DNA of 64,000 bases from Theocolax elegans (Eukaryota > Arthropoda > Insecta > Hymenoptera > Cerocephalidae). The notes below the pieces were generated by a model that saw only the letters and a program-made list of their open reading frames with translations, searched no databases and was not told where the DNA came from. The stretch is taken from positions 12,615,505 through 12,679,504 of the forward strand of contig CM047427.1 of NCBI GenBank assembly GCA_026168455.1, given 5' to 3'. Shown here in pieces: positions 1 through 64,000 of the stretch. Position 1 is the stretch's first letter. The number at the start of each line of letters is the position of its first letter. Both the position numbers and the translations under genes were made by a program.

Positions 1-2261
1 CCTTACATATCCCCAGTACCCACCCGTTACAATGTGTATAATTTCAAGAATTATTCTTTTTTCTCTAGTTTCTTTCTGCGTCCAAACATCATTGAAATCA
101 ATTTGATGTTTCAGTAACAATAACACACTGTTTATCACTTTTCAAATTACTTTTATAATTTCTATTTTACTCTAAATTTTAACATTTTTTGTAAGAGTAC
201 TTTGTACAAGCTATATTACAATGCTTGAAAAAGCTATCCTACACTGCATAAAGATCTAAAATTATATTTAAATGGCTAGACCTATTGCTTATAATTTCTG
301 ATACATTATTTTTTTTATAATTTTACATAAGATATCCTGTCTCAAAGTAACAAAAAAATCCGTGTTCCAAAGATATATAAAACTAGTAAATATAAAAATT
401 CATAGATTAATTTTGATTTTCCTAGTATTTCTCCAAATATTGCCTTTTTCAAAATGATAGAAAGTAAATTATGAATTGTCACACTTACGGGCATTGTATT
501 TCTACCCCAATCTTATTTTACGAAAATTATCATTGCGTACCTTATCGATAAACAAACAATAAACTATAGATATCAATTATAAACTATAATATCAATTATA
601 AAAAAAGAACTTTCATCCAAGAAAAAAATAAATTAAATTTTTAACACAGGAGAGCAAGTTGTACCAAAATTATCTGGTATGCACGCGCAACAAGGGTACC
701 GTATCGCGTATGAAGGTACATAGCGTCTATAGAGGGGTGCACGCGTGCAAACTTCAATATATATACAGAGGGTGAGAGAGGGAGAAAGGCGGTTAATACA
801 CCGATCACGTATCTTGCGCCAGGGGTCAGCGGCTGGCGTTACACATACATATTACGCGTCTAGCCTGTGAGACGGAGGGTACAGAGGGGTTATAACTGAA
901 CTTTCATAATATAAACCTTGTCGCTTTATACGAAGGAGGAACAACGCGCCGTCGATTTACCGGTTGACTGGACAAGATGTACCTTTGCTTCCTGTTGTTC
1001 TTCTTGGTGTTCTTGCTGTTGTTCTTCTTCCCTCCTTTCGGTCGAATAACCAACTTCGGAAATTTACTGTGAATTTCATTGTTTAGCTGCGATTAGGATT
1101 TCCTATTTTATTTCCAATTTTATGATATTTATAACGTAATTTCCCTAAAAGTATTATAATATCTTCTATAATTTTTTGTTTATTTTTTATACAGTATTAA
1201 ATTCAGAGCTTATTTTACTCAAGTGAAATAGGAGATTAACACAGATACTTTTCTACACTTTTTGTCTCATGTGTATATATATTTTTATTTCCTATTATGT
1301 TTGATTCTGATATGTGTCTTTTAACCTATTTAGTGCATCAATTTTTAATTATTTTTTATACTTTTTAAATAATTTATACAATAATCGAAAATAAACTAAA
1401 ATTAATCTTTCTGTAATAAATTATTTATCATATTAATTTGATGTACAAACTAATATTGTATGTTTGCATCTGTTGATTATATGCTATTTATTATATAATG
1501 TTCAATACTTCACGCAGTCCGATCACTCAATTATTCATGTATAATTTAATTTTAACATTTGCAATGTGAAATAAAAAAAATATTAATCTTAATAGCACAG
1601 AGCCGAAATAAAAAATATACTAAGTCGACTAGAAAGAGAAAAATAAAAGCGAGAGCTCTTAAGAAGACTTTGCAGAACGAACTTGTATAATTTACAAATG
1701 ATTCGTTGGAACGGATTATTCCGTCGTCTCCTTTATACTACGCTCGAATTCAGTTCATTAATGCCCGCCGGGTAAAACGTTGGACCTTTCATTGTTACCG
1801 TTGACGCTGGCTAATCGACGGGTTTAAACCGCAACCGCTCCAAAATATTCATAAAATCCACACACAGTTCGTTCCGCTCGAATTGTCCATCAATGCAATT
1901 AAAAAAAAAAAAACTTGCGTTTTCCAATATTATAATTAATATACGTATCGATTTTAAGTAGTTCGAGTCAACGATCGATCGGGCATAAATGTACATTACT
2001 TTTAATCCATTTAAATAATTTTATATACATACGAGATCGGTAGAAACAAATCTAATAAAACTCTTCTCGAGAAGATTAATGTAAAAAGTAGAAAGTGAAA
2101 GTAATAGAAAAAAGATAATGGATCTATCTCTAAATTAGTAATTTTTTATTCATCATATCTCGAGTGAGCGATGCTTTGGTCAATTTTGAAAGTCGAGGGT
2201 GTGCGCACACACGAGTGCCGGATATTTTCGAGTTATCGCCCTTTCATTTCCGCTTTACCTC
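1..2261. other. Intergenic, AT-rich, no gene seen
   Basis: Long A/T runs and no splice-flanked open frame. A GC-raised block with several CpG sites lies at about 650-1000, ending in a CTTCTTGTT-type repeat; it could be regulatory but has no recognisable motif. The 61-codon minus frame at 1811-1996 is not credible. Confidence 0.6.
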
Positions 2262-2368
2262 TCTTCTCTCTCTCCCTCTCTCTGGAAATACGCGAGCGGA
2301 AGGCTGGAGAGGCTCGCTGATTGCAGCTGCCTCCTGTAGTTCTTTTATTTTCTCTCCCCCCCCCCCCC
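2262..2368. repeat. Pyrimidine tracts: (CT)n and a C13 run
   Basis: CTCTCTTCTCTCTCTCCCTC at 2262-2284 and 13 consecutive C at 2356-2368. Small frames on both strands here (2164-2466, 2233-2415, 2321-2509) are low-complexity artefacts. Confidence 0.8.
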
Positions 2369-2767
2369 TCCACTACTCCATATCCCAAGCAAGTAATGTG
2401 TGTGTATATGTACACTCACTCACACGTAGCCACTTTCACATTGCAACAGAGAACTTGCTGTATTGAAGTTTCAGGAGCGGGAATGAAAACGATTTATCAC
2501 GAGAAGTGAGAGCCCGAGCTAATGCGTTTTCAGTTTACACGTGAGCCGAAATTGGCGCACTGTTGACATTGCCACATTGCGCGTCGATATAAAAAATAGC
2601 CCATTGTTCAAATCGACGAGTTGCTAATTTAAGAAGGCACTTGGTCTCGAGTTCTTATATTGAAACCGTTACCGTTGATGGAGGATACCGTTGTACGATA
2701 CCTCGTTGTCGCTTCCTCTCGATTATTTAAACTCTTGTGGATTAACTTGATCTTGAGGAAGAAAAGG

Positions 2768-2792
2768 AAGAGAGAGAGAGAGAGAGAGGGGG
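2768..2792. repeat. (GA)n microsatellite
   Basis: About ten GA units followed by a G run. Confidence 0.8.
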
Positions 2793-4068
2793 TTAAGTTT
2801 TAAATGAGCTCCTAAACGATAAATTGTAAAAGTTTCCTCGCCGCTTTATGAATTTTTTTTTAACTTTTAGTTCCTAGTTTCATTATATCGGACTATATAT
2901 ACACAATTGATGACTATAATTTAATATATTATCCGAGACCAGTCAGTTAAAAATTGCTATTTTATATGGACTCTTGAAACGTAAATTATAAAATTACATC
3001 GTTAGATTTAATGTACGAGCGTGTAGTACGAAAATGATTAGAAAAATTAATGTCGCCGCGTCGTTCTAAACATGTCCAAATTGAGTGTTATTAGATTAAA
3101 ACTGCACATCCGTGCATTGTAGTTAATATATACTTATGAATATTCATACGACTCAGCTACAACAATTTTCAGCATTTCCAAACTTTGTATACACATCTCC
3201 ATACATTTCGGCAGCATGAATATGTATTTAAAATTTCGAGTACGTTACAGAAACCCGACTGGTAAGCGAATGATTTCGCAAAAATAAAATAACGATAATG
3301 TCGCGCGTTACAAATAAGACAAGTGGTTAAAAGTTCAGTTAAAAATCTGAAATATCAGTAGCTATTTTCTTTTTTCTCTTTTTTTCACCCTCACTCTAAA
3401 AGATCTCAATTAAATAAGGTTTCTTATCGAGACTGTAGATTCTTACTAAATCTATTATTGATCCGGATCTTGATTTATATCGTCTTGAATAAATTGCATC
3501 ACTGTAACGAAACGACGTTTTATTAACTTCGTTATAATCTATATTTGTTGCACCTTTTTTTATCTAGAAAATAATATATATATAGATAAAGTTTTAAAGA
3601 AATAAGCTTACGTATCTTTATATTACATGTATCAATTGTCATTACAATTTTTGTTAAATCGGTTTGATTATCGACGAGCTCAACGTACAAAAGATAAATT
3701 TATTTTATCAATTTAACGTATTTAAATTAAATATTTTATTAAAGATTTTCTTTAAATCGACATTATTGTACTATTGTACCCGGTGAAAAGGCAGGTAGAC
3801 ACCTATTATTCTATAGACTTTATAAAAGATCACACTTGTGTGCGTGAATCTTCTTATTTTTTTTATAAAACTGTTTGGTAGTATAACCTAGCGCGTAAAA
3901 CGCATCGCGCATTATCGCGGGGATCGTTATACTAGCGCGCATTTATGAAGCAGTACCGGTGGAACTGGCATAAAGACCCAGGGAATTATTACCTTCATTT
4001 CCGGGCGCTCTTTCTCAATTTTGCCCCGGCCTATTTCCCGGACGCCGATCCGATAAGACCGATGTGTA

Positions 4069-4152
4069 TACGTATATGTGTATATATATATACATACGTG
4101 TGTGTGTGTGTGTGTGCGTATACGGGTATATGTATATATGTGTGTGTGTGTA
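4069..4152. repeat. Compound (TA)n/(TG)n microsatellite
   Basis: Alternating TATATA, TGTGTGTG and GTATATG runs. The frame crossing it (3945-4184) is not credible. Confidence 0.8.
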
Positions 4153-4582
4153 CGCAGAGGATCGTTTCACCCACTTGTGTCTAATATGAGCGATGCCTTC
4201 CGCGTATCTGTTTCCCGTTTAATCTTAGCTGGCTAATGGATTTTTCAGTGATAATGTCGTAAGGTTATATCCCTCTGTTTATGGATGCTTCTTTCTTGTT
4301 TCTTTTACCTCGGCACATGAAAGTTTCATCGTTATTAAGATTTTTTTTAATAATTTTAATGTCTTTTTAAAAGTAATTTGAATATACAATGGCCTTGTGT
4401 TTATCTTTTGTTATTTTTTTAGTATCGGTGTATAACGATGTGGTGCCCACACGTCGAATATAAAATTGATGAGTTGGAAAAATGAATCATAAACATGCTA
4501 AATGTATTTTGTATTAAAATTGATTAAGTTTTGAGATTGAGTTGCCGTTATTCCTTAGAAATTGTGATAGTAATCAATATTT

Positions 4583-4663
4583 CAACTCTGCAATCGATGA
4601 GAGTATATCAATATGTTCTTTTTTGAGATGTTTCTCGTTTCACTCTCATCGATTATAGAGTTG
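4583..4663. repeat. Inverted repeat, 22-bp arms
   Basis: CAACTCTGCAATCGATGAGAGT (4583-4604) against its complement at 4642-4663, 20 of 22 pairs, 37-nt loop. Could be a small hairpin RNA, a palindromic transposon end or a chance structure; nothing around it decides. Confidence 0.5.
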
Positions 4664-5129
4664 AAGAAAAAATCGTACAATTCTCTAAAATCTGGTATAG
4701 TTTCGTAAGGTTATAAGTAGGGTTCTTATAAATTAATTTATTATTCATATTTATGTATCATATCGATATTTTATATTCTTTTGTCTTCTTCAATATATGA
4801 ATTATTTATATTAAGTTATATATATAGTAAGTATTTACGATTAAGTTTGTTATGCAATGAATACATAGAGTAGATAAATTTTAACATATCGGTTTGACGA
4901 TCGACAAATTGTGCTAAGGATTATGAAACTTTACATCTTTATAATTTTATAATATTACAATAGAAAAATCTCGTTCAGAAATAAATAAATTAATAATCCC
5001 ACGTCATTCAAACCACACCGGCGCAAATATTCGTTCGCAACTTAACGTCAAATACATTTTAAAAATTAAATAAAAATATGTGTAATACAAAAAAAGTGAC
5101 TTCTATAAAATTAAGCGATGTGTAAGTCG

Positions 5130-5405
5130 TGTAGAGCAATTTCAAAAAGTATTCGACCAAAATTATTTGTCGAATACTTTTCCTCGAATAGTTTTATTTA
5201 TTTCTCCTTTTAATCAAACAAGATAATCATTTTTTTATTAAAACAAAGTTTTGAAGAATTTTTTAATAGAAAAGAGATTTTTTATTTGATTACAGAAGAA
5301 ATAAAATAAAAATATTCGATTAAAAGCATTCGTCCAATACCAGTATTCCATGAAAAGTACTTGTTGAATACTTTTGGTCGAATACTTTGTAAAGTGTTTG
5401 AAGTG
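5130..5405. repeat. Palindromic AT-rich element with repeated GTATTCGA motif
   Basis: AAAGTATTCGACCAAAA (5146-5162) is perfectly inverted at 5372-5388. Further GAATACTT/AAGTATTC and TTCGAATA-like motifs lie between, and the flanking DNA pairs loosely, as in an old MITE. Another GAAGTATTCGACG lies at about 5465. Confidence 0.5.
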
Positions 5406-5928
5406 TCTTAAACGTTATTTCATTTCTTTTTTGGTTTTGACGTAACTTTTATTTCATTTTCATGAAGTATTCGACGTAAAGTTGTGGACGAATTTTTGTC
5501 CATCTCTGATTTAAAATAATGTACACGGACAAATTCTTCTTATAATTATTACTACGAAATTCGTTACAAAAATTAATGTTTCACTTGATTTTTAAGGTCG
5601 AATAATTTTTGTTACGCGCAATAATTTTTATAGTACCGTAAAGGTAAAAATTTCCCCACTCTTCTGCAATGAACGAGTGTTTAATATAAAATAAGAAAAT
5701 TTAATTCAAGTAATAAGTAATTATATTCATTTATGTTAAACAACAACATTTAAAGTGTATATTTTATACTTGCAGTATATATTTAATATTATTTTTAAAA
5801 TTATTTATTTTCATTCATTCACTGAGAGAAAGAAATATTTATGAGAAAGTAATCGTGCATTTGTTGCTATAAATTGACATTGACTTGTCATAAAATGATA
5901 TTTCTTAAGTATTAACGCTCAGTTCTTA

Positions 5929-5986
5929 ACTGTTAAGATTTTACGTTAATAGAAACGAATGAAAGTTTAACTGTTAAGAACTGATT
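5929..5986. repeat. Short inverted repeat around TTAACTGTTAAG
   Basis: TCAGTTCTTAACTGTTAA pairs with TTAACTGTTAAGAACTGA with two mismatches. Related TTAACAGTTAAG and TTAACTGTAAAG occur to 6060, so this is a small cluster of degenerate palindromic motifs. Confidence 0.4.
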
Positions 5987-6064
5987 GAAATAATACTTAA
6001 CTGTAAAGAAATATTCATTTGCCCATATTTAAGTCATCAGATCTTAACAGTTAAGAAACGTCAT

Positions 6065-9000
6065 TTGTCTCAAGCATTCCTTTCTCTCAAATACGTAACT
6101 GCAAAATTGTTTTACTGCGTTAATATTTACTGCGTTAATTTGTGTTAATATTTAATATGCATCTTTTAAATATTACTGAAAATCGGTATAAAAATAACAA
6201 ATTGTCGCTTTGTCCCAGCTTTCGCATGTAATAATACACGGCAATTTTTGTAAGAAAATTTTATTTGTGTAATTTCCTTTTGTCTTGAGTTACATGTATA
6301 TTTAAATGTGACGCAAATGAAAGATTGCACAATGCGAGTAAACTCTAAGAAGAAATGTATAACATAATTAAAAAAGCATTTCTTCCATGTCGTTAATATC
6401 TTACATTTTTAATTAGCCTCACGAGCCACGCGTCTCGAGTAAAACGATAAAGTCGTTTCGTCATAATTGTGTAAAATCTTTGTAGCCAACTTAATATCCA
6501 AGATAAACGGTTTGCGTTTTATAATTAAGCGATATTCTCTCCCCGTTTACTTAAGAAAATATGAAAACATTAAGCGGAACAACGGAAAATTAAATTTTTG
6601 AAAGAACACCACGTTTGGTTTTGTTTTTTTTACTACCCACGCGCGTATTCGTAAAATAATGTGTAACTCGAGTAACAAATCTTTGAAGAAGCAGAAGAAG
6701 AAGAAAATAAACGAGAAAAATGCGCGTAAAAATGAAACCGCAATTTTCCGTGATTAATTAAGAAACAGTCGATCTCTCCCTTGAAAAGGTAGATCAACGA
6801 GAGAAACGAGTTTCTGAATTAAAAACCGAGAGAGAAAGAGCGCGCGCACTCGCGTTGTTGAAAACGTACAGCACGTGCGTCGCTTAAACGCACATTAACC
6901 CAACTCGAGTAATACTGGTCGAGTCGGAAATAAGCGTGGAAAAAGAGGGTATTATATTTTTTCGCCGACGCGTCTTACCGTACGGTGGCAATTTATATAT
7001 ATATATATATATACACACTTTTCTTTTTCTTTTTCAAGAGGGGATGGGGGAGAGTTTGTCTATGTTATATACACACGAACTTTACTTTTTTCATTTTCGA
7101 CGCGCTTGTTATTTACTTTCGTTCGCACTGTTTCCTATTCCTTAATATAAAGCATATTTACGAGGCAATATCTTGAATTCACGGTTGCTTATATTGTCGC
7201 GCGAGAAAACGCTTAGTGGATTTCGACGTTATATCTTTTGAGATAAAGGCATTTCGAATTAGTGTTATTTAAAAGAGAAACTTTAAAAAATAAATTTTAC
7301 TAACTATTGATCAGTAAATGTCTTTATAAGCTACAAAATTGAGATAAAGAGATGTGCTTAAAATTTAATAAAAAAAATATTGTTGACTTTGCAGTATATA
7401 ACACTTTTGTCGTTATAATGAACTTATGATAAGAACGAAATTGCAGCGTAAGGTGTACTCGAAATTCTTGCGACATTGCGTCAACAAACCGCAAGTACGA
7501 GCCGCTGCTTGAAACTTGGGTCGAGAAGTCGACCAATGAACCGACCATGTATGTAGACCCCTTTGGCCTACAGAACCGGGTGTTTACAATCGTAAACTCT
7601 CGTGGTATCGAGCTTGAGTTTCGTCTTAGCCTGGCCACAGGCTCGTAGACACATACCCTTACTCTGCTCTACGAGACGACAACAAGTACATACGCGACAA
7701 CCCCCTTCTGTATACATTCTTGAGGTTCCTTCCCCGTTCTACGGTTATGACGCGTTTCTCATAAATTTATAGTTTTCAGAATTGCAACGCGGTGGCAGAA
7801 ACAAATTTTCTATTCTTACTTTGCAACAATAGCTTCAACTTGACTTTTATTCATTTCGACCAAGTTTATTTAACTTTGATGGAAGTTTGATTGATAACGT
7901 ATACATCGAGATTTTAGGTAACATGGAAGAGCAAATATCAAAGTTAGACAATTACAGGAAATAAATAACGGGAATAGGTAATCAACTATTTTTCTTAATA
8001 AATATTTTATAAGACATAAAATTTACCTGTATATACCGACAATGAACATACAATATATCAAGTTAACAAAACAGAGTTGTAAATGTATCCAAAACTTTAA
8101 TATTACTAGGACATCTTCAAGCGCGCTGCGCGTAGAATTATTTTATTCTTTTTCATAGAAAACATTTGAATTTTTGCAGTATAACCTTTTAAATATTAAA
8201 TGATCTTATGATCACGGCGCAGCCAATAAAATCAATCTTATTTTGGCTTGACTTTTATACTCATATCTTTTTTATTTTTTATAAGAGCTACTAGAGACCA
8301 TCTTGCGCGCACCTTGCATTTTTGTTAAATGTTTTAATCTTAAAGCAGGTTTCACACTTTTTAAAAGTACTTTTCTTTTCAAAAAATTTTTGTTTTCACT
8401 TCCAACCGACCAATCATATCACGTTTTAAAAGGCTTAGCATCATTTTTTTAAAGGGTGATATAAAATATTATCAAAGTTTAATTGATTAACATTATTTTT
8501 ATATGTGGCTCTTCCAAGTGTGTTAATAGTCGGTATATAAAGATAAATTTTAGGTTTTACAAAATATTACTTACCTTTGGAATTATTAAAATATGTATAA
8601 CATACATAGGATTTATAGAAAAACAATAACTGTTAAATAGCTATGTATAAAAATAGTGAACGATGGCTTATCCACTTAATTAACACTATTTTTTTCTTTC
8701 TATCTTTTACAATTATTCAAGTCAATGTGAGTTTCGAACATTCGGGTCAACATTAAAACGTTAAAAAGTAGTGAAGTATCTTAAATGAAAGTTTTTAATT
8801 CAATATGTAAATTAATGTTATAAGCTAAACTTATAATTAAATGTAAAAAAAATATTCTATACATTATTTAATTAATTTTATTTTATTAATTCTTCATTTC
8901 AGTCTGCAGTTTCAAGCACTCATGTCAACATTAAAACATGTACAAAAAATAGCTACATACTTTTATTAAATAAATTGTAAAGTCAAAATGGATAAAATAA

Positions 9001-9962
9001 TATAAAAAGGGATACTATATAGCCTGCAAATCGAAATAAAATATCATGAGCTCAATTCTGAAAGATGATTACTGAATCTTTGTGTATGCAATTAGTTCTA
9101 TCCCTTTTTTCACTCGGCAGTGTGATTCTCTGTCGCTCCCTCTATTTCCTATTGGCTCTGTCCTTCTTTTTTGCAGTCAACATATATATCTATATCGAAA
9201 AGGAAAAAGACATATTTTGTACAGGGAAATCGATGTATACATGAAATCTTTACATCTCTTTATCTTACAAATGCACGAAAGAATTGAAGTAGGGGTTGTT
9301 GCAGAAGATATATCGACAGGAAATAATGTGAGATTGAACGTACTACCAAAATAATGTATTTTAATTTAACATTTTTTAGGTTAAGTTATTTAGGTTTAAT
9401 TTCATTTTAGGAATAAGAAGTTTGAATATGTACAACTATAACAAAGAATATAAAATACTAGATATTTGAAAAAAAATTAAAGAAAAAATGAGATAATTGT
9501 AGGAAATAATAAACAAATGTTAGATAAATTTAGGGAAAAAATGAAGAAACGTTCGATAATTTGTATAGTTAATATAAAAAAATAACATAACAAAAAAACA
9601 GACAATGTTTAGAAAAAATAAAAAATGCTGTGTACTTATAAGATAAAATAAACAAATAGATAGAGATTAGGAAAAGTTAGATATTTTTTCAAACAATTAT
9701 GCTGTTTAACACAAGCCACGTTTAGTTTTAAAGTAACGTGGCAAAGTATAGATTTATAAAATATTTGTACGTAACTTGATTGAATGTTTAATACATAAAT
9801 TTATCTATATAAATTATTTATTATCGGGACACCGGATACTTATTTTAAGAAATGTAAACTTCATACAATTGAAACTTTAAATAGATATTTATATGATTAT
9901 TACTTCCGTAATTTAATTGTGTATACATATAAGTAATGATTTCTCAACCGCGTAACTTGAGG
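6065..9962. other. Intergenic, no gene seen
   Basis: Mostly AT-rich. A GC-raised block at about 7440-7760 contains a 104-codon minus frame (7324-7638) with no recognisable motif or splice sites. A loose direct repeat around GTCAACATTAAAAC occurs at about 8745 and 8925. A (TA)n tract lies at 6993-7012. Confidence 0.5.
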
Positions 9963-10643
9963 AGACCAGCCAGTATTAAAATTGAAGAAAAGCTATTCAA
10001 TATTAACAATTAATAATTTTTTTCATAACAATTCAAAACATTTTTCAATTTTTTACACAAATTATATTATTGTTAACTGTTATTTAAAATTTTTTTGGAC
10101 AATTAATATGCCACATAACTATTTTAATTAATTATGAGACTCCGTACTTTGATTTTTTTCCATAATGGATATACCGCAGGATATCTCAGAAACCATTTTA
10201 TCAAATAGGCTGAAAATTTAATAGTAACTTTTGAATATGATTTTAATCCACTTGAGCGGAACAGAATTTCAATGAAAGTCTAAATGTTTATATAAAAAAA
10301 TTATTAACTGTTTTAATATAATTTTTTAATTCTTTTAATTATTTTGGTAATAATATTTTTTTTATTACAATGTTAACACACAGTCTGTTCCGTTCAAGTG
10401 GATTAAAATCATATTTAAAAGTTACTGTTAAAATTTCAGAAAAAAAATCAGTCGAGTACGGAGTCTCATAATTAATTAAAATAATTATGTAACATATAAA
10501 TTAGCCAAAACATTTAAAATAAAAGTTAATAATAATATAATTTGTTTAAAAAATTAAGAAATAATTCAATTGCTATGAAAAATAATTACTAATTGTATTA
10601 ATAATATTGAATAGCTTTTTCAATTTTAACACTGGCTGGTCCC
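9963..10643. mobile_element. Hairpin MITE, ~680 bp, non-coding
   Basis: The ends read GACCAGCCAGTATTAAAATT and, inverted at the right, GACCAGCCAGTGTTAAAATT. Nearly the whole element pairs with itself. Matching internal landmarks are GAGACTCCGTAC (left) with GTACGGAGTCTC (right), and AATCCACTTGAGCGGAACAG with its inverted copy near 10385-10410. No ORF of note. A target duplication is not clear: left flank ...TTGAG, right flank CCAATAAG. Class unknown. Confidence 0.75.
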
Positions 10644-10917
10644 CCAATAAGAATATATTATATATTTAAAAAAATTAATTATATTTAGATTCAGTATAAG
10701 CTAGCATTAGCTTAGTTGAATAAATTCAAAAAATTTTTTGCGTAAGTATAAAGAAAAATCTCGGAATAGAAAAAAATATTATATTATCACATATACATTT
10801 TAAAATATACAGTAAATGAGAGTTCCCCCTTCGTTCTTTTTGCGTAACGACTCTTTTTTAGTTTAGCACACTTTCGTCGCGGATATACAAGGAGTAACCT
10901 CCCCTCTCCCCCCACCT

Positions 10918-10918
10918 C

Positions 10919-10949
<31 letters not shown>
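10918..10949. repeat. (CT)n microsatellite
   Basis: About fifteen CT units flanked by C runs; the minus-strand Arg/Glu-repeat frame over it (10787-10975) is an artefact. Confidence 0.8.
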
Positions 10950-11286
10950 CCGCCCCCCTTTGGTATACTCGACAAAACGTGCTTTTATTCAATTTAAAAA
11001 GTTTTAGTTGAATAATAGCCGGGAAAGTAAATTGGTTTTAAATGAAATAAGTGCCAGAAAGTTCAACTAATTGCACAAAGGTCCGCGAATTAAAAGATTC
11101 CCGGCGAAACGGTTTCAAAAGAAACGAGGTGGAAGGGCAAAAGAGCAGAGAGGGAGAGGGAAACGCTGCGAATCAAGGGTTATATAGTACATTCAAAAGG
11201 TTTCCTTTTACATTAGGTGCGAATAGTGTCCATCTTCAAAAGGACGAATCAAATATTGAATTAACTTTGCTACACCTGTACATATA

Positions 11287-12505
11287 CAGGGTGTCCGCGA
11301 GCTCCCTTCGCAGTGAGGACGGTGTGCACCAAAAATATTTGTATGTTACTACTTTAATTATAACTATAGTTGTTGCTTTAGCAGTAACAGAGAAACTCTT
11401 TTAGTATGTTACTAATATAGTAACTACTATAGTTATAACTATTTTTTAAACTTAAATTTTAGAAAATATTTTAGTAATAACTATAGTAATTACTATTTCT
11501 ATTATTTTAGTAACATTGATATTAGTATTAACTTTAGTAATTACTATAGTTAAAACTAAAAAAAAAAAACTATTTTTCTTTGCCCTGAAGCAGGCCGATT
11601 TTACGAGCATAGGGTAACCAACGCTAGATGCTAAATGTTAAGTAATTCTTGTAAGATATTCTAAATATTAGTATTAGATTAGTTTTAATTAATTCACCAA
11701 TCCTAGTTATAACCTATAAAATAGATGTTCTTAACCTCAAACCATTAAACTATTAAAATAACGTCAATAATCTCAACATTTCAAAATTAATAAAACACCT
11801 TAGTTTTAATATTTAACACACATACTTTTAACCCCAAATTATTAAAATGATAAAACTACCCTCAACATTTGAAAATTAATAGAAACATGTTATAACGTTT
11901 AAAATATAAATACAAAACTGGTTAAACCTATAAAATAAAAACTCTTAACCTCAAATCTTTAAAAACATTAATATACGGTAAAAAATATTAAAGAAATAAC
12001 AGAAACATTTTAGGTGCAACCAATAAAATAGATGTTTCTAACCTCAAATCGTTAAAAATATTCAAACATCCTAAAAAATATCGAAATTGGAAAATTAATA
12101 GAAATACTCTTATTATAACCTGTAAAATTACTTAAACGAACTGATTGTAACCTATAAAATAAAAATTTATAACCTCAAATCTATAAAATAATTGAACTAA
12201 CGTAGAAAATATCGACATTAAAGAATTAACAGAATCATTATAGTTTCAACCAAAAATAAAAGAAATTTCTAACCTCAAATCGTTAAAATTACTAAAGCAA
12301 CCACAAAAAATATCGAATTTCGTAAATTCGTAGAAACACTCTTATTATAACCTATAAAACTACTAAAACGAACTGATTATGACCTATAAATTAAATATTC
12401 ATAACCTGAAATGTATGATATAATTGAAATAACGTAGAAAATATCAACATTAGAGAATTAACAGAATCATTTTCGTTTCAACAAAAAAAAAAGAAATTTC
12501 TAACC
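11287..12505 (+). repeat. Left inverted arm of the foldback element
   Basis: Pairs with 14416-15633 almost without mismatch. It includes a recognisable single-copy segment, about 11585-11640, between the palindrome-rich outer part and the tandem repeats. An ORF at 11051-11404 that runs into this arm is not supported as a gene. Confidence 0.85.
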
Positions 12506-14130
12506 ATAAATTGTTAAAATTACTAAAGCAACAACAAAAACATCGAATTTGGTAAATCGTAGAAACACTCTTATTATAACCTATAAAATTACTAAAAACG
12601 GTCTGATTATGACCTATAAATTAAATATTCATAACCTGAAATCTATGAAATAATTGAAATAACGTAGACATTATCAATATTAGAGAATTAACAGAATCAT
12701 TTTCGTTCCTACAAAAAAAAAAGAAATTTCTAACCTCAAATCGTTAAAATTACTAAAGCAACCTCAAAAAATATCGAATTTGGTAAATTCGTAGAAACAC
12801 TCTTATTATAACCTATAAAATTACTAAAAACGGTCTGATTATGACCTATAAATTAAATATTCAAAACCTGAAATCTATGAAATAATAAATTTTATAAAAA
12901 AAATAAATTTTTAACCTCAGATTGTTAAAATTACTAAAGTAACCACAAAAAATATCAAAATTTGAAAATTATTAGAAACGCTCTTATTATGACCTATAAA
13001 ATAAATATTTATAACCTCAATTCTATAAAACAATTGAAATAACGTAGATAATATCAGTATTAGAGAATTAACAGAATCATTTTAGTTTCACCGAATGGTT
13101 CTAACTACAAACCGTTAAAATTACTAAAAGAAGCTAAAAATATCGAAATTTGAAAATTATTAGAAACTCTCTTATTATAACCTATAAAATTACTAAAAAC
13201 GGTCTGATTAATCTATAAAATAAATATTTATAACCTCATACCTATAAAATAATTGAAATAACGTACAAAATATCAACATAAAAGATTTAACTGTTTCATT
13301 TTATTTTCAACCAATGGTTGAAACCTCAAATCGCTAAAATTACTACAACAAGCTTAAAAATACCGAAATTTGAAAATTAGTAGAGACACTCTTATTATAA
13401 CCTATAAATTACTAAAAACGGACTGTTTATATCCTATAAAATAAACATTCATAACCTCAAATCTATAAATATTTGAAATAAGGTAAAAAATATCAACATG
13501 AGAGATTTAACAGAACCTTTTTAGTTTCAACCAATAAAATATATATTTCTAACCTCGATTTTTTTAAATTACTAAAATAACCTTAAATATATCAAAATTT
13601 GAAATTCTGTTGAATCACTCTTATTATAACCTATAAAATTACAATAGGTCCGATTATAACCTATAAAATAAATATTCAGAAACTCAAATCTATAAAATAA
13701 TTGATATACTGTAAATGATATTAGAGAATTACAGAAACATCTTAGGTACAATCAATAAAATAGATATTTCAAAACTCAAATTGTTAAAATTATTAAAACA
13801 ACTTAAAAAAATATCACTATTAGAAAAGTAGTTGAAACACTCTTATTATAACCTGTTGAATTATTGTAAACGTTCTGGTTATAACCTAAAAAAAATATTC
13901 ATAATCTCAAATCTATAAAATAATTAAAATATCCTAAAAAATATAAATATTAGAGAATTAGCCGAATCATTTTAGTTTCTATCAAAAAAAAACATATTTC
14001 TAACGTCAAATCGTTAAAATTACTAAAATTACACCCCAAAAATATCTAAATATGTATATGAGTAGAAACACTCTTAATATAATCTGTAAAATTACTAAAA
14101 ATGGCTTGATTATAACCTATAAAATAAATA
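12030..14130. repeat. Degenerate ~230-bp tandem array inside the foldback element
   Basis: The motif AACCTCAAATCGTTAAAATT or a close variant recurs near 12041, 12271, 12505, 12732, 12912, 13103, 13325, 13548, 13773 and 14002. Each is paired with TCTTATTATAACCTATAAAA. Spacing is mostly 180-235 bp. Units differ by many substitutions and small indels, so the array is older than the arm homogenisation. The same units occur inverted at 14130-15000. Confidence 0.8.
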
Positions 14131-14415
14131 TTTTCCAATTTCGATATTTTTTGTGGTTGTTTTTGTAATTTTTACGATTTGAAGTTAGAAATATCTATTT
14201 ATTGGTTAAAACTAAAACGATTCTGTTAATTCTCTAATGTTGATATATTCTACGTTATTTCAATTATTTCATAGATTTCAGGTTATGAATATTTACTTTA
14301 TAGGTTATAATCAGAACTTTTTTAGTAATTTTATAGATTATAATAAGAGTGTTTCTACGAATTTACCAAACTCGATATTTTTTGTGGTTGCTTTAGTAAT
14401 TTTAACGATTTGAGG

Positions 14416-15633
14416 TTAGAAATTTCTTTTTTTTTTGTTGAAACGAAAATGATTCTGTTAATTCTCTAATGTTGATATTTTCTACGTTATTTCAATTATA
14501 TCATACATTTCAGGTTATGAATATTTAATTTATAGGTCATAATCAGTTCGTTTTAGTAGTTTTATAGGTTATAATAAGAGTGTTTCTACGAATTTACGAA
14601 ATTCGATATTTTTTGTGGTTGCTTTAGTAATTTTAACGATTTGAGGTTAGAAATTTCTTTTATTTTTGGTTGAAACTATAATGATTCTGTTAATTCTTTA
14701 ATGTCGATATTTTCTACGTTAGTTCAATTATTTTATAGATTTGAGGTTATAAATTTTTATTTTATAGGTTACAATCAGTTCGTTTAAGTAATTTTACAGG
14801 TTATAATAAGAGTATTTCTATTAATTTTCCAATTTCGATATTTTTTAGGATGTTTGAATATTTTTAACGATTTGAGGTTAGAAACATCTATTTTATTGGT
14901 TGCACCTAAAATGTTTCTGTTATTTCTTTAATATTTTTTACCGTATATTAATGTTTTTAAAGATTTGAGGTTAAGAGTTTTTATTTTATAGGTTTTAACC
15001 AGTTTTGTATTTATATTTTAAACGTTATAACATGTTTCTATTAATTTTCAAATGTTGAGGGTAGTTTTATCATTTTAATAATTTGGGGTTAAAAGTATGT
15101 GTGTTAAATATTAAAACTAAGGTGTTTTATTAATTTTGAAATGTTGAGATTATTGACGTTATTTTAATAGTTTAATGGTTTGAGGTTAAGAACATCTATT
15201 TTATAGGTTATAACTAGGATTGGTGAATTAATTAAAACTAATCTAATACTAATATTTAGAATATCTTACAAGAATTACTTAACATTTAGCATCTAGCGTT
15301 GGTTACCCTATGCTCGTAAAATCGGCCTGCTTCAGGGCAAAGAAAAATAGTTTTTTTTTTTTAGTTTTAACTATAGTAATTACTAAAGTTAATACTAATA
15401 TCAATGTTACTAAAATAATAGAAATAGTAATTACTATAGTTATTACTAAAATATTTTCTAAAATTTAAGTTTAAAAAATAGTTATAACTATAGTAGTTAC
15501 TATATTAGTAACATACTAAAAGAGTTTCTCTGTTACTGCTAAAGCAACAACTATAGTTATAATTAAAGTAGTAACATACAAATATTTTTGGTGCACACCG
15601 TCCTCACTGCGAAGGGAGCTCGCGGACACCCTG
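14416..15633 (-). repeat. Right inverted arm of the foldback element
   Basis: Reverse complement of the left arm, ending GGACACCCTG followed by TATA. Beyond 14416 toward the centre the match to the left arm falls because the two tandem arrays are no longer in register. Confidence 0.85.
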
Positions 15634-15639
15634 TATATG

Positions 15640-17010
15640 TTGATTCGAAACTTTCGACGATCGAAATAGATGATCAATCCTTCTTCCACTAAACGATATT
15701 CTGTGTACGATCCTATTTTTACTGGTTTTCGAGGGCTATTTTATTTTTAATGAAATTATTTTATACGATACTTTGGCTGTTTTCTTCATAAATTCCAAAC
15801 TTTAACTTTTTCTTATATGTATAAGTATGAAACATTATTACATTGCAAAAATTTAATATAATATTTTATCGAATACTCCTAAAAAACTATTTCTTTAAAA
15901 CTAATAAATATTTATTAAAAAACGAAACAATTTTAATTGAAAGAACGGTATCGTATTTGGAACTACAAAATATTTTTTTGCTTTAAAATAATATTTTTTT
16001 TAATAGTGTATTCAATGAAATATCTTTTTGAATTCACTAAATTTTTTTTATCAATCAAATTTTATTTTTTGTCTATTTTCCTCGAATATCAAAATAACAA
16101 TGCCAGCTTAATAATAAAAATCACTTATGTATTTGTTCAGGAAAATAATAAATAACTACTTATTTTTCAGTCAACGAATATATGTGTGTGTATATATATA
16201 CGTATGATCGGCAGATTAGCATTTCGGTTTTTCCGAAAACTTGAATCCTCTTCGACTACCGCAGACTTTCCAGAGCACCGATAATCGGATTTGACTATAT
16301 AAGGGCTCATTTTATTCGTGCAGCATGTGGTCAAGTCATGAATATAGGGATTTATTATAGATAACACAATTTGCCGCTTCGTATTTTCAGTTCATATAAA
16401 CAGAATATAAAAAAGTATTAATAAATAATATTTGTCAATATAGATTTTTAATTTTTTACATCGACCTCGCGTTTAAATTTATATACACAATTTTATCGGA
16501 AATGGAAAGGATTATGCTCGAGAAAGGATATTTCTATATAAGATTTACTTTATATTCTTTTGCATAACGTATTTTCCGTTAGTTGTTGAATTAGTTTCAA
16601 ATAGACTATTAAAACTGTATACACCTCGCGAGATACGTAATATTCTCGACAATCGAGACTAGTCAATTTTGAAACTTTCGTATATATAGCGCAACGTGCT
16701 CAAATATAGATCTAGTGACTTAGGATACCAGTAAGTATTTCCAATAGTATCGGAATTCCAATACCCAACGGTATATACCTCGCGTTATGCATTGCATTTT
16801 CAACTATCTTGAGATCGAAACAAAATTATATATTGCACCATGAAATTTTATAAAGATTTCCGGTTCTTTAATAATACATTATTCTCGTAATGCGATATTT
16901 AGCATTAACAATCTTCTTGTTTAATGGAATAATGTAACGTATACGTTAATTTTAAAATACATTTTATTAAATACATTTATAATACAAAGGTTTATTTTCT
17001 TTTTACAAAA
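15640..17010. other. Intergenic between the foldback element and the DUF4806-like gene
   Basis: No gene or clear repeat. The frames at 15937-16155 and 16167-16367 are low-complexity or short. The gene's 3' untranslated region probably occupies the right edge. Confidence 0.5.
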
Positions 17011-17018
17011 TTTAATAA

Positions 17019-17024
17019 TTTATT
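17019..17024 (-). promoter_or_regulatory. Candidate polyadenylation signal for the DUF4806-like gene
   Basis: The plus strand reads TTTATT, so the minus strand reads AATAAA, about 100 bp past the TAA stop at 17122-17124. A second AATAAA lies at 16991-16996. Such hexamers occur by chance in AT-rich DNA; position is the main support. Confidence 0.5.
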
Positions 17025-17121
17025 TGTAACGGTAGTTCATTTACATAAACGACTTTGAATCCAATTTTAATAGCTTTTTAATCATTTTAAGATTGGAAAA
17101 AAAGTATTATGTAAAGAATTT

Positions 17122-18501
17122 TTAAGTAGCGTGCCCAGCTTTCATTCGTCTTTTATTTTTTTTTATTTCATTTCCAATCCGATCACCGCATCGTCGAAGC
17201 CATTCGGCGATACGTGATCGAACACTATCTATATCAGTTTGATGGTGATCTTGCAACAATTCTAAAAAGACATTTATTCTTATACAAATTGTATTATAGA
17301 CTTTGATACATTCTCATATAATGAATAATATTCTTACCAATGATCATTTGAACCATATTTGTATTTCCAAATGCTATTGTATCCTTAATACCTATCCAAG
17401 ATATACTTCTACACAATTCGTTTGTCATAATGCTCAACATGATATTCGATACCGATTTTTGTTCAACTGGAACAAGTAATTTTTTCAACTTATACACCTG
17501 AAAGAAGTAAGGGTCTATTGAGTATTATTGCATTGTAATGAACAATACAATCTAATGAGACTTACAAATTGATCTTGAACATTTTCATTAGTCAATGATT
17601 CATCGAAATCTAAAAAGTCATTAATGTCGTTGAACGGCATAGTGGGTAGAAGGTCTAATTTTTTGGACTCCAGACGATTATCCTTTCTTAGATAACTTAA
17701 TATTTCTTGTTGTTGTTTTAAAATAATGTCAAGCGTATCTCTACAAGAACCTAAAATATATTGAGTTTTAATGGTTTTTGTTTTTAGAAACTATTTTAGA
17801 AACTAATCGGATATTACATACAGCAACATTGTTCACTGTGTGACTTAGTCACTTTATTCGGGACAGTCACAATATTATTATCTGCAACAAATGTAACAAT
17901 GTATAATCAACCACAACAATTAGAGTTCACAAATTAAAGGAGCAGTTACCTATACTTCTAGTGCAATTGTGAGAATTTGAAATTTGAACTTCTGGGCATA
18001 AAACAAAATTTGAAGGCATAATATCGTCCGACGATATATCTTCAAAATCTTGTAAATCTTGTAATTCTTCTTTTGCATTAGGCACAGATCTTACTACATT
18101 TTTAGACATATACTCGTGATCTAATAATCATTACAATAGATGAGTTTTAAAAATAAATAAATACTTGTTAAATAACTATTTTAAACACTCATACCTCTAT
18201 GTTGTACTGCACTAGTAGAAGGCATCGTTTGCACTTTAACAATGTTCGGCTTAGAAAGTTTAACTGTTTTAACTGGATTTGTTACATTGTTAACAATTTT
18301 ATTGTTATTACTGTAAGAAGGGACAATCCTTATAATCGAAGGTGACGAAGAATTCGATACGTTTGAAACGATAGATTTATTAAATATTACATTGCTTTTG
18401 AATTCCTTATTACTTTCCATTTGCTTCGCTAACATACTTTTAACCCGCCTAGCTTGTTGGCGTTTACTAAGTAACGAAAACTCTTTAAACTTTTTCGACA
18501 T
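17122..18501 (-). CDS. Six-exon gene for a DUF4806-domain protein (340 aa)
   Basis: I assembled this gene by hand. Coding exons on the minus strand are 18501-18195, 18120-17950, 17881-17822, 17750-17566, 17497-17338 and 17261-17122. Introns are 68-76 bp, all GT-AG (donors such as GTATGAGT, GTAACT, GTAAGT), and every junction keeps frame, giving 340 residues and a TAA stop. The start is the first ATG after an in-frame upstream TGA. The N-terminus is basic (KRQQARRVKSMLAKQ), followed by a Ser/Asn-rich linker and an acidic stretch (EELQDLQDFEDISSDD). A Cys cluster comes next (residues ~178-182), then a Gln/Leu segment likely to be a coiled coil (~190-205). The last ~125 residues resemble DUF4806: LPTMPFNDINDF, then SNIMLSIMTNELCRSISWIG, KDTIAFGN and RIAEWLRRCGDRIG. 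DUF4806 proteins are expanded in insects and have no established biochemical role. The family call is from memory of its pattern, not a search. No neighbouring gene gives context. Confidence 0.85.
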
Positions 18502-20020
18502 TATTTTTTTTTTAATTTACAATGTTGTACCTGTCAGTTGTTAAGTGTATGCGTAACGCGTATATACACATAAAATATATAATATAAACATAACCTACAA
18601 CGTTAAAGAGAACTAGTAGTCGAGAGACAACAATCGATTAGTAAATAACAATGACCGATCACCTTGAATAATTATCAAATTAAATAATCCTTTACGATAA
18701 TTCATTAAACGTGATATGTATGTACAAACAACAATAACATCAAACACCAAAACGAATAAGCATCTCGCGTATACATTGGAGATGGTTAAAACCAAGTTAC
18801 CGACTGCTATTATAGGGACTTTATGTCCGTATATATTATGGATTGTGGATGCGCGCGCAGCTTTAAGTAAACCCCGCTTCAGTTCGAATCAATGCAAGCT
18901 TCAGCGTAACTGTACAGCTACCTAAGTACGTACATAAATATATTCATGTACTTTTTTTCATCGTCTTGTTGCCTTTCGTTATTTTTATTGATTATATTAT
19001 TATTATTTTTAGAATACGCAATATTTATTTTAAAGTATATGTAATAAATTTATAATAATTATATGTTAATAAGTAGACGCTAAAATTTATTCTTCTTTTT
19101 TTGTTAAGGATCTATTATGCTTTCGTCGCTGGGTCATTGTATTGATATTTTCTTAGAGTACATTTCTTCGTTTCGAATACATCAATTAAAATGATTATGA
19201 AAAAAGGGGAAAGAGGTTATTTTTTTTCTTAAATCATTTTTTCAATAACTTTTAAATAAAAAATTTTTTTACGAGTATGATTTTTGTTTTTCTTCTCGAA
19301 CAATATTTGTTTTTCTAGATAGAAGAAATACATGTGCTCGGTGGGGGTCGACTAAAATTAAATTTTTTTATTATTTTTTTTATCTAGTGCATCTACAATT
19401 TATTAAAGAATGAATATTTGTTAAAGATTAAATTTTAGATTGTGAATTAACAACAATCATATAGGAAATATTGCCATATTTTTAGTATTTTACACTATTT
19501 ATTTACAGAAATTATAGTTACGTTCATACGATAAATTGTAGCTGCGACGTAACCTGACGAGGATGAAGGATGTTCATCGAAACATTATCAAACAATTTGA
19601 TTTATCTTTTTTCGATTATTATCGAGGCGATAAGTCTCTCCTGATGTTACATAAATAATGAAAAAACAAAACTAATATTGAAATAAATGTTCGTTTTACA
19701 GTACAAAATAGTTAAATAATCGCATAATCGATGAATAATATAACGTAATAGAATAATATAAACGATCCCGGGATTAGAGAAAAAGATGTGGAGGTATATA
19801 TAGATATTAGAAACACATATATAAATCAACGATTCCGTCGGAGCGATAGTCTAACGATAACAGTTGTACGAACGAACCGACGAATGAACTGTGAAACGCA
19901 GGATATCGCGAAACCGAATCAAATATACGAGATGAACGCGTTGAAGAGGAGATCGACGTAACCTGATGCTTTGGTTGGTGTATAGATCCATCCACCATCC
20001 ACCATCCAGCATCCACCCCA
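18502..20020. other. Upstream flank of the DUF4806-like gene
   Basis: Expected to hold the promoter and 5' untranslated region. A CAG/GTACAA sequence about 25 bp above the start codon (minus strand) could be a donor for an untranslated first exon. No TATA box or other element can be assigned. Confidence 0.4.
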
Positions 20021-20123
20021 ATGGTATATGGTAGATACGTTCATGATCAAATTGATCCGGCAACGTACGATCCATTAACCGGAAAGGACGCGTGGGAGCT
20101 CTTTTGCAAATTGACCGAGACGA
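20021..20123 (+). CDS. Possible isolated coding exon, unknown protein
   Basis: From an ATG at 20021 the frame reads about 34 residues of balanced composition (for example DPLTGKDAWELFCKLTE). Codons such as GAC GCG TGG GAG CTC stand out from the AT-rich surroundings. A possible donor (ACG/GTGAAG) follows near 20123. After it the frame runs into a TA-rich simple repeat and becomes low-complexity. I do not recognise the protein and cannot find a partner exon. It could be a first exon of a gene continuing to the right, or chance. Confidence 0.2.
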
Positions 20124-21298
20124 CGGTGAAGTATCTGTATAGATGTATAGATGTATATATATATATAGAGATGTATCTCGTGTATCTTATAGCTCTGGGA
20201 CTAACCTCCTGTTTACCTCGGCTTTGTCTCTGTGTAACCTTAGTCTCTCATCTAGTCTACATAGTACCTTCCCGGCTTCGTTTACTATAAGGATCGATTG
20301 TTTTACTCCGCTATATGCGTATATGTATATATCTGTATATGTACGCACACTCCGCAGATTGATGTGTCCAATTTTTCACGTTTTACTTTGCCGTGCGATT
20401 ATTTCGATTTTTATTTCCGATTTTGTACCGAATCAACAATTATTTCATTTATTATATATACGAACTTTTAAGCATAAACGTATAATTATGTGTAAATTCA
20501 AGCTTTAATATAAATATATTATTGTTTTGATACGATACGAACGTTGTTTTTTTTTTCTTGTAACTTTTGTACATATTGTTTTTTTATGTCAATATTTCTT
20601 AGACAATGGTTAAGATTCCAAAAGGTAAAATACAAATCAAATACTAGAATGTGTAGGATCAAGTATATATATAATATTTTTTTTCTTATATAGAGTTTCT
20701 GTATAAGTGTAAAAAAAAATAACTTGATACACTTGAGGTAGGTGAGTGTGTTGTATTCCCCGTTGTTTCAGAAGAAAAAGTAACCCTTAACCAACTGAAT
20801 TCACTTTCTTAAAAGATAAAAAATTTCACTCTCTTAGAAAGATTGTAAAAAGTAAACTTTGATACTTCAAATGAGTACAGGTCATTTGTGTCGCTCGCAA
20901 AAAGTATATTTGTTAAAGGAAAAAAAAGAAAGAAATACACGGCCTGTTATCTAGGTATTATCAACTCACTCCCTCGCGTAAAATAGAAAAAATATCACTT
21001 ACGAAATAAATGCAAAATTGTCAAATTAAGTTGATATTTATAAAAATAAATAGAATGAGCTTGTAAAAAAAGCATCTTTTATCATAGGAACTTGTTTTAT
21101 AAGATATCGGAATTACTAATGTAACTTTTTTAATTGAGACAATGTATTTGAAATATTAACTTAAAAACTGGAAAATATTCACAATAAATATATGCAAAAA
21201 TCTGATGCTATGACTTTTGAAGGAAATTTCATTTGTACAATTATAAGAAAATAAACGTCACTTTGTCGGTAATTTTAAGTTGAACAAACGAGTTTTAA

Positions 21299-21682
21299 CG
21301 GGGTGCCATAGTCAATATTTATCCTCCCTACCTTATCGGCAATCGTGATTATTAGTAATAAATGTGTAAATAAAACAGAATGTGAAAAAATAAGAGAAGA
21401 GGCGCCTTCGTTTATTAATAATCTAACTGTGTGCTGAATTACAGATTAAAATTATATTGCGTTTTTGAGAAAAGTCTTACCAAAAATGTGAACCTAACGT
21501 CAACGAGGTGAAAAGATTTGATATTTTTGGTAAGACTTTTCTCAAAAACGCAATAATATTTAAATGTAAAATTCAGCACACAGTTAGATTGTCAATAAAC
21601 GAAGGCGCCTCTTCTCTTATTTTTTCACAGACTGTTCTACTTTTTTATTAATTAATCATCAAAAATTGAGTATGGAACCCCC
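21299..21682. mobile_element. TTAA-flanked piggyBac-like MITE, copy A (384 bp)
   Basis: TTAA lies at 21295-21298 and 21683-21686. The left end is CGGGGTGCCATAGTCAA and the inverted right end GGGGGTTCCATACTCAA. The interior is a long perfect hairpin: GCGTTTTTGAGAAAAGTCTT pairs with its complement around a short loop near 21500, and GAGAAGAGGCGCCTTCGTTT pairs with its complement. TTAA duplication is characteristic of piggyBac-superfamily transposition. No transposase frame is present. Confidence 0.8.
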
Positions 21683-21969
21683 TTAACGTCAATCCAAAAT
21701 TTACATTCGTGATATTATATCAAACAGCGAAACGTTCAATTTAAAGTAACATAAACTATTAAGCGAAAAAAAAAATACAAAAAAGTGTATTTTTTAAATA
21801 GATAAATACATAAAAATTGAATAGACAATTTCAGGATTCAATATTTTTTTACGTAAAATATTTATTTGTTTTTAATTAAACAACATTTTCCTATTTTTCG
21901 GTAAGAAATCAATGTTGCTTTTATACAGGGTCCATATATAGTCCTTCTTAAGTGAATTCCTTGAACAGT

Positions 21970-22080
21970 TTAAGCATCATCCTGCGGGGTTACTCGTGCA
22001 TTATTTAAAGGTGGTATCCTTCTCTTCATTCTTGCTAGAGTCTCATCGAGCCTATTTACCTCCTTAGATGTGTCTTCCAT
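21970..22080 (-). CDS. Small ORF, 36 residues, unknown
   Basis: The minus strand has ATG at 22080-22078 and a TAA stop at 21972-21970, with an in-frame stop just upstream of the ATG. The peptide is highly charged and helix-like (KEVNRLDETLARMKRR, then a Pro/Asn segment and an acidic end QDDA). Its codon use is more balanced than the flanks. An AATAAA (21866-21861, minus) lies about 105 bp downstream. It sits some 290 bp right of the TTAA MITE at 21299-21682. It could be a real short peptide gene, the last exon of a longer gene, a retrocopied fragment or chance. I do not recognise it. Confidence 0.25.
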   Translation of the reverse strand: MEDTSKEVNRLDETLARMKRRIPPLNNARVTPQDDA

Positions 22081-22561
22081 AATCCCACAAGATTAAACGA
22101 TTTAGGTACTTTTATTTAATAAAAATACTATTAAACTGTATAAAAGTGAATAATTATTAAACCTATCTTTTTGTTAAAGGTTCTCCGAAAAAGTTACTTA
22201 TTATTCAAAATTAAAAAAAAAGAATATAATTTATTAAATAGATTATTCACTGATTTTAATATTATTAACGAAAAACAAAATTACACGTAATAGTAGTACT
22301 TCAAACAAATATAATATAAAGTTAAATAGATTCTAAAAGCATTCTCCTCAATAAAAAAAATGAAAATGTCGCAAAAAATATTTTTGACTTTTCTCGTTTG
22401 AGGCTCGACAACGACAAAACAAAAAAGATCAATACCGTATATATACGCAGTATTACAACCTCGGCAGCGTATATCGTAAATATACGAAACCTTTCATTAA
22501 AAATTTAAAAAAAAAAAAAGAAAAAAAGCATGTCACCGGTGTGTAAAAACAAAGTTATCGA

Positions 22562-22627
<66 letters not shown>

Positions 22628-25146
22628 CAGAAGAAAGAGTCTTGAAAATTACCAATTTTCAATATATATATATATATATAGCTATAGATACAGAGATGAT
22701 TGATTTGTCAACGACACCCCATTCAATATCTGTATATACGAGAAAGACCATTATAAACGTTATCGAAGGGAGGAACAAGAGGCCCGTTGCCGCGACAACA
22801 GCCGCACATAATACCTAATTTCGCTCGGTTTCAGCCAACACTCATCCTATATGTATAGGTATACATATAAACCCGAGTTTTAACGCAATTTTTTTTCGGC
22901 TTGTTTGCGTCGTCTGTCTATACATCCCCTCTGAATTTCATTTATATTACATCGTGGAATTCGTTGTGGATGGGTAAATGGAGTGTGGAATTTCATTTTC
23001 TCTTTCTTATATCTTTTGTGTGTTGCATTTACGAGGTTTTCTCGACTTACTTCCTAGTTTACCTCTTTCTTTTGATATTTCTTTTTACATGTACACTTCT
23101 AGTGACATTGAACTTGGACGGAATGTGATAATTATTTCATAGTTTTATTGTTCCCATTGTTACGCGACTCATTATTCGCTTGTTTCTTTACAACCGTTTC
23201 TTCTTTGTCGTAGCTAATTAATTATTCAATTTCTCAACCCTTACAACTTTTCGATTGTTATAGTAATAATAATCAAATATATGAATTTGTTTCAACGCAC
23301 TAAGAATCTATTACTTATGCAAATTGCTTTTGTTCACTTATTCGTTAGACTAATTTTGTTGAAAATTATTTTTTTGTATAGTTTTTTAGTTTATTATTAT
23401 TAAGCTTAAAAGAGCATACAAATGATGTGAATATATAAGGCAGTATTTTTCTCGATTTAATAAAAGTGGATATACTATTGCATTTTAAATAAACAACTTC
23501 AAGTTTTAAGCGCGGGAAATTTGAATTTTTTTATTATTTTTGACATACTCCCTTGAAAAGAGAATGAGACATTTGAAATCGAATTTTTTTAAAGTTAAAT
23601 GGTTACGTTGCATAATGGAAAACCCATTTGACCGATAAGATTCAGAGATATGAGTAAATTTAATATTAAATATATATTGTTCAATAACTTGGCTAATTAT
23701 AAATTTTGAAAAAATTTGAATGAATTACAGTTTCAACTTTTGCAAAGAGGAGAATTGTTCTTATACAATGGCGAGTCTTCTGCTTCTTTTTCACATACGA
23801 TATAGTGTTGATATCATATTTTATAATTCACAATTATGAATTCTTTATTTAAGTCGGTTGCTGATGTAGGAGGATTAAAGTTAACTTTGGCATCTTTTTA
23901 TTTGTATATATATGAGAATTTAATTGATTTTATCATATAAAAATTTTAATTTTTTGTTTCTTATTTTCCCATTACATATACCTATTTACTATTGCAAATT
24001 AAAATCATTGCCGCATAATAATATTTTATTGGTTTTGTAAAGGAAAATTATTTGACCGCAGTATATGTTGGGAATCCATTTTCAATAATTATAGTTAAAA
24101 TAATTTTCAATTATTAATATTAATAACAAATACGAGCATTTTTGATTATAACGTAATGTATGTTCCATTATTAATTTAACGGCAAATGGTATACACGTTT
24201 ATATAAATCGATAATAATGATAAAAAATAACTAATAAATTAAGAACGTCATAATTATAAAGTTTATCTAAATATTTCGATAGCTAATTAAAATTAATTGA
24301 CTACGTTAAATCAACTATATTAATTAGTACTAAATTCGAGCAATGTTTGTGTACAATTATTTAATATTGAGCACTATTATCTATTTATCAGTTCGGTTTT
24401 GTTATTCGAATTAAGTAAACATTGGTATAGGCAATTTGTATAGTACAATACAAATAGTAAATACAATAGTGAGAATATCGTAGTTATAACTATTTTTTAC
24501 TTATTTTTGAAAGTCGAAATTCTTATGTAAATCAAAATGTATCGTTCAGTGATAACATTGGTTCACTAACAAAATATTGAAATAATTAAAAAAATTGAAT
24601 GTTTCGATAATGTTCCGAAGCTTTTGTTCGAGATAAGCTTGATAAAGGAAAAGAAAGGATTGATACGAGTAAAGTAAATGATTCGATGAAAAACCGAAAT
24701 TTGTAAGCGCAATCACGTTGCGTGTACAAATAATTGTTTAATTTGAATAAATCGTTTATTTATATATACATATACGGCGTGTGCACTGTCGTCGTATCGT
24801 TTCAACCCGAGTATATAACAATGTACAATGATTATTATTATAAACCTGAATTTATGCAAATGTAATTACAATCCTGTTTAACTCGGATAATTAAAAAGAA
24901 TATTATTGTATTTTAAAATCTATACACGTACACAGGAACGTTTGCAGGTCCGTATATATATGTGTATAGGTAAGCCGCAAATATTATATCGATCGATAAA
25001 TAAAATAAAAGGAAGTTTAACGAATCGCCGTGATAAGCGTCTCTCGATCTCTATTAATAGAAATCCTATCTTTACACCAATCAGAATTACCGCATTCATC
25101 TGTGTACACCTATTCAAGAAATTGACATACTCACACACGAGCAAGG

Positions 25147-25148
<2 letters not shown>
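22081..25148. other. Intergenic, AT-rich
   Basis: Holds the (TA)n tracts at 22.56-22.68 kb. The 75-codon hydrophobic frame at 22901-23128 has no signal-peptide logic or splice support. Nothing else seen. Confidence 0.5.
22564..22623. repeat. (TA)n microsatellite, ~30 units
   Basis: Nearly pure TA for about 60 bp, with a second shorter tract at 22663-22680. Confidence 0.9.

Positions 25149-25149
<1 letters not shown>

Positions 25150-25201
<52 letters not shown>
25150..25201. repeat. (TG)n microsatellite, 26 units
   Basis: Pure TG for 52 bp. It creates Cys-Val repeats on one strand and Thr-His on the other (24906-25217), neither a gene. Confidence 0.9.
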
Positions 25202-25202
<1 letters not shown>

Positions 25203-25535
25203 AAGCGAACACATTAGGCCGAACACAGGACTGCAATTACCATTCAATAAAGCATCCGCGGTCTCAGCAGTTTGACGACTCGACCATAATCACTTGGAAG
25301 TAAGTTTGTATCAATTGCGTTCAATACAGACTGGAGAGGAGATGAGGGATTCCTCAAGTGCAATATTTCAACGGGATCGTTGGTCAGTACGCGAAACTGC
25401 ATAATGGAAGTGCGGTTACGGTTATTCCATAATTTCATTCGAGACATTCTCGGTTAGTTTTGCAGGTGGTGTGTGCGCTTGTAGTTAACTTTTTCTTTTT
25501 TTACCTTTCAACTCGCAGTAACCAAAGAAACTAAA

Positions 25536-25538
<3 letters not shown>

Positions 25539-25572
<34 letters not shown>
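25539..25572. repeat. (GA)n microsatellite
   Basis: About sixteen GA units. Confidence 0.9.
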
Positions 25573-25574
<2 letters not shown>

Positions 25575-25905
25575 GAGCTTCGAGTTCTTGTATAAAGCTG
25601 CAGTGAGTGGGTTTTGTCGGTTTCGGTTCGGACGCTGTGCAGGAGTGCTAAGTAACTTCAGTGAGATACGAGATATGTTGTTCTACTAGTTTATTCATCC
25701 ATTCTGATAATTAATTGGTATTTAATGTCTGACATTATAAAATCGTGATGGAATTATCAATACAATTTTTTGCTTTAACAAATTAATATTTATTTTTATT
25801 TCAAATGGATAATATATCTTTGACAAAATTTTATTGAAGCGTTGATAATATTTTGTAACAAAGGAATGAGGTATAGTAAAAATATCAGAAAGTATTAATA
25901 TATAA

Positions 25906-25970
25906 CGGGGTTCCAAAACCAATCTTTATATCCTTCCTACTTTACCGACCTGAAAAGTCGTATAAATAAT
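25906..25970. mobile_element. Fragment of the TTAA MITE family, copy B
   Basis: CGGGGTTCCAAAACCAATCT, then a stretch close to copy E (TTACCGACCTGAAAA against TTACCGACCTCGAAA). The preceding tetranucleotide is ATAA rather than TTAA. No matching right end was found, so this is a truncated or heavily diverged copy. Confidence 0.5.
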
Positions 25971-27690
25971 TTATTAGAAAAATCTATTCTTGTGCTTAGA
26001 TAGAAATATTTATTCATTTTCGAGAATCGCGTTTAATCAAAATCTGTAATTATTGTTGTACAGTATTAGATGTTCGATAATTATATAATTTATTTTTAAA
26101 TTATTGTTAAGAGATTTCTCGAATACTGATAAATATTTCTGCATTAAATTCCCTAGACAGAGGGGTTGTTAATAAAAAAAGAACATTTTAAAATAACACT
26201 AATTAATGCTTTGTTAATAATAATTTCGATTTTTATGTAATATTTTACATTAATAAAATAGGGATGGCAAACGTTGATTAAAGCACCAAGTTAATTACAA
26301 AAACGTATCATAATTATTAAGGATAAATTTAATTAAAAAAATATTTATAATTATATAAATTATAATCAACCGTTAGAAAGGTACAAAAGAAAAAATAAAT
26401 TTTAATTGAATGATGAAAAGGATATACTAAAAATAAATGAGAAAAAATAATGGTTTCGAAAGCACGAATGTCAGTAAGCTTCCAAGAGCAATTGCTTTAC
26501 TTTTTTCCCCTTCAGAATTTTATTTCAACTTTTTTTATTTTTCTTAAATTACCTTCATTTTTCTAGTTTTCTATTAGTTTTATATTCTCTTTGTTATAAG
26601 ACGTACAATTCTTTTTTTGGAAATTGCCATTTTTTAGATGTAAGGTTAAGATTTATCGATCGCATTTGTTTATAACAACCGGGAAGTATAATATTTATTA
26701 ATTTAATTTAATTTACGATAGTATTCAGTGAAGCGTTTCACTATATCAATCTACATGTGTAACTATAGATGCGTATATATTAGAAATTGATGCAAAATAA
26801 ACAATTTAATTATTTTGATGGTATATAGATACAAGTCAAATAACAATTAAGGTAAAATGTTCCTATTGATAAATGACATTTCACAATTTTTTGATACGTT
26901 CCTAGTAACGAAGTTGGACTTAGCCGTTTTTTAGTGCACTGTTTAACCGATATGAAGGTTATGAAAAAATTGATAAAAAATAAAATCGAAATTCATTACT
27001 ATACAGAAGTTAATTAAAAATTGATAAGTACAAAAGAATAATTAATTAAAATCGCGAATTCTTAAAACTGTATTAAAAAAAATAGATTGTGTACCGTCAA
27101 TTTTTTTTGTAGAAGCGTCTTAAGTGAGTCAAAACCGTAATAATCAGTATGGAAAGAAAGTTTTAAGTACCATAGGATAAAAAAATATTAAGTACAAAGT
27201 AAACTCTCGGGTTACAAGTATAACGCTTAATTAAAATTCATAAACCATTTCTCTCTCTTTTGCTCGCTATTGTTTTCAATTTAATTTCGTTAACGTGTGG
27301 GTGTGTGTGTACGTAACATGTATTTCCGTACCTTAAACATGTCTATTCCTTGTTTTTTTTTCCTACCTCTAACGAAAAGGAGGGAAGCCCGAGTTTTCCT
27401 CTCGAGTCGACTTGTTCGCCCGCACGTACATCCCGAGGTAAAGAAAAGCTCCCACTTCGCCGCGAATTAGACTTTGCTTTGCAGGTGTGCGTGTGCGTGC
27501 GCGCGTATATATATACATGTGAGCACAAGGTGAAATTGCGATACGCCAAGGCAGCACCCGAAGATAAAGCCGCAACTTTTCTGTAATATCGTTATATTTT
27601 TCTTTCATTCTTTCTCTGTGGATATATGTATATATAGCGTTACTTCGAATGCAACACTACCGAATATTCTTTGTCCTTTGTATATTATGC

Positions 27691-27730
27691 ATGTGTGTGC
27701 TCGTGTGTCTCTGTGTGTGTGTGTGTGTGT
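27691..27730. repeat. (TG)n microsatellite, interrupted
   Basis: TGTGTGTGCTCGTGTGTCTC followed by a pure TG run. A shorter GT tract lies at 27294-27311. Confidence 0.75.
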
Positions 27731-30698
27731 AAAATGGCTTTGAGCGCTTTCTGCGTTATATATAAATGAATTGTAACGGTAGGTCGACGGAATTAATTAT
27801 TAAAGTTTGTTTGAGTTTCTGAGATATTTAATGTATTTGTGTGTGTATATATATATGCATGCGAGTGTGTGTTGTTATAAGAAAGAAATTACTTGGTTTT
27901 AAATAGCTTTGCATAATATTATAAAAACTTTCAAGTTTTAGTTTTTATGTATAATATATAGGTACACATATATGGGTGCGCATTTGTGGTTATTCCAATT
28001 AATGTAATAGAGAGTATAATATTGGAAAGTATTGTAGTGTATCGAATTAAACAGATTTCAAAAACAGGTTTTACCTTCCTGAAATAATTGACTAGTCAAC
28101 AAATACAACAATAGAGAAGAGATCATTGATAATTATTTTACCTTTGTCAATAATCTAAGAATGTGCCATTTAAAGAAAAAAATATTGACTTTTTAAGAAT
28201 CCAATCATCTATTGCTAAAAATATAAACCTGATCTTAAAATGTCACGTAAGCTTTGGACTTTTGGTAACGAATTTCTTAAAAGAGCAATATTTGAAATTA
28301 ACCAATCAGATGCATTATTGACAGATGAGGGGCAATAAACTCTTATTTTTAATCGTGCTGTTTTGATAAACTAGGAAGGGTGAAATTAATTTTAATAGAA
28401 ATTCCCTTATTAAGGTATAAAAAACAATATACCGATAAATATATTTTGAATATTATTATACGTGGATTCTATATTGCGGTCTGGAACGCACTATTTAGAT
28501 GTAATTCTGATAATCCATAAGCTATTACTTGTAAATCAATGTTTTGATACTACAATGGTGGTTGAATTGGAATGATCAGAATTTGAAAATTAAAATGGGG
28601 ATTTAATGTATGGCAGATTTCAAAACAATATTTTAGTAGGATCATCTGCTATTTCATAGATTTACACATTATCGAAAGAACGTGAGTCAGTCTCGAAAAA
28701 CTTTAATTAGCTTGCTGAATTATGACAAGTATTTTTAGTGAGTAAATTTAAAAGCTTTTAAAAATACCACATATATAATCTACCATTTCAAAATTTTAAA
28801 TTATAAAGTTATTTAAGTTTCAATTATTTGACATTCAAAATTTTATGCACTTTCCGAATTACCAAAATATTGGCATCGCATTTAGCCACCCCAAAAAATC
28901 TAGAGTAGCGATTTTCAGATTAGTTTGTATAAGTTTTGATAAAAAGATTGGTACTTAACTTTGATAAATATATTCAAAATTTGGATAAAACTTTACACAT
29001 TTCTAAAAAACTCTATAGTTTTCGGATTTAATTTGCGTGGTTGTGGATACTGTAAACGTGTAACAGATCAATGTAATATCCTTATTTAGACGAGATAACT
29101 CGTTTTACCATGTGCCAGAAAATTAATTAATAATAGTTACATGATGATTTTGAATTTTAATTGATTGATGTTCGATTATTATCAATTTCGTACATTTGTT
29201 TAAAAGAAAAACTAACAACATTTTCCAAATTTGTTGCAAATATTTTGCAAAATACTTCTATTTGTAAGAATAAACTATTTTTCCAAATTCCATTTTCAAA
29301 TACCTTTCTTCGGGTTAGCAAATAAAAATATATTTATATGTATGCGCCCTTTAAAAGAGTATTGCAAAGCGCATCCTACAAAATTATTGCGTTTTTGCAG
29401 TAGGAACGAAATTTTTTCGATTCCAAAAGATGGACGTATTGATTTTTAAAAAAATGTATCTATGTGAATCTTTATAATTTTTTTCGTGGAGCCATCAGTC
29501 TGTAAATACAAGTTTAATAAATATTTTTTAAACGTAGCATAAATTAATGTTTATCATATAACAATAGTTAAATATTAAACAATTTCCATCCAAAGTAAAA
29601 AAAGCACTGCTTTTAATCGGTTGGTATCATAACGCAAGATTTAGGGAGATGCAATTTTATTAATTTTTTTTATATTGACAATTTGATCACCATTAGATTT
29701 AAACTCAGTCTATGTTTACGATTTTAAAAATGTATCTGAAAATAAATCCAAAATTTAATTTTATACTAAATAATTAGTTATACGGATTATAAAAATTAGC
29801 GTTTCATTTTACACACATTCTTTTGGTACAATTTGTTTACTACTATGTTAATTTTTAATAGAATTGTAGTCATGGTAATTAAAATAAATAATAAAATAAT
29901 CCGTAATACTAAGTTGTATACACACAAATTACTACTATCCATATGTGCGTATAAAAAAAATATACAAGCTTAATTTAGATATTGGGAATTTTAAAGCCGA
30001 TAGATTGTTAATTGTTAGAAGTGAGCAATTGGAGCGCATAGTGTCAACGAGTATAATCTTTAAATTGTACATAAAATAATTGAAACTAATGAATACACCT
30101 CGAGTTACGTACGATCGATCGATTAGCAATTAATTTGAACGAAAGAGTTAATTCAAATAACGTATATAAGATCTATATAATGCACACAGCGGCAGTTAAT
30201 AATTAAAACTCTTGGTTGGTTAATTAACCAGATTGTTACATTATAATATCTTGAGCGATGTTCTCTGATATAGATTAAAAAAGTTAGACCGTAATAACAT
30301 TTAATAAAATTAACTGCGCTCGAACCTCATCAAGCTCGCATCGCTCGAGTCTTTAAATTGAAGCCAACAAAATAATTCCACTCGACCAGCCGAATAATGG
30401 AATTCGAATTTCACGAATCTCAGTCGAAACTTTCGAGGTTGAAAGTTACACACGGACCCTCAACTTCGTACCAAGTTCTCTCGCGCTCCAACAAACCTTC
30501 GGGTTTTCAAAAGTGCCGTTCTACACGGGGCCCACCAAAGAGAAACCGAATGAGAGAAAGGGAGACAGAGCATCAAAATCTTCCAATTTCCGGGCCAGAT
30601 GCACCGAAAAATTCGCCGACTCGGTTCTCTCTCTACGTGCATCGAATCGCTAAGCTTTCGAGCTTGACGCGTCGTTGAACAATATCGATGCTTATCGT

Positions 30699-30741
30699 TC
30701 TCTCTCTCCCTCTCTTTCTCTCTTTCTCTCTCGCGCTCTCT
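30699..30741. repeat. (CT)n microsatellite, interrupted
   Basis: CTCTCTCCCTCTCTTTCTCT-type tract inside a GC-raised block. Confidence 0.8.
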
Positions 30742-33700
30742 GTGGATATGCGATGTGTCCGGTTCTGTATCTCCTGGTTGACGCGTTTCAAAATAAAAGG
30801 ACTCGGCTCGGAGTTGAAATTAAATTTTCAATGAAAATTATATGTTCCTGTTTTTCCGTTATTGTGTTACGCTTTCAAAAAGCCCATTTGTTTTATATAA
30901 TTATTAATTTCGATTTACCGGGATGGAGAAACAAAACGTTAATTTAACACGTGAGAAACACGAAATTTATATAAATTCTTAAGAAAGGTAATAGAAGGTA
31001 ATAGAAATGGGAAGAGTAAACAAATAATTTATTTGATTGAATAATTGGAATAATTCGAGCTGAAACCCATTAATTTATTGTAGCAATTACAAATCTCAAA
31101 GCATCCGTATAGAAACGGGCGACCTCCACGAGCAATGCTTCATCGCACTTTCGACAACGCACTCTTCTGGAATCGCAGGGTCGCAAATCACGCGCAAACG
31201 TGAATGAACGTACGTGCAGTCGCGCAAACACATGGTTCTCGAAATATTTGCCCTGTCCGACATTCGATATCGGCGCCGAGGATCTGCTCTGTTACCCGAG
31301 CATCAGCGCGCACTATGAGATGTATCGATTTCGCATTGGCTCCCATACGCTTGTTGTAATTACTTTCGCCCTGGAGAATTATTTCCTCTACATCCTCTAT
31401 ATACACCGATATCGATATCTACTTTTTAAGCCAGTGTCTATATATATAGATACACCGAAGCAAGAAGTGACAGGATGCCGCTTCTCTGCTTTAGCTTTCG
31501 TTTTTTTTTGGTGAGATGACGTCAGAATCGTTAGACTTTTACCGAAAAGAAAAATTGGCTGCTTTTATGAAAACGGTAGAGTGTGTTTTTCATTAGATCT
31601 CGTGTAGCATGGAAGTTCGGAACATTTATAAATAATTATCGGTAAATATATTTATAAAAATTATTTGCCACCGCGCCTCGGTAGGATGATATTTATTATT
31701 TAATCGATGCTAGCCTGCTGTGTCACCAAATTATTTTATTTTAACTGACCTTTATTGAACAATCTATGAATAAAAGAGGTTTTGTAAAAATTAAAATAAC
31801 TTTGGTTCTAATACATTTTAAATTTTTATAATGTAAAAATAAAAGTTAAATTTTGCTTAGTTCAATAAGTAGCTCATACTGTTCAAAAGTTGAGTTGATT
31901 GAGAAAATAATAAGAAATAAAATAAAAAAATCAATCAAAAGTAATGAATTTATAACTATATTTTAAATTTAAATGACTTTTGAATTATTTGAGCTATTCT
32001 AACATACTAAAGTTCTAATTATAAAGCTCTTAAACTAAATATTTGTAATATTGTTGTTCATTATAACTCGAGATGTTTTATTTTTTTATCGAAAAAAATT
32101 TATTCCGTGGTTTTGGAATAAATCACTCCTATGCTACAAATATAATATTATAAAAAAATAGTTATGCAGTTACAATTGCGTAATTTAACACACGGTGGTA
32201 CTTAAATTTTATAATATTGTCGAATATAATTTTAAGATTTTTTTATTTTCAAAACGTAATTCAAATGTATAAGCGTCATAAAAGTAGGTATATTAATGGA
32301 AAAGCGTACAATAAAAAATACATATTATCGCGCGGAATCGTAAATTTTTAAATAAGTGCAGCTTTTCCATGTATAATAATTACTTTGACCTAAAAAAAAA
32401 CAACAGAGACGATGTGGAATTTTTAAATAAATTTATTCAAACATATTAATTATTTTAAATGCAACATAAAAATATGATCATAAATAAATCGTGAACGCTA
32501 TTCTCAACCGGCATTGCGGTTGTTAGTCTCTCGGGAGCAATTTTAAACCAAACACTCGGACTTGACTTATTGACCTCACTATATTTGATGACATTTTTTC
32601 TCCTTCTATTTCTTCATTTCTTTGGTTTTATAATGATCATTATTTATAGCTATTTAATTTACAATTGTTAGTAATTTCATAGTCATTATTAGGAAACTGT
32701 ATAAAACGAGACAACGAAATCAGGATTTGTTAATGGAGCTACTATTAGTGTCTGGTAAAGTTATATGTTTAATTTAAATGCTTGAAGGATATCAAAAAAT
32801 TAATTTTTTATACTCTTGTTATTATTTAAAAGATAATTTAAAAAAAGTAAACATTTTAATAAAATATAATTATATAAAACTAAATTGTTAATAAACTATT
32901 ATCATATTTATATTTGCAATATTCAATAATTAAATTTTGTTTGTAATTATCAAATTGAACTTCATTAATATTACCAATATCGCTTGACATATCTGCGTTT
33001 AACATTGTTTAAAAATATCTCCTTACCTGAAACAGAAAAGGTATTTATTTAATTTGTATAACAAAAGGCTAAAATATTTATATAATATATAGAACATATC
33101 GTATACATATTGTAAGTTGTTACTGAATTATTTCGAATATAAAATATTTTCGTCTTTAACTTTGATTGCTTAATAAGTAATCATTAAATTTATATACCTT
33201 AAAATAATAAGATGTAACTTGAAATTTACATATTGTTTTGCAATTCTCACAGGTCAATATATTATGATGCAAAACATATTGCGCGTATCTGAGGAATTCA
33301 GGTTATTAATATAATATGCAGTATTCTAATTCAGTAAAATAAATTACAATATTAAAAAATCATGGGTATTAACGCAAATACATTCTTATTGCATTTGTTA
33401 TTATTTGTTATTAGGAAATAATTTCTAAGAGATATAAAGTTTTTTATGGTTTCAAAAATACTAATAAAAGATAAAGATCCAAATGCTAATTGCTTATGGA
33501 CATACGAAAATGTGTATCAGGAGGAATTAAGACAAGACGTACTGCAGCAATATATCTGCAGAAATGTGTATTTTTGACATTGAGAGAATTTGTTTAATAT
33601 TTTGCATAAAAAATGAAGAAGATGCATTTTCAATAACTTTTTTATATATACTACATATAAGTATTAACAACTGAATGGATTTAATTTATAGGTTCGATAG

Positions 33701-36184
33701 TAATTAAAAGATCGATTCGTAGGAACTGGTAACAATCTTTAAAATTATTCTTAAATACCAGTTTTTGAACGCTGATTACCACAATATAAATAATTAAATA
33801 TTACGTTTTTCCAAATGAAAATTAGTACGTTAGGTTTTAAAAATAAGAGTGTAAAAGGAACGTAGTACTTGTTATGAGTGTTGAGTCGTTGAACAAGATA
33901 TCGGAAATAAACGGTTCCATTGTCGAAAATGTGCAGTCTCGCCATGTGCCACCATTATGAGGCAACTATTACCGCTCGTTAGAACCAAATGGAGGCTTTA
34001 TGGGTGTATAGGGGCTTAACACTACGAAACGACTGTTAAGCAACGATGCGAAATGAAACGAAAAGAATCCGGCTAGCCTTAAGAAACTTGCACCTCGTAC
34101 TCGAGAACAAAAGAAAAACCATTTAAAGTAATATGGTTGGAATGTATCCAAAATTTCATCAACGGTACCTTATTTTACCTAACTACATCTAATTTTCTTC
34201 GGCTTCTTTTTCTTGGTGATAAAAATACTTGACTTTTGGCTCACGAGATAATACATCGATTATTTGGGTTATATAGTTTTTACCCAGAATTAAAGTTGAA
34301 AATTTGTTGAAAGATATCGAATTTTAAAAGTAGTCGATTACTTTATTTTATTATGTGTAACCATTTTGAATAAAAAGGTCTTTCCTCAGGATTATGAACT
34401 TTCATTAAAGAGAATATGTATTTTTTTCAGCTGTTTAAATAAATAATTTTAGTATAATTTGAAATAAAGTGTCTCGTTTCTGTAATTAAAATTACCTACA
34501 AATGGTATCCAATTAATTTAAAATTAATAACAAATAATTTTTCTAAGAATGTCATTCATCTAGCTTCGTCCACATGTTGGATTATTTTCAGATTTTTAAT
34601 TTCATATCAAGTCGATCTGACGAAGGCAATAATAAAAAATGCAAATTCATTAATAATAAATGCATCAATCCTTCAATTATTAATATATTTTAATTTTTTT
34701 AGGGCAATTATTTCTTCCTCTTAGTGTGGTTAAATATTTTATATTAATAAGCATCAAATTTATAATTATCAATTCTTATTTTGTATATGTCCATTAATTT
34801 TAGTTTTTAAAGCACGTTGAAAATGAACAGTTTTTACAAGTAAATTTGTAAACAACATCTGTATCATCATCTTTTCTTTTGTATGTATTCATGTTATGCA
34901 TTTTAAATTTCATATTAAACTCATATCATCAATTAATAAAGGAAGATCTTTGTAATTTGTTTCCAACATCCCCTTGTCAGCGACTATTTGTACATTACTT
35001 TCTTTTAGATTTGTAACCACTAATACAATTTAGTCGATTTTTCTTTTACATTAAAGAGGTAAGCGATTATCAACGATCAAAAGGAACAGTCAGGAAGAAA
35101 ACTATAGGAAGCATTTCTTCAGTTATCAGTTGTAAAACATCCTTTGTAGAAACAGATAACGAAACGTCAACAAAGAACCGGACAAAGAAAGACATTCATA
35201 CACGTCTGCGAGCGGTAGACGTACAAAGCCATCGAAACAAGTGTACTACTACTATTGTTTCGCATTTATCGAAAATCTAAAGTATTTTTCTTATTGAATT
35301 CTCTTGGATATAAATTCATATTATCGTCGTTATTGTAGAAATAGAAATTAAAGTTTTCAGCAAATAATTTATAGAATTAATTCTGCCTCGTATCTTTATT
35401 AAATTAATTATTCGTGTCTCGAAGCTGATCGACTATGGGTAAACCAGTAACAAACTCAAATATACTCGCAAACAAATTTCCATTATGATATACCTCTGAT
35501 CCCTCTAAACCACGAGATCACACTCAACAATTTGGTGCACACGCGTGCCGGATTAAATATTTGCGGGATAAATCCTGTACACCTAATCGAAGTTGACGAG
35601 TAATGACGTGGCTCGAAAAAGAAAAAGGTACCTTACATTCGGTAAGGTCCGGAAAGTGTAAAGTACGGTAACTTTTGGATAGGATGGCCCGAGGTGATAA
35701 TAAAGGTGGTTGGCTCGAACCGTAAGTAATAGGCGCGTCGAAACTTGGTAAGGCAACCGAGAACTTTTGTGTGTCGAGCTATCGTCGGTGTGTCCCTGTG
35801 GAGGTTATCCTCTCCTCTTCTCTCCTGGTCGTCCTATCTTGTACCAGTTGCCTTGGACCTTTTTACCCTTATACGCCTTGCGAACATCCTACAAATCGCT
35901 TTAGTTGCCAACTCGTTGTAAAGTTGCCGTCGCACTAATTTAAGGATAAATTGCCTGGCGAATCACTTAAGGATAAATTACTGTGGCGGACTTTCCCCGC
36001 ATAAGAAGGGGAGTTTCTTTTTCTTAACGAAAGATTGACTGAGCAAGAGAGAAGCGAAAACTCAATGAAAAGAATGGGAAAATTCTAATGAAAATTAAGG
36101 GGAACGGTGTGAGTCGAACCTCAAATGTTTTGATCCTTACCAAGTGCATCATTCTTTCTTACCTTCTCAAGGTACGATTTTTCT

Positions 36185-36211
36185 TATTATATTTATTATT
36201 ATTATTATTAT
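36185..36211. repeat. (ATT)n microsatellite
   Basis: About eight ATT units. Confidence 0.8.
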
Positions 36212-37290
36212 TGGCATTACTTAACCGACATATTTATAAATTGTAAATTCAAGAGAAAATTGAAGAAGAGATTAAAGAGCCGAGCTTATCGGTAAACTGG
36301 AAAAGTAGACAGAATGTGTGTCGTCTCATTCCTTTTACATCCAAGGGATGTAAGAGCCGGAACTATATATTTCTTCAACTTTGTGCGCGGCTAGTTGGAA
36401 ACCTACCAAGAAACGAGTAGTATCTGTATATGGAGAAACTTTTCAATGATATTCATTTGTATACAATCGTATAGTTAGAATATCAAAATTAAAATTTTAA
36501 ATTATTTTTCTCTTTTGTTCAAATTTTTCGAAAGTATTATTCTTAATTATTTAGAAATACACGTCTTGGTGTCCTATGTGTCCATAAACATTTGAAAATT
36601 ATAATTCAAAGTTTTTTCGTATGTAGGTTGATTAATTTATCTAAAATTTTATAGGATAATTTAATATATAAAAATAAAGGGAGGAATTCAATTAACTTTG
36701 CTAAAATTAACAGTGCATTAAATATAACATAGAAATTATTTAAATGTGTTAAAAAGTTGTATAAACGTTAGCAAAAGTTTAATAAAAATAGAAACATTTT
36801 AATCAGATGTCCTCTCTTCATTTCTACATATTATAATAACCCACAAAATTTCGAGCGGACGCAAGAAAAGTTTGACCTACTATTTTATCTAAATATCGGT
36901 TAAATAGTATACTTTTCACACATATTTAAATGAAATAAACGTACTCGTGATAAGTCGATGAAAATATTAACGTTTTAATAAAATTTTAGACATTTTAATA
37001 TTTCACTTCTAAATAAGTGTTTGGAAATCAGCGTTGAAGCCATTTTCGAGGCTTGGAGGGTTTGCGCACTTACCAGACTGAAGTTACTTACAAACTTAGT
37101 GGACTTCCTATATCGTATAACCCATGCGATAATACACCTGTATTTTTCATTATTAATAGACGTAATCCGATAATAAAAAAAAGTAGTAGTCAAATGAAGG
37201 TGTGCTCGTATTTAGAAACGAGTATGTAGGAATAAATAACAATGTGATTTATCAAATCGGTAGTTGAAAAGTAGCGTTATTCGGTTTTAA

Positions 37291-37345
37291 GGGGGTTCCA
37301 AAGTCAATTTTATGACTGAATTATCGACCTGACGTCGATATAGTA
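37291..37345. mobile_element. Fragment of the TTAA MITE family, copy C
   Basis: TTAA at 37287-37290 followed by GGGGGTTCCAAAGTCAATTT, identical over its first 20 bp to the inverted right end of copy D. The rest is missing. A separate hairpin (37358-37416) follows directly. Confidence 0.55.
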
Positions 37346-37357
37346 GGTTGCATTATC

Positions 37358-37416
37358 AGTATACTACGCCATCTAGCGTACGATTCAAATGATGTCGGTA
37401 GATGGCGTAGTTATAC
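37358..37416. repeat. Hairpin with GCCATCTA arms, 18-bp stem
   Basis: AGTATACTACGCCATCTA (37358-37375) pairs with TAGATGGCGTAGTTATACT (37399-37417), perfect except for one bulged T; loop 23 nt. It sits directly after the truncated TTAA MITE copy C and 140 bp before tandem array 1. Confidence 0.65.
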
Positions 37417-37557
37417 TAACACTGTGATTTGATTTTGTGGAGATAACATAACCTAAGCTTGAAATTTATTCTTTATTGATCAAGAGCCAAAAAAATTTTT
37501 TTTTTCTCTAACTTTGAGAATGTCTTTTTAGCGTGTATGATAAATTCAGGATTGATT

Positions 37558-38795
37558 ACTCATTATAGAGTGGACAATCAGACTTACAGTTCTGTACTTG
37601 CATAGTTACAAGCAATTGAAACTTTTACTCACTATGGAGTGACAACAATTTTAATGAATTGTTCAATTTTTTAATAACTAAAATTAAATATAATAATTAC
37701 GAACTCAAATTATAGAATATCTTAATCCAATAAATGTTTTTTAATAGCGTGTAAGATATTTATAAATAATAATTGTATACTGCTATTTATAATTAAATCA
37801 TTTAAAACATTTTTCTTTTCATCATTTTTTTTATAATCATAAACCTTTTTTAATGCCTTAATCCCATAAATTTAGGATTGATTACTCATTATAGAGTGGG
37901 CAATTAGGCTTACTCACTATGGAGCGACAACAATTTTAATAAACTGTTCAATTTTTTAATAACTTAAATTAAATATAATAACTATGAACAGTTATTAGCC
38001 ATCACTGGGCTTGCGTGAAAAATCCTATTCTATCACTCAAATTATAGAATATCTTAATCCAATAAATGTTTTTTTATAACGTGTAAGATATTTATAAATA
38101 ATAATTGTGTACTGCTATTCATAATTAAATCATTTGAAACATTTTCCTTTTCATCATTTTTTTTATAATCATAAAACTTTTTTATAAATTCAGTTACGTA
38201 CTGAAATATTTTTAATGCCTTAATCCGATAAATTCAGGATTGATTACTCATTATAGAGTGGGCAATTATGCTTACAGTTCTGCACTTGCACAATTACAAG
38301 CAATTGATACTTTTACTCACTATGGAGTGACAACAATTTTAATAAATTGTTCAATTTTTTAATAACTAAAATTAAATATAATAACTACGAACAGTTATTA
38401 GCCATCAATGGGCTTGCGTGAAAAATCCTATTCTATAACTCAAATTATAGAATATCTTAATCCAATAAATGTTTTTTAATAGCGTGTAAGATATTTATAA
38501 ATAATAATTGTGTACTGCTATTTATAATTACATCATTTAAAACATTTTTCTTTTCATCATTTTTTTTATAATCATAAAACTTTTTTATAAATTCAGTTAC
38601 GTACTGAAATATTTTTAATGCCTTAATCCCATAAATTCAGGATTGATTACTCATTATAGAGTGGGCAATTATGCTTACAGTTCTGCACTTGCATAGTTAC
38701 AAATAATTGACACTTTTACTCACTATGGAGTTGACAACAGGTTTAATGAATTGTTCAATTTTTTAATAACTAAAATTAAATATAATAATTACGAC
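37558..38795. repeat. Tandem array 1: ~320-400 bp AT-rich units, about 3.4 copies
   Basis: AGGATTGATTACTCATTATAGAGTG or a near copy starts units at 37558, 37874, 38236 and 38639 (spacings 316, 362, 403 bp). Lengths differ through block deletions: copy 1 lacks the GGGCTTGCGTGAAAAATCC block and copy 2 lacks the CAGTTCTGCACTTGC block. Copy 3 is fullest. Each unit has two small palindromes, ACTCATTATAGAGT and ACTCACTATGGAGT. A partial earlier copy may begin near 37530. No coding capacity. Confidence 0.8.
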
Positions 38796-38869
38796 CACTT
38801 CGAGAATCCAGCATTCAAGCGTTCCTAGTATTGAAAAAAGCACATATGATTAGACTCTTTGACTAGGAA

Positions 38870-40080
38870 CGAGCCCAAGGAACCAGGATGAGCACCATCA
38901 TTAGCTCACTCAGTAGCTGAAGGGTAGTATATCTTCTAGGAGCTGCACCGCGTCCAAGTCTTAGGAATAACAGCACATACTCAGATTGGCTCCGATGATT
39001 GTTGACGGAACAGCAACACGTACTCAGATAGGCTCCGATGATTGTTGACGCCCAGTGCAGGATTTTCTGTGAATATATTAAAAAATCAGACAAAGCAAAC
39101 TACTAAATAATGGTATAATGGGAAACAGGAAGAAAGGACGCATAAAAAGGTATACAATGGCCTGTTGATATCAATTGAGAGGTTAGGGGAACACCAACCT
39201 TCTCCTCTGTAATATAACTATATAAATAACGAAGTGCTCCTACGGATAAGCAACTTACCTGTAAATAAAACCCGGAACTACACGTTAATCCTATAGCGAG
39301 CCGGTATTGAAGAAAAAGCAACACAATGAAGAATCCGCCCGTTGCACCACGTCCAAGTCTGAGGAACAGCAACACGTACTCAGATAGGCTCCGATGATTG
39401 TTGACGCCCAGTGCAGGATTTTCTGTGATATATTAAAAATCAGACAAAGAGGATTTTCTGTGAATATATTAAAAAATCAGACAAAGCAAACTATTAAATA
39501 ATGGTATAATGGGAAACAGGGAAGAAAGGACGCATAAAAAAGGTATACAATGGCCTGTTAATATCAATTGAGAGGTTAGGGGAACACCAACCTTCTCCTT
39601 TGTAATATAACTATATAAATAATGAAGTGCTCCTACGGATAAGCAACTTACCTGTAAATTAAACCCGGAACTACACGTTAATCCTATAGCGAGCCGGTAT
39701 TGAAGAAAAAGCAATACAATGAAGAATCAGCCCGTCGCACCACGTCCAAGTCTGAGGAACAGCAACACGTATACAGATTGGCTCCGATGATTGTTGACGC
39801 CCAGTGCACGGTTTTCTGAGAATATATTAAAAAATTAGACAAAGCAAACTACTAAATAATGGTATACTGGGAAACAGGAAGAAAGGATGCATAAAAAGGT
39901 ATACAATTGCCTTCTGATATCAATTGAGAGGTTAGGGGAACACCAACCTTTTCGCTTGTAATATAACTATATAAATAACAAAGTTCCTCTACGGCTAAAC
40001 AACTTACCTCTAAACAAAATCCACAACTCCACTTTAATCATATAGGGAGCCGGTGTTGAATAAAAAGCACTATGTCATCA
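38870..40080. repeat. Tandem array 2: ~355-395 bp units, about 3 copies
   Basis: GGCTCCGATGATTGTTGACG marks units at about 39031, 39387 and 39780, with an extra partial repeat at 38988. Units share GGTTAGGGGAACACCAACCT, CCTACGGATAAGCAACTTACC and GCGAGCCGGTATTGAAG. Smaller duplications sit inside: a ~43-bp one at 38988/39031 and a ~36-bp one at 39415-39485. The minus-strand frames at 39103-39375 and 39469-39714 are the same repeat read twice. The last copy is the most diverged. Confidence 0.8.
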
Positions 40081-40397
40081 GCAATACAATGTAGAACTCG
40101 TTGACAGATCGGCAAGAAGCGCGAATGTACGCGTATATCGATAGATGACCGCACGGGCGTACGACGTACGCGCGCATCATGTCGATTCCAACGCAATGCG
40201 CATGCGCGCACGGACTAGACGGGTCGGATCACGACCGAGATGAGACACTCGTGAACTTCGTTAAGAAACGTTTTATCATTATATATATTGTTAGTTTATA
40301 ACGGAAAAATTTGTTTATTTCAAATCTTATAAACGTAGCAGCAATATTTTTAATTTTTCTAGATTGACGTGACACACGCGAATTGAGCAACAAATGC

Positions 40398-43300
40398 GAG
40401 TTCGTGGTGCGTGTACGCAGGCGATCGACGGAGCGCACGCACCACGAAGTCCCCACTCTCCATCTAATAATAGACATTCAGTATTCTGGTTATTCTCTTC
40501 GTACTAAAATGCGCCTGTTAATTAATTTACTTTAATAATTAACGTAATCTGAAAATAAAACGTCATTGAATACCGAAAGATTTTTTTTATAATAATCAAA
40601 CGGGTTGAATCGAGCGGTAAAAATGACTTCGTGGTGCGTGTACGCAGGCGATCGACGGAGCGCACGCACCACGAAGTCCCCACAATCCAAATAATAATAG
40701 ACATTCAGTATTCTGGTTATTCCTGCGTACTAAAATGCGCCTGTTAATTAATTTACTTAAATGTTTAACTTATTCAGAATAATAAGACGGCATTGAATAC
40801 CGAAAGATTTTTTTTATAATAATCAAACGGGTTGAATCGAGCGGTAAAAATGACTTCGTGGTGCGTGTACGCAGGCGGTCGACGGAGCGCACGCACCACG
40901 AAGTCCCCACTCTCCAATTAATAATAGACATTCAGTATTCTGGTTATTCTCTTCGTACTAAAATGCGCCTGTTAATTAATTTACTTGAATGTTTAACTTA
41001 TTCAGAATAATAAGACGACATTGAATACTGAAAGATTTTTTTATAATAATCAAACGGGTTGAATCGAGCGGTAAAAATGACTTCGTGGTGCGTGTACGCA
41101 GGCGATCGACGGAGCGCACGCACCACGAAGTCCCCACTCTCCAACTAATAATAGACATTCAGTATTTGGTTATTCTCTGCGTACTAAAATGCGCCTGTTA
41201 ATTAATTTACTTAATGTTTAACTTATTCAGAATAATAAGACGACATTGAATACCGAAAGATTTTTTTTATAATAATCAAACGGGTTGAATCGAGCGGTAA
41301 AAATGACTTCGTGGTGCGTGTACGCAGGCGATCGACGGAGCGCACGCACCACGAAGTCCCCACTCTCCAACTAATAATAGACATTCAGTATTCTGGTTAT
41401 TCTCTTCGTACTAAAATGCGCCTGTTAATTAATTTACTTGAATGTTTAACTTATTCAGAATAATAAGACGACATTGAATACCGAAAGATTTTTTTTATAA
41501 TAATCAAACGGGTTGAATCGAGCGGTAAAAATGACTTCGTGGTGCGTGTACGCAGGCGATCGACGGAGCGCACGCACCACGAAGTCCCCACTCTCCAACT
41601 AATAATAGACATTCAGTATTTTGGTTATTCCTGCGTACTAAAATGCGCCTGTTAATTAATTTACTTAAATGTTTAACTTATTCAGAATAATAAGACGACA
41701 TTGAATACTGAAAGATTTTTTTATAATAATCAAACGGGTTGAATCGAGTGGTAAAAATGACTTCGTGGTGCGTGTACGCAGGCGATCGACGGAGCGCACG
41801 CACCACGAAGTCCCCACTCTCCAACTAATAATAGACATTCAGTATTCTGGTTATTCCTGCGTACTAAAATGCGCCTGTTAATTAATTTACTTAATGTTTA
41901 ACTTATTCAGAATAATAAGACGACATTGAATACCGAAAGATTTTTTTATAATAATCAAACGGGTTGAATCGAGTGGTAAAATGACTTCGTGGTGCGTGTA
42001 CGCAGGCGATCGACGGAGCGCACGCACCACGAAGTCCCCACTCTCCAACTAATAATAGACATTCAGTATTCTGGTTATTCCTGCGTACTAAAATGCGCCT
42101 GTTAATTAATTTACTTAATGTTTAACTTATTCAGAATAATAAGACGACATTGAATACTGAAAGATTTTTTTATAATAATCAAACGGGTTGAATCGAGTGG
42201 TAAAATGACTTCGTGGTGCGTGTACGCAGGCGATCGACGGAGCGCACGCACCACGAAGTCCCCACTCTCCAACTAATAATAGACATTCAGTATTTTGGTT
42301 ATTCCTGCGTACTAAAATGCGCCTGTTAATTAATTTACTTAAATGTTTAACTTATTCAGAATAATAAGACGACATTGAATACCGAAAGATTTTTTTATAA
42401 TAATCAAACGGGTTGAATCGAGTGGTAAAAATGACTTCGTGGTGCGTGTACGCAGGCGATCGACGGAGCGCACGCACCACGAAGTCCCCACTCTCCAACT
42501 AATAATAGACATTCAGTATTCTGGTTATTCTCTTCGTACTAAAATGCGCCTGTTAATTAATTTACTTGAATGTTTAACTTATTCAGAATAATAAGACGAC
42601 ATTGAATACCGAAAGATTTTTTTTATAATAATCAAACGGGTTGAATCGAGTGGTAAAAATGACTTCGTGGTGCGTGTACGCAGGCGATCGACGGAGCGCA
42701 CGCACCACGAAGTCCCCACTCTCCAACTAATAATAGACATTCAGTATTTTGGTTATTCCTGCGTACTAAAATGCGCCTGTTAATTAATTTACTTAAATGT
42801 TTAACTTATTCAGAATAATAAGACGACATTGAATACTGAAAGATTTTTTTTATAATAATCAAACGGGTTGAATCGAGTGGTAAAAATGACTTCGTGGTGC
42901 GTGTACGCAGGCGATCGACGGAGCGCACGCACCACGAAGTCCCCACTCTCCAACTAATAATAGACATTCAGTATTCTGGTTATTCTCTGCGTACTAAAAT
43001 GCGCCTGTTAATTAATTTACTTAATGTTTAACTTATTCAGAATAATAAGACGACATTGAATACTGAAAGATTTTTTTTATAATAATCAAACGGGTTGAAT
43101 CGAGTGGTAAAATGACTTCGTGGTGCGTGTACGCAGGCGATCGACGGAGCGCACGCACCACGAAGTCCCCACTCTCCAACTAATAATAGACATTCAGTAT
43201 TTTGGTTATTCCTGCGTACTAAAATGCGCCTGTTAATTAATTTACTTTAATGTTTAACTTATTCAGAATAATAAGACGACATTGAATACCGAAAGATTTT

Positions 43301-45740
43301 TTTTATAATAATCAAACGGGTTGAATCGAGTGGTAAAATGACTTCGTGGTGCGTGTACGCAGGCGATCGACGGAGCGCACGCACCACGAAGTCCCCACTC
43401 TCCAACTAATAATAGACATTCAGTATTTTGGTTATTCTCTTCGTACTAAAATGCGCCTGTTAATTAATTTACTTAATGTTTAACTTATTCAGAATAATAA
43501 GACGACATTGAATACCGAAAGATTTTTTTATAATAATCAAACGGGTTGAATCGAGCGGTAAAAATGACTTCGTGGTGCGTGTACGCAGGCGATCGACGGA
43601 GCGCACGCACCACGAAGTCCCCACTCTCCAACTAATAATAGACATTCAGTATTTTGGTTATTCCTGCGTACTAAAATGCGCCTGTTAATTAATTTACTTT
43701 AATATTTAACGTAATCTGAAAATAAGACGACATTGAATACTGAAAGATTTTTTTATAATAATCAAACGGGTTGAATCGAGTGGTAAAATGACTTCGTGGT
43801 GCGTGTACGCAGGCGATCGACGGAGCGCACGCACCACGAAGTCCCCACTCTCCAACTAATAATAGACATTCAGTATTTTGGTTATTCTCTTCGTACTAAA
43901 ATGCGCCTGTTAATTAATTTACTTGAATGTTTAACTTATTCAGAATAATAAGACGACATTGAATACTGAAAGATTTTTTTATAATAATCAAACGGGTTGA
44001 ATCGAGTGGTAAAATGACTTCGTGGTGCGTGTACGCAGGCGATCGACGGAGCGCACGCACCACGAAGTCCCCACTCTCCAACTAATAATAGACATTCAGT
44101 ATTCTGGTTATTCTCTTCGTACTAAAATGCGCCTGTTAATTAATTTACTTGAATGTTTAACTTATTCAGAATAATAAGACGACATTGAATACTGAAAGAT
44201 TTTTTTTATATAATCAAACGGGTTGAATCGAGTGGTAAAATGACTTCGTGGTGCGTGTACGCAGGCGATCGACGGAGCGCACGCACCACGAAGTCCCCAC
44301 TCTCCAACTAATAATAGACATTCAGTATTTTGGTTATTCCTGCGTACTAAAATGCGCCTGTTAATTAATTTACTTAAATGTTTAACTTATTCAGAATAAT
44401 AAGACGACATTGAATACTGAAAGATTTTTTTATAATAATCAAACGGGTTGAATCGAGTGGTAAAAATGACTTCGTGGTGCGTGTACGCAGGCGATCGACG
44501 GAGCGCACGCACCACGAAGTCCCCACTCTCCAACTAATAATAGACATTCAGTATTCTGGTTATTCTCTTCGTACTAAAATGCGCCTGTTAATTAATTTAC
44601 TTGAATGTTTAACTTATTCAGAGTAATAAGACGACATTGAATACCGAAAGATTTTTTTTATAATAATCAAACGGTTGAATCGAGCGGTAAAAATGACTTC
44701 GTGGTGCGTGTACGCAGGCGATCGACGGAGCGCACGCACCACGAAGTCCCCACTCTCCAACTAATAATAGACATTCAGTATTTTAGTTATTCCTGCGTAC
44801 TAAAATGCGCCTGTTAATTAATTTACTTTAATATTTAACGTAATCTGAAAATAAAACGTCATTGAATACCGAAAGATTTTTTTTATAATAATCAAACGGG
44901 TTGAATCGAGTGGTAAAATGACTTCGTGGTGCGTGTACGCAGGCGATCGACGGAGCGCACGCACCACGAAGTCCCCACTCTCCAACTAATAATAGACATT
45001 CAGTATTCTGGTTATTCTCTTCGTACTAAAATGCGCCTGTTAATTAATTTACTTGAATGTTTAACTTATTCAGAATAATAAGACGACATTGAATACTGAA
45101 AGATTTTTTTTATATAATCAAACGGGTTGAATCGAGTGGTAAAATGACTTCGTGGTGCGTGTACGCAGGCGATCGACGGAGCGCACGCACCACGAAGTCC
45201 CCACTCTCCAACTAATAATAGACATTCAGTATTTTGGTTATTCCTGTGTACTAAAATGCGCCTGTTAATTAATTTACTTAAATGTTTAACTTATTCAGAA
45301 TAATAAGACGACATTGAATACCGAAAGATTTTTTTTATAATAATCAAACGGGTTGAATCGAGTGGTAAAATGACTTCGTGGTGCGTGTACGCAGGCGATC
45401 GACGGAGCGCACGCACCACGAAGTCCCCACTCTCCAACTAATAATAGACATTCAGTATTTTAGTTATTCCTGCGTACTAAAATGCGCCTGTTAATTAATT
45501 TACTTTAATATTTAACGTAATCTGAAAATAAACGTCATTGAATACCGAAAGATTTTTTTTATAATAATCAAACGGGTTGATTCGAGTGGTAAAATGACTT
45601 CGTGGTGCGTGTACGCAGGCGATCGACGGAGCGCACGCACCACGAAGTCCCCACTCTCCAACTAATAATAGACATTCAGTATTTTGGTTATTCCTGCGTA
45701 CTAAAATGAGCCTGTTATTTAATTTGCTTAAATGTTTAAC
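40398..45740. repeat. Tandem array 3: 24-copy, 226-227 bp satellite with an embedded perfect hairpin
   Basis: The core GACTTCGTGGTGCGTG...CACGCACCACGAAGTC recurs 24 times from 40400 to 45598 at 226-228 bp spacing. In nearly every copy the two 16-nt arms are exact complements round a 22-nt loop with CGATCGACGG. The first core lacks the outermost base pairs and copy 3 has one loop change. The core is GC-rich; the rest of the unit is AT-rich (CTGTTAATTAATTTACTT, GATTTTTTTTATAATAATC). Copies are mostly above 95% identical by eye. The first copy is joined to different sequence at its left, and the last decays after 45710. The unit is not a multiple of three, so no long frame exists; the ~60-codon minus-strand frames starting MSII are shadows of it. 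Confidence 0.95.
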
Positions 45741-45949
45741 CTATAAACATAAAAGTTTTGTTTCATGATCCCTGTGTGTGCATATCAATATGTTTGCACG
45801 TCCAATCGACAACTTTGAAAAAAGTTGACTGTTTGCCATGCAGCCGACAGTCTAAGATGGCGGCTGCTGCGCTCGCGTAACCTTCGTATCTTTCTACCGC
45901 TAGCGCCACCGAACGGTAATTTATGGCGTAAGATTTTATTTTGTTACTG

Positions 45950-46311
45950 TTGCGGTATCAAAGTCTACTATTTTTTTTAATGTACTGAATATATTTATGA
46001 GTACACTTCCCTTCGTATATGAATAAGTTAACTATGTACAAAGTTTGAGACAAAAATATTATTTCGTTTGTATTTAATCCCTTACCAAAAATGTGAGACG
46101 GGCGCAGCATACTCAAAATTTTTGGTAAGGGTTTAAACATAAACGTGATAATTTTGCTGTCCCAAATTTTGCACACACTTAAATAATCCATATACGAAGG
46201 GCAATGAACTCTTATTTCTCCGTAAAATAATATAATTATCTAATTATAATCGATTATTTGATTTACTCAGTCGATAAGGTAGGGAGGATAAAAATTGACT
46301 TTGGAACCCCC
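45950..46311. mobile_element. TTAA MITE family, copy D (~360 bp)
   Basis: The right end TTGACTTTGGAACCCCC is followed by TTAA at 46312-46315. The inner hairpin pairs CCCTTACCAAAAATGTGAG with its complement, and CCCTTCGTATAT with ATATACGAAGGG. The left end near 45950 (GGTATCAAAGTC) is diverged and has no clear TTAA. It starts some 200 bp right of the satellite array end. An ORF across it (45958-46191, minus) is a shadow. Confidence 0.65.
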
Positions 46312-46315
46312 TTAA

Positions 46316-49300
46316 TTAAAGGAAAAACACGAAAACCGTGTAACATTATATTGTTTTAATGAATTAAGTTAATTACTTTATTTCCATAATCGCTGGTTCC
46401 TTCTCTTTCTGGTTTATTTTAAGTCTTACGTGGCGCTCTAATAGGCTAAAATAATTATCCCTTTTATCTGTACTACTAAAACTCTTACAATCTCCCTGTT
46501 GAACTTAAAATTTTGTTTTACTATTAAAGCTGTTGTGTGTGTCGGTGTAGCATTAAAACTTGGATAATTAACCAAATATATTGGATAGTATTTGCTTGCA
46601 TTTTCTAACAGGAATTTTTAAATTTTGAACGAAGAATTTATCATCGAAACGCAAGTATATGTATAACTCAATCGCATTATCGTGAAAGCTTCGAATTTGT
46701 AGTGTACTGTGAGCGTGTGTGCGTATATATAAAGGTAGATGCGCGATAGCTCAACCTCTTCACAAATTGAGTACGGAACATTTTGATCGAGTTTAACTCG
46801 ATACATTATCAAATCAAAGAATTACAATCAAGCCAACGTGGTATATTCAATTTGTTTGTTTACCATTTTCTATTTCGTATTAATATAAAAGAAACGGATG
46901 AGTTTTCTTATTCTCCGTCAATTTGTCAAACAACAGAAAAGAACGATATACAATTCAAGTTTTTAGAATAGTAAAATGTTATGCATATACATATTAGAGT
47001 TGTTTAGTGTAAGGAGTTGCGTCAGACTTTCTGGTTTGCTCTTGCACATAGATTTTTTCAGATTTTTAATGTAATTGTTGGATTATCGTTAGTATACATT
47101 TTATTACTCAACATGAGTAATGATAAGTTCTTTAATAAAACAAATTATTTTTTTCCTCAAAATTTTGCTGCGTATATTTCTCAGATTTTTCATTTAATAA
47201 GTTAAATATTAATTTCTGTATTGAAAGGTGGATCCTTATACCTTGAGTTTGACATTCTCTTAATTATCCCGCATTTGAAAAACGATCTTTAAATTTCGTA
47301 AATGAAATAAACGAAATTATTTATCCCGTCTAACAAGTTTTACCTCGTGTCAATCGAAATTCAAAAACTGAATATTCATCAAAACTTGATGGAAACACGA
47401 AAAAAGGATGTGTGTTGTATACATTGTAAATCTAAAGAAGAAAGAAAGAAGGAACGCAGAGTAAAGTTAGGCAAGTCCACCCTGAGAGAAAGAGAGGTAA
47501 GAACAAGAGCCCTGCGTGACACACCTGCCCTCCTCAGAGAGATATAAATCGAGACGATTTCCGCGCGTGTACACGAGAGCATTTCGGTCTTCTATATACA
47601 TACACCTATAGGCAAAAGAGATCCGTGGCGTCTCGAGAGAGGATCTCGGCAGCAGCAGACGTTTTACCGACGATTGCCTCGCTCGAGCTAGTTTAACGAT
47701 GCCTTCTCACTCTCTCTCTCTCTCTCTTTTTTCTTTCTCTTTCTCTCTCGCAGGTTTTCCAGTCGTCTCTTTACCGGTGAAATCCGAATGCGTCGAGTCG
47801 TGCGCGCATAAAGCGATGCGACGCTTAGTTGCCCCAAAACTGCCGGGAAATTGCGCGGATAAAACGGACTAGCGGGAGATTTTTATGTCTATCGTGTATT
47901 AAACTTGAGTAGCTATGCACTGTACTTTTCTTTTCTTCCTCTATTTGCAGTGTATGCGACTCCTCACCTATATCTACATTTATAATACTACTAAAATTTA
48001 TACTTGGTACGACTGAACATTTGAATACGAAATTATAATTGTACACTTATTGTCAATTTATTCATGAATTCAACTAAATTTGCGAAGATCTCGAAAATAA
48101 AATCGATAGTATTTTATTTAGTCAAATTGTAATGTTTATCTTGATATTTATACAGAAATTCATCAAATTGTAAGGTAGCCGGTATGTTGTCAATAAGCAT
48201 TTATATTTAATAAAATTATTCTAAAACTATATTTTAGTCAATAATTAATTCCATTAAAGAATAATTAATTTTTTTGTTTTAGACTTTCAAGATGAAAAAG
48301 CGTAGTATTTCATTTAATTACCCTTATTCGTCGAAAATTGCCCTGAATAACATTTTGTATTTAATTATTTATACCCCACGGATAATCGTATCCCTTTTGC
48401 AATTTCCTCATGGTGAAAATTTCCTCCATTTTAAGAAAATTACTCACGAGCTTGTAAATCTTGTAATAATGGGTTACTAACAGCTTATTCCTGTTTTCAT
48501 CATTTAATTTATAAAATACAGAAGAAAAATATTATAAAGATAAGAGTCTCGTGTGTAATTCTAGACGTTGCGCGTGATGCGCCGACGCTTTTACAACAGT
48601 CGTAAAACATGCCAAGTCGTAAATATGAAAATATCACAAAATATCTTGGAGTAACAGTCAAAGGATTGATTTCTTTTTTCATAAAACTACAAATATTTTA
48701 AAATGTCACGTTTGCCTTCGAGACATTACAATAACGGTAGATCATGCAAATTTGAATAAATATACAAATATGAATTGATAACCCTGGTAGAAATGGAATA
48801 TCTAGAGGTTAGTTGAAACCATTTTTCGGTCATAAATTACCCACTTATAGGGTATTTTTGGTCAAACGACTAGTTTTAAGCGAAAAAATCGTTTTATAAA
48901 TCCTCTGATTTATACTAAGAAAGTTGCAATGTTTATTAATTAATTTTAATACTGTTTCATTAATATTCAATGTACATAGAGCGTTAACTATAATAAAAAG
49001 TGCGATTTATCTAAATTAATGATTGTAAAATAATTTGTTTATTTATATTGTGAATGTTAACCGCTTTTAACTATTTATTTATATGAAATGATTAATGATA
49101 AAGTTGAAAAAGTTTTTACGAGCCCTAATACTTGTGATTTATGATAAGGTAGAGGTTAGCAAGGTTCCTCGTTAACAGTAGAATCCATAGACATTGTCCT
49201 TTTAGAGGAGAATCGTAAATGTGGACATTAAACTAGAGGATTCGTGAGGACATAAGCATAGCTCAGACACCATCACTGTAAAGTTGAATTCACCAACTGG

Positions 49301-51942
49301 ATATTATTCTGTTTATCACTGTTTGGCGTATTACGGTACGTTATATTGAAAGCTTCCACTTAATTGTTATCTACAGTCAACTAGATTATTAAAATTTAAT
49401 GGTCTATGTGTTGCCCTCTTACAGTAAAAATTCTTTTAATCGTTATGTTACTATATCTTGAAGGATATTAAACTGTAAAAAATAGACAAGTAAAATAGTC
49501 AGTTTCCTACTGGCGATAAAAGATTTTTTTTACTTTAATGCTGTATTTTCGGAACTGATGTAACCTCGAAGTATTGTAGACGAATCGTTCTTGGTCGGTT
49601 TGTGTATAGAGATGTGTAAATACAACCTTATTTAGAACCAATCACGTGCAACATTTTAAGTTTATGATATTTGTGCAAATTTAAACAGTTTTGTAAAAAT
49701 GTGTAACATTTTCGTAATTCTAAATATACATTCAATTGTAATGTTTTTCTTACTTATAATCGTTAGAACCATTGCTTGTTAAGAATCTGTTGGAACGAAC
49801 TTTACCGATGGTGACACAGACCTTGGATCATTGTATTTTTTATTATTACAATTTATTTTGTAATATAATAAATAGAATGGATAATTGTATTAAACTTCAT
49901 AACATTAGACTTCCGTTGCCTATGCAGTTAACATATTTTACATTACGAAACACAACTAAAACATAGTAGTGAAAATGACAGTTTCATTACACTGTTTTAG
50001 TTTCGTCGACGTCTTCATCTCACGACGGATTAATTGTAATTATACACGTTCTTTAGTGAAAATAGCAGCATTTACGAAAACTTTTTGTTTTACCAAAAAT
50101 TAGTCATTTGACTAAGAAGCGGTTAGTTATTTCATATAATATACATTATTATCGTAAAAATAGAATATCGACGTTTACGCGTTTAAAAATATAGTCTTTC
50201 CACGTAACTCAAAGTAAAAAAAAAATACTTTCCGAAGAGTAGTGAAATTTTTATATTGTCAATGATATTATAGTTATTTAATTGGAGACGTTAAACTCGA
50301 AGCTCACTTGGTAAAACAGTGGTAAAGCGTTACATGCGTGCGTGGGAAGTTTGGAAAGCTTCTAAATACTTGGTTTGATAGGTGGATTATCAATTAAAGG
50401 AAATAGCTGTGCCATTCAAGCTATACACTCAACTACGTTTACAAGCTTAACTTTGTTTTCCTTCTTCCGAGGCTATGAATATTTAACAGGCATCTTTACT
50501 TTCTTAGGGGCTGTTATACTTCCACGAAACAAACTGTACTGTTAAACCAAATTATACGCGTTCATTCTTTTACATATCGAAATATTATAGATCGTTTTAT
50601 ACCTCTCGAGTGCATCATTATTATCTGATATTAATTTTAATTTACTTATAACCTTTCAACTTTGATATCTCGATTTTTATAAATTATTAACATTTTGTAC
50701 ATCTGCGTTGATTGGGTTATTTTGAAATGCGAGTGCCTCCGTTTCTTTTTATCGAAGAGAAGAATATTTGTAATATTGAATAAAAAAGAGAAAGAAATGG
50801 GAAAAATGTTTCAACATTGCAAACGGAATGTAAAATTTTCACATAAATTTTCACTTTGAAAAGGGAAATTTATTTATAATAATTTTCATTATTTATACTT
50901 TTTGAGTTATATGTACCAATATGAAAAGTTAATTATTTTCACTCTATTGCTAGCGAGTGTTCTTCACTTTTTAAACTTAAAAAGCAGCAGTTCTCTAAAT
51001 AACTGCAGGTGGTTTTCGATATAAGTTTTGATGAAATATCGAACTTCGCACGTTTCTATCTCGAATTTTTCGTGAAATTTGGGCCTTCACGCGTCAACTT
51101 AACGTTTTCACCTTTTCAAAATTGAAAAGAAAATTTAACGAAAAACCTTTTTTCAATATAATAATTAAAATCAAACTTCGAAAGTTTGTTTAAATATACG
51201 TGTATTTGTATACAACGTATCTCATACAGTGTACCGACAGAAATAAGCAAAAAATTGTTTGTTTTTAGAAAATGAAATGGAGGAACTAAATACGAGAAGT
51301 AATGATCTATTTCTTCTTTTTCATTAATGTTTGCACAAGAAGTTATCGAATGGTGCATTTGCCTATAAAACCATATATAAATATATAAAAATTTGTTATA
51401 TTCGCGTAACCTCAATACGATATGTCGAATAACTATAAAATTTATATTTACTATTCGTTAGATTAAAAATGAACTTTTTCCAATTTGAAAAGATTTATAG
51501 TAATCATGATTATTGAAACTGAGATAATCAAGAGCAACATTAGTTGTTGTACATAAATAAGTTAATAAAAATTGAACGACCTAATAAATCATGATGATTC
51601 ACGCACACAGTAAATAAAGATATATTTGTTTCGAAAGAATCGGATTCATAATGCAGTTTGCAAATATTAAAGCTGAAAATTAATTAATTTAAACAGCTTT
51701 AGTGAACGAAATAGTGGAAGAACACATAATTCGCCTGTTATTAAAGTATAATATTAACTATCTCTTTTATTTGCAGATGATCTTTCATTACTTATATCCA
51801 TATATTCACATATACATATAGTCATACATTATACTATCTGTACTATTTTCTGTATAAGGATCAAAGAAAATATAAATGTATTGCATTTGATTTTAAATCA
51901 TATACATATTTGTTTTTTAAACTGAGAAAAAGTTTAGATTTA
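46316..51942. other. Intergenic, no gene seen
   Basis: AT-rich apart from a GC-raised block at about 47560-47870 round the CT tract. All frames are 60-100 codons, low in complexity and without splice support. Confidence 0.5.
47709..47753. repeat. (CT)n tract ending in CGCAG
   Basis: A long pyrimidine run ends TCTCTCTCGCAG/GTTTTC, which resembles a 3' splice site; after it one frame stays open for 38 codons. With no partner exon I list it only as a repeat. Confidence 0.75.
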
Positions 51943-52149
51943 AAATTACAATAGTGTCTGGTAAATGAATCACAGACTGACAAATTAGGGAAATTACTAT
52001 AGTTTATAGTAAAAATTACTATAGATTATAATAAAATTTACTATAATTCTTGTGATATTTACTGTAACTTTTCTAAATTTTAATATAAACTATAGTAATT
52101 TTTCTTAGTTTTTCAGTTTGTGATTTATTTACTAGAAACTATTGTAATT
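51943..52149. mobile_element. Palindromic MITE-like element, ~207 bp
   Basis: The left half (AAATTACAATAGTGTCTGGT, then AATCACAGACTGACAAATTAG, ATTACTATAGTTTATA) is mirrored by the right half (TATAAACTATAGTAATTTTT, GTTTGTGATTTATTTACTAG, CTATTGTAATTT), with about one mismatch per eight bases. The centre repeats ACTATAG/TTATAGT motifs. No coding capacity. Confidence 0.55.
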
Positions 52150-52965
52150 TTTACTATATATTTTGTAATTTTTAATACAAAATTTCTCTCCTTGTAACAA
52201 AACTTTTGTTCGAAGTAACTTATTATTTATTTATTTATTTCCCTTCAATATTTCATCATATATATGGAAATAAATATTTAAATAAAATTAAAAAATTTCC
52301 TTCGATAAGTTATCGTATAATACTCGTAATTTGAAATAATCGAACTTTTCTAAAATATTCAAGCAGGTACGTTAAATAAATAACGTATGATTGTAATATT
52401 ACACGTTACAGACCTACTAATTAAATTAAAACTATTACTTATACGACATGCATTAATCTTTTGTATTAATTTTCATAATGGAATCATAATGTATCGTACG
52501 AGATGTATAGCCGCAATAAATTAATTATGCAAGGAAGAATTAATTCTACTCATTAATTTATTAATTTATGAATTTAATTTAACCATACCTCTCCTTAAAT
52601 AAATTCAATTTTAAATTCAACGTATGTATTTATTTTCAATAGGACAAGCCCGATTTAAACTTTAGGGAAAAAATATTTATTATTTATAATTATTAATTTA
52701 ATATGCAATAAATTGAAATATTTGATTTAATTATAATAATAAAAATATTGTATTATTAGTAATTCTTTTTTAATATTTTTGAATTGATATATTTATATAA
52801 AATAAGTTTTATAATCAATTATGACAAAATACATACAAAGCAGTTTTAGCATAATGTTAAACTTGAATGTAACAGAATTGTAAAATATTACAATAAAAAA
52901 TATTTTTTTAAAGTACTGCAAAAAGTTCAAAATCATGTAACAACCAGATAAATAATTGTTTAAAT

Positions 52966-52980
52966 ATACATTTTAAGTGA
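52966..52980. repeat. Left target-site duplication of the 5S-like SINE
   Basis: ATACATTTTAAGTGA, identical to 53402-53416 on the other side of the element. Perfect identity suggests a fairly recent insertion. Confidence 0.85.
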
Positions 52981-53401
52981 CCGACACGGTGGCGGAGTGG
53001 CGGAGACGCACCTCGGCCGGTCACGGAAGTTAAGCAGCACTGAGTGCGGTTCGCACTTGGATGGGTTTGGCTTTCGTGGCGGGTTAGGTGTTTTTTCACA
53101 CTTCACAACGTGAGTGGGAGGTGTGAAACATTCGGTTTCGGTGTCAAGACCTACGCAATGTGACTTTGACACCCAAAAAGAATGTTTCGAATACACCGGC
53201 CATCTCGGGTGAGGTTTTCCCTGCTTCACAGGTTTCCCTCATCCACGGGCATAACCCCGGGCGAATGCGAGATGGTGGGGTTTTTAAGGGAGGGATAAAG
53301 CACCCACACATAGGTGGTAGGTGAACACCGTTAAAGTCCCCCAGGGGATAAACGGTAGGAAGTGCCAGGAAAAAGAGGGCACAAAAAACCAAGAATAAAG
53401 A
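52981..53401 (+). mobile_element. 5S-rRNA-like SINE with 15-bp target-site duplication
   Basis: The insertion is bounded by identical 15-bp repeats ATACATTTTAAGTGA at 52966-52980 and 53402-53416. The 5' ~100 bp carries 5S rRNA signatures: GTCACGGAAGTTAAGCAGC followed by GCGGTTCGCACTTGGATGGG, matching the internal promoter region of 5S genes and lying in the right order. The ~300-bp body is GC-rich against an AT-rich host region, and the 3' end is A-rich (AAAAAACCAAGAATAAAG). This is the architecture of 5S-derived (SINE3-type) retroposons, copied by a partner LINE through the 3' tail. Short minus-strand ORFs across it are shadows. Confidence 0.85.
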
Positions 53402-53416
53402 ATACATTTTAAGTGA
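53402..53416. repeat. Right target-site duplication of the 5S-like SINE
   Basis: Perfect copy of the 15-bp sequence at 52966-52980, directly after the A-rich tail. Confidence 0.85.
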
Positions 53417-54032
53417 TTTTTATACTTCTATTTGATATTAGTAGAAGTTATTATGCAGTGAGTGCTTAAAAATCATGGCATAGAATGTCTTGTTTATTTT
53501 AAAAAATTTTGCATCATATAAATGAGTTAAACAAGTTTTTTAATTAATGTTAACAATAATACAAATGTCACACATTCAAATTTAATTATTCGGTGATATA
53601 TACACACAATATAAGATTATATAAATTTATTTTGCATTTCGATACAAAATTTAAAGTTAGACTTTCGTTCGGAAAGGTCAATAAATTCCTATAATCTTGT
53701 AATATACATTTAGTTTGAAATATTAACAAATATTTCAAATAATTACCTAATAAATCATAATTTTTGTTTTAAATTTGAACTTGGCGTTGTTATATACCCT
53801 TAATAATATAAATTAGTCTTTATCTTATTACAAAGTAGCATCTTTCTGATCCGAAAATATATTGTCCAAGTAACATAAAGAAGGATAACGTCTCGATTTC
53901 GATTTCACCGAAAGTTTTCCGTGTCGAGCAACACAAAAAGCTTCGAAAGTAAAAAAAAAAGTGAAAGAGAAAAGACGAATATGATTAAAGCGTGTCGAGA
54001 GTAGTACACTCGCAAATATTTCCTCGTGTCTC

Positions 54033-54052
54033 GGGGGGACGGGGGGGGGGGG
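54033..54052. repeat. G-run (G6 and G12)
   Basis: GGGGGG, AC, then twelve G in a row: a possible G-quadruplex-forming site on the plus strand. Confidence 0.7.
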
Positions 54053-54473
54053 ATTCCATTAAGTTATTTCAATATTAGGTACATCACAATACACCTTTAT
54101 TAAATCGAGAGAGCGAAGGGTGCTCGGGAGGAGCTTATTCGCTATCCGTTAAGTGAATGTCCGTATAAAAAGCACATTTTTATACCAACTTCCTGTTTCA
54201 TTTGCAATTCTTCGATATCCTCCTCGTGGAAAGTTTGTAAATCTCGATGTGCCTGCAGCTGCATAACATCCGAGCATTTTCATCGGTAAGGAGAATTAAG
54301 TTCGATTCGCGTATTCGAGAAAACTCGTCATAAATATTTTATGTAATAATTTTACCCTGATTTATATCAGTGACTTACGCAGATATACAAACACATAGGT
54401 ACGCACCCACATATACACGCATACGCACGCACTAACAAATATATATTATATCAATTTAATTTACCGTTATTAA

Positions 54474-54829
54474 CGGGGTGCCATAAAGTCAAGTTTTATC
54501 CTCCTCTTACCTTACCGACCTCGAAAATCACATAAAATTAGTAATAATTGTAAAAAGAAACTAGTATACGTAAATCTAGGAGAAGAGTCCCTTTCTTTTA
54601 TTAATAATCTATCAAGTTGCACGAATTTATCATAAATTTTGGTAAGGGATTTCTCGAAAACCAATTGATATTTTTTTGCTTCAAATTTTGAACCGAGATA
54701 GATTATTAATAAAGAAAGGAGTCTATTCTTCTCAATTTGTATAAATTATCGTCTTTTTTTCATTATAACTAATTTTCTATGACTTTTGAAGCTTGTAAAG
54801 TAGGAATAAAACTTGACTTTAATACCCCC
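54474..54829. mobile_element. TTAA MITE family, copy E (356 bp)
   Basis: TTAA at 54470-54473, then CGGGGTGCCATAAAGTCAAG. The inverted right end is GGGGGTATTAAAGTCAAG, followed by TTAT, one change from TTAA. Interior arms pair around 54640-54720, with TATTAATAATCTATC against its complement. Same family as copies A and D. Confidence 0.7.
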
Positions 54830-54833
54830 TTAT

Positions 54834-57540
54834 ATTTAATTGCATAATAATGATTTCTCGACAAAAATACACATGCGCGATAAAATTTATAGTGCAATTC
54901 CAAATGCTATTGTATTAAAATTTCGTAGTCAGATAATATTAATGCGTTGTTAGATAAATATTTAATTTAATTAATTATTTAAAATGTATATGTATATATA
55001 CGCAAATCGAACGTGTATCCAATAGCAATTTTGATTTTAATAATTATTAAATCTTACAGACTTGAAATGTTCAAAATTTTATTAATTTTAAAATATTAAA
55101 TATATATTCCTTTTTTCTTGCACCTATCGAAATTTGGAATGTTCTTTACGTTCTTAAATTCTTATCAAGCTTTAAATTATTTAAGTTTTACAAGTCGATT
55201 AAACATTTTTAACGTAAAGAAATTACAAAATTTTTCTTAAATTCACGTGTAGCAACCTTCCTGTTTGTGAATTTGTGTGTAACATAAGTACCACATTTTC
55301 TAGCTACGCAAATGGTATGAATAATTTAGATAAACAAAAAAAGAAAGGTTGTAGCGAATCAAATTTTTATCTCTCATTTAAACATAGGTATCTGGTGGTA
55401 CATAAATTTGAATCAATGATAAACTCAGTTCTTACTTTTAATGGGAAAGTTGTTGAGTTATTATGGAAATTTTGTAGCCTGGCAAATATTGTTATAATTT
55501 ACTTTCGTGTTATTCATTAACACTTGAATTATAATTGTTCATTTAAAGTTGCTACAATAAATTCATATAATTTTCTACATCTTACGACTAACCGAAAGAT
55601 AAAATTTTAATGCGTTACGACAATAAATTTGAAATAAGAATACTTAACTTACTTGTTAGATTTTTCAATTATTTTAATCCAGACATCAAATCTTACAATA
55701 TTTATACTCTTATCTTATATACTTGTATTGGATTTTTCGTATATTATACTATTAGACATGCTGATTCACTCCCTTTTTCTTAAACTAATAATCGTTACTA
55801 CTTAAGAAAACGTATCGCACATACCGAACAAAAAAATCACTGCATTTAACCTAGATTCTTCTTTCGTTGGTAAGAAAGAGAAAAAACTTTTTTTAAGGGT
55901 TTCCCATTCGAGTTTATAAAGTTAGATATCTAATTTACATTCGCGTGATTATAAACCGGCAATTTTTATTACGCACCCCCGGTGGGAGTAATTCAAGAAA
56001 ATTGTTTTCGCAAGAAAGTAATTCAAGAAAAATAAGTCACCCTCTTATCTGTGGGAGGGAATGGGAGCGGGGTGCGCTCGCGCGCCTCAGCAAATCTCAT
56101 TTCGTAAGACGCATCGCCACGTTAAAAGTCACGATCGTAATACGTGTCCCCCGAAACTTCATTCCACATACCCCGAGAGTACAGTCGGTCGAATAAGTTA
56201 CAACCGCACCTCTATATATATACACAAATTCTATCAGGAATTTCAACCAGGGGATAAACTTTACACCACCACTCAGCTAATTTTCCTTTCCTCCTAGGAA
56301 AAGTGAGAGAGAAAGAGTGAGAGAAGCTCCTCGTGAAAAATTCTCAATATATACTACCCGAAGTAAAATGAAAGAAGAAAAAATATACGATTATTCAGTA
56401 GAAACGTCCGCGAATTTTACTACTTGAGAGAGAGAGGGGGAGAATACTCTGATCCTCGAGAGCCTGACATTTGCACGCGACGGCCCATAATAATTTACCT
56501 ATCTCGATCTTTCTTCCACTCGTTGGTTGTATATGTATATAAAGGACTATTTCTCTCCTTTTGTCGATCCTCTTTTCGATATCGCTTCTATACCGTGAGG
56601 GCTCGTTTTTCTATCCCGTACTTTTTCAACCGGGCTTCACTCTTGCATAAACGAAATTCCAGTATGTCATTATACTCGCGCTCTCACGAAATTTCTCGGT
56701 TATAGGGTCAAACTCGTTTCCTCCTTTTCATTCCTTGGCGAAAATTACATTTTGTATTTTCTTGGGCTGCTTGGAGGAACGCTTACTTGGCAAAAATGGT
56801 AAATAAGTTGTATCGATAAACCCACGAATTATCGTAGTTTTATTTTTATAGGAAATATGATAACTCGTTTTTTAATTTATATAAAAAAATATACTCGTTG
56901 AGATTTATTTGCATTGTTATTCGAGTCGAAATTTTCAAGTGACACGATAAGATTGTAAAGTTTAGATTAACGACGAAATTATCGTTCTTTAACGTGCAAA
57001 TGTACTGTAACGCTATATCTTTCCATTTACATAAACCGTATATTTAGTTAAATATACTTATCAATTTTGATGTAAGATTTCAAATTTAATTTGTTTAACG
57101 AACACTTTTATTTTTGGATTTTAGGACACTTTTATATTTTTTGAACATTTACAAATGTTTCTATTTATTTTAAACAACAATACATTTATAAGGGGAACTT
57201 AAGTTATTTTTTCTCTCTATACTTGAAATTACGTCTTGTACATATTACGCGGTAAGAAGATGCAGTTGGTTCGTTGTACAAAATATAATTTATGTTTGTT
57301 ATACTTGTTGCTTACTTGTGATGCATTATGGTGGTTCCATTTATTCACGAATAATCCATGGTTTACATGTATCATATTTTAGTTTGGTTGATTTTTCTAG
57401 ATTTTGGGGGAAAATCAACTGTTCTAAGTATTAATGAGACCAGAGTTCAGCAAGTATTTGACTGCATTTTTGTAAAAAATAATTTTTTAAATTTTGATAT
57501 ACAGTAAATTGATAATACCTAAATAAGATATAATCATTTT
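54834..57540. other. Intergenic, no gene seen
   Basis: A GC-raised, purine-rich block at 55970-56700 carries several overlapping short frames on the plus strand (55945-56196, 56061-56297, 56424-56705). They are rich in Arg/Ser and probably spurious. The remainder is AT-rich. Confidence 0.5.
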
Positions 57541-57544
57541 TAAA

Positions 57545-58560
57545 AAGTATTCGACGAAGGTTAAATGTTTAGCGTATGTCGCGCCGATCAATTGAGTCAC
57601 CCGTTCACGCAATCTTCGGACGGTTCCATACCGAGAGTATGAACGGATGAGGGTCGCCAAGGAACACCTCGATCGTAAGTTCACCTCGATATTTTATGCG
57701 AGCTGACTGACCGCGTTTATAGAATTTATGTAGAATTTGATAAAGACCCCACTGTCTCAATATATCTGTGAATGTTGATATTATTAGACCGTCACGTTGA
57801 GGTAGTTTGTCAATTGTTACTGCAGTCTCTATTTTCCTATTGAGTTTTTGCTCTACGCAGTCCTTATCAAGTAATATCAATTAGATCCACTGTGTCATAA
57901 CAGGAGGTAATCGATGCTTATCGTAAAGTGAACTTCTCCCGCGAAATGATGGCATCAAAGTGTATTTTTGTGGACAGGAAATACTAGCCTTTACGGTGTG
58001 ATCCAAATCCTTAAATGTGGACTTCTTACGATGGGTTCAGCTACGAATACCGTGGTCCAAGGAGTGCAGAACCTACATCTAGGGTCACAGGATATCCCAG
58101 AATTTACTTGGTAACAATTGACTTAGGATATGAATAGTGCTGTACAGAATGCGCTAGATCACATCAACCGTCCTAATTGCTGCAAGCTCCTCGTGTATAC
58201 GAGCTCAGTACCATTATAACATTTGTTTGGAAACAAGGCTTGCTTGATGTCCCCCAGCTCAATGAAGCGCGAGCAACTAACAATGTGTTATATACTCTTG
58301 CCTACGTGCCTTTGCTTTCAAACGCTACACGTGGATTCATCTTGGTAGCGAATGTCGTCTTGAGACACCTTACTTTGCGTTTTGCTCCAACCTCAGATGC
58401 GGTGCGTTCAACTAAAATGCTCTCGTGTTGATGGTCTTAGCGGTCGAGACTCGTTTAAATGTTCACATCGCAAGAAAGACATCTCAAGTTGCTGAATATT
58501 GTTGCAAATAATATACATATTCAGTATGATCTATACACTTCAACACAGAGTTAAAGTAAC
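57545..58560 (-). pseudogene. Broken coding region of unknown origin (possible viral or transposon fossil)
   Basis: Several protein-like open stretches lie in series on the minus strand, separated by stops and frame changes. They include 58436-58305 and 58301-58176 (same frame, one stop between), 58036-57884 and 57880-57608 (same frame, one stop between, ~142 codons in all), and a shifted continuation toward 57545. Short motifs include TLMPSFRGR, HRLPPV and LPQRDGLIISTF. Local GC is clearly above the flanks. The pattern suggests an old coding insertion decaying by point mutation and indels. I cannot name the family: an endogenous viral fragment, a transposon protein or a dead host gene are all possible. 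A plus-strand frame at 58177-58431 (84 codons) overlaps and may be a shadow. A 12-bp inverted repeat (GTATGTCGCGCC) at 57574-57585 and 58592-58603 brackets it, hinting at a transposon. Confidence 0.35.
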
Positions 58561-59120
58561 GCCTCGTATGTTATGTTTGTAAGGATCAAAAGGCGCGACA
58601 TACAGCTAACTAGCCCCTCGATTTTTTACTTTCATAAATATTCTATTATTTATTAATTATATTATGTGTTTTAGATAAATCGCACAAGTCATTACACGAT
58701 ATTTCAATAACGTAGATAACTTCAAACGAAATTTTACAGAAGAATTTGATTGTAAATTTTGTATACATACAATAGCTGGATGGAGATATGCGCAAGAATA
58801 TAATGAAAAAGACGACCACTGGCTTCCCACTTCAATATTTTCGAAATTGGGGTTATATAACACAGGTCTACGACGACAACGCAAAATAAGTTTTTCGATA
58901 TTTACACGAATGTTTTATGGACACATTACTATTCAATTTTTCCAACAATCATGTAATTTGTCATTTACGTTGAATATAGAACGATAAAAATGTGATCGAT
59001 TCTTTTAAATTAATTCTTCCTTGTAGACTCTAGGATGTAATAGAATCCAAATATGATACTAGACAAAATGCATATTTTAAATTTTGACTCTAAATCGCTC
59101 GTGCATGTGTTTATTAGAAA

Positions 59121-59193
59121 GTACATATAGCCAAGTGCTAAGGCAACTGCCCGGTAAGCAGGAGACCGTCGGTTCGATCCCGACCTGGGGACG
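59121..59193 (+). pseudogene. tRNA-like sequence (tRNA pseudogene or SINE head)
   Basis: The stretch contains an A-box-like TAGCCAAGTGCT and a perfect B box GGTTCGATCCC at tRNA spacing. It folds a D arm (GCC/GGC), an anticodon arm with a 7-nt loop CCGGTAA (GGT at the anticodon position, usual U33 missing) and a perfect 5-bp T arm (GTCGG/CCGAC). The acceptor stem does not pair: 5' GTACATA against 3' CTGGGGA. One anticodon-stem pair is also mismatched. A T run (about 59197-59203) follows. The lost acceptor stem and odd anticodon loop argue against a working tRNA. A decayed tRNA copy or the head of a tRNA-derived SINE fits better. Confidence 0.55.
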
Positions 59194-59203
59194 TTGATTT
59201 TTT

Positions 59204-60897
59204 TCTTTCTCGATCATTCCTTAATAAATTTTCTAATACCTCTGGCAACATTTAAAACTTAGCGAATGCAAATAAGTTGCTAATAAAAGAGGGTTTTGTG
59301 CAATATTTTTCAAAAAATATTGAGCAACACAAATTAGCTCGTAAATACCGATTAACATATATACTTTCTAATAAAAATGCATATTGTTACTATTTTTTAA
59401 TAAAGTATATATTTTGGTTGAAAATAATAGTTGAATAAATAATTTGTTATATATATAAATGTTGGCTATAAATATTTAATTTGCTAGTAATCAATAAATT
59501 CAAAATATCTTCTAAACTATAGTTTTTTTAATTATGTATAACTGATATAAGCATCTATTAAACATTTACAAAAATATTTTGCAAATCTATTGTAAAATTA
59601 GATTGGCTTTCAGTGACCATAAAACTCTGTATACAAATTTTATATGTAAAAATATGTACACCTCATTGGTTGTGTCTTTTTGAAAATTTGAATTTCCACT
59701 TTACATTTGAAATCAGCGCGACCACGAAAACGTAAAGATGATATCTTAATCAATAATTCAAACTACCTACGCTTAGAATTATGGACAGAGAAGCACTGTT
59801 TTACAAAAATTAATGATTTTATACATGAACTTGAGAAAACAACAAAAAGATTCAAGAATTAAAAAAATTTATTCGATTTGTAAATTAATTGTAAACTGAA
59901 TGTAGGTTAAATTATTATAAATGTATTAAAATATATCTGTTTTTCATACACATTTATAATCTTCGTTGAACTATAAGATTCTCAATATTCTTTGAAAGTA
60001 CAATTTCGTCTCTTGTAGAAGAACTTTTATACTTTGAACTGAGAATTGAGGTCCTGTCATTTCTTGAAACGATTTATAGTTCTTAGTAATCAATAATTTC
60101 ATTTATCTTTTAATTAATCTCATTAACTAATACTTTAATGACCTAGAAATGTTGAAAGAATGAAGTTCTCCTGATTTTACTTATTACGAATCGTTAATTT
60201 TTTTGGAAAATCAGTATTTTACAGGTGGTAAATCACTCGTACTATAATACGACTACTATATAATAAGAAATAATAATAGTAATAGTAAATATAATAAAAT
60301 ATACAAATAAAGTTAATAATGGCTAGTAAATAATTAATTACATAATTTTTCATATACGCATACAACATTACGTACATTTCTGTCCTTTAATATTAATTGT
60401 TAACGCATTTATTACCGCGAATTTCGCGTAAAAGCCGAAAAAATATGATCAATAGGTGACGTAAAAAGGAATAAGCCAAAAAAAAATCGGACAGAAGAAA
60501 AAAAATTGTAAAAAAATAGCAGATTCAAAGCTTGGCTTCATTGGTAAAGTACATAAAAGCAAAATCAAATATTTAACGAAGGCCACTCCCCGGGAATCAA
60601 CGTAGACGCGATCGGCTGTACGCACGTACGCAATGTCTACACGCACGAGGGGTAGAAAATCGTCATCGTTCGTGCGCGTTCCGTGAAAAGAGATATCTGA
60701 TAACTCGAGCTAACGTGCAATTTTTATGGTTTCTCATATATGGTTTTTTTTTTAATTAGAATAACTTTAATCGTACGAATGATTTTTATTGGTCTCTTTT
60801 TAACAAAAAGAAAAGTAAACTTATTTTGTTCATTTTCTGTAATTTATTATAATTATTAATGATGTTTCAAAACATGGCGTGAACATTTTGTTATAGT
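59204..60897. other. Intergenic, very AT-rich
   Basis: No gene or clear repeat seen. A short GC-raised, CpG-containing segment lies at about 60580-60700. Confidence 0.5.
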
Positions 60898-62414
60898 GAA
60901 GCTTTTTAGTAGTGAAATTTTTCGACTTGCTAAAAAAATGTTATAAGTATGTTTCAACATGTGAGGAGTCGAAATCATGTGATTTAGAAAATGTCTGTAT
61001 TGATGTGTATGTGTGTCTGTGTGAACCGCCGTGTTTTCAAAACTAGTCGCTCAATATCGCTCAGCTAACGTGTGTAGTTTGCTTTTTATTTTCTGAATTT
61101 CAGAAAAGATTTTGGTTATTCTTCCCCCAAATAGTTTTTGTTTTCGACAATTTTCGATTATTAAAAAATTATTTTTTCAAAAATTTTGATAATGTTTTTA
61201 ATTTTTTTTAGTTGGACCAAATGTACTTTATAGAGAATAAAAAAATTTATCTGCTCGAATTGGATTGACGAATTATCATTATTAGTTTTTTTGTTATTTA
61301 AAAAAATGATTTTTTTAAAATATTTTATATTTTGTAAGTTAATCAGTCAAATGTACTAAACAAATTTATGATGAAAGAACCATCTAATTGTTATAAACTA
61401 AAAAAATTTCAAGTACTTATATCGATTGGTTTTGATTAAAAAAATTAAAATGTGAAAAATTGGGGTTTTTATGTCGAACGTTTCTGGAATAAGAAGCATT
61501 CCAGAAGAATAGCCATTTTGGTAATTTCGGTCCCTATTATTTTTCACTTGAAAATATTTATTATTACCTAAGTTATTAAACATAATATAATTTTGTACAA
61601 AATGTTTGATTGCTCATATCTTTGAAAATAATTAATCAATTATATTAAAAAAATTGTAGAAATAGAACATAATAATAATAACGCTGTCAATTCATTGCTA
61701 ATCATGTGTTCAATAGAATAACTTTATAGTATTTTTGGAAGAAAATGTATCTAAAAAAATTTATAGAGAAAAGTAAAAAAGAAAATTTTTTATATTTATA
61801 ATTGATGCCATTTAAAATTTTGTATGTCAGTTGATGAAAAATTCAATTTGTTTGTACACAATTTTCTTATAATTGAGAAAAATTCTGGGAATATCTGAAA
61901 CAGAAGATTATGAATAATATTAATTGAGAATTGACGAAATGACCTTTATTTTTGTATTTTAATAATTTTTTTATTTCACAAATACATTAATTTTTTTAGC
62001 TAGCTATAACTAGCTATATAAGTTTCAATTAGAAAAGAATAACATTTTTAGAAATATTATAATATTTTGTTTTAAATAATTAAATAATACTATATTAAAA
62101 ATTAATTTTTCCAAAAAGAAAAAATTGTTCAAAACAAAAACTATTTGGGGGATAAATAACCAAAGTCTTTTCCGAAAATAGGAAAATAAAAAGCTAACTA
62201 TACTCGCAAGCTAAGCGATATCGACCGGGTAGTTTCGAAAATTCGGCGGTATACGCACACGCATATACACACACGCTTACACGCGCGCGCACATACACAC
62301 ACACATATCCATGCAGACACTTTCTAAAAAGTCGTGACTTCGACTCCTGATATGTTGAAACATGCTTATGACAAGTTTTTAGCGAGTCGAAAAATGTTGC
62401 TATTACAAAGCTTC
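60898..62414. mobile_element. Long-terminal-inverted-repeat element, ~1.5 kb, non-coding
   Basis: Left arm (60898-~61180) and right arm (~62115-62414) pair over about 280 bp with scattered mismatches. Matching landmarks include GAAGCTTT at the tips, TTTTTCGACTYGCTAAAAA, ATGTTTCAACAT, AGGAGTCGAA, and CAAATAGTTTTTGTTTT paired with AAAACAAAAACTATTTG. Both arms carry a (TG)n or (AC)n tract at the matching place. The interior is very AT-rich with no convincing frame. No target duplication was found. Probably a non-autonomous DNA transposon of unknown class. Confidence 0.7.
62252..62308. repeat. (AC)n/(GC)n microsatellite inside the right arm of the 1.5 kb element
   Basis: ACACGC, CGCGCGCACA and ACACACAC runs. 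The left arm has a TG-rich counterpart near 61000. Confidence 0.75.
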
Positions 62415-62732
62415 CTCTGTGAGTAAGCAAAAAATAATACTACGTTAGAGTAATATGTTACATGTAGGATCGACATGTTAATTTGAGGAAGCTATACGTG
62501 CCAATTAATTGGCAGCGGTTTTTTATTTTGTTATTTTGTGATTTTATTATACTAAATACAATGACTAAATACAGTTTTAATACAATAATTTATCTATGTA
62601 AATAAATAAAAAGATGTTTTGATATCATAAAGTAAAGAAGCATTAACGTATCTTATAAGTGGAGCGCAATGGTTGCACCATCGTGAATGTATGTCGAAGG
62701 AGACTAATCAAATTGATTAGCTGAAGTATACG

Positions 62733-63383
62733 GTGAACGAAACGAAATATTTGCTTCTCCGACGAGTGGGTATACATCAACGGTGGATGTATCTTGTTTC
62801 CTCTTCGATGACGTGTCTACACGGAAAGAAATTTGGAAGGCTGAAGCGTCGAAGATTTGGAAACAATGTATGTCCGAAAAATACTGCGTCTTTACACCTC
62901 AAAAATGGGAGTTATTCGCTTCTAAATAGAAGTGTTTCGGTTCCAACAATTTCGGATATACAACGCGCTCAGAATGGAAGTAGGAGCAGTCATACTGGAA
63001 GGGCTGGGTATCCGAGATTTCGCTGCGTAGTGAGCTCCGCCCGTTGGAGCTCTCAGACCTCCAAACGTGGTATCTTGTCGGGTCGAGCACGTGAAGCGTA
63101 TTTTGACTTAGCGCTTCTTAGAATTAGTCGCTTTAATGTAAAAATTCTTATTATTTTCGAGCTCGCAAACTATAAACAGCTATTATTTTCATTTCTATAT
63201 AAATTATATTTTAATACCACTACACAAATATATAATGTAAATGTAAAAACTCAACTCACTCGTTCATATAAGCGCATCCGAGATCCCGCAGATTTGGAAG
63301 TCGGAGGTTTTGGGGGGCGCTACTGGGAGCGCTACACTTCGTCTTTGAAGCGTGGAGACTCCGAGAATATCGGAGTCTCATAG
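62733..63383 (+). CDS. Hypothetical 216-codon ORF, probably repeat-derived
   Basis: This is the longest uninterrupted frame in the window. The first ~120 residues are Arg/Ser-rich with no recognisable motif. The middle is hydrophobic and reflects AT-rich DNA (IIFELANYKQLLFSFLYKLY), and the last ~35 residues are again basic and Gly-rich. A 26-bp segment inside the frame (62819-62844) recurs inverted at 63472-63497, outside the frame, so part of the ORF is made of repeat sequence. A perfect 10-bp hairpin (GAGACTCCGA arms, about 63355-63380) ends it. No splice or polyA evidence was found. An ORF of this length by chance in 64 kb is not very unlikely, so I give it little weight. Confidence 0.15.
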   Translation: MNETKYLLLRRVGIHQRWMYLVSSSMTCLHGKKFGRLKRRRFGNNVCPKNTASLHLKNGSYSLLNRSVSVPTISDIQRAQNGSRSSHTGRAGYPRFRCVVSSARWSSQTSKRGILSGRAREAYFDLALLRISRFNVKILIIFELANYKQLLFSFLYKLYFNTTTQIYNVNVKTQLTRSYKRIRDPADLEVGGFGGRYWERYTSSLKRGDSENIGVS

Positions 63384-63497
63384 GTGCCGATTTCGACGCG
63401 AATTCTTACAACAACTTGCATAAATAGTGCCGATTGTCGGAAATGAGTCGAGTTGACATTTATTTTAAGTGTCAGCCTTCCAAATTTCTTTCCGTGT
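62819..63497. repeat. Perfect 26-bp inverted repeat pair
   Basis: 62819-62844 (ACACGGAAAGAAATTTGG then AAGGCTGA) recurs exactly inverted at 63472-63497, 627 bp away. Flanks do not continue the match clearly. A 26-bp exact inverted repeat at this distance is unlikely by chance and suggests a transposon or an inverted duplication. Confidence 0.7.
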
Positions 63498-64000
63498 ATG
63501 CGGTGTCCATTCTAGACGACAAATTCACTCGACGCTCGCTCGTGTACATAATCCAATTACGATCTTGCATAAATTAATGTCGCGAAGGGTAGTTAGCGCA
63601 TCTCGACGCGCCGTTAGCTTTGCTCGCGCGATCATTAAGGCAAGCCCGCACCTCCCCTACGTTGCATTTATGGTTGTTTGAGCAGGGTACTGCTGTTTGA
63701 GATACGATTCGGTAATATTGGCTGGCTTGAGGAAACAAGGCTTGTAGGTCAATGATTTTACTGCAGTTCTCAGCATTGCTCCCGACATGTTTGTTAAAAG
63801 TACCTTACGCTACACCTCGTGTATGCATCGTACGTGGTAAACTGTTACATCTTGATTATGTAGCATCCTGCGCTAACTTTATTTCATTACTTTATGGAGC
63901 TAGACGTTCATTTACAATTACTCAAACTCTGCGTGTTTATTCCTTATTTTTTTATTTTGAACGAATTGTTCGTCAGTTCAGTTAATTATATGATAATGAA
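63384..64000. other. GC-raised window edge, no assigned gene
   Basis: Composition is shifted toward GC compared with most of the window. Plus frames at 63469-63681 and 63752-63985 look protein-like in places but match nothing I know. Coding DNA or a transposon may continue past the window. Confidence 0.35.

What the first reader, a model, noticed from the sequence alone, without database searches (positions are those of the whole stretch)
40398..45740. 24-copy satellite whose every unit carries a GC-rich hairpin in an AT-rich body
Each ~227-bp unit has 16-nt arms (GACTTCGTGGTGCGTG and its complement) round a 22-nt loop. The arms stay perfectly complementary in almost all copies while the AT-rich body drifts. 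That is what one would expect if the stem is under structural constraint, or if homogenisation is strong. Insect satellites can make small RNAs (for example tapiR in Aedes), and hairpin RNAs feed Dicer-2 in flies. I infer, but cannot show, that this array may be transcribed into hairpins or bound by a protein.
Basis: partly seen in the sequence, partly recalled or inferred. Interest (0 to 1): 0.8.

Follow-up and report, generated by a model that had tools for sequence, protein, structure and literature searches.

The report
Hairpin satellite riding inside a transposon
The 24-copy hairpin repeat is not a free-standing satellite but the largest of three tandem arrays packed inside a 9-kb mobile DNA element that has many copies in this genome; satellites carried by transposons are known from frogs, flies and oysters, and no RNA or protein role of the hairpins is shown.

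Summary
In detail: 23.6 tandem copies of a 226-bp unit (40401-45744), 24 hairpins, 23 of 24 with perfect 16-bp arms. The copies examined (20 left ends, 39 right ends) stop at the same two points, at a 21-bp terminal inverted repeat (GGGGGTTCCAAAGTCAATTTT) flanked by TTAA; one copy has GTAA on both sides, so the 4 bp are a target duplication. The genome holds 216 exact TIR ends and 2,326 near-exact hairpins; facing TIR pairs on C1-C3 span 2.4-20.2 kb. No coding sequence was seen, so it is non-autonomous, probably Kolobok-type (TTAA target, purine ends); its autonomous partner was not found. In 104 units from 11 arrays the arms vary less than the body (4/32 against 68/173 columns), but only the left arm is exceptional, no compensatory change occurs, arms decay singly in older copies, and the best body 16-mer is as frequent genome-wide as an arm. 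Structural selection is not shown; transcription could not be tested. A new member of a known kind: tandem-repeat-carrying DNA transposons (Xenopus Xmix/Xstir, Drosophila Tetris).

The parts
37287..46315 (+). whole non-autonomous DNA transposon including both TTAA target duplications (9,029 bp)
   Evidence: 20 of 20 upstream loci lose homology (matches over 250 bp) at 37284-37288; the 39 non-self right-flank matches among the 40 scored (of 1,228 first-look candidates) end at 46315-46328
37287..37290 (.). left target-site duplication TTAA
   Evidence: TTAA before the left end in 19 of 20 loci L017-L036, GTAA in L035
37291..37311 (+). left terminal inverted repeat GGGGGTTCCAAAGTCAATTTT
   Evidence: 216 exact TTAA+TIR ends genome-wide, control 0
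37910..38794 (+). first internal tandem array, 403-bp period, 2.2 copies
   Evidence: copy number varies among element copies
39003..40069 (+). second internal tandem array, about 356-393-bp period
40398..45744 (+). third internal array: 226-bp hairpin satellite, 23.6 copies, 24 hairpins
   Evidence: edges identical in other copies
40625..40678 (+). example hairpin (unit 2): 16-bp arms 40625-40640 and 40663-40678, 22-nt loop; one of 24 at 224-228-bp spacing
45996..46214 (.). imperfect 219-bp palindrome (75-77% self-inverse) in the right subterminal region
   Evidence: self-inverse matches q262-480; a similar palindrome lies in the short element 21295-21686 (by eye)
46291..46311 (-). right terminal inverted repeat
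46312..46315 (.). right target-site duplication TTAA
   Evidence: TTAA after the right end in 19 of 20 loci L049-L068, GTAA in L067, the copy whose left side (L035) is GTAA too

Best explanation
The array is the variable internal satellite of a young, non-autonomous, TTAA-targeting DNA transposon family, most likely of the Kolobok superfamily. Shown: common ends, TIRs, target duplication, many dispersed copies (the best 40 flank matches are 97-100% identical), no coding sequence seen, variable array length, and the same array edges in every copy looked at. Inferred: a transposase made elsewhere cuts and pastes the element by its TIRs; the array, founded once, moves with it as cargo; between moves it grows and shrinks by slippage or unequal exchange, which a strong palindrome in each unit would favour. 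The hairpin's excess conservation most likely reflects recent amplification plus palindrome self-correction, or sequence constraint on a protein-binding palindrome, rather than a selected RNA.
For: Boundaries. TIR and TTAA on both sides, GTAA on both sides of one copy at C6:43.95-43.97 Mb (L035/L067). 216 exact TIR ends, control 0; 31 adjacent facing pairs on C1-C3 span 2,432-20,195 bp. 16 of 16 hairpin clusters among the first 100 exact hairpins listed (all on C1) lie 0.46-17.7 kb from an exact TIR, where +-20 kb round TIRs covers at most 1.2% of C1. Left array junction the same in 9 of 9 arrays of the unit sample that hold it (7 with GAG, 2 with GAC at the edge) and right junction the same in 6 of 6. 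Within-array distance 0.040 against 0.048 between, 0 of 500 label shuffles as low; seven first units differ by 0.041 among themselves and by 0.044-0.085 from their own arrays. In the element no ORF over 90 aa from a start codon, none over 109 codons stop to stop, no Pfam hit in that longest one.
Against: No autonomous partner found: of 58 piggyBac-domain hits on C1-C3 the nearest is 20.0 kb from an exact TIR (only 116 hits were scored of 2,841 first-look candidates); of 62 THAP-domain hits on C1-C3 the nearest is 11.9 kb away. So the superfamily rests on TSD and end bases. Some arrays have no exact TIR near: C1:32.38, 40.99, 41.07-41.09 Mb, and body words at 45.78-45.79 and 51.83 Mb, are over 1.2 Mb from one: decayed elements or free arrays. 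The cause of array growth and of hairpin conservation is not shown.
Confidence: 0.88

Rival explanations
1. The hairpin palindromes are arrayed binding sites for a protein, for example extra sites for the transposase, as shown for the THAP domain of Galileo in the tandem repeats of its long TIRs. Selection on mobility would conserve the sequence of the arms without requiring RNA pairing.
For: Left arm exact in 104 of 104 non-boundary units while the loop varies like the body (8 of 22 against 68 of 173 columns); none of 227 windows of 54 columns is less variable than the hairpin. Precedent: PMC3688188 (passages), PMC4079207 section 19.
Against: TIR and unit share no significant ungapped match (39 of 300 shuffles as good). 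The right arm alone is ordinary. Sites lie inside, up to kilobases from the ends, in one internal block. The best body 16-mer is as frequent genome-wide as an arm.
Confidence: 0.25
2. The array is transcribed and its hairpins feed a small-RNA pathway (siRNA, piRNA or tapiR-like), the stem being kept for pairing.
For: Stable fold on both strands, z -5.5 and -6.3; 6 of 8 changed right-arm letters (3 of 4 columns) are C to T, which keep G-U pairs on the + strand.
Against: No compensatory change in 111 units; 23-24 unpaired exact arms among 100 listed; no Rfam match in the array; a 16-19-bp stem is short for a Dicer substrate (recalled). C to T is also a common neutral change (recalled).
Confidence: 0.08
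3. Neutral: the hairpin looks conserved only because the sampled arrays are young and palindromes correct themselves by template switching.
For: Loci were the best matches and hence young; within-array homogenisation; arms change singly elsewhere; the right arm and the best body word are not set apart.
Against: Arms vary less than loop and body in the same units (4/32, 8/22, 68/173); exact 54-mer in 73% of units for the hairpin against 22% for the best body stretch; near-exact 54-mers genome-wide 2,326 against 510 for a conserved body stretch, though indels in the body lower the latter.
Confidence: 0.5
4. The element is a piggyBac-type rather than a Kolobok-type transposon.
For: TTAA target; 116 piggyBac-domain matches scored in the genome, of 2,841 candidates.
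Against: Ends begin GGGGG, not the CCC usual for piggyBac (recalled); none of 58 scored piggyBac hits on C1-C3 lies within 20 kb of an exact TIR.
Confidence: 0.25

Closest known systems
Xmix/Xstir (T2-MITE, Kolobok superfamily, Xenopus)
   Same: TTAA target, purine-purine ends, no transposase gene, internal segment amplified into tandem repeats that ride on the element (PMC6004289 passages; PMC12628747 passages)
   Different: T2 ends are AGGRR, here GGGGG; three different arrays and spans to 20 kb here; 226-bp unit with a GC-rich hairpin
Tetris / TIR-220 (Drosophila virilis)
   Same: non-autonomous DNA transposon with variable internal repeats of about 220 bp that seed satellites (PMC4079207 abstract and section 19)
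   Different: Tetris is a foldback element with the repeats inside long TIRs; here the TIR is 21 bp and the array is single and internal
Galileo (P superfamily, Drosophila)
   Same: tandem repeats in a transposon, there shown to bind the transposase THAP domain (PMC3688188 passages)
   Different: no binding shown here, no long TIRs, different target duplication (recalled)
Helentron-borne satellites of the Pacific oyster
   Same: short satellite-like arrays dispersed by a non-autonomous element (PMC7492417, title and abstract start in the listing)
   Different: rolling-circle element without TIR or target duplication (recalled)

Membership tests
TIR DNA transposon (class II) | terminal inverted repeats at fixed ends | tested here: met
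   21-bp identical ends
TIR DNA transposon (class II) | target-site duplication | tested here: met
   TTAA in 19 of 20 left and 19 of 20 right flanks; the exception is one copy with GTAA on both sides
Kolobok superfamily | TTAA target site | tested here: met
   definition from PMC6004289 passages
Kolobok superfamily | RR terminal bases | tested here: met
   ends are GG
Kolobok superfamily | autonomous relative with DDE/THAP transposase and the same TIR | tested here: inconclusive
   113 THAP-domain hits (150 of 187 candidates scored); of 62 on C1-C3 the nearest is 11.9 kb from an exact TIR; 100 of 216 TIR places were listed
T2-MITE family | AGGRR terminal motif | tested here: not met
   GGGGG
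piggyBac superfamily | DDE_Tnp_1_7 transposase flanked by the same TIR | tested here: inconclusive
   58 scored hits on C1-C3, nearest 20.0 kb from an exact TIR, but 116 of 2,841 candidates were scored
Foldback / Tetris type | long TIRs containing the tandem repeats | tested here: not met
   TIR 21 bp; one hairpin array, in the interior
hairpin-RNA or satellite small-RNA locus | transcript and phased small RNAs | not testable with these tools
   no read data; Rfam negative for the array
structured RNA under pairing selection | compensatory base changes | tested here: not met
   0 in 111 units

The most novel reading that the evidence does not exclude
The element gains mobility or copy number from its arrays: each unit's GC-rich palindrome is a selected transposase- or host-factor-binding site, making the satellite a selfish transposition or replication enhancer whose length tunes the element's success, so that satellite growth is adaptive for the transposon.
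Probability: 0.15. Interest if true: 0.65.

Novelty: new member of a known kind. Interest (0 to 1): 0.36.

Why it matters
It shows a satellite being dispersed by a young transposon family, with many element copies that differ in array length. That is natural material to ask how satellites are born from transposons and whether palindromes drive their growth. It also corrects the reading of the array as a stand-alone functional satellite.

Tried and rejected
tRNA or known RNA in the array: ARAGORN 0 in the window, Rfam 1 match, elsewhere. Autonomous partner in 4.5-kb TIR pairs: 1,001 and 801 bases from the middle of two such spans are again the second array (and, in one, the start of the hairpin array), not coding. 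Long minus-strand frames in the second array (109 codons in the window; a related one of 152 in L070): no Pfam match for the window frame; the L070 frame was not searched. Shared motif between TIR and unit, or hairpin and second array: not above shuffles (39 of 300; 58 of 200). Ten frames of the window against Pfam, to place the organism: 0 of 10 hit; the organism is not identified. Papers: the listings show no insect Kolobok-type element with such arrays, but these are keyword searches of an open-licence library and prove nothing about print at large. Classical free-standing satellite: set aside because the array has fixed edges inside an element.

Full report
Observation. The window holds 23.6 tandem copies of a 226-bp unit at 40401-45744, 96% matching. 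There are 24 arms on each strand, and 23 of 24 hairpins have perfect 16-bp arms; the odd one is unit 1, at the array edge, one base off. Hairpin G+C is 0.649, body 0.296. The 54-nt RNA folds at -33.3 kcal/mol (z -5.5; 0 of 200 shuffles as good), the reverse strand at -33.4.

Surroundings. A DNA search with unit 1 gave 569 matches in the 658-Mb genome, on several chromosomes. A search with the left flank (39844-40400) gave 40 full-length matches of 97-100% (40 scored of 303 candidates), and with the right flank 40 of 98-100% (40 scored of 1,228), itself included. The 39 non-self right matches end at 46315-46328, and all 20 upstream stretches fetched lose homology at 37284-37288. So the array lies inside a 9,029-bp repeat, 37287-46315.

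Ends. The repeat begins TTAA-GGGGGTTCCAAAGTCAATTTT and ends with the inverse. TTAA stands outside the left end in 19 of 20 loci L017-L036 and outside the right end in 19 of 20 loci L049-L068. The exception on each side is the same copy, with GTAA on both sides (L035, L067), which is what duplication of a 4-bp target gives. The 25-mer TTAA+TIR occurs 216 times exactly, reversed control 0; 100 places were listed. On C1-C3, where the list runs to the end (91 ends), 31 adjacent facing pairs under 30 kb span 2.4-20.2 kb.

Contents. Three tandem arrays fill most of the element: 403 bp, about 356-393 bp, and the 226-bp hairpin array, plus an imperfect 219-bp palindrome near the right end. There is no frame longer than 109 codons inside it, and that one has no Pfam match. 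It is therefore non-autonomous. TTAA with RR ends is the signature given for Kolobok (PMC6004289, passages). Of 58 scored piggyBac-domain hits on C1-C3 none lies within 20 kb of an exact TIR, but only 116 of 2,841 candidates were scored. Of 62 THAP-domain hits on C1-C3 the nearest is 11.9 kb away. The partner remains unknown and the superfamily is an inference (about 0.6 for Kolobok).

Is every hairpin array in such an element? Of the first 100 exact hairpins listed, all on C1, 16 of 16 clusters lie 0.46-17.7 kb from an exact TIR. But the wider arm list shows arrays at C1:32.38, 40.99 and 41.07-41.09 Mb, and the body word places at 45.78-45.79 and 51.83 Mb, all over 1.2 Mb from an exact TIR. 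These are older copies with decayed ends, or free arrays; not resolved.

Conservation. 111 units from 11 arrays were aligned. The loci were the best matches, hence biased to young copies. Seven first units, marked by the edge base, were dropped for the column counts, leaving 104. Variable columns: left arm 0 of 16, right arm 4 of 16, loop 8 of 22, body 68 of 173; arms against body Fisher p 0.004, arms against loop 0.05, loop against body 1.0; units are not independent. With all 111 units: arms 5 of 32, body 70 of 173, p 0.009. No 54-column window of 227 is less variable than the hairpin, and 3 of 227 window pairs at the arm spacing are as low as the arms; but the right arm alone is ordinary, 78 of 227 sixteen-column windows being as low or lower. 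As exact 16-mers the left arm ranks first of 212 words (104 of 104 units), the right arm 24th (95), the best body word has 103 and the median body word 51. Over the 111 units 95 stems are perfect, 6 have a G-T pair and 10 a mismatch or gap, 7 of these being array-edge units. No pair changed on both sides. Genome-wide, near-exact 54-mers number 2,326 for the hairpin and 510 for a conserved body stretch, but indels depress the latter. Exact 16-mers number 4,178 for both arms together and 2,115 for the best body 16-mer (reversed controls 0 and 1), so an arm is not more frequent than the best body word. In the first 100 arm places, 38 exact pairs stand against 23 arms without an exact partner and one more at the end of the capped list whose partner may lie beyond it; some of these are array edges. 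The hairpin is well conserved as sequence; pairing selection is not shown.

Dynamics. Distances within arrays average 0.040, between arrays 0.048 (0 of 500 label shuffles as low). The left array junction is the same in 9 of 9 arrays of the sample that hold it (GAG in 7, GAC in 2) and the right junction in 6 of 6, the window included. Seven first units differ by 0.041 from each other but 0.044-0.085 from their own arrays. The array was present in the ancestor, moved as cargo, then changed length locally. Slippage or unequal exchange helped by the palindrome is the likely route (inference; stem-loop models for MITE-borne repeats are reviewed in PMC12628747, passages).

Comparison. Satellites on non-autonomous transposons are known: Xmix/Xstir in Xenopus, Tetris TIR-220 in D. 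virilis, Helentron arrays in oyster. This is a new family of that kind as far as the papers seen here go. The binding-site idea has precedent in Galileo but no support here from a shared TIR motif.

The junction counts, THAP distances and distances of TIR-less arrays were added or corrected, and the capped piggyBac search moved that membership row to inconclusive.

Noticed in passing
window 21295-21686: A 392-bp palindromic MITE with TTAA flanks and similar ends (CGGGGTGCCATAGTCAA / GGGGGTTCCATACTCAA); by eye its subterminal TTTATCCTCCCTACCTTATCG and inner TTACCAAAAATGTGA palindrome match the right end of the big element, so the two are probably relatives.
   Followed up: partly
window 11280-15640: Foldback-like structure: inverted arms of about 1.5 kb, 97.8% alike (11280-12788 and 14130-15640), with 232-bp tandem repeats inside the arms.
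   Followed up: partly
window 39106-39432: Minus-strand open frame of 109 codons in the second array; a related 152-codon frame in L070; no Pfam match for the window frame.
   Followed up: partly
window 59128-59184: tRNA-like match in Rfam (35.9 bits, model 8-63 of 71) that ARAGORN does not call: perhaps a tRNA relic.
   Followed up: no
L019:836: A related TIR (TTAAGGGGGTGCCAAAGTCAAGTTTTATCC) 6 kb upstream of one element copy: perhaps another family with similar ends.
   Followed up: no
L033:5220 and 7086; G000 C2:70254422 and 70256416: Two left ends in the same direction about 2 kb apart, in L033 with the same 14-base flank, as if the left part of the element was duplicated with its flank.
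   Followed up: no
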